Shown: positions 1-47,378 of the stretch, piece by piece | How positions within the stretch are numbered: the stretch's first letter is position 1 | Layout: each line of letters opens with the position of its first letter | Origin: Chitinophagaceae bacterium | GTDB lineage: Bacteria; Bacteroidota; Bacteroidia; Chitinophagales; Chitinophagaceae | NCBI GenBank assembly: GCA_004322015.1 | Contig: SCQT01000142.1 | Span: 1 to 47,378 of the forward strand | Direction: 5' to 3' | DNA: 47,378 nucleotides | The notes under the pieces: generated by a model | The model's database searches: none | Seen by the model: the letters and a program-made list of their open reading frames with translations, nothing else | Told to the model about the DNA's origin: nothing | Made by a program: the position numbers and the translations under genes

Positions 1-794
1 ACTTTCCGCCCAAGGAAAGATTCAATATCCAACCTGGATAATCTTCCTAACTCTCTGATCATTCTCCCCTTTTCTCCAAGAATAATTCCCTTTTGTGTTT
101 CCCGCTGGACAATAATATCGGCTACAATTTTGGTTAATGTCTTTTTTTCTTCAAATTGGGTGACCAACACGGTAGTATGATAAGGTATCTCCTTCTGATA
201 AAGAATAAATATCTTTTCGCGGATCAATTCTGCCACAAAAAACCGCAATGGTTTTTCAGTCAGCATGTCCTCGGGATAATAAGGCGGGCTTTCAGGTAAA
301 AGAGAAACTATTCTTTTAATTAATATGTCCAGATTATTTTTTTCCAAAGCGCTGATCTCTACAATATCTGCGAAAGATCCCTTTGTGAAACTTTTTCTGA
401 TCTGAAGTAACCTTTCATTACCGACCAGGTCTGTTTTATTAATGACTAATATTTTAGGCGCCTTGAGTTTTAAGGAAGTAAATAATTCTTCGATTTGACC
501 GGGTGAGTCATTTGCATCCATCATTAGTAGTGCTATATCCGCATCTTCAGCAGCGGATCTGACGGCCTGCATCATTTTTTCATGTAGCTTGTATTCGGGT
601 TTGATAATACCCGGCGTGTCGGAAAAAATGATCTGCACTTCAGGCATATTCAGAATACCCAGAATACGATGGCGGGTGGTCTGGACTTTGGGGGAAGTAA
701 TAGCCAGTTTCTCGCCTAATAATGCATTTAACAAAGTGCTTTTTCCCGCGTTCGGTTTCCCGAAAATATTGACAAATCCTGCCTTGTAAGCCAT
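1..794 (-). CDS. era: GTPase Era, ribosome assembly (3' end outside window)
   Basis: Reading from the ATG at 794 leftward gives an open frame to the window edge. Era is a small GTPase that binds the 3' end of 16S rRNA and helps 30S maturation. The G1 loop GKPNAGKST lies near residues 12-20, the switch region with DTPG follows, and the G4 motif NKTD is present. The last visible part, with GIILGEKGRMI, is the start of the C-terminal KH RNA-binding domain. About 264 residues are visible and Era is usually near 290-300, so only the end of the KH domain is missing. It is transcribed away from the glcD-like gene, and the roughly 130-base gap between them must hold promoters for both. Confidence 0.95.
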   Translation of the reverse strand, partial: MAYKAGFVNIFGKPNAGKSTLLNALLGEKLAITSPKVQTTRHRILGILNMPEVQIIFSDTPGIIKPEYKLHEKMMQAVRSAAEDADIALLMMDANDSPGQIEELFTSLKLKAPKILVINKTDLVGNERLLQIRKSFTKGSFADIVEISALEKNNLDILIKRIVSLLPESPPYYPEDMLTEKPLRFFVAELIREKIFILYQKEIPYHTTVLVTQFEEKKTLTKIVADIIVQRETQKGIILGEKGRMIRELGRLSRLDIESFLGRK

Positions 795-923
795 AAATAA
801 GTTTTATTTTGTAAAGATAGCAGGCATTTTTATATATAAGATTGATCAGTTTTTCCTTTATGTACATATTTTAAAAAATTAATCCAATTACCGAACTTTG
901 CAGGAAAGTTCATAAGGAGAGGT

Positions 924-2342
924 ATGACGGAAAGAACCTATGTGACAGAGCAACACCTCAGCCGGTTTAAAACAATTATCGGTGATGCTTATGTATTATA
1001 TGATGAAGATACCCGCACTCATTACGGGCATGATGAGACTGAAGCGCTGTCATTTCCACCCGAGGCAGTACTAAAACCGCGCACCGCTTTTGAGATAAGT
1101 GAAATTCTCAAAATCTGTAATAAGGACCATATTCCGGTAACACCCAGAGGAGCCGGTACAGGCTTAAGCGGAGGAGCGCTGCCTTGTTTGGGAGGTATTC
1201 TGATCTCCACCGAAAGAATGAACAGTATTCTTCAAATTGATGAACAAAACCTGCAGGTAATCACCGAACCAGGTGTGATAACGGAAGTATTGCAGGATGC
1301 AGTCAAGTCTAAGGGGCTATTCTATCCTCCCGATCCTGCCAGCCGGGGGTACTGCTCAATAGGAGGCAATATAGCGGAAAACAGTGGAGGTCCCAAGGCT
1401 GTGAAATATGGGGTGGTAAAAGATTACGTGCTCAACTTAGAGGTGGTATTACCCGGCGGTGTTATTATCTGGACCGGGGCTAATGTGCTTAAAAATGTAA
1501 CTGGCTATGACCTGACTCAATTAATTATTGGAAGTGAGGGCACCCTCGCTATCATCACTAAAATAGTGCTGAAACTGATACCTTTTCCCAAATACGACCT
1601 GCTGATGCTGGTACCTTTTCATTCTCTTGAAAAAGCCGGTGAAGCGGTAAGCGCCATATTTAAAGCAGGCTTTACGCCAAGCGCTCTGGAACTGATTGAA
1701 ATAGATGCATTGCGAATCGTGAGTGATCCGGAGTTTCGGACGGCGAATAATACCGCTATTCCCCTGACAGAAGAGACGAAAGCCCATTTAATCATTGAAG
1801 TGGACGGTAACCATCAGGAAACTTTAATGACAGAAATGGAGGCTATCAGCGAGCTTTTGACCCATTACGATTGCGGAGAAATTTATTTTGCAGAGGATGA
1901 GCAGCAAAAGGCCACATTATGGGCGCTACGCAGGAAGGTGGCAGAGGCTGTCAAGTTAAAAGGTTACACCATCGAGGAAGATACGGTAGTGCCCCGTGCG
2001 GCTCTGCCGGCGCTTATAAAAGGCGTAAAAGTATTGGGAGAACAATACGGGTTCCATGCAGTGTGTTACGGGCATGCCGGCGACGGCAACCTGCATATCC
2101 GTATTAAAAAGGAAGGCACCGCCAACAGCCGGGAAGATCCGGAAATGGTTAAAAGCCTGCGTGCCTTGTTTAAGTTAGTGAAAGATCTGGAAGGGACTAT
2201 CAGCGCGGAACACGGCATCGGACTGGTGCAAAAAGGCTATATGGACATTGTAATGAACGACACGCACTTTCAGTTGATGCGGGGGATAAAAAAAGTATTT
2301 GACCCCCATAATATTCTAAATGCAGGTAAAATTTTCGATTAA
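924..2342 (+). CDS. glcD: FAD-linked oxidase, GlcD / D-lactate dehydrogenase family
   Basis: This 472-residue protein has the two-part layout of GlcD-type flavoproteins. The N-terminal FAD_binding_4 domain carries PRGAGTGLSGGALP near residues 74-87 and NIAENSGGPKAVKYG near 150. The C-terminal FAD-oxidase_C domain carries YGHAGDGNLHIRI near 385 and SAEHGIGLVQKGYM near 430. The family oxidises 2-hydroxy acids such as glycolate or D-lactate to 2-oxo acids, usually at the membrane and often with partner subunits. No glcE or glcF partner is adjacent, so it probably works alone as a D-2-hydroxyacid dehydrogenase; the substrate cannot be read from the sequence. AAGGAGAGGT just before the ATG is a good Shine-Dalgarno sequence and fixes the start. 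Confidence 0.9.
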   Translation: MTERTYVTEQHLSRFKTIIGDAYVLYDEDTRTHYGHDETEALSFPPEAVLKPRTAFEISEILKICNKDHIPVTPRGAGTGLSGGALPCLGGILISTERMNSILQIDEQNLQVITEPGVITEVLQDAVKSKGLFYPPDPASRGYCSIGGNIAENSGGPKAVKYGVVKDYVLNLEVVLPGGVIIWTGANVLKNVTGYDLTQLIIGSEGTLAIITKIVLKLIPFPKYDLLMLVPFHSLEKAGEAVSAIFKAGFTPSALELIEIDALRIVSDPEFRTANNTAIPLTEETKAHLIIEVDGNHQETLMTEMEAISELLTHYDCGEIYFAEDEQQKATLWALRRKVAEAVKLKGYTIEEDTVVPRAALPALIKGVKVLGEQYGFHAVCYGHAGDGNLHIRIKKEGTANSREDPEMVKSLRALFKLVKDLEGTISAEHGIGLVQKGYMDIVMNDTHFQLMRGIKKVFDPHNILNAGKIFD

Positions 2343-2371
2343 GGAATCGTTTATAATCAATTTCTTATTCC

Positions 2372-2818
2372 CTAAGAACCAGCATACCTGCCTGCATCCT
2401 CCCATTCCGCAAAAGAATCGGCGGTTTCCCATAACCGGAGCCGGATAATAGTATAATTTCCTGAAAGGGAATCCTGTAACTCGCATCTTATGAAATAAAG
2501 GATATTCTCCGCGCTTGGCTCATAAGGCCAGACAATTAAATTTTGTCCCTGTGATAAATCGGGATATTTTTTTATATATTCTTCACTAAGTATCAGAGAA
2601 TGATCGAGCCGGCTGATCACTTTTTCATTCACTATTTTCTTCAATCCCTTGAAATCAATCACAAACCCGGGCGATGGCAGCGGTTCATTACCCATTTTCT
2701 TTGTAGCTACAGTCACATGCAATGTATAGGAATGTCCATGTATGTATTTACACTTCCCTTCATACCCATTAATGGCATGGCCCATTTCGAAGTGGAATAT
2801 TTTAGTGACAGAGATCAT
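2372..2818 (-). CDS. queD: 6-carboxy-5,6,7,8-tetrahydropterin synthase (QueD/PTPS family)
   Basis: A 148-residue protein of the 6-pyruvoyltetrahydropterin synthase fold. The zinc ligands are visible: His14, then His27 and His29 in the motif HGH. The catalytic Cys23 lies in the segment GKCKYIHGH, and a DH pair follows in RLDHSLIL near residue 70. The C-terminal WET near residue 131 supplies the conserved Glu that holds the pterin. In bacteria QueD makes 6-carboxytetrahydropterin from dihydroneopterin triphosphate for queuosine tRNA modification. No other queuosine gene is adjacent. It ends about 30 bases from the GlcD gene in a convergent arrangement with no clear terminator between them. Confidence 0.88.
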   Translation of the reverse strand: MISVTKIFHFEMGHAINGYEGKCKYIHGHSYTLHVTVATKKMGNEPLPSPGFVIDFKGLKKIVNEKVISRLDHSLILSEEYIKKYPDLSQGQNLIVWPYEPSAENILYFIRCELQDSLSGNYTIIRLRLWETADSFAEWEDAGRYAGS

Positions 2819-2907
2819 AATTTTATCCAGCGTGCAAAATTAAGAAACTGCAGTCTTAAGGGTCATATAAATATAAAATATACAACAGTAATTCATGATT
2901 TAAAAGA

Positions 2908-2939
2908 TTTGGGAGAACAATATGAATGCATTACCTTTG
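2908..2939 (+). promoter_or_regulatory. Bacteroidota-type promoter of the initiator tRNA
   Basis: TTTG at 2908-2911 and TACCTTTG at 2932-2939 are separated by 20 bases. This matches the Bacteroidota sigma consensus TTTG, N19-20, TAnnTTTG. Transcription would begin just before the tRNA at 2949, leaving almost no leader. Confidence 0.8.
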
Positions 2940-2948
2940 CACCTTCAT

Positions 2949-3020
2949 TGCGAGGTAGAGCAGAGGTAGCTCATCGGGCTCATAACCCGGGGGTCAGTGG
3001 TTCGAATCCACTCCTCGCTA
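2949..3020 (+). tRNA. tRNA-Met (CAT), probable initiator tRNA-fMet
   Basis: The cloverleaf folds as acceptor 2949-2955 with 3013-3019, D-arm GAGC/GCTC, anticodon stem TCGGG/CCCGG with loop CTCATAA, and T-arm AGTGG/CCACT around TTCGAAT. The anticodon is CAT. Two initiator hallmarks are visible: three consecutive G:C pairs next to the anticodon loop, and an unpaired first acceptor position (U1 opposite U72; E. coli has C1 opposite A72). The 3' end is A followed by CTA, so the terminal CCA is not encoded and must be added by the CCA enzyme. Confidence 0.93.
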
Positions 3021-3024
3021 CTAA

Positions 3025-3061
3025 AAAGCCGGCATACATACTATGTTGGCTTTCTTTTTTT
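3025..3061 (+). terminator. Rho-independent terminator after the tRNA
   Basis: A 12-pair stem (3025-3036 with 3042-3053, two G-U pairs) around a 5-base loop is followed by CTTTTTTT. It closes a single-gene tRNA unit and separates it from der, which starts at 3084. Confidence 0.85.
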
Positions 3062-3083
3062 ATAAAATCATCAAAAACTACTC

Positions 3084-4397
3084 ATGTCCGGATTTACCGT
3101 GGCCATTACAGGAAGGCCCAATGTGGGGAAATCTACTTTATTCAATCGCCTGCTGGGGGAGCGTAAAGCCATTGTGGATGATGTGAGCGGTGTCACCCGT
3201 GACCGTCAATATGGTATTGCAGACTGGAACGGGAAAACTTTTAATGCAGTAGATACGGGAGGTTTTGTACCTCATTCCGAAGATGTTTTTGAAAAAGAAA
3301 TCAGGAAGCAGGTCCAGATAGCCATAAATGAAGCAGACCTTATCATTTTTATGTGTGATGTGACTACAGGTATTACCGGACTGGATGAGGAAATGGCCAA
3401 TTTATTACGCAGGACTACCAAACCGGTGCTGTTAGTCGTGAACAAAGTGGATAATCATCAACGATTACTGGATGCATCTGAATTTTATTCGTTAGGTTTT
3501 GAACATATCTTTTTTCTTTCCTCCATTTCAGGCAGCGGTACCGGCGAATTATTAGATGCAGTTGCTGTTAATATCCCCGAAGACAGGGTGGAAAATACGG
3601 ATGAGGTGAACCTTCCGCGAATTGCCATTATCGGTCAACCTAATGTGGGTAAATCTTCTCTGCTGAACATGCTGGTGGGATCAGAAAGAAATATTGTATC
3701 AGATATCCCGGGCACTACCCGTGATACCATTCATACCCGGTATAAACTTTTTCAAAAAGATTTTATTCTGATTGATACTGCCGGTATCCGGAGAAAAAAC
3801 AAAGTGCATGAGGATCTGGAATTTTATTCGGTTATCCGTGCCATCAAAGCCATGGATGAAGCAGACGTCTGCATGTTGTTGATAGATGCCGAAAAAGGTA
3901 TTACGGCGCAGGACCTGAATATTTTCAGTCTGGCAGTGAATAAAGGGAAAGGAATTGTTCTATTGGTGAATAAATGGGATTTAATAGAAAAAGAAACAAA
4001 TACAGCCGGCCAATTTGAAAAGACATTAAAGGAAAAGTTAGCGCCTTTCACGGATGTGCCTGTCATTTTTACTTCCGTCACAGAAAAAAAACGTGTTTTC
4101 AAGGCGATGGAAACGGCGCTAGAAGTCTATGAACATCGTAAGCAAAAATTATCTTCTTCTAAATTAAATGATGTCATGCTGAAGGTGATTGAACGTTATC
4201 CCCCGCCTATGGTCAGAGGGTACGCAGTCAGGATCAAATATGTTACACAATTGCCCACCACAGTTCCTTCGTTCGCCTTTTTCTGCAATCATCCGAAAGA
4301 TATTAAGACCCCTTATAAGAATTATTTGGAGAACCAGTTACGGGCTCATTTTGTCTTTAGTGGCGTTCCTGTCAGATTATTCTTCAGAGAGAAATGA
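3084..4397 (+). CDS. der: Ribosome biogenesis GTPase Der (EngA)
   Basis: The 437-residue protein has two consecutive GTPase domains and a C-terminal KH-like domain, the layout unique to Der. Domain 1 begins with GRPNVGKSTLFNRL near residue 9 and contains DTGGF and NKVD. Domain 2 begins with GQPNVGKSSLLNML near residue 184 and contains DTAGI and NKWD. The final 100 residues, with RYPPP and RGYAVRIKYVTQ, are the KH-like domain. Der helps late assembly of the 50S subunit. Length and motifs are normal and nothing is missing. With era at the left edge the window holds two unlinked ribosome-assembly GTPases. Confidence 0.97.
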   Translation: MSGFTVAITGRPNVGKSTLFNRLLGERKAIVDDVSGVTRDRQYGIADWNGKTFNAVDTGGFVPHSEDVFEKEIRKQVQIAINEADLIIFMCDVTTGITGLDEEMANLLRRTTKPVLLVVNKVDNHQRLLDASEFYSLGFEHIFFLSSISGSGTGELLDAVAVNIPEDRVENTDEVNLPRIAIIGQPNVGKSSLLNMLVGSERNIVSDIPGTTRDTIHTRYKLFQKDFILIDTAGIRRKNKVHEDLEFYSVIRAIKAMDEADVCMLLIDAEKGITAQDLNIFSLAVNKGKGIVLLVNKWDLIEKETNTAGQFEKTLKEKLAPFTDVPVIFTSVTEKKRVFKAMETALEVYEHRKQKLSSSKLNDVMLKVIERYPPPMVRGYAVRIKYVTQLPTTVPSFAFFCNHPKDIKTPYKNYLENQLRAHFVFSGVPVRLFFREK

Positions 4398-4398
4398 T

Positions 4399-4429
4399 TT
4401 TGAATTCCGCACGGGTAATAATATCTTTG
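4399..4429 (+). promoter_or_regulatory. Consensus Bacteroidota promoter of the small lipoprotein gene
   Basis: TTTG at 4399-4402 and TATCTTTG at 4422-4429 are separated by exactly 19 bases, a perfect fit to TTTG, N19, TAnnTTTG. It lies just after the der stop codon and 27 bases before the ATG at 4457, so the lipoprotein has its own transcript. Confidence 0.8.
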
Positions 4430-4456
4430 TATCCAACATAAACTAAAATCAATCTT

Positions 4457-4687
4457 ATGCTCAGGAAAGTTTGCGCATTAGGCGTTATCAGCTTTATGTT
4501 CATCATGATATCCTGCCACAGCCGGGACAATTCCAAAAATAGCGCTGAAACAGGCGCTGCCCTGGATTCGATGGTTGACCAGGCAACATCAGCCGTAAAA
4601 AGCGGCGCCGACTCTGTGAAGCAATCTATTAATACAGCAGTGGACAGCACCAAAGAAAAAATCAATGCTGCAATAAAAAAGCATTAA
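4457..4687 (+). CDS. Small lipoprotein, function unknown
   Basis: A 76-residue protein with a lipoprotein signal peptide: a short basic start (MLRK), a hydrophobic stretch, and a cysteine near residue 20 in the lipobox-like MISC. The mature part of about 56 residues is polar, rich in Ala, Ser, Lys and Asp, and reads as one amphipathic helix with SMVDQAT and SVKQSINTAVDSTKEK. This resembles short Bacteroidota entericidin-like or LEA/apolipoprotein-like helical proteins, but I do not recognise a family. The consensus promoter suggests strong expression. Its stop codon interleaves with that of the convergent glycosyltransferase at 4684-4687. Confidence 0.7.
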   Translation: MLRKVCALGVISFMFIMISCHSRDNSKNSAETGAALDSMVDQATSAVKSGADSVKQSINTAVDSTKEKINAAIKKH

Positions 4688-6114
4688 AACATTTTTGGAG
4701 TGGACTGAAATCCTTTTCTTGTCATTTCCCCCCACCCGCTTTGCCTGCGCCACAGATCTATGTTTCCTCTTACAGCAAACCAAACTACCAGCGGATGGTA
4801 AACAAAAGGCTCTATAAATGCAGTGAACAACAGCCTGACGGTATCTCTTCCACCGGGATATTGATTATAAGTAAGACCTTCCATCAGGATAGCGAACGCA
4901 GAATATAAGAATTCAAAGGAAAGAATAAAGAATAACATGCTCAGAAAGAAAATCCAGTTAATAAGGCCGGACAGGGCAAAAATAATAATAAGAATGAAAC
5001 CAAAGCCTTCCAGTAACGGCGCTAAAAATTCAAAAAAGAACCAGTAAGGATAACTAAGCATCCCTAATAAGCCATAGCGGCGATTGAAAAATAATCTTTT
5101 GTGACGCCAAAGGGTCTCTATAGTGCCTCTTGTCCAGCGGTTACGCTGTCTCCCTAATATCTTCATATCAGTGGGTACCTCAGTCCAGCAAAGCGGATCA
5201 GGGATATATGCTACTTTATACGGTTCCTTTTTTTCCTCCATGAACCTTCTCATCCTGACAACCAGTTCCATGTCCTCCCCCACTGTTTTTGTGCTGTATC
5301 CCCCGCAAGCAATTGCTATCTGACGCTTGAAAGCGCCGAAAGCGCCCGATATCAGCAATAACCCGTTCAGGCGGCTCCATGCCATGCGTCCTAAAAGGAA
5401 AGCACGCATATACTCTAATACCTGGAACCGGGCGATCCACGATTCAGGTAAAACGACTTTTACAAGCCTTCCGTTTTCAATTTTACAGGAATTGGCCACA
5501 CGCACTACCCCCCCTACCGCAATCATGTTTATTTGAGGATTTTCTAGAAAGGGTTTTGCCATTTTCAATAAAGCATCCTGCTCAAGGACACAATCCACAT
5601 CAATGCAAACCACCAGCTCATGAGCGGCCATATTTAATCCGGCATTTAATGCATCCGCCTTGCCGCCGTTTTCCTTATCCACCACTATTAGTTTGTGAAA
5701 CACCGGATTCCGGCTTTTGTAAACCCCCCGTACAGGCTTCACCGGGATCCGAACATTGACAAACAAAGCACATTTCTCCAGATCATACGCTTCAATCAGC
5801 TTATGAAGCGTATCATCTTTACTTCCGTCATTGACGATAATTAATTCCAGCTCGTTATAATAGATGGACAATAAGGATCGCACATTTTCTATAATAGTGA
5901 CCCCTTCATTATAGGCGGGGGCAATCACACTGAACGCCGGCGCTTCGGGAGAAACCGCTAATAAGCGATAATCCACAAAGCTGTTTTTATGCATATATTT
6001 TATGGTTTCACCCACGGAATAAATACCTATGAAAATATAAAATGAGATGATGACAATAGAATAGGCAAGAAAACCATAAATAAGCAGATTCAGTACAATT
6101 GTTTGCCAGCTCAT
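4684..6114 (-). CDS. Processive family 2 glycosyltransferase (PgaC/cellulose synthase-like)
   Basis: The 476-residue membrane protein starts with one transmembrane helix (about residues 8-33). A GT2 catalytic domain follows: VNDGSKDDT near 95, the DxD motif DVDC near 172, GED near 278 and QRNRW near 322. The family uses this last motif, Q(Q/R)xRW, to hold the growing polymer. Three or more hydrophobic helices follow from about residue 350. This is the layout of processive synthases such as PgaC, which polymerise a sugar and pass it across the inner membrane. No PilZ domain is present. It overlaps the HEAT gene by ATGA, so the two are translationally coupled. The polymer is unknown; the YaiO-like barrel in the same gene set suggests a secreted exopolysaccharide. 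Confidence 0.88.
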   Translation of the reverse strand: MSWQTIVLNLLIYGFLAYSIVIISFYIFIGIYSVGETIKYMHKNSFVDYRLLAVSPEAPAFSVIAPAYNEGVTIIENVRSLLSIYYNELELIIVNDGSKDDTLHKLIEAYDLEKCALFVNVRIPVKPVRGVYKSRNPVFHKLIVVDKENGGKADALNAGLNMAAHELVVCIDVDCVLEQDALLKMAKPFLENPQINMIAVGGVVRVANSCKIENGRLVKVVLPESWIARFQVLEYMRAFLLGRMAWSRLNGLLLISGAFGAFKRQIAIACGGYSTKTVGEDMELVVRMRRFMEEKKEPYKVAYIPDPLCWTEVPTDMKILGRQRNRWTRGTIETLWRHKRLFFNRRYGLLGMLSYPYWFFFEFLAPLLEGFGFILIIIFALSGLINWIFFLSMLFFILSFEFLYSAFAILMEGLTYNQYPGGRDTVRLLFTAFIEPFVYHPLVVWFAVRGNIDLWRRQSGWGEMTRKGFQSTPKMF

Positions 6115-7211
6115 CCTGCCTCCTCTCCTTTAAGTTGAACAATAATTTCATTCCAGGGGAATGATCCCGCGAAAGGCTGAGACTTAAGTAACTGTAATCC
6201 TTCTCCTCTTTTAACAACCATAATCGCATTAGCCGCCTTTAACTTATATTCATCATCCCCATGCTCTATTTCTTCCATTAGAAAAGGTATCACATCTTCC
6301 GTACCCGCTTCTGACATGGCATCCAAAATGGCCAATTTGCAGTCCCTGCCTTCCTGATCGTAATTTTTTATCAGCAGCAAAGCCGTATCCTCCCTGTAAA
6401 TATTCCGCAGCGTAATAATACAGTTCTTTCTGACGTCCGCACAGGGGTGCAGAAGAACCTCTTTTACTGCATCATACAACTCGAAACGATGATAGACCCT
6501 TACTAATTTCAGCGCAAATATGACAACTGAGTCATTGGAGGATCGCAGCCATTTCTCGATACCCTTAAATTCCTCATATTTAAAGTGAGCTAATTGTCGC
6601 AATAACTTGATCTGCTGCCATTCTGATATTGGATAAGCGATAAAATTTAAAAAACGCAGACCGCGAAAGCCCCATAAATTAATCATAGCCGACTCGGCTT
6701 CCATGCGTACATATCTGTTCTTATGATTGACATATCTGTATATATGATGCAGGCAATCTGCTTGTTGCATACGGGACAATTCCTGGATGGCGTCTGCTTT
6801 AAGATACCATCTGCTATCGAAATAAAGATTTCTCAAGGCATCTTTCTTTAATCCGGTCTGATTATAAAGGATCTTTAGGTTTTCTCCATAAGCATCCGTA
6901 AGATTATTTTTCGAATCGAGAATAACTGTTTTCATCACCTGGCGGGCATACCGCTTTTTGAGCTTCTTTTGAAACTTCCGCGGGATGATGATCCGCTTAT
7001 TATTTTCGCCTTTTTCAGAAATAACAGTCTCATTAAAAATAACTTTTCCAATCAGCAAATAAAATAACCTTTGCAGGTCATCCCGCTGCTTTGACCTTTT
7101 TCTTTTATATAAAAGATAAAAAAATGTGGAAAGAATAATCAGCAGGATGGCCATAAGAAAAATTACAGTCAGCGTTATCAGCAAATGGATCCCGATGAAT
7201 TTCACCTGCAT
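6111..7211 (-). CDS. Membrane-anchored HEAT-repeat protein
   Basis: A 366-residue protein with one N-terminal transmembrane helix (about residues 8-35) followed by a basic stretch (YKRKRSKQR), so the rest faces the cytoplasm by the positive-inside rule. From about residue 125 to the end the sequence is helical repeats of HEAT type, for example VRMEAESAMINLWG, VRKNCIITLRNI and YKLKAANAIMVV. HEAT repeats are protein-binding scaffolds. It lies 12 bases after the receiver gene and overlaps the glycosyltransferase start by 4 bases. The likely role is a synthase partner that links the receiver to the glycosyltransferase. That role is inference; no enzyme motif is visible. Confidence 0.8.
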   Translation of the reverse strand: MQVKFIGIHLLITLTVIFLMAILLIILSTFFYLLYKRKRSKQRDDLQRLFYLLIGKVIFNETVISEKGENNKRIIIPRKFQKKLKKRYARQVMKTVILDSKNNLTDAYGENLKILYNQTGLKKDALRNLYFDSRWYLKADAIQELSRMQQADCLHHIYRYVNHKNRYVRMEAESAMINLWGFRGLRFLNFIAYPISEWQQIKLLRQLAHFKYEEFKGIEKWLRSSNDSVVIFALKLVRVYHRFELYDAVKEVLLHPCADVRKNCIITLRNIYREDTALLLIKNYDQEGRDCKLAILDAMSEAGTEDVIPFLMEEIEHGDDEYKLKAANAIMVVKRGEGLQLLKSQPFAGSFPWNEIIVQLKGEEAG

Positions 7212-7223
7212 GGAATAGAAAAT

Positions 7224-7598
7224 TTAAGGCCTGACCGCATTATTTAATTCAAATCGCCTCACACGCATCGCCAATTCGTTGGGGCTAAATGGTTTGGTAA
7301 CATAATCGTCCGCACCCAACTTAAACGCCTCTATGACCATGTTCTCCTGCCCCATAGCGGTCAGCATAATAACACGTATTTTTTTGTGGATATTTTGCTT
7401 GGCGCAGTTTAAAACTTCCAGCCCGGATGAGAAGGGCATCATAATATCGGTGATCACCAAGTCAGGTCCTTTATCATTTATTTCCTGTATAGCTTGTTTA
7501 CCATCCGCCGCATTAATCACTTCATGTCCGTCTTTAATCAGCCTCAAATGAATAGTCTTAAGCAGGATCGGCTCATCTTCAGCCACCAAAATTCTCAT
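7224..7598 (-). CDS. Stand-alone response regulator receiver
   Basis: The 124-residue protein is a single REC domain: acidic pocket E7/D8, phospho-acceptor Asp51 in VITDIMMP, Thr80 in IMLTAMG and Lys102 in DYVTKPF. All key residues are present, so it should be phosphorylated. There is no DNA-binding or enzyme output domain; the protein ends about 20 residues after Lys102. It therefore probably acts by binding a partner. The gene lies directly before the HEAT and glycosyltransferase genes, and a hybrid kinase with an Hpt domain is encoded upstream on the same strand. This suggests it is the last step of a phosphorelay acting on the synthase complex. Confidence 0.92.
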   Translation of the reverse strand: MRILVAEDEPILLKTIHLRLIKDGHEVINAADGKQAIQEINDKGPDLVITDIMMPFSSGLEVLNCAKQNIHKKIRVIMLTAMGQENMVIEAFKLGADDYVTKPFSPNELAMRVRRFELNNAVRP

Positions 7599-7856
7599 TA
7601 TTATTAAGATATTGATTTTAAGGGATCAAATTCTGTTGAAAGGTAGAGATAAAATTACAATTTGCCAATTTTTCAATTATTTTAAGCAAAATATAAATAA
7701 AATTTGACAGATACTTTTTGTGAAAACATGTTGTCCGGACCTAAGGAACTGATCGGAGAATTTACGAGATCCCATTTAGCCAGATTACCGGCCAGGAAAG
7801 TTCTGCTATCTGATTTATTATAATAAACACCACAGGTATCCATAAAATAAAGTGAC

Positions 7857-9104
7857 TCAGAATCTTCGCTGATAACCGATGCCGATATCAAACTGATTGC
7901 CTTTTGTGCCGACAGATAGATCCTCCTGGATATAAGTGCCCGATATGTACCATATATTCAGGTCATGAAAGGTACGCCTGTATTCGACTGAAACTTTTTT
8001 TGCCATCAGTTTCTTGTCAGAAAGCTGGATGCTGTTTGCCTTGTCATCAGGTGAAATACCTGTGCCTATGGCCCCGGCAATGTAGTCATCCGCACCGCCA
8101 AAATAATACCTGGTTGTGAGCGTATAGGAATTGGAAAGCCCCGAATTATCAGGGATCAGATATGTCCGCAGATTAAACCACCAGTTCTTATAATATTTTC
8201 CCACCGAAGCGGTATATATCCAGGTAGCGGTTGAAAAATACAAATAACGAAATCCTGCTTCCCCTTCGAAACTTCCCGGTAAATTGGCGTACAAGGAAAA
8301 GCCACCACGCCAGGTGGGGAAGACCGGCAGATTATTGGAATAACCGGCATCCAGATAGCAGTAGAATATTTTGGAAATATGTGGGTAAGCATTGATTTCC
8401 GCCTGTATGCCATTCATCTTAAAACGGTTAGCGTAATTGACCCAACCGATAATGGAGCCGGCTTTCGTGGACCGGCTGTAATCTATGCTTACCAGTTGCC
8501 AGGGCGTTGAACTCGGGTAATTTTTACTAAAATGGACATAATCATAGCTGACACCTAATTTATTAGGACTGCCATTATTTTTTATGCTTTCCGCCAGCGA
8601 TCCGGCTTCTGCATTTTTGGGATTTATTTTTAAAAGATCATTGGCTATCGTATATGCCTGATGATATTCTCTCATGTGATTGAGTATCCGCGCCTTTTTC
8701 AACAACAGCCCCTGCGAATGAGGATGATATTGCAAGCCCTGTTCGCAATACCGCAGTGCGGTTGTATCATGACCATTCCAATATTCAAGATCTGTAAGAG
8801 CACCGGCTGCATCTTCATTATCGGGATGGTGTAGTAAGACATCACTCAATTGCTCTCTTGCGCTGTCTGCGAAATGACTCCAGGTATAAAGCCTGCCAAG
8901 AAATATCCCGATATCAGGATAATCGGGGCTTTTCCGAAGGGCTTCCTTACTCAGCATAATGGCTTCAGGATAATTCTTTTTATCAAAAGCAGCTTTACGG
9001 GCCTGTTGGAAAAGTTCATCAGCACTTAACTGTTCCTGGGCCGTCACATGATAAGACACAAAAAAAGAAGATAACAGCGTTATGAGGAATAAACGTTTTT
9101 TCAT
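7857..9104 (-). CDS. TPR plus YaiO-family outer-membrane beta-barrel protein
   Basis: The ATG at 9104 starts a signal peptide (MKKRLFLITLLSSFFVSYHVTAQ), so the longer frame back to 9317 is rejected. The mature protein has TPR-like helices in residues about 25-190, with motifs such as NPKNAEAGSLAESI. Beyond these, from about residue 195, are alternating aromatic strands ending in GIGYQRRF, the terminal Phe expected of an outer-membrane barrel. This matches the YaiO family; E. coli YaiO is an outer-membrane protein encoded near a putative glycosyltransferase gene, yaiP. The TPR plus barrel plan recalls PgaA and AlgK/AlgE exporters. Likely role: periplasmic and outer-membrane exit of the polymer made by the GT2. 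Length is 415 residues, longer than YaiO alone because of the TPR part. Confidence 0.82.
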   Translation of the reverse strand: MKKRLFLITLLSSFFVSYHVTAQEQLSADELFQQARKAAFDKKNYPEAIMLSKEALRKSPDYPDIGIFLGRLYTWSHFADSAREQLSDVLLHHPDNEDAAGALTDLEYWNGHDTTALRYCEQGLQYHPHSQGLLLKKARILNHMREYHQAYTIANDLLKINPKNAEAGSLAESIKNNGSPNKLGVSYDYVHFSKNYPSSTPWQLVSIDYSRSTKAGSIIGWVNYANRFKMNGIQAEINAYPHISKIFYCYLDAGYSNNLPVFPTWRGGFSLYANLPGSFEGEAGFRYLYFSTATWIYTASVGKYYKNWWFNLRTYLIPDNSGLSNSYTLTTRYYFGGADDYIAGAIGTGISPDDKANSIQLSDKKLMAKKVSVEYRRTFHDLNIWYISGTYIQEDLSVGTKGNQFDIGIGYQRRF

Positions 9105-9183
9105 GGTTACCTGCGATATGGTTATAGAATGCAGATCATATCCGATATGATTATAAAAGTATTTGAAAAGGTTTGACCTCAGG

Positions 9184-12147
9184 TTATAACTTATTGCGTT
9201 CTTCTTCCAGCAATGGCTGAACCTTATCAAAAAGTATGAGTGCACGTTCCACAAGTCCCTGCATAGCATCCAGGTTTGTACCTGCTTTAGCGTTGCGCTC
9301 AATGGTTGTGATGGCATCCAACAAATCGTTTATTTGCAACATCCCGAGCGAACTTCTCATTTTATGAGCCTGGGTATTTACCTCAGCCCATTGCTGCAGC
9401 AGGGTATTTTCTTTGATTTCATGAAGAGCTTTCGGTATGTCGTTTAAAAACATAGTAAGGACTTCTTTAAGATAAAGCGGGTCATCCAACTCTTTGAGAT
9501 AACTGAGATCATATAATTTTCCGGCAGAGGGCTTATTGACCTCCGTTTCGTTCAGAGAACGAGTTCCTTTTTCATCCTTTACATAATAACTGATTTTTTC
9601 AATCAGTTCATCAATCGAAAAAGGCTTGGTTATATAATCATTCATTCCGGCTTCGAGGCACAGATTCTTTTCCTCTTTTAAAACAGTAGCTGTCATGGCT
9701 AATATGGGTATTCCTATTTTCAGCACATGACGAATATATTTTGCCGCTTCATATCCATCCATTTCAGGCATGTGAATGTCCGATAAAATAAGATCGTATT
9801 TTTTTCCTGATTGTAATAAGACGATCATTTCTTTCCCGTTTTCAACTATATCGGTACATACCCCTGCCCTTTTAAGAGTATATTGTATAACTTTCTGATT
9901 AACACGGTCGTCTTCAGCAACCAGTAAGCAGTAGTTACTTAAGTCTCTTGTGTCAATATGCCTGCCGGGATCTTCCGACTTTAGAAAATTGGGATCGTCA
10001 TCAGGGGGAATAAGATAAGGTATGGTAAACTGGAAACTGCTTCCTTTACCCAATCCGCTTTCCACGTGTATCTCCCCCCCTTGTAATGATACCAATTGCT
10101 TTACGATGGCTAATCCGAGGCCGGTCCCGCCGTATTTTCTTGATGTATCACTGTTACTTTGAGTAAAGTTTTCAAAGATCATACCCAGTTTATCCTTAGC
10201 GATCCCTATGCCGGTATCCTTTACTGAAAAACAGATCTGTACTTTATCCGCTTCTTTTTCTGCGATCCTCAATGACAGAATTACTCCCCCCTCATCTGTA
10301 AACTTGACAGAATTGCTAATTAAATTGATCAATATCTGGCTTAACCGGTGAGGATCACCCGTGAGTGTTATGGGTATATCCGGTTCAATGGAAATGATAA
10401 ACTGAAGGCCTTTTTCTTCAGCCTTTTGCTTCAGTGTACATACTGACCTTGTAATAAGTTCCCGGATGTCAAAAGGAATGCTTTCGATACCCAGCCTGCC
10501 GGCTTTAATTTTGGAAAGATCAAGAATGTCGTTTACCAATACCATTAAGGTATCTGATGATTGTTTGATGGCATCAATAAATTCCTTCTGTTCGCCGTTG
10601 AGATTTGTTCCCGATAGTAAATTTGTCATACCGACAATTCCATTCAACGGGGTACGGATGTCGTGGCTCATATTGGCAAGGAATTGTTCCTGAAACTTCT
10701 CCGCCTGTTCTGCAACTTTACGCGCTTCAATTAATTCCTGCTCATATTGAACCCTGGTGGTAATATCGGTGGCAATTCCACATACCCCTTCTACCACATG
10801 ATAAATATTATATAACGGGAACTTCACTATCACATAATGATGATCACCGTCCGGCTGTGAAATGACTTCCTGAGCCTCCTTGGGTTTTTTATTTTCAAGC
10901 ACCCATTTATCAGCCAACGTATATCGTTTTGCAGCTTCTTCAGGATGTAATTCAAAATCCGTTTTTCCCCTGAGCGTTACCAGGGTAACCTGGAATACCG
11001 ATTCAAATTTTTTGTTGACAAATAAATACCTTCCCTGCGTGTCTTTCATATAAATGAGAGAAGTGGAATTATCAAGAATGGATTGCAAACGTTGCTGGTA
11101 CTCCTTTCGTTCCACTTCAGATCTCTCCAGTTCCAATTGGATGCGTTTTTGATCCGTAATATCCTTTACGATAAACTGCATACCTGTTAATTTGCCAAAT
11201 TCATCATAACGGATGACGCCCATCTGTTCTACCCATTTTATGTCTCGCTCTTTAGTAAAAATGGGAAATTCAAGAGATGTTTCAGGTGTCCTCTGCTTCA
11301 TTTGCTCACTGTAGTGATCCCTGACCTTTTCTATCCAATCATCCTTCACCAGGATTTCAAAGGATTTGCCCAATAGTTCTTCCTTGGCATATCCCGTTAG
11401 TAATAGTACCCTGTCACTGATAAATGTAAAAAAACCATTGATATCTGAGGAAAACATGACCACATGCGCATCCTCTATCAGCCGTTTATATTTCTCCTCA
11501 TTAATCTTAGCTTCCGATTCTGCTTTTTTCCGTAAACGCATATCCTTATTCAAACGGAACAAAAGCACTACGAATAAGATAATGACACAAATTCGGCTAT
11601 AACCCCCGATAAGATAAGAATTCCGCTCTGATTTTTTATATGCTGCCACTCTCAATTTCAACAATACATCCTGTTCCTGCAACATCAGGCCAATCCTGCC
11701 TTGAATACTGTCCATCAGGCGAACTCCCGATCCGCCGAGTGAAAGGGAAATGACATCCTGAATTGAACTATCCCTTAAGTTCACCAACCTCTTCCCGAAA
11801 GATATTTTTTCCTGAATTAATCCCGAAAGCGTGTCTATATTTTTTTGTTGGATTATATCACCGGAGGTTAAATTCCTGAGTGTATCTAACTGCCCTATCA
11901 CCTGATCGGCTGTCAGCAAAAAGGATTTCTTAAAAGACGGAAACCCCGTTATAATGTATCCTCTGTATCCAGACTCCATTTGTAAAACAGAACCGGAGAC
12001 CTTTTCAATTTGCTGATTGACAAGCTGGTTGAAGTGATGATAATCCGTGCCACTTTCTACATCGGCCCTGTAAGAGAAGCCGGAAAATGCTGCTATAGCA
12101 ATGCTTACTGCCAGGAAGAAATATACGATCCGTGGATTAAATTTCAT
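9184..12147 (-). CDS. Hybrid sensor histidine kinase (CHASE3-PAS-PAS-HK-REC-Hpt)
   Basis: This 987-residue kinase has, in order: TM1 (about 8-26), a periplasmic CHASE3-like sensor (about 30-175, with QMESGYRGYIITG), TM2 (about 178-200), two PAS domains (about 215-335 and 345-470), HisKA with NMSHDIRTPLNG (His near 495), HATPase_c with NLISNSVKFTD and DTGIGIAKDK and GGTGLGLAIV, a REC domain (about 740-865, acceptor Asp in LILSDIHMPEMDG, Lys in DYITKPF), and a C-terminal Hpt domain with AHKMRSSLGML. All phosphotransfer residues are intact. The order His-Asp-His implies transfer to a second Asp, and the stand-alone receiver two genes downstream is the obvious target. The sensed signal is unknown; CHASE3 is an extracytoplasmic input. 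Confidence 0.93.
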   Translation of the reverse strand: MKFNPRIVYFFLAVSIAIAAFSGFSYRADVESGTDYHHFNQLVNQQIEKVSGSVLQMESGYRGYIITGFPSFKKSFLLTADQVIGQLDTLRNLTSGDIIQQKNIDTLSGLIQEKISFGKRLVNLRDSSIQDVISLSLGGSGVRLMDSIQGRIGLMLQEQDVLLKLRVAAYKKSERNSYLIGGYSRICVIILFVVLLFRLNKDMRLRKKAESEAKINEEKYKRLIEDAHVVMFSSDINGFFTFISDRVLLLTGYAKEELLGKSFEILVKDDWIEKVRDHYSEQMKQRTPETSLEFPIFTKERDIKWVEQMGVIRYDEFGKLTGMQFIVKDITDQKRIQLELERSEVERKEYQQRLQSILDNSTSLIYMKDTQGRYLFVNKKFESVFQVTLVTLRGKTDFELHPEEAAKRYTLADKWVLENKKPKEAQEVISQPDGDHHYVIVKFPLYNIYHVVEGVCGIATDITTRVQYEQELIEARKVAEQAEKFQEQFLANMSHDIRTPLNGIVGMTNLLSGTNLNGEQKEFIDAIKQSSDTLMVLVNDILDLSKIKAGRLGIESIPFDIRELITRSVCTLKQKAEEKGLQFIISIEPDIPITLTGDPHRLSQILINLISNSVKFTDEGGVILSLRIAEKEADKVQICFSVKDTGIGIAKDKLGMIFENFTQSNSDTSRKYGGTGLGLAIVKQLVSLQGGEIHVESGLGKGSSFQFTIPYLIPPDDDPNFLKSEDPGRHIDTRDLSNYCLLVAEDDRVNQKVIQYTLKRAGVCTDIVENGKEMIVLLQSGKKYDLILSDIHMPEMDGYEAAKYIRHVLKIGIPILAMTATVLKEEKNLCLEAGMNDYITKPFSIDELIEKISYYVKDEKGTRSLNETEVNKPSAGKLYDLSYLKELDDPLYLKEVLTMFLNDIPKALHEIKENTLLQQWAEVNTQAHKMRSSLGMLQINDLLDAITTIERNAKAGTNLDAMQGLVERALILFDKVQPLLEEERNKL

Positions 12148-12272
12148 GAGATATGGATATAATGTGCATCCTCTTCAACCTTTCTTTATCTGCTTCCCAA
12201 AAAATATCATTTTCACCGGGTAAATGTACTGAAAAGATCAAATTATCTGTATCCCTTAAAGGAGATATAAGG

Positions 12273-13880
12273 TCATTCTCCCATTTCCTGCAAGGCCTTT
12301 TCAACTACGTTGTCGTTCCTGTTCATGACCATATAATAACCTTTTAATTGCCATATCTCCCTGGCCAAATAAGCTTTCATCCTGAGGATTATTTCCCGCT
12401 CATCAGCCGCATTCAGATGTTTTATGTTACTTATCCCCCTGCCGGCAGCATATAGTTGAAATGAATGTAAAAGCTCCGGAGTAACTTTATAATTTTTTGC
12501 AAAGTCCTCTGCTGTATTATACACTTTGAAATCGTCCTTGTGTTGATTATAATATTGAAATGCAAAATCAAAAATAGTGCTCCCGGAATACAACAGGAGC
12601 ATGACCGTATCCAACCGGGTGGTATCAATGGGAACAAAAATATCAGGCATAATCCCCCCCCCTCCGTAAACCCGGCGATGCTTTATTTTGGTATAATAAT
12701 GGACAGTATCCTCGAAATGAATGCTGTCTGCGTGGGTTAATTCCCCATGTACATAACGTTCAATAATGTCGTCAAAATAAGCAGACCGGTTGCCGGTATA
12801 AGGACGCTGAATGCTTCTTCCGGACGGAATATAATACCGTGCTACCGTCAACCTCAATGCACCCCCATCGTCAAGATTATATTGTTCCTGCACTAATCCC
12901 TTACCGAAAGTACGGCGTCCGATAATGGTGCCTCTGTCCCAATCCTGGACAGCTCCCGCGAGGATCTCGCTGGCAGATGCGGTGCCTCCGTCCACCAGGA
13001 TTGCCAACGGACCTTTTTCAAAAACACCCGGTTTGCTGCAGGTATAATCCGTTCGCGGATAATGTTTGCCTTGCGTATAAACGATCAGCTTATTATCACT
13101 GAGGAATTCATCGGCCACATTGACTGCAGCATCCAAATAGCCGCCGGAGTTCTGACGAAGATCCACAATCAGCTTTTTAAGCCCATCCTTTTGCAGCTTA
13201 AGCATGGCTTCCATAAACTCCGGGTAGGTATTGGCTGCAAACCTGTTTATCCGGATATAACCTATATCAGGAGTGATCATGTAAGCCGCATCTATGCTGG
13301 GTAAAGGAATAAGCGCCCTCGTAATGGAAAAAGGCAATATTTTATCTCCCCTCAAAACTGAAATATTTACCTTGCTTCCTTTCGGACCTCGCAGTAAATC
13401 TTTAATACGGCCAGTAGTAATATGTACTCCTGCCACCAGCGAATCATTCACTTTTAAAAATTTATCCCCAATCTCCAGTCCTGCCAATGCGGAAGGGCCG
13501 CCGGGAATAACATCGGTAATATTGATCGTATCTTTCAGCATAATATATTCCACACCGATCCCCTGAAAGCTGCCTCCCAGGCTCTCATTTACCTGGGCCA
13601 GATCAGCAGGGGGAATGTATGTGGAGTGAGGATCCAGATGGGCGAGAATAGCCTGAACGGCGTCATTTTTTAATGCTCGTTCATTCACACTGTCCACATA
13701 TTTCATCCTTGTCAAATTAAGGATTTCCTGGATAGTGCTCTCGCGTCCCGGACTCAAAATAAACGCATGCTTATAGCCCTGAAGATCACGCAACCTAAAC
13801 CCCAGGAATACACCAATGGCGAGGAACATGGAAAATAATAAGGGATAAAAAACTTTTATCTTTTTCTTCGGCTCACTCAT
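12273..13880 (-). CDS. C-terminal processing peptidase, S41 family
   Basis: The start was set at the ATG at 13880 (MSEPKKKIK), not the upstream TTG, because a probable -7 promoter element covers that TTG. The 535-residue protein has a signal anchor (about residues 10-30), a PDZ domain with VIPGGPSALAGLEIGDKFLKV, and the S41 protease domain with the catalytic Ser in DGGTASASEILAGAVQDWDRG and the Lys in GRRTFGKGLVQ. C-terminal processing proteases cleave periplasmic proteins at their C-terminal tails. Members of this size with a long C-terminal extension are common in Bacteroidota. It lies upstream of the sensor kinase on the same strand with a gap of 125 bases, so co-transcription is possible but not shown. 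Confidence 0.92.
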   Translation of the reverse strand: MSEPKKKIKVFYPLLFSMFLAIGVFLGFRLRDLQGYKHAFILSPGRESTIQEILNLTRMKYVDSVNERALKNDAVQAILAHLDPHSTYIPPADLAQVNESLGGSFQGIGVEYIMLKDTINITDVIPGGPSALAGLEIGDKFLKVNDSLVAGVHITTGRIKDLLRGPKGSKVNISVLRGDKILPFSITRALIPLPSIDAAYMITPDIGYIRINRFAANTYPEFMEAMLKLQKDGLKKLIVDLRQNSGGYLDAAVNVADEFLSDNKLIVYTQGKHYPRTDYTCSKPGVFEKGPLAILVDGGTASASEILAGAVQDWDRGTIIGRRTFGKGLVQEQYNLDDGGALRLTVARYYIPSGRSIQRPYTGNRSAYFDDIIERYVHGELTHADSIHFEDTVHYYTKIKHRRVYGGGGIMPDIFVPIDTTRLDTVMLLLYSGSTIFDFAFQYYNQHKDDFKVYNTAEDFAKNYKVTPELLHSFQLYAAGRGISNIKHLNAADEREIILRMKAYLAREIWQLKGYYMVMNRNDNVVEKALQEMGE

Positions 13881-13922
13881 GGAACTATCGTTATTTGCAT
13901 ATATCTTTACTTTGAGAATGCG

Positions 13923-13930
13923 CAAAAGTA
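13923..13930 (-). promoter_or_regulatory. Probable -7 element of the S41 peptidase gene
   Basis: Read on the minus strand this is TACTTTTG, a match to TAnnTTTG, about 43 bases before the ATG at 13880. A good -33 TTTG is not visible at 19-20 bases upstream, so the call is moderate. Confidence 0.45.
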
Positions 13931-14011
13931 ATATAAATCATCTGCTTCTGACTAAAAGGTTATGATACCTGCTAAATCATATTTTAAAGCATTAAAATTT
14001 TGAGATAAATG

Positions 14012-14087
14012 TAATAAAGGAATAATCTGGAAATTTTCAATAACCCATGTTCAACGTACAATACTCGACTGGTTTGTTCCTTTATTA
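14012..14087. repeat. Perfect 11-base inverted repeat flanking 54 bases
   Basis: TAATAAAGGAA at 14012-14022 is matched by its exact reverse complement at 14077-14087. The arms enclose 54 bases with no open reading frame. The element lies in the divergent promoter region, 38 bases before the BadF-type kinase gene. It could be a regulatory site, a structured leader or a small mobile-element scar; the sequence does not decide. Confidence 0.55.
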
Positions 14088-14125
14088 GGCTCCTCAAAAT
14101 ATCATGCCGAAATGAATTTCATTTT

Positions 14126-14995
14126 ATGAAAAATAGATATATCCTTATCGCGGACAGCGGCTCTTCCAAGACGTCGTGGTGTCTGTTATCTTCCCACAAT
14201 AAACAGATGACGGAGACCCAGGGTATCAGCCCCTACTTCATGACAAAAGACCAGATAAAAGTAGCTCTTGAAAAAGAGTTACTGCCTGTTTTGACAGTGA
14301 AAGCTACGGATATATCCGAAGTATATTTTTACGGTACCGGATTGGCAGACCCCAAAAATGCCCGGCTATTTAAGAGCATACTGGAAAATACCTTTGGCAA
14401 CAGCGAGGCTTATGTCACTCACGATCTGATGGGGGCAGCCCGGGCGCTATGCGGACATGAGCAGGGGATTGCCTGTATTCTGGGCACAGGCTCTAATTCC
14501 TGCTATTATAATGGAAGCAAAATTGTCAGAAACAATCCCGGACTTGGGTTTATCTTAGGGGATGAAGGAAGCGGGGCTGTCCTGGGGAAAAAAGTTATAC
14601 AATATTATTTATACCAGACTTTTGATGAAGAACTGAAATCACTGTTTGAAAAAAAATTCAATACCACAAAGGAGGAAATATTGCTGAACGTATATAAAAA
14701 ACCCTATCCTAACCGCTACCTGGCTTCATTTTCCTATTTTCTCTATGAAAACAGGGGACATTATATGATTGAAAATATCTTGGAAGACGGGTTGAATGAT
14801 TTCTTTTTTTATCATATTTGCAAATACGCAGGCAGTTGGGAATATCCCGTACATTTTACAGGAGGAGTGGCATGGGCATATAAGGACGTGATCCTGGAAT
14901 TGTGTGATACTTACGGAATGACTCCGGGAAATATTCTGAAAGCGCCTATTAAAGGACTTATCTGCTATCATGAAGCAGAAATGAACATTCATTAA
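14126..14995 (+). CDS. BadF/BadG-family amino-sugar kinase (MurK/NagK-like)
   Basis: This 289-residue protein belongs to the actin-fold BadF/BadG/BcrA/BcrD ATPase family. It shows the phosphate-1 motif DSGSSKTSW near residue 10, the phosphate-2 motif LGTGSNSCYYNG near 118, GDEGSGAVLGK near 146 and FTGGVAW near 250. Members in Bacteroidota phosphorylate N-acetylglucosamine or N-acetylmuramic acid; in Tannerella forsythia MurK lies in an operon with MurQ. Here murQ follows 82 bases downstream on the same strand, so this gene probably supplies MurNAc-6-phosphate for MurQ. Whether it prefers GlcNAc or MurNAc cannot be read by eye. A GAAAT-GA-ATTTC palindrome lies just before the ATG. Confidence 0.85.
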   Translation: MKNRYILIADSGSSKTSWCLLSSHNKQMTETQGISPYFMTKDQIKVALEKELLPVLTVKATDISEVYFYGTGLADPKNARLFKSILENTFGNSEAYVTHDLMGAARALCGHEQGIACILGTGSNSCYYNGSKIVRNNPGLGFILGDEGSGAVLGKKVIQYYLYQTFDEELKSLFEKKFNTTKEEILLNVYKKPYPNRYLASFSYFLYENRGHYMIENILEDGLNDFFFYHICKYAGSWEYPVHFTGGVAWAYKDVILELCDTYGMTPGNILKAPIKGLICYHEAEMNIH

Positions 14996-15032
14996 ACACA
15001 AAGATTTCCCTGTAAGGCTCAGAAACGTTTTT

Positions 15033-15040
15033 TACCTTTG
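15033..15040 (+). promoter_or_regulatory. Probable -7 promoter element of murQ
   Basis: TACCTTTG matches the Bacteroidota -7 consensus TAnnTTTG and lies 37 bases before the murQ ATG. No clear -33 TTTG is visible. It suggests murQ can be transcribed apart from the kinase gene before it. Confidence 0.45.
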
Positions 15041-15077
15041 CCTCCAAAACCATAATTCATTCTTTTCGCCTGAGAAT

Positions 15078-15917
15078 ATGTTTGAGAAGATCACTGAACT
15101 ACCATCGCCATATCGTCATCTGGAAAAGATGAGCACTATCGAAATACTGACTCATATCAACGATGAGGATAAAACAGTTGCGGAAGCAGTAGAGAAGGCG
15201 ATTCCTCAGATTGAAAAACTAGTAAGCGCTATAGTGGATAAAATGCTTGCCGGCGGAAGGCTTTTTTATATCGGCGCCGGCACCAGCGGCAGGCTGGGTA
15301 TCGTGGACGCTTCCGAATGTCCGCCCACTTTCGGTGTCCCTTTCGATTTGGTGATCGGCATTATTTCAGGAGGCGACTCGGCCATCCGCAAAGCAGTAGA
15401 ATTCGCGGAAGACAGTACCGAACAGGGCTGGAAAGATCTCCAAAAGCATCATGTAAGTAATAAGGATGTAGTAATAGGCATTGCCGCAAGCGGTACCACT
15501 CCCTACGTGATAGGCGCGCTGAAACAATGCAGAAAACATGGTATCCAGACAGGCAGCATCACTTGTAATCCGGGCGCTCCCATCTCAGCACGTGCCGATT
15601 TCCCGATTGTGGTAACGGTCGGTCCCGAATTCATTACCGGGAGCACGCGTATGAAAAGCGGGACAGCCCAGAAGCTGGTACTGAACATGATCTCTACCAC
15701 CGTGATGATCCAGTTGGGACGCGTGGAAGATAACAAAATGGTGAACATGCAACTGAGCAATGAAAAATTAGTGGACAGAGGCGTTCGTATGGTAATGGAA
15801 AAAACAGGCCTGAAAAATTATGAAGAAGCTAAAAAGCTCTTACTAAAAAAAGGAAGTGTTAAAAAAGTGATTGATAGTTTTACGGAAGGACTAAAAGAAG
15901 ATAAAGTGACCGGATGA
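15078..15917 (+). CDS. murQ: N-acetylmuramic acid 6-phosphate etherase
   Basis: The 279-residue protein is a SIS-domain etherase. The diagnostic stretch is YIGAGTSGRLGIVDASECPP near residues 67-86, followed by GGDSAIRKAVEFAED and VIGIAASGTTPYV. The signature near residues 185-200, with GPEFITGSTRMKSGTA, is also intact. MurQ cleaves the D-lactyl ether of MurNAc-6-phosphate to give GlcNAc-6-phosphate and D-lactate, the step that returns cell-wall muramic acid to central metabolism. Length is slightly under the usual 300. With the kinase before it, it forms a two-gene peptidoglycan recycling unit. The D-lactate released could feed the GlcD-type oxidase at 924, though that link is only metabolic. 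Confidence 0.96.
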   Translation: MFEKITELPSPYRHLEKMSTIEILTHINDEDKTVAEAVEKAIPQIEKLVSAIVDKMLAGGRLFYIGAGTSGRLGIVDASECPPTFGVPFDLVIGIISGGDSAIRKAVEFAEDSTEQGWKDLQKHHVSNKDVVIGIAASGTTPYVIGALKQCRKHGIQTGSITCNPGAPISARADFPIVVTVGPEFITGSTRMKSGTAQKLVLNMISTTVMIQLGRVEDNKMVNMQLSNEKLVDRGVRMVMEKTGLKNYEEAKKLLLKKGSVKKVIDSFTEGLKEDKVTG

Positions 15918-15975
15918 TTGCATTTTCTCAAAAAAACTTTTTACCTTGCCGGTATATGAAGAGAGGAGGCTGGTC

Positions 15976-16542
15976 ATGCAAGACATTGAACCTTTTTATA
16001 ACTGGAGACACCTGTATATTTCAGAGGAAGATGAACACTCGCCTTTTTATGGCAGAGAATATAACGAGTTTGCTTATACGCACACCATATACAACTATTT
16101 CATCCACCCGCAATGGGATGATTTTGGCTCCGAAAATTTGTATTTAAAAATCCTTTATTCCGACTACCACTATTCATTTGCCATTATTGAAATGATCGGT
16201 GAATGGAACGATTGTATCGAAAATGATATCATGACATTAAAGAGGGAAGTCATAGATTTCCTCATAGCCAGAGAGATCAATAAATTCATACTTATCGCTG
16301 AGAACGTCCTCAATTTTCACAGTTCGGATGATTGTTATTACGAAGAATGGCGGGATGATATTCTGGAAAACGGCGGTTGGATTGTAGCGTTGAATATGCC
16401 GGACCAAACGGCATTGGAATTTAAAAACGCCCATTTGGACAATTATGTTCATCTCATTGAAAATGAGGGATGGCGTACATTTCAGCCGACACACCTGTTC
16501 AACCATATTGATAATATGATTTTGAAAGCGATTGATGGGTGA
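15976..16542 (+). CDS. Uncharacterised cytoplasmic protein
   Basis: The ATG at 15976 was chosen because GAGAGGAGGC sits just before it; a longer frame from a TTG at 15946 lacks a comparable site. The 188-residue protein is acidic and rich in aromatic residues (for example FYNWRHLYI and YEEWRDDI). It has no signal peptide or membrane helix. I do not recognise the family. It follows murQ by 58 bases on the same strand. Its stop codon TGA directly abuts the complementary stop of yraN (TGATCA), so the two genes converge with no spacer and no terminator. Confidence 0.75.
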   Translation: MQDIEPFYNWRHLYISEEDEHSPFYGREYNEFAYTHTIYNYFIHPQWDDFGSENLYLKILYSDYHYSFAIIEMIGEWNDCIENDIMTLKREVIDFLIAREINKFILIAENVLNFHSSDDCYYEEWRDDILENGGWIVALNMPDQTALEFKNAHLDNYVHLIENEGWRTFQPTHLFNHIDNMILKAIDG

Positions 16543-16899
16543 TCAATAAAACGCCTCCTCAATATGTTCTACAATGGCTTTCTTTCCTTTCTCCAAATAA
16601 ACGCAAACCACGTCAAAACGCATTTTACCTTCGTAATTGTTTTGGTTTGCATATAAATTCGCCGCGCTGATCAGGTATCGTTGTTTCTTTTTAGTAACCG
16701 CATCGGCGGGATTCCCGTAATCTTCTGAAAAGCGGGTTTTTACTTCCACAAAAATACGCTCTTCATTATCTTCTGCAATGATATCTACTTCCCATTTTTC
16801 TATCCGCCAATTACGTGATAAAATCTTAAAACCTTTATCCTGCAAGTGCTTTGCTGCTATTTCTTCCCCTACCTTTCCTATATCGTTGTGACGAGCCAT
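16543..16899 (-). CDS. yraN: YraN family (UPF0102) endonuclease-like protein
   Basis: The ATG at 16899 (MARHNDIGKVGEE) has AAAGGAA upstream and gives 118 residues, the normal length; the frame back to 16926 is not needed. The core reads GEEIAAKHL, then EVDIIAEDNEERIFVEVKTR, the PD-(D/E)xK nuclease motif with Asp, Glu and Lys in place, then NPADAVTKKKQR. The family is widespread and its cellular role is not settled, though the fold is that of Holliday-junction-resolvase-like nucleases. It lies 72 bases after smc on the same strand and may be co-transcribed with it. Confidence 0.92.
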   Translation of the reverse strand: MARHNDIGKVGEEIAAKHLQDKGFKILSRNWRIEKWEVDIIAEDNEERIFVEVKTRFSEDYGNPADAVTKKKQRYLISAANLYANQNNYEGKMRFDVVCVYLEKGKKAIVEHIEEAFY

Positions 16900-16971
16900 G
16901 AGAATTCCTTTCAAACAATCAAGCAATAAAACAATAAACCCAAAACAATGAACTCCAAACCCGAAACAGAA

Positions 16972-19900
16972 TCAGTTCAGACTCCTAAAATCCACCGGAA
17001 CAAGTTTGCTGACACCAGCTTCCTGCATGGTGACGCCATAAATAACATCCACGGCAGACATGGTCATTTTGTTATGCGTAATGATGATGAACTGAGAGTT
17101 CTCCGAAAATTTTCGGATCATGTGGGTGAATTTCTCCACGTTCACATCATCCAAAGGCGCATCCACCTCATCTAAAATACAGAAAGGAGCCGGTTTTATC
17201 AGATAGATTGCAAATAGCAACGCAGTGGCTGTTAATGTTTTTTCCCCACCGGATAATTGAGTGATAGCGGTAGGCCTCTTTCCTTTTGGCTTGGCAATGA
17301 TATCAACTCCTGTTTCCGCCAGATCATCAGGGTTCGACAATACCATATCCGCTTCATCTTCCTCAGTAAATAAGGTTTTAAATACGCGTATAAAGTTTTC
17401 TTTCACTCGGTTAAACGTTTCCAGGAATTTCTGATTAGCAGTCGTCTCCACCTCGCTGATCGTGGCTTTCAGAGAATCCCGCGCATTCACTAAATCGTCC
17501 TTTTGTTCTGTGATAAAGTCAAAACGTTTTTTCATTTCCTGGAAAGCCTCAATGGCAGTCGGATTGATCTCCCCCATATTTTCCAGCCGCTTTTTCATCC
17601 TTTCCGCATTTTCCTGCAATATTTCCACCTTATCTTCTCCTGTCCGCGCTTCATCAATAATATCATCTATGTTTACCCTGAATTCCACTTGCAATCTTTC
17701 CTTCATGCCGGCAAGCTGCAATTTCAGCTCATTGGTTTTTTCTTTAATGGAATTTAAAAGCTGCTCTACCTGTTCCTTATTCCGTTGCTTTAATCGCAAG
17801 GCGCTTTCCATTTCATTCACCCGATTGCGGGTATTGTAATATTCCTGGTCTTTTTCATTCAGTATTTTTTCATCTCCCTCCCGTTTGCGGAAAAGATCCA
17901 CCAATTCACCGGCAATTTTCTGAATATCAGCTTCCGCCAGGCGGATGCCTTCAGAAGTAGCCTCCAAGGCGGCGTTGCTGGATGTGACCTGATCTTTTAG
18001 TTCATTCAGTTGGGTATGCTTGAACTCCAGTTCCTGCTTCAATGCCTGTACCCTGCTTTGCTGGCGCGTACATTGCAGATTATGATTATTGAACTCTGCA
18101 TTCTCGGCATTATATTGATGTTCCGCATCCTGATACTCTCTTTCTGCTGTTTCAATAGCCTCTTTGGAATCACTCATTCTACCGGTCAATTCTTCCAGTC
18201 CGGTTCGCAGATGTTGAGCCTGATAACGATTGTCATCCAAAGCCTGCCGCATTTCGGTCAACCTGTTTTCATTAGCGTTGGTCTGAAGTTTGAAGTTCTC
18301 TATGCGGTTTTGCAGGGCAAATACTTTATTCTGGGACTGGTTTACCTTCTCCCGCATCTCATTCAGACGCTTTTCATTCAATTCATTATTAAAGCCCAGG
18401 ACTTCTTCGTGCCTTTGTTTTATTTGCAGGTTCAGCACGCTGACTTCGCTTTCCAAGGCTGTGATCTGTGTTTTTAACTTTTCCAAATTCTTGGCCCGCC
18501 CCAATTTCTTCCCTTCAAAAACACCGCCGTACCCCCCGCCGATACGATATTGACTGCGATAAAGTTTCCCCGTCTTCTCCAAAAATATTTTGTCAGGATC
18601 ATTCAATAATAGTCCATCTATACCGGAAACATTTTCTGCAATGATCACCTTTCCCAGTAAATATTCTGCAAGTCCTTTGTATTTGTCATCCGTCTCCACC
18701 ACATCTAATGCGGCTACCATACCGTCAGGCAGAGTAATTTGAGAATGAGTATCCGTCTGTTTAAACTGATCTGACAGAAAGAAATTAGCTTTCCCTTTTT
18801 TATGTTCATCCAAGAGAGAAACGGCTTTTAATGCCGCAGGAAGCGAATCAACCACATAATAATTCAAATAGGGTTCCAACAAACCTTCAATGGCAGGACG
18901 ATACTCTTCGGCACAGGAAATTATATCGGAGAGGATCAGCGCGTCACTGCTCCATTCATTATTCCTCTGTAAAAACTTGATGCTGTCCGGATACCCTTCC
19001 AAATTGTCCACTAAGGATTTCAGCAGATCATGTTCATTTTTTTTAGCATCCAATGAACGGGCTTTTTCAATCATTTGGCTGCGCAGGGCTTCAATATCTG
19101 TCTGGGCAGAAAGGATCTTTTGCTGTGTTTCCTCATGGTGAAGAATTAAATCCTCCAATTCCTGTTTTTGCGCTGACAGATCTGCATCCAGTGCTGTCTT
19201 TTCTTTTTCCAGGCTTTCAGACTGGGATTTCCCGTTGACGATATCCTGCTCTAACCGGAAAATGGTTTGCTGCTGGTTTTGCGCTGATGTGTCAGCTACT
19301 GCCAATTTCTTTTCAGCTTCAAACTGACTGCGCTGCCATTGCTGAAATTCTTTCCTTACATTTTCAAGAAATCCTTTTTTCTTTATGTAAAGCTGCTTTT
19401 TGTCCTCCAATCCTGACCGCAATTTTTCCAGCTCTTCATTCATGGAAGCAAGAAGTTCCGTTTCACTCTGCGATTGATTTTCTCCTGCTGCAATAGCTTC
19501 ATGCAATTGCTGCAATTTTTTATCCGCACCGGAAAGGAATTCCTCTGAAGATCTTTTCTGATTTTGCAAATAGGTCAACTGCTGTTCAGCTAACTTTTTA
19601 TCATTCTCTTTGGTACGGACCGAATTCATTAAGTCATTAAAAGCATGCTGCAATTTCTGCAGTGCTTTTTCTTCGGAAGTAAACTGCAGCTTGGCCTGTT
19701 CAATGGCTGCCTCATCCGTTGCCAGATCAGCCTCTAACTGTAATTTTTTGTCCTGCTCAGTCTGCAATTGTTCATTCAGCTCATTGAATGTGGTATGAAA
19801 ACCTTCCAAGGAAGCTTTAGCCAGTTCAATGCTGATCTCGCGGTATTTCTTTTTAATTTCATAATAACGCTCTGCTTTCCTTGCCTGGCTTTCTAATGTT

Positions 19901-20508
19901 TTTAAATTGTTGTTAATTTCAAACAGCAGGTCTTCAATACGGTTAATATCTAATTCAGTGGATTCTAATTTCGCCTGTGCTTCCTTTCTTCTTGTCTTAT
20001 AAATGGAAATACCGGCAGCCTGTTCCAGCATTCTCCGGCGGCTGTTATCTTTATCCTTAATGATATCATCCACCATTCCCAATTCAATAATGGCATACGA
20101 ATCTGTGCTGACACCGGTATCCAGAAACAGATTATGAATATCTTTTAAACGGCATGCCACATCATTCAGGCGATATTCACTTTCCCCGTTTTTAAAATAT
20201 TTCCGGGTAACCGTAACAGTTGAAAATTCGGTTGGCAAAAGGTTCCGGGTGTTCTCAAAGGTCAGGGACACTTCTGCCAATCCGCTGGCGGAACGGCTTT
20301 TAGAGCCATTAAAAATCAACCCTGACATGTTTTCAGACCGCAGTGAACTGATCTTATGTTCCCCAATAACCCACCGGATGGAATCAATAATATTACTTTT
20401 TCCACAGCCATTAGGGCCTATCACGCCGGTGACGCCTTCATCAAAACGTAATACTGTCTTGTCGGCAAAGCTTTTAAATCCTTTAATTTCTAATGTTTTT
20501 AAACGCAC
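16972..20508 (-). CDS. smc: Chromosome segregation ATPase SMC
   Basis: The 1178-residue protein has the full SMC layout. Walker A, GPNGCGKSNIIDSIRWVIGE, lies near residues 32-51. A long coiled coil follows (about 165-500). The hinge (about 505-660) includes GGGYGGVFEGKKLG, a second coiled coil follows (about 680-1010), and the C-terminal head carries the ABC signature LSGGEKTLTATALLF near 1085 and Walker B with CILDEVDAPLDD. It organises and segregates the chromosome with ScpA and ScpB, neither of which is nearby. The start is GTG at 20508: a TGA lies in frame three codons before it and the product begins with the canonical MRLKTLEIKGFKSF. Many short frames on the other strand here are shadows. 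Confidence 0.97.
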   Translation of the reverse strand: MRLKTLEIKGFKSFADKTVLRFDEGVTGVIGPNGCGKSNIIDSIRWVIGEHKISSLRSENMSGLIFNGSKSRSASGLAEVSLTFENTRNLLPTEFSTVTVTRKYFKNGESEYRLNDVACRLKDIHNLFLDTGVSTDSYAIIELGMVDDIIKDKDNSRRRMLEQAAGISIYKTRRKEAQAKLESTELDINRIEDLLFEINNNLKTLESQARKAERYYEIKKKYREISIELAKASLEGFHTTFNELNEQLQTEQDKKLQLEADLATDEAAIEQAKLQFTSEEKALQKLQHAFNDLMNSVRTKENDKKLAEQQLTYLQNQKRSSEEFLSGADKKLQQLHEAIAAGENQSQSETELLASMNEELEKLRSGLEDKKQLYIKKKGFLENVRKEFQQWQRSQFEAEKKLAVADTSAQNQQQTIFRLEQDIVNGKSQSESLEKEKTALDADLSAQKQELEDLILHHEETQQKILSAQTDIEALRSQMIEKARSLDAKKNEHDLLKSLVDNLEGYPDSIKFLQRNNEWSSDALILSDIISCAEEYRPAIEGLLEPYLNYYVVDSLPAALKAVSLLDEHKKGKANFFLSDQFKQTDTHSQITLPDGMVAALDVVETDDKYKGLAEYLLGKVIIAENVSGIDGLLLNDPDKIFLEKTGKLYRSQYRIGGGYGGVFEGKKLGRAKNLEKLKTQITALESEVSVLNLQIKQRHEEVLGFNNELNEKRLNEMREKVNQSQNKVFALQNRIENFKLQTNANENRLTEMRQALDDNRYQAQHLRTGLEELTGRMSDSKEAIETAEREYQDAEHQYNAENAEFNNHNLQCTRQQSRVQALKQELEFKHTQLNELKDQVTSSNAALEATSEGIRLAEADIQKIAGELVDLFRKREGDEKILNEKDQEYYNTRNRVNEMESALRLKQRNKEQVEQLLNSIKEKTNELKLQLAGMKERLQVEFRVNIDDIIDEARTGEDKVEILQENAERMKKRLENMGEINPTAIEAFQEMKKRFDFITEQKDDLVNARDSLKATISEVETTANQKFLETFNRVKENFIRVFKTLFTEEDEADMVLSNPDDLAETGVDIIAKPKGKRPTAITQLSGGEKTLTATALLFAIYLIKPAPFCILDEVDAPLDDVNVEKFTHMIRKFSENSQFIIITHNKMTMSAVDVIYGVTMQEAGVSKLVPVDFRSLN

Positions 20509-20673
20509 GGTTCTTCATTTTTAAAGTAAAACAGCGTGTAAATTAGCTAATGCCCGCCATATAAACGGTTGATCTTATTCACAATTGTGGAAAACAAAGT
20601 TTAAATGAGCGTTTTATCTGTTACATTTTATACACACTTGTGGAAAAAACCGGGGAAAACAATATACATATAG

Positions 20674-20700
20674 AAAAGGCGGAAGATAATTCCGCCTTTT
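20674..20700 (-). terminator. Terminator after hsp20 (11-pair perfect stem)
   Basis: AAAAGGCGGAA at 20674-20684 pairs exactly with TTCCGCCTTTT at 20690-20700 around a 5-base loop. The stem has a T-run on each strand. It lies 16 bases after the hsp20 stop and would end that transcript before the smc promoter region. Confidence 0.85.
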
Positions 20701-20715
20701 CTTAAAATCTTCCGC

Positions 20716-21171
20716 TTATGCAATCTCTATCAGCCTGGGTGGCTTTTGCTTTGCCTCTTCGCGTTTTGGAATAGTAAGATGCAAAATCCCGTTTTCATAC
20801 CTGGCTTTAATTTTATCGGCATCCACTACTTCTTTAGGCAGTTGAAAGGTACGTTGAAATGCCTGATAGCTAAATTCCCTGCGGCTGTATTTTTCATCAT
20901 CATCATTATCTTCGGATTGTTCCGATTTTTCCGAAGAAATACTTAGAAGATTGCCATCCAGGGTCACTTTAAAATCATCTTTGGACATGCCCGGAGCCGC
21001 CATTTCTACCTCGTAATTATCTCCCGTCTCCCGGATATTGCAGGCAGGAAGCGAAGTACGGGTAGAAGAAAAATTAGGTAATCCGCCATCAAAGGAGTCT
21101 CTGGTAAAAAAATCATTCCACCAACCCGTTAATGACGGTAACATGCTGTCCGTTCTTGCGAGTAATGCCAT
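20716..21171 (-). CDS. Small heat shock protein, Hsp20 family
   Basis: The 151-residue protein has the alpha-crystallin domain in about residues 45-140, with YEVEMAAPGMSKDDFKVTL, FSYQAFQRTFQLPKEV and ARYENGILHLTIPKRE. The final segment has an LIEI-type tail, the I/V-x-I/V anchor used in oligomer assembly. It holds unfolding proteins in the cytoplasm. The N-terminal region with WWNDFFTRDSF is typical of Bacteroidota members. An unusually strong ribosome binding site, AAGGAGGTAATT, stands before the ATG, which is rare in this phylum and points to high translation after stress. It is a single-gene unit with its own terminator. Confidence 0.95.
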   Translation of the reverse strand: MALLARTDSMLPSLTGWWNDFFTRDSFDGGLPNFSSTRTSLPACNIRETGDNYEVEMAAPGMSKDDFKVTLDGNLLSISSEKSEQSEDNDDDEKYSRREFSYQAFQRTFQLPKEVVDADKIKARYENGILHLTIPKREEAKQKPPRLIEIA

Positions 21172-21226
21172 AATTACCTCCTTTTTGAGTGTTATTTAAT
21201 AAGCAATTTTGCCTGTAAAAACACAA

Positions 21227-21234
21227 CAAAAATA
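21227..21234 (-). promoter_or_regulatory. Probable -7 promoter element of hsp20
   Basis: Read on the minus strand this is TATTTTTG, a match to TAnnTTTG, about 55 bases before the hsp20 ATG. No convincing -33 TTTG and no CIRCE inverted repeat is visible, so heat control by HrcA is not supported. Confidence 0.4.
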
Positions 21235-21390
21235 CCACTGCATGGCTACCTATTGTTTTCTGAAAAATTTACATGGTATAAAGTCATTTTGACATTTATC
21301 ACTGACAATTACATCAGATCATCACTCATAAATTACCTTCCAGCTATGCCAGTTGGACCTTCAAACCGGTTATAAATATGTTGTTTAACG

Positions 21391-21442
21391 GTTGGCGGGG
21401 ACGCCAACCGGGGCACTGGCTAATGTTGGCGTCCCCGCCGAC
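21391..21442. repeat. Nested GC-rich palindrome, REP-like
   Basis: GTTGGCGGGGACGCCAAC at 21391-21408 is an 18-base hairpin of its own (7-pair stem, GGGA loop). A second copy in inverted orientation lies at 21425-21442, with one base differing and therefore one mismatched stem position. The two arms can also pair with each other (17 of 18 bases) across a 16-base spacer. Two opposed palindromes of this kind are the form of REP pairs (BIME/REPIN). The GC content is far above the surrounding DNA. Strand and function are unknown; it could also act as a bidirectional terminator, although no T-run follows. Confidence 0.65.
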
Positions 21443-21509
21443 ATTCCAAATAATTATTATCTAACCACATTGATAGCGGTATCATCAATTTTAGTCTTAC
21501 TTTTATGGA

Positions 21510-22229
21510 ATGCATCCGGCGAAATACCTCCTGGTTATGTCATTATTTTTATTTTCCTGTAAAACAACCTTTACAGCTACTAATCATCTTTTAAACAAGG
21601 GATTCCCGAATAATAATGTTATTAATCTGAATCACAGGCTCCACAGGGCTGTTTTAAAACATCATCCGTCTCTGGTCATCATTATGATTGGTACTAATGA
21701 TATGATCAACCCGCCAAAAATGATTTCTTTTTCCGAATACAAAAGTAAGCTAAACGAGCTGGTAACCAATATAAAGCAACACGGCATCCATGTTTTATTA
21801 CTATCGCCGCCACCTGTTGATATAACTGATTTGCTTTCCAGACGCAGTAAAAAAAGATTTAAAGTGTTACCCAATGAAAAAATAGATTCAGTTACTGCTA
21901 TTATCCATCAAATTGCCGTTGAGCAGCATTGCATGTACCTGGATATAAACCGTATATTTAAGGAACATCATTCTCCCAATGATACGAAGTCAAGCCTGAT
22001 AAGGAATGAAATAAACTCAGAGAGGAAGGACGGCGTGCATCCTACTGCTGAGGGTTATCAACTCATTGCGAAAAGTATTTTTAATTTCCTGAAATCACGA
22101 GGTAAAAACTACCAGAGAATTATTTGCTTCGGCGACAGCATTACTTTCGGCGCTTATGTACGCGGCGAAGGATCAACAAAAGGGGATACCTACCCTGCCA
22201 TATTAAAAAGATTATTATTCCCGAAATGA
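21510..22229 (+). CDS. SGNH/GDSL-hydrolase-like lipoprotein with permuted motif order
   Basis: The 239-residue product starts with a lipoprotein signal peptide: Lys5, hydrophobic core, and Cys17 in FSC. SGNH hydrolases normally begin with block I (GDS), then blocks II, III (GxND) and V (DxxH). Here block III (GTND) is at residues 61-64, block V (DGVHP) at 174-178, and block I (FGDSITFGAYVRG, Ser210) comes last, near the C-terminus, followed by only about 29 residues. Block II seems missing: NNVIN runs straight into LNHRL, where relatives would have the glycine-bearing NAGxGGNT. The N-terminus picks up about where the C-terminus stops. This fits a circular permutation, or a tandem copy trimmed at both ends. 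Function as an esterase is uncertain. Confidence 0.75.
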   Translation: MHPAKYLLVMSLFLFSCKTTFTATNHLLNKGFPNNNVINLNHRLHRAVLKHHPSLVIIMIGTNDMINPPKMISFSEYKSKLNELVTNIKQHGIHVLLLSPPPVDITDLLSRRSKKRFKVLPNEKIDSVTAIIHQIAVEQHCMYLDINRIFKEHHSPNDTKSSLIRNEINSERKDGVHPTAEGYQLIAKSIFNFLKSRGKNYQRIICFGDSITFGAYVRGEGSTKGDTYPAILKRLLFPK

Positions 22230-22237
22230 TAGCAATT

Positions 22238-23635
22238 TTACACATGAAACATCTTTTTGACCAACATAATTACGTTTCTGGGGAAAGGAATTTTCTTTCC
22301 TTGATTAATGGATGTTATCTCTTTATTTTCTTCTACTTCCCGTATATGATTTTCATTATTTAATACAGTAACATTTATATGCTCACCGCTTAAGAGCTTT
22401 AAAAATGCCTCTTCCAATTCACCGGACGATGTGATGTTACCGAAACATAGTGCTATTTTATTACCAAATCCTGCAATGCCGCAATTTACTTTTACTGTTT
22501 TACTGGGTGGTGGCGGAACAAATTTGAAATCGTCTATAAGATTATTTATTTCCGGGGAAATGTTGATCTTCCCCAGGTTAGTAATTACACCGCTGTAGCG
22601 GCTCACGCCTATCGAATAGAACTTAGATAAGATAAACGATTTGATAAAAAGCGGTACCCCTCTTACAAAATGATTATTCAGACTTCCTACATTACGGGCT
22701 ATAATTTTATTGATCAGCTTCTGATCGGTTTGAAGTCGCATTTGATGATATACACTTTTTATGATCTCTTCAAAAGTATAATGCCCCAGTCTTAAATCAA
22801 TTTCCGGCAAAACATACAGAGAAAAATTGCGCATAGTTTTGGTGGGAAATACTTTTCTCAAATTTACAGGCACCTCAATACGCAGTATTCTGTTGTTCCT
22901 GCGCTTTTTGGGAGCGGGTAAATGGTTATATACATGCTGTAATGAGAATAAATAAACTGCAATAAAGTATTCCGTTAAGCTGACATTATACGCTTTGGCT
23001 CTTTGCGAAACCTGGTCAAGGGGCATGATAGCGGCCAATACACTGAAACGAAAAGGCCTGTTTAAAGGAAAAGGTAAATGGAAGGCCTTTCGGATCTGTA
23101 TCAGCGAAGAGGGTACCTTTTTAAAATAGCGGCTATACGCATCTTCATATTCTTCATTGGAAGGAATATCGCCGGGGCGAAAGAAATGTTGCCCCTGTGG
23201 AATTTCCGTTCCGCATTTTTCGTAATAAATCAGTAAAAGCGATTTCAGGAATTCGAGGGCGCCAGTGGCATCGGTGAGGATATGAGAAAACTCTACACTG
23301 ATCGTATTTCCCTTAACAAGCACTCTGAACATCAGCTCACGTTTATCAAATGCGTGGCAAGGCCTGTCTGTATCAGATTTTATAATGATGGGAAGCGGAG
23401 AATATTCCAGATAATACCAGAAAAACCCGGTTCGCAGTCTTACTTTATAATAAGGAAACCTGTTTTCTAACGCATGTACCGCTTCAAAAAATTGTGCCGT
23501 ATTTACTCTTTGCTTAAGTCCTGCAGAAATTCTGAAAACTGCAGTTAATTCCCTGCTCCGTATAGCAGGATAGATTTTAGCCGCATTATCAAGCCTTAGC
23601 CAGAATTCATTTTGCCGGATTACTTGTTTGTTCAT
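22238..23635 (-). CDS. Condensation/alcohol acetyltransferase-fold protein
   Basis: The 465-residue protein has the two-lobed CoA-dependent acyltransferase fold shared by condensation domains, wax ester synthases and alcohol acetyltransferases. The catalytic motif HxxxD is visible as SHILTDATG near residues 117-125, and the second-lobe features NFSLYVLPEID and GVITNLGKI are typical. No signal peptide or membrane helix is present. The acyl donor and acceptor are unknown. It ends 8 bases from the SGNH lipoprotein gene in a convergent layout, an acyltransferase beside an esterase-like gene, but that may be chance. It is transcribed away from the GT4 gene at 23834. Confidence 0.75.
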   Translation of the reverse strand: MNKQVIRQNEFWLRLDNAAKIYPAIRSRELTAVFRISAGLKQRVNTAQFFEAVHALENRFPYYKVRLRTGFFWYYLEYSPLPIIIKSDTDRPCHAFDKRELMFRVLVKGNTISVEFSHILTDATGALEFLKSLLLIYYEKCGTEIPQGQHFFRPGDIPSNEEYEDAYSRYFKKVPSSLIQIRKAFHLPFPLNRPFRFSVLAAIMPLDQVSQRAKAYNVSLTEYFIAVYLFSLQHVYNHLPAPKKRRNNRILRIEVPVNLRKVFPTKTMRNFSLYVLPEIDLRLGHYTFEEIIKSVYHQMRLQTDQKLINKIIARNVGSLNNHFVRGVPLFIKSFILSKFYSIGVSRYSGVITNLGKINISPEINNLIDDFKFVPPPPSKTVKVNCGIAGFGNKIALCFGNITSSGELEEAFLKLLSGEHINVTVLNNENHIREVEENKEITSINQGKKIPFPRNVIMLVKKMFHV

Positions 23636-23833
23636 GAAAAAATAACATTTTCACGGAGAAGTGGTTAAAAGTCTTTTTACTTCTATAGCTGAAATACACA
23701 ACTACGAACATACCATGTATTTTTATAATGTAACCTTTTGGCAAAACTTTTGTTATAATAACCTATACAATAGGCTCAAAGCCTGGTGCTGGATTACAGA
23801 TATTTTTATTACAGTTCTTTTAACTTAACAGAG

Positions 23834-26116
23834 ATGAAGATTGCTTACATTGCATCGTTTCCGCCACGGGAGTGCGGCATAGCCACATTTACCCAAAATC
23901 TGATGCGGTCCATTGGAGGTAACCTGCACACTGATGATTCTTCCGGTCATACTACCGTCATAGCGGTAAATGATACCGGAATGGAGTATAGCTACGGACC
24001 CGAAGTCGGGTTTACGATCACACAGGAAAGACAAGAAGATTATTATAACGCTGCCGGATTTATCCATAACAGCGGAGCACAAGTTTGTATTCTGCAACAT
24101 GAATTTGGTATTTTCGGCGGAGAGAGTGGGGCTTATATCCTTTCCTTGCTGAACAGCCTCCGGATTCCTTTCATCGTTACTTTTCACACCATCCTCAAAG
24201 AACCTACGTGGCTGCAAAAAATTATTATCCAGAAAATTGCACAAAATGCAGCCGCCATTGTGGTCATGAGCCATAAAGCGATCACTTTTTTAGGCAATAT
24301 TTATGAAATCTCCACAGAGAAGATCCATTTGATTGAGCATGGTGTACCTGACATGATACCGGAAAATCTTTTACCGTCTGAAAATCTGCTGCAACCTTAT
24401 CAAAACCGTCGGATATTATTCACCTTTGGATTGCTGAACCGCAACAAAGGTATTGAAACGGTTATCAGGGCTTTACCAAAGATAATGACTTCTCACCCCG
24501 AAGTAGTGTACATCGTGTTGGGAAATACCCACCCGGGTGTGATACGCACTTCGGGAGAAGAATACAGAGACTACTTGAAGCAGTTTGCTGACGAATTGGA
24601 AGTGGGAAATTGTGTACACTTCATTGACCGTTTTGTTACAGAAGCGCAGCTGGCCTACTATTTAGCTCACGTTGATATCTATATTTCACCCTATTTGAAT
24701 GAAGCACAGATTACCAGCGGTACCTTATCTTATGCCATTGGGGCCGGGGCTGCCGTACTTTCAACTCCTTACTGGCATGCTCAGGAACTGCTGGAAAATG
24801 GCAGAGGCATCCTGTTTGGCTTTAAAGACAGCAATCAATTGGCAGAAAAAATAAATGGATTATTAAATTTCCCCAATCACCTTGACGCTCTGCGAAAAAG
24901 GGCACAAGAATACGGGCAAAGAATGAAATGGAGCCGAAGCGGGAAAAAATACCTGCAAATCCTGCAGCACATCGTGGAAGAAAATATGCTGATACCGGTA
25001 AATAATACATTTTCCGTTATTCATCTCCCTTCATTACCTCCATTTGATCTTTCTCATGTGCTCCGGCTTACGGACAGTACGGGTATCATACAACATGCCA
25101 AGTATGGTATTCCCAATTTGAAAGAAGGTTATTGCTTAGATGACAATGCGCGGGCACTCATATTGGGCATCATGGCATACCGCCGATATAAAAGTCCTGA
25201 GATATTACAGTTACTTCCGGTTTACCTGAGCTTCATCCATTATATGCAGCGAAAAGAGGGACTTTTCCGGAATTTTCTCGATTTCAGTCGTGAATTTAAA
25301 GAAGATGTGGGCTCGGAAGATGCTTTTGGCAGGGCAATATGGGCAATAGGCTATTTGGTCCGGTATGCGCCCAACAGCGCCTATCGGGAAGCAGCACTGG
25401 AAATATTTCGTCAGGCAGAGCCTCATTTTACTTCTCTCCATCACCTGCGGGGGATTGCTAATACAATAATTGGCATTTGTCATTACCTCTGCTGCTTTCC
25501 TACAGACGAAGGTTTACTGGGCTTCCTCTCAGTACTCTCCCGGAAACTTACGGATGCATTTAGGCTGCATGCCTCAGAGACCTGGCAATGGTTTGAAGAA
25601 AAAATGAACTATGACAATGGTATTTTACCACTGGCGTTGCTCCATGCTTATGAAATTACTGAAGAAGACTATAGCAAAAAGGTAGCATTCAATAGCCTGC
25701 AGTTTCTGGAAAAAACCTGCTTTCGTAAAGAGTGGTTTACACCAGTGGGAAATCAGGGCTGGTATGTGCAGGGAGGATCCATTCCGCTTTTTGATCAGCA
25801 GGCAATTGAAACGATGGCGATGGTATTAGCATATAACGAAGCCTATCATATCACCCGCAAGCCTTCCTGGCTCCACAAAATGTACAAGTGTCATGCCTGG
25901 TTCCTGGGAGAAAACGAGCTGCACATCCCCCTATTCGACTGGGAAACATGCGGATGCTGCGACGGGCTTCAGGAAGGAAGAATCAACCGTAACCAAGGTG
26001 CCGAAAGTACATTGGCTTACTGGATTTCGCATCTTACAGTGACCAAAGCAATGGAGTCAGGATTCGGACTTAATCTTCAGCTACCATTACCTTCACAGGA
26101 GGAAGCTATTTTATGA
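23834..26116 (+). CDS. GT4 glycosyltransferase fused to an alpha-toroid-like domain
   Basis: The ATG at 23834 (MKIAYIASFPPRECGIATFTQNL) was chosen over an upstream GTG. The 760-residue protein has a GT-B glycosyltransferase family 4 half (residues 1 to about 390), with GLLNRNKGIETVIRALP near 195 and EAQITSGTLSYAIGAGAAV near 290. A C-terminal half (about 400-755) is all-helical. It contains YCLDDNARALIL, SEDAFGRAIWAIGYL, GNQGWYVQGG and NRNQGAESTLAY and resembles an (alpha/alpha)6 toroid of the kind found in glycosidases and epimerases. It probably transfers a sugar from a nucleotide donor; the second half may trim or hold the glycan. It overlaps the next GT4 gene by ATGA and so is coupled to it. 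Confidence 0.82.
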   Translation: MKIAYIASFPPRECGIATFTQNLMRSIGGNLHTDDSSGHTTVIAVNDTGMEYSYGPEVGFTITQERQEDYYNAAGFIHNSGAQVCILQHEFGIFGGESGAYILSLLNSLRIPFIVTFHTILKEPTWLQKIIIQKIAQNAAAIVVMSHKAITFLGNIYEISTEKIHLIEHGVPDMIPENLLPSENLLQPYQNRRILFTFGLLNRNKGIETVIRALPKIMTSHPEVVYIVLGNTHPGVIRTSGEEYRDYLKQFADELEVGNCVHFIDRFVTEAQLAYYLAHVDIYISPYLNEAQITSGTLSYAIGAGAAVLSTPYWHAQELLENGRGILFGFKDSNQLAEKINGLLNFPNHLDALRKRAQEYGQRMKWSRSGKKYLQILQHIVEENMLIPVNNTFSVIHLPSLPPFDLSHVLRLTDSTGIIQHAKYGIPNLKEGYCLDDNARALILGIMAYRRYKSPEILQLLPVYLSFIHYMQRKEGLFRNFLDFSREFKEDVGSEDAFGRAIWAIGYLVRYAPNSAYREAALEIFRQAEPHFTSLHHLRGIANTIIGICHYLCCFPTDEGLLGFLSVLSRKLTDAFRLHASETWQWFEEKMNYDNGILPLALLHAYEITEEDYSKKVAFNSLQFLEKTCFRKEWFTPVGNQGWYVQGGSIPLFDQQAIETMAMVLAYNEAYHITRKPSWLHKMYKCHAWFLGENELHIPLFDWETCGCCDGLQEGRINRNQGAESTLAYWISHLTVTKAMESGFGLNLQLPLPSQEEAIL

Positions 26117-27135
26117 AGGTGGCAGTCTTAAGTCCGGTAGCCTGGCGTACTCCACCGCGCCATTACGGACCGTGGGAACAAATTGCCTCCAACATCACGG
26201 AAGGACTGGTTCAAAAGGACATAGACGTTACTTTATTTGCAACCAAAGATTCAGTGACCTCTGCTAAGTTGGCATCCATTATTCCAAAAGGCTATGAAGA
26301 AGATAAAAATACAGATGCTAAAGTATCGGAATGTATGCACATCAGTTATCTGATGGAACGGGCAAATAAATTTGATATTATCCATAATCATTTTGATTTT
26401 CATCCGCTCACCTATTCAAGGCTTATCCGCACGCCGGTGGTGACTACCATACACGGCTTCTCCTCGCCGAAAATTATTCCTGTATATAAACGCTATAATG
26501 ATAGCAATTACTATGTTTCTATCAGCTATTCGGACAGGAACGAGAATCTTAGTTACATAGCCAATGTGTATCATGGCATTAAAGAGGAAGATTTTACTTT
26601 TCAGGAAGATCCTGCCGGCGGTTACCTGCTTTTTTTCGGGCGTATTCATCCGGATAAGGGAGTGTGGGAAGCTATTCAGATAGCTAAGAAAAGCGGGAAA
26701 AAAATAGTGCTGGCGGGTATTATTCAGGATCAGGCTTATTTTGATGAAAAAATTGCTCCATGGATTGATAATGAGCAGATTTGTTTTTTAGGGCCTGCCG
26801 GACCAGAAAAACGCAATAAGCTTCTGGGTGACGCACATGCATTGTTGCATCCTATCCGGTTTAATGAGCCTTTTGGACTTAGCTTAGCAGAATCCATGAT
26901 GTGTGGCACGCCAGTCATTGCTTTTAATAAAGGCGCTATGCAAGAATTGATAAACGATGGAGAAACGGGTTTTTTAGTTGATACTATAGACGAAGCTGTA
27001 GCAAAAATTCCTTTGATTTCTCAACTGAGCCGTTTGAAATGCCACGAATGGGCCAAATCACAATTCAGCAGAAAGCGGATGGTAGATGATTATATTAAAG
27101 TATATGAGAAAATATTACGAAAAGCCAAAAGTTAA
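26113..27135 (+). CDS. Glycosyltransferase family 4
   Basis: The 340-residue GT-B protein starts with MKVAVLSPVAWRTPPRHYGPWE, a common form of the N-terminal loop in this family. The C-terminal half has FFGRIHPDKGVWEAIQIA near residue 175 and HPIRFNEPFGLSLAESMMCGTPVIAF near 240-265; the E-x7-E motif (EPFGLSLAE) that binds the nucleotide sugar is intact. It is translationally coupled to the preceding GT4-toroid gene. It is not BshA by its N-terminal sequence, even though bshC lies nearby. Substrate is unknown; the convergent GH130 gene hints at mannose chemistry. Confidence 0.88.
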   Translation: MKVAVLSPVAWRTPPRHYGPWEQIASNITEGLVQKDIDVTLFATKDSVTSAKLASIIPKGYEEDKNTDAKVSECMHISYLMERANKFDIIHNHFDFHPLTYSRLIRTPVVTTIHGFSSPKIIPVYKRYNDSNYYVSISYSDRNENLSYIANVYHGIKEEDFTFQEDPAGGYLLFFGRIHPDKGVWEAIQIAKKSGKKIVLAGIIQDQAYFDEKIAPWIDNEQICFLGPAGPEKRNKLLGDAHALLHPIRFNEPFGLSLAESMMCGTPVIAFNKGAMQELINDGETGFLVDTIDEAVAKIPLISQLSRLKCHEWAKSQFSRKRMVDDYIKVYEKILRKAKS

Positions 27136-27175
27136 GGGTAGATTTTTATCTTTAGACATTCTCTTTTACCTTCAG

Positions 27176-28648
27176 TTATCCTCCCTGTAATATCGCCTCT
27201 ATCAGCTTATTTAAAGGAACGGAAGCAAATGAAGAAGCATAATCGGACATACCATAAGGGATGATCACTTCTCCGTTGTGGATGATAGAGCCGCATGAAT
27301 ACACTACGTTGGGCACATAGCCTTCCCGCTCTTCTTCCAAAGGAGTCAGCAACGGATCTTTTAGCTGATCAATTTCCTTTTGAGGATTGCCTAATTCCAG
27401 CAGACATGCGCTGATGCAATATTGCCTCATGGGTCCTACGCCATGGATCATCAGAAGCCATCCTGCTTCTGTTTCAATCGGCGAGCCGCAATTGCCCACT
27501 TGGATAAATGACCAGGGATGCTTTGGCTCATGGAGCATGACAGGATTTTCCCACACATTCAGATCATCTGAAAATACCACATAATTATTAATGCCATCAA
27601 TCCTCGAGACCATCGCATATTTTCCATTGATCTTCCGGGGAAATAGTGCCAGGTTTTTATTTTGAGCGCCTTCTCCATATAAAGGCATAATATGAAAATG
27701 GTAAAAATCACGGGTTTCCAGCAGCATAGGCTGAATAGCCACTCCATCATAAGCTGTATAAGTGGCATAATAAATGATGTCGCCATTATCATCTGTAAAT
27801 CTTACAAACCTTGCGTCTTCCATCCCCCTTTTCTCTGATGAGGAATAAGGAAAAATAACCCGGTCGGAAATATCCGTATCTAATGAGAAATTAATTTCGT
27901 AAAACGAATTGGACAGCCACAACATTCTTTCTAAGTGCTGTTTTATCTCCGCCTTTTCGTTATATGTTTTTTGCAAATTACGGATCACTGTCTTCAGCTC
28001 CTCATATTCAAATTCATCTTTCAGATCTTTAGCAATTTCATTCTTTATATTTTTGGGTAATTTAATGGAAGCAGCCTTCTGAAAGAAAGTATACTTCTCA
28101 TATGTTGAATCCCTGTATATCTCCGGCTCATCAATATATTTCCCGGCACCATCCAAATGGATCTCATTATCCCTGTCAATCACTGCCCTGCGAAAAACGA
28201 TAGAGGAAATATGTCCTTCGCCTACGGCGCGAAAGCTGATGATAACCCGTTTTGCTCCATCTTCCAGATTAGTCTGATCTATATCTTCCACCATGCTGGG
28301 GTTAAAAAAAGCAGCCGATTCAATGGCATATTCCATCGTGAAATAAGAGCCGATAAGCCACCGCCGGTGAATATTCACATTATTATAATCAATGCCGGCT
28401 TCAATAAAATAAGGCTTCAGGAGGCCGGCATGCTTTTCAAAAACACGCGTGATGTTGCGATGACGACGTGAAAATTCCCGCAATATCTGACTAAAATAGG
28501 TGGCTGTTTCTTCATCAGACATCTGCATCACTTTCTGGATAACCGACCTGGCTCTTTCTGCTCCGTTACTGAAAAAACGGGCAAACACGCGTTTTGAATT
28601 AGGATATATTTTAGTGGCTTTTCTGGAAACGGGTATACGCATATTCAT
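27176..28648 (-). CDS. GH130-family glycosidase or phosphorylase
   Basis: The 490-residue protein has a five-bladed beta-propeller of the GH130 type in its second half, with GMEDARFVRF (Asp278, the expected general acid) and later blades carrying NLALFPRKINGKYAMVSRID, HGVGPMRQYCISACLL and IHNGEVIIPYG. GH130 enzymes are mostly phosphorylases or hydrolases acting on beta-mannosides. The N-terminal 200 residues are a helical extension that short GH130 phosphorylases lack; related long members are known but poorly characterised. It converges on the two GT4 genes with a 40-base gap. Its ATG overlaps the bshC stop by 4 bases (ATGA), so it is translated after bshC. No signal peptide, hence cytoplasmic. 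Confidence 0.82.
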   Translation of the reverse strand: MNMRIPVSRKATKIYPNSKRVFARFFSNGAERARSVIQKVMQMSDEETATYFSQILREFSRRHRNITRVFEKHAGLLKPYFIEAGIDYNNVNIHRRWLIGSYFTMEYAIESAAFFNPSMVEDIDQTNLEDGAKRVIISFRAVGEGHISSIVFRRAVIDRDNEIHLDGAGKYIDEPEIYRDSTYEKYTFFQKAASIKLPKNIKNEIAKDLKDEFEYEELKTVIRNLQKTYNEKAEIKQHLERMLWLSNSFYEINFSLDTDISDRVIFPYSSSEKRGMEDARFVRFTDDNGDIIYYATYTAYDGVAIQPMLLETRDFYHFHIMPLYGEGAQNKNLALFPRKINGKYAMVSRIDGINNYVVFSDDLNVWENPVMLHEPKHPWSFIQVGNCGSPIETEAGWLLMIHGVGPMRQYCISACLLELGNPQKEIDQLKDPLLTPLEEEREGYVPNVVYSCGSIIHNGEVIIPYGMSDYASSFASVPLNKLIEAILQGG

Positions 28649-30240
28649 TTTTTTATAATGATAATAAAATCTTTATTCAACGGATCCAGATTTTGATATA
28701 CTGTCTTTATAAAATCCGGACCATACATTGCATAAAATGGCAACAGGTTTTCCCATCTTTCCTGCAGATGATGATGCGGAAATAACTCATTCTTTACATT
28801 CCGGATCAGTTCAGTTTGCCAGGCAAATTTTTTCTTTTCCGCCCGCAAAAATTTATGCTCTAATTTCCCGATGGAAACAAGACTTTTTTTCTTTTCCGCC
28901 GCGGCTGAAGCCCGAAGGGTCACATCAATACCCGCCGCTTTTTTGTCTAATACCGCATATAATTTTTCGATCTGCTCGTACTCGTCCTTCAAAACCAACT
29001 GCTGCTGTGTATTATTTTCCACAAAATGATTGATCAAAGTCTCTGTATCCTGAAAAAGATCCTTGGGGCCCAACCTTACTTTTTTCAAACGTTGCATGGA
29101 TTTGCTGTCCACCCAAAGAGCCGAACAACGTAACATCAGTAAGGGATAGGGAACCTTAAAGTGTGCAAACAGTTCCTTCAGTTCCATCCAGTAAGAAAGC
29201 TCGCCTCCCCCACCAATAAAAGCAATATTGGGCAAAATGGTTTCCTGTAAAATACCTCTTAAAATCACATTCGGACTAAATCTTTCTGGATGAAATTCGA
29301 GTTCTGCCTCTAATTCATTACGTGTAAAGTGAATTTCCGTATTTAAAACATGCCATTGATGCCCTTCCTTCACTATTCTTTCCCTTAATTGATCGTCTAA
29401 ATAAAATAAATTGATCTCTCTCGGAGTAGCCTGCGCATGGTAATATTTGGAAATTCTACCGGTAACAGCAGATACAATTTTAAAAGGAGTTTCATTAAAA
29501 AGATCTTCTTTCATGACCGGCAGAATAGCCTTTTTAAAGCCGGGTGTATCGGCAATGATGGTTATTAATCCATATTCTCCGAACAGGGTATTCACTAAGT
29601 GAGCAGTGGCTGACTGAATATCCGCATGCTCCAAATAAGCCGCTTTTATTATTTCAGTGATCTTACGCGCATATTCATTAGTTCCCAAATGCTGCGTCAC
29701 CTCCTCAATCATCGGTTTCAGATCATCGGTTCTCATTCGTCCCACCGCTCCTCTTTGCTTCGTTTGCCAGCGATAGGTATGATCTCCTGTGTGAACTGTC
29801 CCCAATTCTTCCAGGTCATTATCTTCGCTGCCCATATAATAGACCGGCACAAAATGATAGGAGGGATATTTTTCTTTTAAATATTCCGCTAATTTGATGG
29901 TATGCAAAATCTTATAAATAAAATAAAGATACCCCGTAAATAAATTCGGTTGATGCGCAGTACAGACACTGAAGGTATTTTGATCATTTAATAATTGAAT
30001 ATTTTGAGATACTTTATCGCTTATCTCAATGCCTTTATATTGTAGCTTAAGTTCGCAGACCAATAATTCCCTGTCGGTGGGAAACTGTTTTCTTTGCTTT
30101 ATTATTTCTTCAAAATCAGGATTTATGGGGGAATATTGATAAAAAGGCTTTAACCGTATGTCTTCTTTCAGATAATCCAGGATGAGTGAAGAAAAATAGC
30201 CGGTATCTGCGTATGATATTAATTCAGTTTTACAATCCAA
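28645..30240 (-). CDS. bshC: Bacillithiol biosynthesis cysteine-adding enzyme BshC
   Basis: The 531-residue protein has the BshC features: TGYFSSLILDYL near residue 13, TAHQPNLFTGYLYFIYKILHTIKLAEYL near 95, the MGSEDND motif near 137, a central nucleotide-binding-like core with FIGGGGELSYWMELKE near 340, and a long C-terminal coiled coil. BshC adds cysteine to glucosaminyl-malate, the last step of bacillithiol synthesis. The start is TTG at 30240; homologues begin with a similar short N-terminus. bshA and bshB are not in the window. It forms a two-gene unit with the GH130 gene through an ATGA overlap. TATTTTTG at 30260-30267 (minus strand) is a likely -7 element. Confidence 0.92.
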   Translation of the reverse strand: MDCKTELISYADTGYFSSLILDYLKEDIRLKPFYQYSPINPDFEEIIKQRKQFPTDRELLVCELKLQYKGIEISDKVSQNIQLLNDQNTFSVCTAHQPNLFTGYLYFIYKILHTIKLAEYLKEKYPSYHFVPVYYMGSEDNDLEELGTVHTGDHTYRWQTKQRGAVGRMRTDDLKPMIEEVTQHLGTNEYARKITEIIKAAYLEHADIQSATAHLVNTLFGEYGLITIIADTPGFKKAILPVMKEDLFNETPFKIVSAVTGRISKYYHAQATPREINLFYLDDQLRERIVKEGHQWHVLNTEIHFTRNELEAELEFHPERFSPNVILRGILQETILPNIAFIGGGGELSYWMELKELFAHFKVPYPLLMLRCSALWVDSKSMQRLKKVRLGPKDLFQDTETLINHFVENNTQQQLVLKDEYEQIEKLYAVLDKKAAGIDVTLRASAAAEKKKSLVSIGKLEHKFLRAEKKKFAWQTELIRNVKNELFPHHHLQERWENLLPFYAMYGPDFIKTVYQNLDPLNKDFIIIIKK

Positions 30241-30302
30241 TGCGTTTGATTTTAAAACTCAAAAATACACAGAAATAGTATTATTCACCAGCATGGGGAT
30301 CA

Positions 30303-30605
30303 TCATTCTTCATCCTCCTCATCAGGATCGTCATGTTCATCGCCGCCCAGACTGTAATAATTATTTTCCTCGTCCTCTTCGCCTATTAATTCATCCGGAT
30401 CATCTAATTCAGTGCCCGGAACATCCATTTCGTCATCCTGCGAGGGGCCTTTCACCGTATCTTTCAGATTTTCGGGAACCTCTCCAGTACTGAGGGATTC
30501 CTCTTTTTCTTTACTGAAGATATCTTCATCAGTGGGATATTCAGGATAGCCGGGAAAAGGATCCTGAGGCGGGTTAGGCTTTGGGGTATTCGTTTTCTTT
30601 TTCAT
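30303..30605 (-). CDS. Small highly acidic protein, function unknown
   Basis: A 100-residue protein, rich in Asp, Glu and Pro, with basic residues only near the start (MKKKTNTPKPNPPQDP). The last half is almost all acidic with runs such as EEDEEN and DDPDEEDEE. No hydrophobic core, signal peptide or domain is visible, so it is probably disordered. Similar short acidic proteins occur in Chitinophagaceae without known function. It sits alone between bshC and the GlxA-type regulator on the same strand. Confidence 0.6.
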   Translation of the reverse strand: MKKKTNTPKPNPPQDPFPGYPEYPTDEDIFSKEKEESLSTGEVPENLKDTVKGPSQDDEMDVPGTELDDPDELIGEEDEENNYYSLGGDEHDDPDEEDEE

Positions 30606-30712
30606 GGCCTTGTATTTTGTTTAAAAGGATACCATCATTTTTTACACAATATACAGATTCCTGCTGGTTTCATTTGTAAGTAATAATTTTTCTTTACTTG
30701 GATGGTTCTCAA

Positions 30713-31699
30713 TCACCAGACCGCTGTCATGGCCTCTTTATTGTACTTCTGTTTATATTCAAGAGGGGTCAGGCCGGTAATTTTTTTAAATGTTTCACGA
30801 AAAGCTTTGGTATCCGAATAACCTACTTCGTACATAATTTCACTGATGGTCTTATGGCTTATCTCAAGATTCTTTTTCGCCGCTTCAATCCTGGTACGCT
30901 GCAGGTATTCCATCGGAGTATTGCCGGTAGCCTTTATAAAACGGCGGTCAAAATTTCTTCTGCCGGCCGCCAGATTGGAAGCTAATTCATCCATAGACAT
31001 TTTTTCATCGAAATGTTTCTCCATATATAGCTGGGCTTCTTTCACCAATTCATCGTCATGGTTCTTTTGTCCGGAAAAAATAGTGTACGGCGACTGACTG
31101 TTGCGGTCAATATCCACCTGGAAAACTTTAGAACAAAGAATAGCTGTTTTCCTGTCGTAATATTTTTCAATCAGGTATAACATCAGGTTCATGAAAGACA
31201 TAGCTCCCCCGTTAGTATAAATGCCGCATTCGTCCGTGATCAGCTTATCTGTCTTTAAATCCACTTTCGGAAACATTGCCCTGAAAGTATCCCTCGCCAT
31301 CCAATGCGTGGAACATTGCCTGCCATCCACAATACCCGTAGCAGCTAATAAAAATGCTCCTACACAAATGCTCGCAATTTCCGCACCTTGTACATATTGC
31401 TCACTGATCCAGGCAATCAGCTTTTGATTTTTTTTAACGGAACCGGCATAATCGCTTCCTATGGCAGGAATAATGATCAGATCAGCTTTCCCTATCTTCG
31501 ACAGCGGGAGAGGTTTTACCACAAATAAGCCATGATCAATCTTTACTTCTTTTGGGAAACCGGCAACCTGCACCTGAAAGCGCGGTTGATTTCCAAAGCC
31601 CTGCCATAACTCATCAGCGCGGACAAATGACTTGTAAGCGCCCGTCACACTTATCAGATTTAACGGGCCCTCAGGAATAACGATGATCAGCTTTTTCAT
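30713..31699 (-). CDS. GlxA-type AraC regulator with DJ-1/PfpI domain
   Basis: The 328-residue protein joins a DJ-1/PfpI class-I amidotransferase-like domain (residues 1-190) to an AraC-type helix-turn-helix domain (about 215-315). The N-terminal part includes the elbow EIASICVGAFLLAATG with the cysteine and STHWMA. The C-terminal part has MSMDELASNLAAGRRNFDRRF and ISEIMYEVGYSDTKAFRETFKKITGLTPLEYKQKY. This is the GlxA family, transcription activators of amine, arginine or stress genes. No catalytic role is established for the N-terminal domain in this family. The target is not evident; the nearest genes on this strand are the acidic protein and holB. Confidence 0.9.
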   Translation of the reverse strand: MKKLIIVIPEGPLNLISVTGAYKSFVRADELWQGFGNQPRFQVQVAGFPKEVKIDHGLFVVKPLPLSKIGKADLIIIPAIGSDYAGSVKKNQKLIAWISEQYVQGAEIASICVGAFLLAATGIVDGRQCSTHWMARDTFRAMFPKVDLKTDKLITDECGIYTNGGAMSFMNLMLYLIEKYYDRKTAILCSKVFQVDIDRNSQSPYTIFSGQKNHDDELVKEAQLYMEKHFDEKMSMDELASNLAAGRRNFDRRFIKATGNTPMEYLQRTRIEAAKKNLEISHKTISEIMYEVGYSDTKAFRETFKKITGLTPLEYKQKYNKEAMTAVW

Positions 31700-31818
31700 C
31701 CGGAAATGTATTAAAGTTTTTGTAGATAAAATACAACTTCTATTTTACAATTCCATGAAAGTAGTTTTCATTGGCTCAAGATATAAATAACACGGGCAGA
31801 TAGCCTTTCCTCCACAAT

Positions 31819-32946
31819 CTATATCGCCGGCTGTTTAGCAAATACACGTTGCAGTTTAATGGACAGCGCATGAAATAGTATTTTCCCGTTCGCATTGCGT
31901 TCTATGTGATAGCAGGCATCTTCCAATTCCGGGATGATCTGTTCCATCTGCAGATAATCAGCCATTTTATACAGGCTTTTGGCAAATTTCTGTTCTTCAT
32001 CCGGAAATTGTAATTGTTCGGGGTTCATGTATTGCATACGGATGGTATGCTCTATCAGCATCATAAAATACCGCAGGAATTGCTTTTGTTTTTCTCTTCC
32101 GGTTTTTGCCATATCATCAATCCAGTTTTGTAACTGTACAGGCTTATTCAAGATAATGGCATTCAGCCAATTCTTTAATACTTCTAAAAAATCGCTTACA
32201 TCATGTTGCAACAAATGGAGAGCTTCGCGATAATTCCCTTCTGCCAAACCCGCAATTCGAGTGGCGTTCTTTTCGTCAGCGGAAGCCCTTTGTATCAAGG
32301 TATCCTTTAATTCTTTAGCCGTAAGCGGGTTTATCTTTACCAATTGGGTGCGGGAAAGAATCGTAGGTAACACCAATTCCGTGTTCTCGGCTACAAAAAT
32401 AAATAGTGTTTGGGGAGGCGGCTCTTCAATCATTTTCAGCAAAATATTCCCTTCCTTGCTCAGAAACTCCGGGTACCAAAGTATAAGTATCTTGTATTCA
32501 CTTTCGTAGCTTTTTAAATTAAACTTCCGCAGAATATCCCTGCATTCAGATGCAGGAATATTCCCCTGCTTATTCTCCGCATTGATAAATTGCAACCAGT
32601 CGAAAGAATTCCCATAAGGTCGCTGGGAAATGAATTCCCGCCATTCTTTAATATAATCAGTACTTAGCGGTTTCTCTCCTGAATTTCGCGGAATAACAGG
32701 ATAGGAATAATGAATATCAGGATGAATAAATTGTGCTGCACGTTTGCATGCCCCGCATTCACCGCAGGCATCATGATCTTTTTTGTCGGTGCACACCACA
32801 TATTGCGCAAAAGCCAGCGCCATAGGCAGCCCCCCTGCTCCTTCGGGAGCTTGGAAAAGCAAGGCATGGCCCAGGCGGTTTTGCCTGACTGCCTGCAACA
32901 AAAAATCTTTCGTTGACTGATGACCAATGACGTCTGCAAATAACAT
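31819..32946 (-). CDS. holB: DNA polymerase III subunit delta'
   Basis: The 375-residue protein is the clamp-loader delta' subunit. The start VIGHQSTKDFL is typical, a degenerate P-loop follows (APEGAGGLPMA, with Gly replacing the Walker lysine, as expected because delta' does not hydrolyse ATP), and a zinc module CGECGACKRA lies near residue 60. The sensor-like segment KILILWYPEFLSKEGNILLKMIEEPP near 150 and the arginine-finger SRT in TILSRTQL near 193 are intact. It works with HolA (encoded at 42565) and DnaX to load the beta clamp. Upstream of it lies the AT-rich spacer at 32947-33111. Confidence 0.93.
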   Translation of the reverse strand: MLFADVIGHQSTKDFLLQAVRQNRLGHALLFQAPEGAGGLPMALAFAQYVVCTDKKDHDACGECGACKRAAQFIHPDIHYSYPVIPRNSGEKPLSTDYIKEWREFISQRPYGNSFDWLQFINAENKQGNIPASECRDILRKFNLKSYESEYKILILWYPEFLSKEGNILLKMIEEPPPQTLFIFVAENTELVLPTILSRTQLVKINPLTAKELKDTLIQRASADEKNATRIAGLAEGNYREALHLLQHDVSDFLEVLKNWLNAIILNKPVQLQNWIDDMAKTGREKQKQFLRYFMMLIEHTIRMQYMNPEQLQFPDEEQKFAKSLYKMADYLQMEQIIPELEDACYHIERNANGKILFHALSIKLQRVFAKQPAI

Positions 32947-33111
32947 AACGATGATGAAATCTCAAATCACTAAAATCAAATGTCAAATAATTAACAATAC
33001 TGAAAATACAAATTCAAAACAAATAACAATGAATTTTGCATTATCCGGTAATTTTAAGAGAAGTTTTGAATATTATAATTTGGATATTATTTGTTTTTTG
33101 GTATTTGGTAT
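32947..33111. repeat. AT-rich spacer with repeated CAAAT motifs and imperfect inverted repeats
   Basis: The 165 bases between holB and the PLP enzyme are about 75 percent A+T and full of short CAAAT/CAAAA units on the left and their complements (TTTGG, ATTTG) on the right, so the ends can fold together imperfectly. No frame is coding. This type of spacer is common between Bacteroidota genes; it may be a repeat family or a weak structure. Confidence 0.4.
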
Positions 33112-34251
33112 TTATCCTATCGCCTGCTCCAGATCTGCTTTCAGATCTTCCGCATCTTCAATTCCCACGCTCAACCTGATCAGGGAATCTTCTAAACCGT
33201 TTTTAATCCTTTCTTCCCTTGGAATAGAAGCATGTGTCATGGATGCGGGATGTCCGATCAAAGATTCCACACCTCCTAATGATTCCGCTAAAGAAAATAA
33301 TTTGGTGGACGACAGCACCTTAAAGGCGGCCTCCATGCTGTTATCTTTTAGGGTAAAAGACATCATTCCGCCATACCCGCGCATTTGTTTGCGGGCTGTT
33401 TCATGATTAGGATGATCCTCAAAGCCACACCAGTACACTTTATTTACTCGGGGGTGGTTCCGAAGGAAGCGGGCAATTATTTCTCCGTTTTCGCAATGTT
33501 GCTTCATACGGACATGTAAAGTTTTTATGCCCCGCAAAACTAACCAGCAATCATGCGGTCCCGGCACAGCGCCACAACTGTTTTGAATAAAATGTAATTT
33601 TTCCGCCAGGACATCTTCATTGACAATGACTGCGCCATGCACCACATCACTGTGACCTCCTAAATATTTAGTGGCAGAATGTACCACGACGTCTGCGCCC
33701 AGATCAATGGGGTTTTGCAAATAAGGTGAAGCAAAAGTATTGTCCACGCAAAGCCATACGTGATGCTTTTGGGCAACCGATGCGCAAGCCGCAATATCAA
33801 TGATATTCATCAAAGGATTAGTTGGTGTTTCCACCCAGATCAGCTTCGTATGTTCATTGATATGCCGTTCGATATCTGCAGCCCGTTGCATGCCAATGAA
33901 ATGGAACTTTATACCATAAGTGGCAAATACCTTAGTGAAAAGCCGGTATGAACCTCCGTACAGGTCATTCGTACAGATCACTTCATCACCCGGCAGCAAT
34001 AGTTTCATCACGGCATCAGCAGCAGCCATTCCGCTTCCGAAACAAATACCGTACTTCCCGTTTTCGATTGCCGCCAATGCCTTTTCCAGGGCATGACGCG
34101 TAGGGTTCTGCGTCCGTGCATATTCATACCCTTTATTTTTGCCCGGCGCCTGTTGCACATAGGTGGATGTCTGGAAAATAGGTGTCATGATGGCGCCGGT
34201 GGAAGGATCAGGCTCCACGCCGGCGTGAATATATTTAGTAGCTGACTTCAT
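33112..34251 (-). CDS. Cystathionine gamma-synthase/lyase family PLP enzyme
   Basis: The 379-residue protein is a Cys/Met-metabolism PLP enzyme. Signatures are QTSTYVQ near residue 30, YEYARTQNPTR near 43, FGSGMAA near 75, and the PLP lysine in HSATKYLGGHSDVVHG near 200. It either makes cystathionine from activated homoserine and cysteine or splits it to cysteine, 2-oxobutyrate and ammonia; the two activities cannot be told apart by eye, so no symbol is given. The persulfide-type metallo-beta-lactamase/rhodanese gene lies next on the same strand, and gamma-lyases can release sulfane sulfur, so the pairing makes sense for sulfide handling. Confidence 0.9.
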   Translation of the reverse strand: MKSATKYIHAGVEPDPSTGAIMTPIFQTSTYVQQAPGKNKGYEYARTQNPTRHALEKALAAIENGKYGICFGSGMAAADAVMKLLLPGDEVICTNDLYGGSYRLFTKVFATYGIKFHFIGMQRAADIERHINEHTKLIWVETPTNPLMNIIDIAACASVAQKHHVWLCVDNTFASPYLQNPIDLGADVVVHSATKYLGGHSDVVHGAVIVNEDVLAEKLHFIQNSCGAVPGPHDCWLVLRGIKTLHVRMKQHCENGEIIARFLRNHPRVNKVYWCGFEDHPNHETARKQMRGYGGMMSFTLKDNSMEAAFKVLSSTKLFSLAESLGGVESLIGHPASMTHASIPREERIKNGLEDSLIRLSVGIEDAEDLKADLEQAIG

Positions 34252-34364
34252 GTCTTTTATAAAATTGAAATCTTTTTGTCCAATGCATAAAATCTAAAAT
34301 TTTAAGTTGCCGGAAGAAAGCGCCGGGATGAATATATGCAGGAAAAATTGCACGCAAAGCTTAT

Positions 34365-35765
34365 TTAGTTTAACACGCCCTCTTCCTTTACGATCCGTAT
34401 TTCCGGAGTGAGGCTTATTTTTTTAAACCCACCCGACACATTGTGCAGGTTATGAAATCCTTCCCGTTTCAAAAGCGAGCAGGCAATAACGCTGCGATAG
34501 CCGCTTTGGCAGTTAATATACATATTCATTTCATCATCCGCCTTTGCCATGGCAGCCGGATCCCTCATTTCTTCCAGGGGCATATTGATAGCCCTTTTCA
34601 CATGACCATCCGCAAATTCAGCAGGTTTACGAACATCTATGACCATCAGTTTTTTATCAAAATGCATATCCATCGCTAATTCTTCCGGTTCAATATTGAT
34701 GATCATGTCTGTTTTCTCCCCATTTTTTTTCCAGGCGTCAAATCCTCCTTCTAAATAACCTTCTACATTATCAAATCCCACCCTGGCCATGCGTATAATT
34801 GTTTCTTCTTCCTCTCCCGCTTCGGTGACTAACACGACCGGTTGATCATAAGGTATCAACATACCTGCCCATTCTGCAAAACGGCCTCCGAGACCAATAT
34901 TAATAGCTCTCGGGATGAAACCTCCCGTAAATTTCTCGGGAGGACGAGTGTCCAACACCCAGACGCCCTTGCCGGTCTTTTCTTTAAACATTGCCACAGA
35001 AAGCGGATAATAGCTGTGCTTCATTACTTCTTCTAATTCTCTGTAGCCTTCCTGATTGATCCGTGCATCTTTTATAAAATAAGAGGGCGGAGCTTCCAGG
35101 CCTTCTGTTACTTCTCTGATAAAATCTTCCCTGTCTTTTGCAAGCATCGCATAATTATTTCTTTTCTGCTCACCTATGGTGCTTGAGTTTTCAGCGCCCA
35201 GGTTTTTGCCGCAGGAGGAACCGGCTCCATGCGCAGGATAAATAATTAAGTTATCAGGTAACTGTCTTAATTTTTGCAAAGAATCAAACAGATACGATGC
35301 CAGTTCTTCTTTTTCCAGGTTTCCACTGGAAAGATCCGGACGTCCGACATCACCCACAAAAAGCGTATCACCCGTGAAAATACAATAAGGTTTATTATTC
35401 TCATCTCTCAACAGGAAGCAAGTGCTCTCCAGCGTATGGCCCGGTGTGTGTATGGCCTGTATAGTTATCTTGCCTAAGTGAAAAACTTCCCCGTCTTTGG
35501 CCAGATGAATGGGAAACTTAGTTTTAGTACCAGGCCCGTACACGATCGGAGCGCCTGTTTTTTTTGCCAAATCTAAATGACCGGAAACAAAATCCGCATG
35601 AAAATGTGTTTCAAAAATATATTTGATCTCCGCTTTCCTCTCCTCTGCAAGGATCAGATATTCATCGGTATCCCTTAACGGGTCAACAATAGCTGCCTCT
35701 CCTTCCGAATCCACATAATAAGCTGCCTCTGAGAGACAGCCGGTATATAATTGCCTGATAAACAT
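34365..35765 (-). CDS. Persulfide dioxygenase-like MBL plus two rhodanese domains
   Basis: The 466-residue protein has a metallo-beta-lactamase domain (residues 1 to about 245) with THFHADFVSGH near 52-62, HTPGHT near 107 and FTGDTLFVGDVGRPDL near 128. These are the marks of the ETHE1/persulfide dioxygenase branch. Two rhodanese domains follow. The first (about 260-355) has no cysteine in its active-site loop, so it is likely a structural, inactive copy. The second (about 370-455) has YINCQSGYRS with the catalytic cysteine. Such fusions oxidise glutathione- or other low-molecular-weight persulfides to sulfite and transfer sulfane sulfur. In a bacillithiol user such as this one (bshC present), bacillithiol persulfide is a plausible substrate. 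ArsR precedes it by 9 bases, so they are one operon. Confidence 0.88.
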   Translation of the reverse strand: MFIRQLYTGCLSEAAYYVDSEGEAAIVDPLRDTDEYLILAEERKAEIKYIFETHFHADFVSGHLDLAKKTGAPIVYGPGTKTKFPIHLAKDGEVFHLGKITIQAIHTPGHTLESTCFLLRDENNKPYCIFTGDTLFVGDVGRPDLSSGNLEKEELASYLFDSLQKLRQLPDNLIIYPAHGAGSSCGKNLGAENSSTIGEQKRNNYAMLAKDREDFIREVTEGLEAPPSYFIKDARINQEGYRELEEVMKHSYYPLSVAMFKEKTGKGVWVLDTRPPEKFTGGFIPRAINIGLGGRFAEWAGMLIPYDQPVVLVTEAGEEEETIIRMARVGFDNVEGYLEGGFDAWKKNGEKTDMIINIEPEELAMDMHFDKKLMVIDVRKPAEFADGHVKRAINMPLEEMRDPAAMAKADDEMNMYINCQSGYRSVIACSLLKREGFHNLHNVSGGFKKISLTPEIRIVKEEGVLN

Positions 35766-35774
35766 AAGCTGAAT

Positions 35775-36140
35775 TTATCCTACTAATTGCTCAATGAAAC
35801 CCGATATCTCTGCAATACGATGGACATTCAGAGAATAGTATATGTATTTCCCTTCCCGCAATGTCCTGACAATCCCCGCACGGCGTAAAATAGCCAGATG
35901 CTGTGATGCTACGGATTGCTCTAATCGCAACTTCACATAAATTTCCGTTACAGTCATCTTTTGATGTTCTTCCAATAATTTAATGATCTGTTGACGCAAT
36001 TTATGATTGATAGACCTTAAAACCATGGCAGCTTTTTTTACTGCGATATAATCTATTTTTACCGGAGGCTTTTCACCATTACCTGAAATATAGAGAGAAT
36101 TTATGGCAGGAGATACTACTGCACTTTCTACGGCGTCCAT
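35775..36140 (-). CDS. ArsR-family transcriptional regulator
   Basis: The 121-residue protein is a winged helix of the ArsR/SmtB family, with the helix-turn-helix LEQSVASQHLAILRRAGIVRTLREGKYIYYSL near residues 72-104. It has an N-terminal extension of about 30 residues. No cysteine occurs anywhere, so it has neither the metal motif ELCVCDL nor the cysteine pair of SqrR/BigR-type persulfide sensors. The gene lies 9 bases before the MBL-rhodanese gene, making it the likely local regulator of that operon, but by a signal other than thiol chemistry on itself. Confidence 0.9.
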   Translation of the reverse strand: MDAVESAVVSPAINSLYISGNGEKPPVKIDYIAVKKAAMVLRSINHKLRQQIIKLLEEHQKMTVTEIYVKLRLEQSVASQHLAILRRAGIVRTLREGKYIYYSLNVHRIAEISGFIEQLVG

Positions 36141-36182
36141 AATTGATTATTTTAGATTGACATGGATTAAAAAATCAGGTTA

Positions 36183-36214
36183 CAAAAATATTATATATTT
36201 ATGAATGTGTGAAA
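36183..36214 (-). promoter_or_regulatory. Promoter of the ArsR/MBL-rhodanese operon
   Basis: On the minus strand TTTC at 36214-36211 and TATTTTTG at 36190-36183 are separated by 20 bases, a near match to TTTG, N19-20, TAnnTTTG. The A/T-rich block between them (ATAAATATATAATATT) is close to a palindrome and could be the ArsR operator. It lies just inside the end of tsaB. Confidence 0.55.
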
Positions 36215-36870
36215 TTCTTATGAAAAGCTTTCAGGTACCAAGGCTCAAAATAGGCCGGATCCTGGAATTGTTTCTCCAGAAATGCCCGCTCAGACAGGGC
36301 TATCATGAATTCCGCGTGATTGGTAAATCCACTAAACTGCCAGGAGGTATTTTTCCTGAACATCTTTTCGGCCTTTTCCATTCCCGATCCGAAGACCAGC
36401 AGAGGACTTTCTCTGTATTCCTCTAAAAAATCTTCATTTAAAATCACAGCCTTGGGTCCTATGATCTCTTCTAAACCCGTATTATATAATGCCGTGAAAA
36501 CCTCCATTCGCCTCGCATCTATCATGGGACAAAATAATCTTTCGGATTGCGGCGTCCGGACGCCATTCACCATCATTTTTAACGTATTAATGGCGATCAG
36601 CGGAATATTCCAGGCATAACACAGCCCTTTTGCGGTAGAAGCCGCCACTCTTAGTCCTGTATAAGAACCCGGCCCACCACTGATGGCTACTGCATCCATC
36701 CGGGAATATTCAATTTTATTTTCCTCCAGCAATTCCCGGATAAAAACAGTGATCACTGCAGCATGATCTTTCTGAGAAGTATTGATCTTAGAACCAAGGG
36801 ACACTCCGTCTTTAGCAAGACAAACCGAACCGGCTTCTGTAGCCGTATCAATATTTAGTATGAGAGCCAA
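36199..36870 (-). CDS. tsaB: tRNA threonylcarbamoyladenosine biosynthesis protein TsaB
   Basis: The 223-residue protein has the ASKHA fold of TsaB. It begins with LILNIDTATEAGSVCLAKDG, then DHAAVITVFIRELLEE near residue 36, and the diagnostic SGGPGSYTGLRVAASTAKGL near 64-83. TsaB works with TsaD and TsaE to make t6A at position 37 of tRNAs reading ANN codons. It lacks the metal-binding His pair of TsaD, as expected. Its start overlaps the end of the 3-hydroxyacyl-CoA dehydrogenase-like gene by 16 bases, so the two are translated together. Confidence 0.93.
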   Translation of the reverse strand: MALILNIDTATEAGSVCLAKDGVSLGSKINTSQKDHAAVITVFIRELLEENKIEYSRMDAVAISGGPGSYTGLRVAASTAKGLCYAWNIPLIAINTLKMMVNGVRTPQSERLFCPMIDARRMEVFTALYNTGLEEIIGPKAVILNEDFLEEYRESPLLVFGSGMEKAEKMFRKNTSWQFSGFTNHAEFMIALSERAFLEKQFQDPAYFEPWYLKAFHKNFTHS

Positions 36871-37553
36871 TCTGATTGTTTTTTTAATTCCAGTAAATCC
36901 TGCCTGTATTCCCTTTGTAAAAGAGCCGACGCCTTATATCTTTCGTCATGTGTGGCTTCGTAAAGCAGGTCTAATAATTCATACACGTGGCGAATTCCGA
37001 TTTTCCGACACCATTCAAACGGTCCATAGGGATAATTAACTCCTGCTTTCATGGCCATATCTATATCTTCTTTGGAAGCTGTTCCATCCTGCACGGTATA
37101 ATAAGCTTCATTAATGATCATGGTTACCGTACGAGGCGCCACCATGCCCACAAAATCTTCCACTACCGCATATTCCCAGTGCAATTTATCCATCAATTCT
37201 TTAAGGGAAGAGGCAAAACCTTCATGCAAAATACTGACTTCTGCCACAGGATTACCAATGAAGGTAGGTAAAGCATTCAGTCCGAATAAAGCAAAACGCT
37301 GCTTGTTAACAAAACGCTCCATCAATATATGTTGCAGGGTATCCTTTACACAATTAACCAATACCGGTATGGGGTAAAATTGCTCATAAAGATCTAACCG
37401 GTTATAAAAGTTATCGGGATGAAGGTCTATGAACAGGTCACATCGCTGCATAGAAGCCGCATCTATATCACCGGTAATAATCTCATGATCTTCCAGTTTT
37501 TTTTGATGCAGTTCCTTTATACCTTCCGCCGATCCCCAAACTTTTATGCGCAT
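36855..37553 (-). CDS. 3-hydroxyacyl-CoA dehydrogenase-like protein lacking an obvious NAD motif
   Basis: The 232-residue protein ends in a clear 3HCDH C-terminal domain: DFVGMVAPRTVTMIINEAYYTVQDGTA near residue 135-160, then IDMAMKAGVNYPYGPFEWCRKIG near 163-185. The N-terminal 100 residues should be a Rossmann fold but the start (MRIKVWGSAEGIKEL) has no GxGxxG, and the domain is shorter than the usual 185. Without this motif ordinary NAD-dependent dehydrogenation is unlikely. It may be a reduced family member with a changed role. It overlaps tsaB by 16 bases and diverges from the RidA-family gene. Confidence 0.78.
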   Translation of the reverse strand: MRIKVWGSAEGIKELHQKKLEDHEIITGDIDAASMQRCDLFIDLHPDNFYNRLDLYEQFYPIPVLVNCVKDTLQHILMERFVNKQRFALFGLNALPTFIGNPVAEVSILHEGFASSLKELMDKLHWEYAVVEDFVGMVAPRTVTMIINEAYYTVQDGTASKEDIDMAMKAGVNYPYGPFEWCRKIGIRHVYELLDLLYEATHDERYKASALLQREYRQDLLELKKQSDWLSY

Positions 37554-37632
37554 GTTACCGGTTATGTTGTAATTTTCCGCCCTGAAATCGGATTCACAAT
37601 TTTAATATTTATATAAAGAAAGGCTGCAAGTT

Positions 37633-38016
37633 ATGGAAAAACAAGCGATTAATACAAAACAGGCTCCCGCACCTATCGGCCCTTATAGCCAGGCTGTCTT
37701 ATCGGGTAATACACTGTTTATTTCAGGGCAAATTCCGGTGAATCCCGCCACCGGACAGTTAGTAAAAGGAGACGTAAGGGATGAAACACACCAGGTCATG
37801 AAAAACCTTAAAGCTATCCTCAGTGCTTCCGGAATGGGTTTTGGACATGTAGTTAAAACGACCATTTTCGTTACGGATATGAACAATTTCAGCGATGTCA
37901 ACGAGATTTACGGAAAATATTTCGATAACGGGAACTTTCCTGCAAGGGAAACGGTGCAGGTAGCGGCTCTTCCCAAGGGTGTACAGGTAGAAATTTCCAT
38001 GATATCCGTAAAATAA
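37633..38016 (+). CDS. RidA family reactive imine deaminase
   Basis: The 127-residue protein is a RidA/YER057c/UK114 family member: PAPIGPYSQAV at the start, FISGQIPVNPATG near residue 37, VKTTIFVTDMNNF near 75 and FPARETVQVAALPKGVQVEISMISV at the end. The Arg in PARETV that binds the substrate carboxylate is present. RidA hydrolyses reactive enamines/imines made by PLP enzymes to 2-oxo acids and ammonia. A PLP lyase (33112) is nearby but in a different unit. Confidence 0.94.
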   Translation: MEKQAINTKQAPAPIGPYSQAVLSGNTLFISGQIPVNPATGQLVKGDVRDETHQVMKNLKAILSASGMGFGHVVKTTIFVTDMNNFSDVNEIYGKYFDNGNFPARETVQVAALPKGVQVEISMISVK

Positions 38017-38040
38017 GATCTGCTTATACATCTTTTTTTG

Positions 38041-38048
38041 TACCTTTG
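38041..38048 (+). promoter_or_regulatory. Probable -7 promoter element of the TPR gene
   Basis: TACCTTTG matches TAnnTTTG 17 bases before the GTG at 38066. No TTTG is seen at the right distance upstream. The short leader would leave little room for a Shine-Dalgarno site. Confidence 0.4.
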
Positions 38049-38065
38049 CCCTTCAAGTTTTCAAG

Positions 38066-38911
38066 GTGCGTAAATCTCAATGGATTTTAGTTCTGGTTGC
38101 TTCAGTGGTTGTGTTCAGCCTGTATGTGTTCGGTCGGATCGTTCCCAAGAATACCGAAATGCCTGATAATGGTCAGGTAGCGGCCGCAGATGCGGCAGGA
38201 CAGATTGCTCCGGCTGCATTGGAAGACATAGTGGCAAAAGCGAAACAATCATTAAACCCTGCTTTGCAAATGCGTATTTCCGGTTTTGAAAACAGTATTA
38301 CCCGTGGTGACCTGAGAGATCAGAAACTAAGCGCTTATAATGCATTGGCAAGACTTTGGGATAGTTTGGGAAATATTCCCTTGTCCGCTTATTACCTGGG
38401 CGAAGGGGCTAAATTGGAAAATTCGGAAAATTCACTCACCTTTGCAGCCAATTTATTTTTGACCCACATGCCGCATGAGCAAGATGCAGCCAGGCGTGCC
38501 TGGGAAGCAACAGAAGCTCAAGGCTTGCTGCAACAGGCATCAGGTTTGGATCCGCAAAACGATACGATTCAGGTGGCATTGGCCAACAGCGAGGTGCAAA
38601 GCGGCAATGTGATGCAGGGTGTGCAGCGCCTGCTGAAAGTAACAGCCACAGATCCGGATAATGTTCAGGCTAATTTATTATTGGGCCGTCTGTCGGTTAC
38701 TTCCGGGCAGTACGATAAGGCAGTGGAAAGGCTTCAAAAAGTGATTAACCGGCAGCCGGATAATACGGAAGCGCTTTATTTCCTTGCAGAAGCTTATAAA
38801 GCCACCGGAAAAAAGAAAGAAGCCATTGCGACATTTGAGAAAGTGAAGACCTTGGTGCATGACACAGGATTCAGTAAAGAGATTGACCAGTATATTCAAT
38901 CATTTAAATAA
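38066..38911 (+). CDS. Membrane-anchored or secreted TPR protein
   Basis: The 281-residue protein starts at GTG 38066 (MRKSQWILVLVASVVVFSLYVFGRIVPK), an N-terminal hydrophobic helix that may be an anchor or an uncleaved signal. TPR-like repeats fill the rest; clear examples are NIPLSAYYLGEGAKLENSE near residue 113, VQANLLLGRLSVTSGQYDKAVERLQKVINRQPDNTEALYFLAEAYKATGKKKEAIATFEKVK near 205-268. It likely scaffolds other envelope proteins. The AURKAIP1-like mini-gene follows 27 bases later and rng after that, so this may be the first gene of their transcript. Function unknown. Confidence 0.8.
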   Translation: MRKSQWILVLVASVVVFSLYVFGRIVPKNTEMPDNGQVAAADAAGQIAPAALEDIVAKAKQSLNPALQMRISGFENSITRGDLRDQKLSAYNALARLWDSLGNIPLSAYYLGEGAKLENSENSLTFAANLFLTHMPHEQDAARRAWEATEAQGLLQQASGLDPQNDTIQVALANSEVQSGNVMQGVQRLLKVTATDPDNVQANLLLGRLSVTSGQYDKAVERLQKVINRQPDNTEALYFLAEAYKATGKKKEAIATFEKVKTLVHDTGFSKEIDQYIQSFK

Positions 38912-38938
38912 AACTATTAGCATTTAAAAACAATACTT

Positions 38939-39034
38939 ATGCCTTGCGGAAGAAAACGAAAGAGACATAAAATAGCCACACACAAACGGAAGAAAAGACT
39001 GAGAAAGAATCGTCATAAGAAGAAATTGAAATAA
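38939..39034 (+). CDS. AURKAIP1/COX24-domain mini-protein (mS38/bS22-like)
   Basis: The frame from ATG 38939 to TAA 39034 gives a 31-residue, very basic peptide. It starts MPCGRKRKRHKIATHKRKKR and ends RLRKNRHKKKLK. This matches from memory the short Bacteroidota proteins annotated as AURKAIP1/COX24 domain, with the conserved KRKRHK-ATHKRKKRLRKNRHK core. Mitochondrial mS38 and mycobacterial bS22 carry the related motif and sit on the small ribosomal subunit, so this is probably a small ribosomal protein. It is too short for many gene callers. It lies between the TPR gene and rng. Confidence 0.85.
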   Translation: MPCGRKRKRHKIATHKRKKRLRKNRHKKKLK

Positions 39035-39141
39035 GCGCCTTTATCCGGCGTCTCTTATGCCTGTTCTCCGGTCAGCTAAAATAGCGATTAGATTGATCCG
39101 AAGGCAGTATTGACTCAGACGACCTCCCTGATTATTTCCTG

Positions 39142-39180
39142 AACCATTTATCACCTGTACTACTAAATTTATAAATGGTT
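39142..39180 (+). promoter_or_regulatory. Hairpin in the leader of rng
   Basis: AACCATTTAT at 39142-39151 pairs exactly with ATAAATGGTT at 39171-39180 (10 pairs, 19-base loop), ending 13 bases before the TTG start of rng. A short frame, ATG at 39175 (MVKKNSVE, stop at 39199-39201), begins inside the right arm and overlaps the rng start. RNase E in E. coli autoregulates through its leader, so a similar role here is plausible. Confidence 0.55.
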
Positions 39181-39193
39181 AAAAAGAATTCAG

Positions 39194-40741
39194 TTGAATA
39201 AGGAATTAATTATTAGCGCCGCTCCCGCAGGAGTGGACATTGCGCTATTGGAAAATAAGAAACTGGTAGAGTTACATCATGAAAACAGCGACAGCCAGTT
39301 TGCGGTTGGTGACCTATACCTTGGAAAGGTAAAAAAGCTCATCCCCGGGTTGAACGCCGCTTTCGTGGACGTTGGCTACGAACGGGACGCTTTTCTGCAT
39401 TATACAGATTTGAGCCCTTTTATCCGGTCGGTACTCAAATTCACCAAAATCTGCATGCATGACCGTACGCACGATGGTCTTGATTTTGCCAGATTCAGAT
39501 TGGAGAATGAAATCCTTAAAACGGGAAAGATCACCGAAGTACTGAACGGTAAGCCCGATTTGTTGGTACAAATATTAAAAGAACCTATTTCTACTAAGGG
39601 CCCCCGACTGACCTGCGAAATATCATTACCAGGAAGATATATCGTGTTGACACCTTTTAATGAAATCGTGGCGGTTTCAAAAAAAATACTTTCTTCCGAC
39701 GAACGAAAGCGCCTGCAAAAAACGGTAGAGGCCATACGCCCTAAAAATTTCGGAGTGATTGTCCGCACCGCGGCTGAAGGTAAAACCACTGCAGAATTGC
39801 ATAACGACCTGATTGAACAGGTCGCGCTTTGGCAAAAGGTTCAGGATAACCTGAAAGGGGCTGAGCCGCCTCAAAAGATCATGAGCGAGCAGGACCGTAC
39901 CACCAGTATGCTTCGCGATTTACTGAATGAAAGCTTTAACCGTATTGTGGTAAATGACAAATCGCTATTCAACGACACTAAAAACTACATCCAGAAAATA
40001 GCGCCTGAAAAGAAAGACATTGTATCTTTTTATCATAATGGGCTCCCTCTCTTTGATCATTATGGTATTACCAAACAGGTAAAGCAATCTTTCGGCAAAA
40101 CAGTCAATCTCAGCAGCGGCGTTTATTTGGTCATTGAGCATACAGAAGCTTTGCATGTCATTGATGTGAACAGCGGGCATAAGAGTTCCAGCAGCAACCA
40201 GGAGCAAAATGCTCTGGCTGCCAATCTGGAAGCGGCGGAAGAAATAGCCAGGCAATTACGTCTCAGGGACCTGGGCGGTATTATCATCGTGGATTTTATT
40301 GATATGAAGCTGCCGGATAATAAACGGAAAATTTATGATGCTATGCAACAACTGATGAGTTCAGATAGGGCAAGGCATACTATCCTGTCCATTTCCCGTT
40401 TTGGATTAATGCAGATAACCCGTCAGCGTGTTCGTCCTGAAGTAAATATTGCCACATCAGAAGAATGTCCTGTCTGTCATGGGACGGGGAAGATAGGCGC
40501 CTCTATGCTCATTACCGATGAAATAGAAAATAACATCGGATACCTGATCAAGAATAAGTACAGGAAACTAGTGCTCCACGTAAACCCGATCCTATACGCT
40601 TACCTGAAAAAGGGTATTTATAACCGTCAATGGAAATGGTATTTCCGTTATAAGCAATGGATTAAGCTAACCTCAGACTCTTCCTGCCATATCATTGAAT
40701 ATCATTTCTTTGATATGAATGGCGAAGAAATTAAATTATAA
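39194..40741 (+). CDS. rng: Ribonuclease E/G family endoribonuclease
   Basis: The 515-residue protein has an S1 domain at the N-terminus (GDLYLGKVKKLIPGLNAAFVDVG and AFLHYTDLSP), then the DNase-I-like catalytic domain with Asp324 in HVIDVNSGH and Asp367 in VDFIDM; their 43-residue spacing is that of the two magnesium-binding Asp residues of E. coli RNase E. The zinc-link ECPVCHGTGK follows near residue 430. There is no long C-terminal degradosome tail, so it is of the RNase G type. It cleaves single-stranded RNA, including rRNA precursors. The start is TTG at 39194: no ATG or GTG lies in frame between it and the upstream stop. See the hairpin at 39142. Confidence 0.93.
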   Translation: MNKELIISAAPAGVDIALLENKKLVELHHENSDSQFAVGDLYLGKVKKLIPGLNAAFVDVGYERDAFLHYTDLSPFIRSVLKFTKICMHDRTHDGLDFARFRLENEILKTGKITEVLNGKPDLLVQILKEPISTKGPRLTCEISLPGRYIVLTPFNEIVAVSKKILSSDERKRLQKTVEAIRPKNFGVIVRTAAEGKTTAELHNDLIEQVALWQKVQDNLKGAEPPQKIMSEQDRTTSMLRDLLNESFNRIVVNDKSLFNDTKNYIQKIAPEKKDIVSFYHNGLPLFDHYGITKQVKQSFGKTVNLSSGVYLVIEHTEALHVIDVNSGHKSSSSNQEQNALAANLEAAEEIARQLRLRDLGGIIIVDFIDMKLPDNKRKIYDAMQQLMSSDRARHTILSISRFGLMQITRQRVRPEVNIATSEECPVCHGTGKIGASMLITDEIENNIGYLIKNKYRKLVLHVNPILYAYLKKGIYNRQWKWYFRYKQWIKLTSDSSCHIIEYHFFDMNGEEIKL

Positions 40742-40782
40742 ATCCACTCAGAAAGTGTTTTAATCTTTTCGGAGTGGATTTA
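40739..40782. terminator. Hairpin between convergent rng and the coiled-coil gene
   Basis: TAAATCCACTC at 40739-40749 pairs with GAGTGGATTTA at 40772-40782 (11 pairs), with a weaker inner pairing of GAAAG with CTTTTC. It overlaps the rng stop codon. No T-run follows on either side, so it may end transcription weakly or protect 3' ends in both directions. Confidence 0.55.
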
Positions 40783-40804
40783 CAGGATGATGGATCAGGA
40801 TACT

Positions 40805-41767
40805 CTAAAATAGTCCGCCCTTTCTCATATTGACATTTCCCTGGCCAATAAGATAACCTTTCTCATAGATTTCCACCTTATAATCACCGGGCTTAAAATC
40901 AGAATTTTGCTTCCAGTCCACGGTGACAGTTGTATCCTGTCCGGTGGTATAATTAATAGTCTTTTCGGCGGTAAATAGTTTTTCCGTACCATCGGCAAGT
41001 TGGAATTTTCCGGAGCCTAATGCTTCCACTGCCAACGGGGAACCATCCGGCGCTGAAATACATACGTATAATGTCTTTGTACCCGGAGGAGCAATCCTGT
41101 TTTTATCAATCATAAAGCTGATCCGCATCATATCAGCCCTTCTTGCCTTGGTAGTAGCAATCTCTTTACCACTCTTTCTCACATGCAACGGGGTAATGTG
41201 AAAATCAGAAGCATGTAAAACAGAACCCAGGTCTACCTGCGAGGTTAAATGCTGGTTCTGAGCAGCAGCAGTATCATAATTTCGCTGAACAGAATCACGT
41301 TGCGCCACCAACACCACTTTTTCACCTTTCAACCGCTCAATCTCCTCCTGGTATCCGTCTAATTGCGAACGCAACTGACCTATCAACGACCTGGCTTCTG
41401 CCAGGTCAGCAGTTGAGGCGTTGCTTTTAGAAAGAAGACTCGAAATCCTTGCCTTCAGATCATTGACCTGCTTACTGTTAGCCTGCATCAGGCTGTCGTT
41501 CATGGATTTCAGCATGTCTATCTGGGCAAGTGCAGCCTGAAACTGGGTCTGAACCGCTGTCTTAGAGGAATCAATGGTGATAACCTGTGTTTGCAATTGT
41601 TCTTTTTCCTGGGTTGCTTTTGATTTATCCCACATAATATATCCCCAGCTCGCTAAGAGAGCAGCAATGAGGATGCCATAGATCAATCCCTTGCCGCCGC
41701 GCGGTCTTTCGGGATTCTTTCCTGAGGGAGTATTGCCTGCAGGAGTATTTAGTGTACTTTCAGCCAT
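40805..41767 (-). CDS. Membrane-anchored coiled-coil protein, function unknown
   Basis: The 320-residue protein has a proline-rich basic N-terminus (residues 1-26), one transmembrane helix (about 27-45, GLIYGILIAALLASWGYIM), a coiled coil (about 50-180, with QTQFQAALAQIDMLKSMNDSL and LRSQLDGYQEEIERLKGEKV), and a beta-rich C-terminal domain (about 185-320) with APPGTKTLYVCISAPDGSPL and PGDYKVEIYEKGYLIGQG. It looks like an inner-membrane protein with a periplasmic sensor or spacer domain. Similar proteins are common in Chitinophagaceae but I know no function. Confidence 0.72.
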   Translation of the reverse strand: MAESTLNTPAGNTPSGKNPERPRGGKGLIYGILIAALLASWGYIMWDKSKATQEKEQLQTQVITIDSSKTAVQTQFQAALAQIDMLKSMNDSLMQANSKQVNDLKARISSLLSKSNASTADLAEARSLIGQLRSQLDGYQEEIERLKGEKVVLVAQRDSVQRNYDTAAAQNQHLTSQVDLGSVLHASDFHITPLHVRKSGKEIATTKARRADMMRISFMIDKNRIAPPGTKTLYVCISAPDGSPLAVEALGSGKFQLADGTEKLFTAEKTINYTTGQDTTVTVDWKQNSDFKPGDYKVEIYEKGYLIGQGNVNMRKGGLF

Positions 41768-41842
41768 ATACAGTAGTTTTTCAGTTTTATTTTAAATTTT
41801 GTGTGTGTTTACAAAATACTATTTTTACAAAAAATAAACCTC

Positions 41843-42568
41843 GTGTTAAATACGCTGTCATTAGAGAATCTTTTATTCCTCGACATTGAAACCGTACCTG
41901 CCGTAAAGGACCTCGGAACACTCTCTGATCACATGCAGAGGCTTTGGTTTGAGAAATTTGCAAAAATTGAGCCAGATTCAAAAGATCCTTCCTTTGGCTA
42001 TAGCAATAAAGCCGGTATTTACGCTGAATTCGGCAAAATTGTTTGTATATCAGCAGGTTATTTCTATAGCGCCGGTGAACAAAAAAAATTCAGGATCAAA
42101 TCTTTTTTTGAAGAGGATGAAGCAGACTTACTCAAAAGCTTTTTAGACAGCACCGTCCAATTTGCAAAGAAAATCCCCGGCTTTACCTTCTGCGGACATA
42201 ATATCAAAGAATTTGATATTCCTTATATATGCAGACGAACCATGATCAACGGGCTGGATTTACCCGAACCGTTCCAACTGTATGGCAAAAAACCATGGGA
42301 AGTCAGTATGGTGGATACCTTGCATCTCTGGCGGTTTGGCGACCATAAAAATTATACCTCATTGGATCTGATGGCTACCGTACTGAACATCCCTACACCC
42401 AAAGATGATATAAACGGCAGTAAGGTAGCGGAAGTATATTGGGGAGAGCATGATCTCCCACGGATTGCCGCTTATTGTCAAAAAGACGTACTGACCGTAG
42501 CCCGGCTCCTGCTCCGGTTTAAGCAAATACCATTATTAACGGAAGAAAATGTAGAAATTGTGTCATGA
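41843..42568 (+). CDS. Predicted 3'-5' exonuclease, PolB-exonuclease-like
   Basis: The protein has the DnaQ-like exonuclease motifs: Exo I LDIETVPA, Exo II CGHNIKEFDIPYI near residue 125, and Exo III near 210 with YCQKDVLTVARLLL. It belongs to the group related to the exonuclease domain of DNA polymerase B (COG3298-type). The GTG at 41843 (MLNTLSLENLL) was preferred by homology over the longer frame from GTG 41801; the choice is uncertain. It overlaps holA by ATGA, so it is translated with a polymerase III subunit, which suggests a role in DNA replication or repair. Confidence 0.83.
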   Translation: MLNTLSLENLLFLDIETVPAVKDLGTLSDHMQRLWFEKFAKIEPDSKDPSFGYSNKAGIYAEFGKIVCISAGYFYSAGEQKKFRIKSFFEEDEADLLKSFLDSTVQFAKKIPGFTFCGHNIKEFDIPYICRRTMINGLDLPEPFQLYGKKPWEVSMVDTLHLWRFGDHKNYTSLDLMATVLNIPTPKDDINGSKVAEVYWGEHDLPRIAAYCQKDVLTVARLLLRFKQIPLLTEENVEIVS

Positions 42569-43563
42569 CTTTCGAGGCATTAGAAAAAGAATTGAAATCC
42601 GAAAAGATCAGGCCTGTTTATTTATTGGAAGGCGAAGAGGATTTTTTTATTGACCGGATCAGTAATTTTCTTGAAAATGATTTACTGACCGAAACAGAAA
42701 AAGAATTTAATCTGACTATTTTCTACGGCAGAGATGCAGACTGGGCTAATGTGCTGAATGCCTGTCGCCGCTATCCGGTGTTCGCTGAGAGACAGGTAGT
42801 GATGATAAAAGAGGCACAGCACATGAAGTCCCTGGAAAAATTAGAAAGCTATCTCGAAAACCCATTGGTAAGCACTGCATTGGTACTTGTGTACAGGCAG
42901 GGAAAATTGGACGGACGCACAGCCTTTAAAAAGCTGATTGATAAAAAAGGCGTATCCCTGACTACAAAGAAATTATATGATGATAAGATACCCGGATGGA
43001 TCAAGGCTTACGCCGAAGCTTCGGGTCATGATATATCACCAAAAGCAGCCATACTGCTGGCAGACCATATTGGTAATGACCTGGCAAGGATATCCAATGA
43101 AATTGACAAGCTGCTGCTGAACATTCATTCGGGAAAAAAGATAGATGAGGACGATATTGAAAAATATGTAGGTATCAGCAAAGAGTATAATGTCTTTGAA
43201 TTTCAGAAAGCAGTCGGTAACAGAGATTTTTCAAAGGCTGTCCGCATTTTAAATTATTTCAGTGCTAATCCTAAAGCGGCGCCTTCTCCTGTGGTTTTTA
43301 CAGTACTCTACGCATTTTTTTCTAAAGTGCATGCAATCACCTGCTCTCTTTCTTCGTCAGACAAAGATATGGCTACGAAACTGGGCATTAATCCTTACTT
43401 TTTCTCCGATTATATGAGAGCTGCAAAAGCCTACCAAAGAATCGGTGCGGAGCGGGCTTTGTTGCTATTATACGAATATAATCTGCGGAGCATCGGCATC
43501 AATGATGCCGGAACGCCGGGATCAGAGTTGTTAAAGGAAATGACGATGAAAATCATGAGTTGA
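42565..43563 (+). CDS. holA: DNA polymerase III subunit delta
   Basis: The 332-residue protein is the delta subunit of the clamp loader, which opens the beta clamp. N-terminal features are PVYLLEGEEDFFIDRI near residue 18 and RRYPVFAERQVVMIKEA near 68. The central region includes LADHIGNDLARISNEIDKLLLN near 167 and ISKEYNVFEFQKAVGNRD near 205, the typical delta motif. Length is normal. It is coupled to the exonuclease gene before it and converges with ribF. Confidence 0.93.
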   Translation: MTFEALEKELKSEKIRPVYLLEGEEDFFIDRISNFLENDLLTETEKEFNLTIFYGRDADWANVLNACRRYPVFAERQVVMIKEAQHMKSLEKLESYLENPLVSTALVLVYRQGKLDGRTAFKKLIDKKGVSLTTKKLYDDKIPGWIKAYAEASGHDISPKAAILLADHIGNDLARISNEIDKLLLNIHSGKKIDEDDIEKYVGISKEYNVFEFQKAVGNRDFSKAVRILNYFSANPKAAPSPVVFTVLYAFFSKVHAITCSLSSSDKDMATKLGINPYFFSDYMRAAKAYQRIGAERALLLLYEYNLRSIGINDAGTPGSELLKEMTMKIMS

Positions 43564-43645
43564 GGTTGGAGTGTTCAATGGCTTGATGGATAATAGTTTA
43601 ATAGTCTGATTACTTTAAGGATCTCTCACCATCCGAAACTTAGGA

Positions 43646-44611
43646 TCACGATTGACATCGTAATCTCTCCTTTATTTCTCTCACGTCTTCAGATATCGCT
43701 CTCTGCAATTCCCTGGGGGTATCAAATTTTTTATCCGGGCGAATAAAATCATAAAAAGAAAGCTGGATTTCTTTTCCATAAATATTCTCATCAAAATCAA
43801 AGATATTGACTTCAATGCGTAAATCTTTCCCTCCGAAAGTGGGTAATTTGCCAATATTTGCAGCACCGTTGAATGTCTTCACAAAATATTTATCCTTCAA
43901 TGATACAGGTGAAGGAACAGTAACTTTCGAGGCATACACACCTTCTGCGGGAATTAATTTATTTCTGTCATGCAGCCGAATATTTGCCGTGGGAAAGCCC
44001 AACTCCCTTCCACGCTGATCGCCATGAATCACTTCCCCGGAAACAAAATAAGGATAACCTAATAATTCGTTGGCAAGCTTAACCTCACCTGTTTCTATAT
44101 GTTTTCTGATCTTCGTGGAACTTACTGTGATATCATGCAGGATCTGAGGCGGAATCTCCATTACATGAAAATCATATTTCCCCTCCATATCACGCAGCAG
44201 ACAGATGTCTCCTTCTCTGTTATGCCCGAAACGATGGTCATATCCGGTAATAATGATGTGCGGGTGAAATTTTCTGACTAAAAAGTCTGAAATATACGCT
44301 GTAGCGGAGATTTCAGAAAAGGGACGTGTAAAAGGAACTATCACTAAATGATCTATCTGTTGTTCTTTTAAAAGATATATCTTTTCCTCTAGGGTAGTGA
44401 GTGTTTTAGGCGCTTTGCTTTCGGGGGATAATATTTGCCTGGGATGCGGTTCAAAAGTAATGATGACGCTTTCTCCCCCGCACCTGGCGGATTCTTCCTT
44501 CAACTGATGAAAGATCTGCCGGTGCCCGTAATGTACCCCGTCAAATGCCCCAATCGTGATAACCGCCCTTTCGAAGAAAGGCAATTCCTGAATATTACGG
44601 TGAACTAACAT
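43646..44611 (-). CDS. ribF: Bifunctional riboflavin kinase/FAD synthetase
   Basis: The start was set at ATG 44611 (MLVHRNIQELPFFERAVITIGAFDGVHYGHRQI), which gives 321 residues, the family norm; the longer frame begins in an unrelated leader. The FAD synthetase domain (1 to about 180) has GAFDGVHYGHR, TFEPHPRQ, ITGYDHRFGHNREGD and SSTKIRK. The riboflavin kinase domain (about 185-315) has GEVIHGDQRGRELGFPTANI and IEVNIFDFDENIYGKEI. It turns riboflavin into FMN and then FAD. It diverges from the DUF3822 gene. Confidence 0.95.
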   Translation of the reverse strand: MLVHRNIQELPFFERAVITIGAFDGVHYGHRQIFHQLKEESARCGGESVIITFEPHPRQILSPESKAPKTLTTLEEKIYLLKEQQIDHLVIVPFTRPFSEISATAYISDFLVRKFHPHIIITGYDHRFGHNREGDICLLRDMEGKYDFHVMEIPPQILHDITVSSTKIRKHIETGEVKLANELLGYPYFVSGEVIHGDQRGRELGFPTANIRLHDRNKLIPAEGVYASKVTVPSPVSLKDKYFVKTFNGAANIGKLPTFGGKDLRIEVNIFDFDENIYGKEIQLSFYDFIRPDKKFDTPRELQRAISEDVREIKERLRCQS

Positions 44612-44707
44612 GCCTGTAAGATTAAGACGTAAAATTAATTTTTTACTTCTTAAATAACCTGAAAGCCTTAAAAAATAGTAACATTGCATTTCAGGAAATT
44701 AATTCTT

Positions 44708-45580
44708 ATGACGGCATCTTATATAGCGGAACCGGCTTTTTTAGCAGAAGATCCTCACAAGCTGGCAAAAACAGATTTAACCAAATGCACTTTACTGATG
44801 AATGTCGGACCTGCTCTGTTGATGTTTGCCGTTTATGAGCCTCAGAATAAATACCTGATCACACTGAAAGGCTATTTTTTCGATATCCACGATCAGGAAG
44901 GATCATTATTGGAGACTCTGGAACAATGTTTCGACCAGAACAGGATCCTCTACACCGCTTTTCAGGATATCAAAATATCGTTTGATAATCATGAGTTCAC
45001 CCTTATACCGGATGAACTATATGATCCCTCTCTGAAAAAAGAATACCTCACCTTTCTACATCCCGAATCCGCCGGCCAGTCTTTTCAGACAGACCGGATC
45101 GAATTTTTGAATGCTGTAAATGTATATGCAGTGGATAAAAACACAGCAGGTTACTTACGTAAAGAGTTTGGCAGCGCTAAGTTCTATCATGCTGAAACGG
45201 CATTTTTATCCTCTGTAATGCAGGAAGCAGATAACGCTGCTACCCGCTTGTACGTGAGGGTACAACAGGGCCACATTACCATCACGGTAATCGTGGAAGG
45301 CAAGCTGAAGTTGGTGCAGCCTTATCCGATCTATCATGGAATGGATGTATATTATTTCGTTTTGAATACAGTCAAAAGCCTGCATCTGAATGACCGTCAT
45401 GTAGAAGTCTTTTTATCCGGACAAATCAATGAAGAGTCATCAGTTTACAAAGAATTAATCTATGGAATACCTTCCGTATCCTGGTTAAAACGTCCTAAAA
45501 ATATCACCTACAGCAGGGATTTCAATAAATACCCCGATCAATATTTTTATATCCTGGCTTCATTGGCGCAATGCGAATAA
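44708..45580 (+). CDS. DUF3822 family protein
   Basis: The start was set at ATG 44708 (MTASYIAEPAFL), 290 residues; a frame from 44684 adds eight residues without support. The sequence and the setting (immediately before rsmD and coaD, overlapping rsmD by 10 bases) match the DUF3822 family of Bacteroidota, which resembles an actin-like ATPase fold of unknown use. Recognisable stretches include MNVGPALLMFAVYEPQNKYL near residue 32 and ARLYVRVQQGHITITVIVEGK-type beta strands near 185. No catalytic motif is evident. Confidence 0.82.
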   Translation: MTASYIAEPAFLAEDPHKLAKTDLTKCTLLMNVGPALLMFAVYEPQNKYLITLKGYFFDIHDQEGSLLETLEQCFDQNRILYTAFQDIKISFDNHEFTLIPDELYDPSLKKEYLTFLHPESAGQSFQTDRIEFLNAVNVYAVDKNTAGYLRKEFGSAKFYHAETAFLSSVMQEADNAATRLYVRVQQGHITITVIVEGKLKLVQPYPIYHGMDVYYFVLNTVKSLHLNDRHVEVFLSGQINEESSVYKELIYGIPSVSWLKRPKNITYSRDFNKYPDQYFYILASLAQCE

Positions 45581-46119
45581 TCAGTGGAAAATATGGAGGC
45601 AGAAAGATTTCGCCACCGGCACAAATGCCGAATACACGACCCACGACTGACCGTGCGAAGGAAGGTTTGTTTAATATCCTCCAAAATTCATTTCCTATTG
45701 AAGGTAGTAACACTCTGGACCTGTTTGGCGGCACAGGGGCTATCAGCTATGAACTGGCTTCGAGAGGAGCTGTAAACCAGGTTTTAATCGAAAAAGATCC
45801 CAAACAGGCGGCATTTATTGCCAATACCATAAAGCAAATTGGCATTGCAAGCCTGAAAGTGATTCAGACGGATGTTCAAAAATATATACAACACAGCTTT
45901 GAGCAGTTTGACTTCATTTTTGCAGGTCCCCCCTACAAATTGCCATGGATTGATGAAATTCCCGACATGGTGTTTCAGCACAAATTATTAAAAGAAGGCG
46001 GATGGTTCGTGCTGGAGCATACCGGAGAGCACCATTTTGACAGGCATCCCAGGTTTTCTCAAAAAAGGCATTACGGTGATACAATATTTTCTATCTTTAT
46101 CTTTTCTCCGGTAAACTGA
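45571..46119 (+). CDS. rsmD: 16S rRNA guanine-N2 methyltransferase RsmD family
   Basis: The 182-residue protein has the RsmD marks: RIISGKYGGRKI at the start, NTRPTTDRAKEGLFNIL near residue 23, SAM motif I LDLFGGTGAISYELASRG near 48 and VLIEKDPKQAAFI near 70. RsmD methylates G966 of 16S rRNA. The catalytic motif IV is usually (N/D)PP(Y/F); here it reads FAGPPYKL near residue 116, with Gly (GGT) where Asp (GAT) would stand. That single change may reduce activity. It overlaps DUF3822 by 10 bases and precedes coaD by 2 bases. Confidence 0.88.
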   Translation: MRIISGKYGGRKISPPAQMPNTRPTTDRAKEGLFNILQNSFPIEGSNTLDLFGGTGAISYELASRGAVNQVLIEKDPKQAAFIANTIKQIGIASLKVIQTDVQKYIQHSFEQFDFIFAGPPYKLPWIDEIPDMVFQHKLLKEGGWFVLEHTGEHHFDRHPRFSQKRHYGDTIFSIFIFSPVN

Positions 46120-46121
46120 TT

Positions 46122-46595
46122 ATGAAACAAAAAATTTGCTTATTTCCGGGAACTTTTGACCCGTTGACCTTGGGTCATGTGGACATTATTGACCGTGCAG
46201 CCTCCTTGTTCGACAAGCTGATCATCGGTATAGGTGCCAATTCTGCCAAACAACCCATGTTCTCCATTGAGCAAAGGATACGTTGGTGCAAAGAGGTATA
46301 TAAGCATCAGCCTGATATTTCCGTGGCATATTATGAGGGGCTGACAGTGGATTTTTGCAAAAAGATTAATGCAAAATATATTCTCAGAGGCATCCGCTTT
46401 GTCAGCGATTTTGAATATGAAAAGTCCATTGCCGCCATGAATAAAAAACTTTATCCCGAGGTAGAAACTATTTTTTTAACTTCGTCTTCCGAATTTTCAA
46501 ACGTAGCATCTACCTTAGTAAGAGACATAATAAAAAACGGCGGAGATGCATTACAGTTTTTACCAAAAGCCATTTTAAAAGATTTTAAAAAATAG
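46122..46595 (+). CDS. coaD: Phosphopantetheine adenylyltransferase
   Basis: The 157-residue protein starts with FPGTFDPLTLGHVDIIDRA, the nucleotidyltransferase motif with the T/HxGH signature. ILRGIRFVSDFEYEKSIAAMN follows near residue 87 and SNVASTLVRDIIKNGGD near 125, where relatives have ISSTLVREI. CoaD makes dephospho-CoA from 4'-phosphopantetheine and ATP. It is the last gene of the DUF3822-rsmD-coaD unit. Confidence 0.96.
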   Translation: MKQKICLFPGTFDPLTLGHVDIIDRAASLFDKLIIGIGANSAKQPMFSIEQRIRWCKEVYKHQPDISVAYYEGLTVDFCKKINAKYILRGIRFVSDFEYEKSIAAMNKKLYPEVETIFLTSSSEFSNVASTLVRDIIKNGGDALQFLPKAILKDFKK

Positions 46596-46618
46596 CATAA
46601 CCTTACAATCCAATCCTT

Positions 46619-47086
46619 ATGCATACGATATGGCATAATCTCGATGTAAGCCTGGATGAATTAAATGAAAAGGCTGCCGGCACGATGGCGGGTGTCCTTG
46701 GTATCGAATTCACTGAAATAGGGAGCGACCACCTCCGCGCCACCATGCCGGTGGACGAACGAACTATTCAGCCCTATGGCATCCTGCATGGCGGCGCTTC
46801 GGCGGCATTGGCAGAGACGCTTGGCAGCGTGGCATCTATGATGGTGATTGACACAGACAATAAGGTGGGTGTAGGTATTGCGATCAATGCCAATCATATC
46901 AAATCGGTTCACAAAGGTTTCGTTCATGGCATCGCCACCCCGCTGCATATCGGTTCTACTACCCATGTATGGGACATTAAAATATACGACGACGATCACC
47001 ACCTGATATGTGTCAGCCGGCTGACGGTGGCCATTTTGGAAAAAAAACGAAATGAAACAGGAAAAGTCAGGAATGAGAGATCATGA
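46619..47086 (+). CDS. Hotdog-fold thioesterase, PaaI/MenI-like
   Basis: The 155-residue protein is a hotdog thioesterase: GVLGIEFTEIGSDHLRATMPV near residue 22, then the active-site helix IQPYGILHGGASAALAETLGSVAS near 47-70 with the catalytic Glu in ALAETLGS, and VGVGIAINANHIKSV near 80. It hydrolyses acyl-CoA, perhaps 1,4-dihydroxy-2-naphthoyl-CoA of menaquinone synthesis (MenI/YdiI group), but the substrate cannot be settled by eye. It follows coaD by 23 bases. Its 3' end overlaps the convergent fragment at 47067 by 20 bases. Confidence 0.88.
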   Translation: MHTIWHNLDVSLDELNEKAAGTMAGVLGIEFTEIGSDHLRATMPVDERTIQPYGILHGGASAALAETLGSVASMMVIDTDNKVGVGIAINANHIKSVHKGFVHGIATPLHIGSTTHVWDIKIYDDDHHLICVSRLTVAILEKKRNETGKVRNERS

Positions 47087-47300
47087 ATATAGCCTGATCA
47101 TTGTCTGCGATCTGCTGTAAAAATTTGACGAAAGTCTCATAGCTCGAAGGAGGATAATCTCCGCTATATAAACGAAAGCTGCGAACGTAAACAAGTGTTT
47201 GCCCCTCTGCCTTAATTTGAGTTTTATATTCTCCAAACATATTCCCGACAATCACATCCTTCAATAGTTCGGTATAAAAATTAAGCAGCCATGGAGCCAA
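47067..47300 (-). pseudogene. Possible C-terminal remnant of a DUF3857/transglutaminase protein
   Basis: A frame of 77 residues ends EYKTQIKAEGQTLVYVRSFR, then a GDYPPSSYETFVKFLQQIADND segment. The pattern (aromatic-Arg, then Gly-x-Tyr-Pro-Pro, then a helix with FVKFLQQIADNDQA) matches, from memory, the tail of Bacteroidota DUF3857 proteins, which run to over 600 residues. Upstream a TAA stop lies in frame two codons before the first possible start, and the other frames also stop, so no body of such a protein is attached. The likely reading is a decayed leftover; a short real gene with a TTG start is possible. Confidence 0.4.
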
Positions 47301-47378
47301 TGTTTAAGCATTTAGCATATAGCTTTCTTATTTTATTACAATTCAGCTCTATGCCTAAGTTTGAAAAAATAGTTTCGG

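Follow-up and report, generated by a model that had tools for sequence, protein, structure and literature searches.

Does a hydrolase whose catalytic blocks stand in the wrong order represent a genuine circular permutation, a gene in decay, or an accident of assembly? This question is raised by an open reading frame (ORF) in a 47,378-nucleotide stretch of DNA from a Chitinophagaceae bacterium, the whole of which is referred to here as the window. The key features of the ORF are listed below, all on the forward strand.

21510..22229, + strand: ORF of 239 aa, putative permuted (G-N-H-S) SGNH-type esterase and probable lipoprotein (Pfam PF13472, E 1e-20; PF00657, E 6.7e-17)
21510..21560, + strand: putative signal peptide closing with the lipobox-like LFSC, Cys17 at 21558-21560 (sequence, by eye)
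21594..21617, + strand: block II, NKGFPNNN (residues 29-36), with Asn34 (21609-21611) at the position of the oxyanion-hole Gly (alignments A1 and A2)
21690..21701, + strand: block III, GTND (61-64), with Asn63; Gly61 and Asn63 are present in 82/82 aligned rows
22029..22043, + strand: block V, DGVHP (174-178), with Asp174 and His177, both present in 82/82 rows
22125..22145, + strand: block I, CFGDSIT (206-212), C-terminal, with the putative nucleophile Ser210, present in 82/82 rows

The motif order of the window protein is II-III-V-I (G-N-H-S) rather than the canonical I-II-III-V (S-G-N-H), and Ser210 of the CFGDSITFG motif lies 29 residues ahead of the end of the protein. The PF13472 and PF00657 matches cover blocks II to V and are better than the curated cut-off; their best stretches leave out block I, starting only at positions 37 and 66 of the respective profiles. 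No AlgX or DHHW family appears among the seven Pfam matches listed for the window protein (E up to 10). In an NCBIfam scan, none of six permuted members came close to any cut-off; for the window protein, the highest-scoring family was AxeA1, which reached 40.1 bits where the cut-off is 700. An earlier note on this DNA had described Cys17, GTND at 61-64, DGVHP at 174-178 and a late Ser210, all of which are present in the 239-aa forward-strand ORF. The same note held block II to be lost, which proved mistaken: NKGFPNNN aligns without gaps with the NKGVAGNN and NAGIGGNN of relatives, and the oxyanion Gly alone is replaced.

The lipobox-like LFSC occupies residues 14-17 behind a hydrophobic leader recognised by eye, with Phe, an unusual residue, at the -2 position. 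A Cys following a hydrophobic leader, shortly ahead of the first strand, is also found in 4 of the 6 sister proteins of the window protein (L002, L041, L044 and L060; loci are denoted here by L numbers) and in L066, and is not clear in the other two sister proteins, L039 and L059. The product is probably a cell-envelope protein, putatively lipidated.

If the order reflects circular permutation, moving the C-terminal block I to the front and rescoring the protein against Pfam should restore a continuous match. On such rotation, the score of the window protein against PF13472 rises from 75.6 to 85.7 bits and the coverage extends from 38-178 to 1-178; L036 goes from 84.6 to 96.1 bits (34-177 to 1-177) and L056 from 90.3 to 101.5 bits (34-178 to 1-178). 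The gains in the three members tried, 10.1, 11.5 and 11.2 bits, are modest; PF00657 covers 1-208 on the rotated sequence. One canonical control, rotated the opposite way, lost block I and yet dropped by just 2.0 bits, so that coverage is more telling than score in this test. A rotated profile made from eight rows yielded 108 matches in 195 family genomes, of which 97 start at profile position 1-4 and end at 213-220, in keeping with the canonical order, and the remaining 11, all known permuted loci, start only at 35-47. Among the 58 matched PDB sequences, there is none in which the best stretch of the natural-order profile joins block I to the rest (in 1yzf, it covers 4-179 of 221), whereas on 1yzf the rotated profile extends from 2 to 218 of 222. 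The nucleophile Ser of the rotated profile aligns with Ser15 of the acetylxylan esterase Axe2, which is marked as catalytic by the deposited catalytic mutant 4jko (S15A, according to the entry title).

The earlier note had called for homologues with the same block order, and these are numerous. In a search of 99 genomes, including the source genome, five others from the same family contained a match to the window protein that starts at residue 7-27 and ends at 236-237, and a second locus of its own genome matched from 24 to 236, with identities of 34-42%. The translations of this own-genome paralogue, L027, and of L002-L006 show an order identical to that of the window protein. An alignment-based scan of genome contigs detected at least 233 stretches encoding a relative; the order was checked in the best 80 of these and is G-N-H-S in all of them (79 by parsing, and L066 by eye from its two pieces). 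Throughout the 79 loci that were parsed, block I starts 32-37 residues past block V, and the span from block III to block V is 108-114 residues. Two frames are broken, that of L049 by a stop that separates block II from block III, and that of L066 between blocks III and V, its halves keeping the same order. Among these best 80 of at least 233, the closest relative is 45% identical to the window protein; the 80 come mostly from Bacteroidota but also from Verrucomicrobiota, Lentisphaerota, Planctomycetota, one Fibrobacterota MAG and one Chloroflexota MAG. Alignment A2 comprises 82 rows, 81 of them distinct (L004 is identical to L084); L049 and L066 were left out because of their broken frames, and L003, L005 and L006 enter only as L083, L085 and L100, apparently the same contigs. 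Gly61, Asn63, Asp174, His177 and Ser210 are invariant across the 82 rows, and the order is kept in all 81 rows other than that of the window protein, far beyond chance. That relatives from several phyla share the block order points to a natural circular permutation and not to an assembly error.

Within the family, the whole permuted profile is matched in 20 of 394 genomes, at 21 loci, the source genome included; one further genome contains a stop-containing fragment, and in five more the matches end ahead of block I. In a draw across the phylum, 4 of 395 genomes match, again with the source genome included. Both surveys scored no more than seven candidates in each genome, so these counts may be low. 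The one available genome of the same genus yielded no match to the permuted profile. The distribution is patchy, as it is for accessory sugar-use genes.

Modelled by AlphaFold2 on alignment A2 (pLDDT 93.1, pTM 0.87), the window protein contains five strands, at residues 26-31, 55-59, 94-98, 142-144 and 203-208, which in our reading correspond to SGNH strands 2-3-4-5-1, in that order; the last strand and helix have a block pLDDT of 95-98. The top Foldseek match of the model is Axe2 (E 5.4e-07, TM 0.53); the TM-scores are modest, with query-normalised values of 0.39-0.61 among the 50 matches listed. VIA gives Z 17.6 to 3mil_B (174 residues, 2.7 A) and Z 17.5 to 7ddy_D (150 residues, 2.1 A); no AlgX-type chain appears among the 50 VIA matches listed, an absence that excludes nothing. 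The structural matches mostly span model residues 21-200, so that the placement of strand 203-208 in the sheet derives entirely from the prediction. The window protein is thus predicted to adopt the five-stranded alpha/beta/alpha SGNH fold, and its kinship with the SGNH superfamily is grounded in homology together with this predicted fold.

Taken together, these observations support the assignment of the window gene to a naturally circularly permuted branch of SGNH proteins. Of the two readings that the earlier note had offered, the permuted architecture is backed by the homologues with the same order, the rotation tests and the confident AlphaFold2 model. Decay finds no support as the source of the order, given that the ORF is intact, the catalytic Ser, Asn, Asp and His are present, and 33 of the 37 conserved columns are kept.

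Decay re-enters in a weaker form: the family could be permuted and active, with the window copy alone having lost, or being in the process of losing, its activity, because Asn34 would disable the oxyanion hole and an orphan gene would drift without its pathway. The oxyanion Gly is indeed replaced in the window copy only, being present in 81/81 other A2 rows, and three more of the 37 conserved columns differ as well (L41N, N80K and H112R). The end branch of the window copy, 1.49, is about three times the median of 0.5; no sugar-use cluster of the relatives' type was recognised by eye beside it within the window; and the sole same-genus genome lacks a match. However, such departures occur elsewhere, with a mean of 1.3 (sd 1.8) in the other rows, eight of which depart at four or more columns (two of them at 8), and five rows have longer end branches. 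Neutral drift over a branch of this length would be expected to produce about 19 nonsense changes, by a rough estimate, and none is seen in the intact ORF; neutrality over the last tenth of the branch would, however, be compatible with this (P 0.15, also a rough estimate). Ser210, Asn63, Asp174 and His177 are all retained in the window copy, and an Asn could also supply the backbone NH. The tree places the window copy with L059, L060, L039, L044, L002 and L041, with a support of 94/66 that is not firm. A relaxed or recently changed window copy is possible given Asn34 and the long branch, but outright or ongoing loss of activity appears unlikely. We read the window copy as a divergent gene that is apparently still constrained, with a minority chance of being inactive.

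A second alternative is that the C-terminal GDS motif starts another domain, the remainder of a truncated tandem of SGNH domains, and that the preceding domain needs no block I to function. A truncated tandem of this kind would be an intermediate of permutation by duplication, yet the gene structure leaves this explanation very improbable. The frame stops 23-46 residues past the start of block I in 77 of the 79 parsed loci; of the two that continue, L102 and L113, the latter runs on into a DUF6259 protein. By our own pattern, block I is present exactly once in 78 of the 80 relatives (the best 80 of at least 233), and Ser210 is found in 82/82 rows. The two exceptions are explained, since the second match in L095 lies far upstream, in the leader region, and L066 has none because its frame is broken; a tandem remnant was accordingly rejected. 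The terminal strand and helix, moreover, are part of the confidently modelled fold (block pLDDT 95-98). The earlier note's proposal that the permutation arose by duplication is still plausible, but no remnant of such an event is seen.

The ends of the permuted domain are marked by its fusions. The domain is C-terminal in beta-helix proteins (L050, by Pfam; L053, L061, L064, L067 and L070, by sequence), follows another N-terminal part without a Pfam match in L076, L079 and L095, and precedes the DUF6259 protein in L113. The own-genome paralogue L027 is leaderless, with 214 aa that begin at strand 2 from the only start codon of the stretch. Given the fusions at either end and this leaderless paralogue, both domain ends look real.

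An assembly rearrangement or chimera that mimics permutation has practically no chance of being correct and was ruled out as an artefact: the source genome is split over 300 contigs, but nothing else beyond the odd order speaks for it, whereas the same order recurs in many independent isolates and MAGs of several phyla, with a III to V span of 108-114 residues in the parsed loci, and the second locus of the source genome is permuted too.

With natural permutation as the preferred reading, the genomic context of the relatives offers clues to function. Neighbours were counted among four called ORFs on each side, in flanks of up to 6 kb, at 76 loci; L056, L072, L085 and L112 were left out because the ORF caller did not recover the gene, and the FAD, SusC and SusD labels denote BLAST clusters, each named by one representative. 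A PF12831-type (FAD oxidoreductase) cluster occurs near 50 of the 76 loci, a SusD-type cluster near 34 and a SusC-type cluster near 30. Ten family genomes with the permuted gene have 0-7 PF12831 matches each, and in seven of them one lies within 4 kb; in the others, the nearest is 11 kb off (G009) or on other contigs (G000), or none was found (G143). No FAD neighbour is present in the flanks seen of the window copy or its sister proteins. Among the latter, L041 sits with amidohydrolase and glucosamine-6-phosphate isomerase-type genes, the neighbourhood of L002 is alike by eye, and GH20 hexosaminidase genes lie near L044 and L059, the latter also with a ROK gene. The start of L027 (L147:13907-14551) overlaps the end of an upstream SDR-like gene, in a cluster that, by eye, includes dehydrogenase-like genes, sialidase-like BNR proteins and a canonical-order SGNH-like gene with GNN in place of GDS. 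Because sugar use is common to the neighbourhoods of relatives, a carbohydrate O-acyl esterase is the most likely function; since many relatives reside in loci for polysaccharide or amino-sugar use, the likely substrate would be an oligosaccharide that carries acetyl groups and is located in the periplasm or on the cell surface.

Two further observations concern these neighbourhoods. L003, L005, L006 and many of L087-L108, which lie beside an FAD oxidoreductase, have an N-terminal R-R or R-K followed by a hydrophobic leader, Tat-like by eye. A protein of about 710 aa is encoded near three permuted genes (L041:8048-10183, L148:8984-11116 and L066:3830-5971); the three are alike by eye, and those of L041 and L066 have no Pfam match at E 1e-5.

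In the window itself, the upstream flank holds, on the other strand, a gene for an Hsp20 protein (PF00011) and a long gene that looks smc-like by eye. Convergent with the ORF, at 22238-23635 on the reverse strand, is a downstream gene weakly similar to alcohol acetyltransferase (PF07247, E 0.00043, below its cut-off). Upstream, at 21391-21442, there is a REP-like element in which GTTGGCGGGGACGCCAAC occurs twice in inverted orientation, once with 1 mismatch, giving an 18-bp hairpin (folding z -6.6); this sequence has 12 matches in the genome at up to 1 mismatch, and the reversed control has 0. A scan for promoters and terminators near the ORF found 5 and 1, respectively, against 4.3 and 0.8 expected.

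The most coherent account is that the ORF encodes a cell-envelope, naturally circularly permuted SGNH esterase of ordinary fold, with an ester-hydrolysing triad and a sugar ester as substrate. We consider this explanation as a whole highly probable: the block order, its conservation, the modelled fold and the neighbourhoods of the relatives are its observed part, and catalysis, substrate, lipidation and triad geometry its predicted elements. The ancestral chain would have been opened between helix 1, past block I, and strand 2, which carries block II, and the old termini joined; as a consequence of this opening and joining, strand 1 with the Ser nucleophile became the last beta element. The folded enzyme would be an ordinary alpha/beta/alpha SGNH esterase, in which His177 and Asp174 would activate Ser210 for attack on an ester of the O-acyl type, probably O-acetyl, and Asn63 would hold the oxyanion together with the backbones of Ser210 and residue 34.

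A broader proposal, which we regard as tentative and, on the whole, somewhat doubtful, is that G-N-H-S is a widespread third SGNH permutation, not found described in the literature searched, and perhaps a dedicated partner of PF12831 FAD oxidoreductases, the two enzymes acting as a unit that removes acyl groups from sugars and oxidises them within loci for polysaccharide use. In exported members, synthesis and membrane passage would both finish with the nucleophile strand, which could delay activity until export is complete; that the paralogue L027 has no leader counts against the generality of this idea. In open-access journal papers, a search for a link between FAD and SGNH enzymes returned no paper. 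The recurrent association with the FAD oxidoreductase hints at a candidate step of polysaccharide use. More generally, natural permutations reveal how enzymes get re-wired and what connections a fold can do without. This multi-phylum family is apparently hidden under a generic GDSL annotation, because the Pfam matches omit block I and the six scanned members score far below the NCBIfam cut-offs.

How does this arrangement compare with known systems? The G-N-H-S cut was not found in the open-access journal literature on permuted SGNH, GDSL and acetylesterase proteins, and excerpts of PMC3779223, PMC5408684 and PMC12419801 contain nothing on permuted SGNH; the permuted proteins treated in PMC9487903, PMC4148444, PMC10302187 and PMC5697884 are AlgX/AlgJ, WssI and PatB1 alone. 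Among canonical S-G-N-H enzymes, Axe2 (3w7v, 4jko), AlAXEase (7ddy) and 1yzf are among the best fold or profile matches, with block I and Ser15 of Axe2 aligning after rotation; their identity to the window protein is 18-26% in structural alignments. Permuted relatives of other kinds exist as well. According to the available portions of PMC4148444, PMC10302187 and PMC9487903, the AlgX/AlgJ family and WssI have a permuted SGNH-like core in the order H-S-G-N, in which Tyr or Asp can take the final position, and AlgX and the DHHW proteins are already counted in the SGNH superfamily despite their other orders (PMC9487903). As far as these portions describe them, AlgX/AlgJ and WssI resemble the window protein in combining a permuted SGNH-like core with carbohydrate O-acyl chemistry, which for the window protein is a prediction, but they are cut between blocks III and V, whereas the window protein is cut between I and II. 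GTSYS and DxH motifs are reported for AlgJ, and the AlgX/AlgJ and WssI proteins have cap domains, in contrast to the GDSIT and DGVH of the window protein. PatB1 of Bacillus cereus (DHHW family) likewise has a permuted SGNH core, but, by the parts of PMC9487903 and PMC5697884 that treat it, combines the H-S-G-N order with KDS and TDHHW motifs and a beta-sandwich cap, as opposed to G-N-H-S with GDSIT and DGVHP in the window protein. The G-N-H-S order thus provides another SGNH cut point to set against those of AlgX and PatB1.
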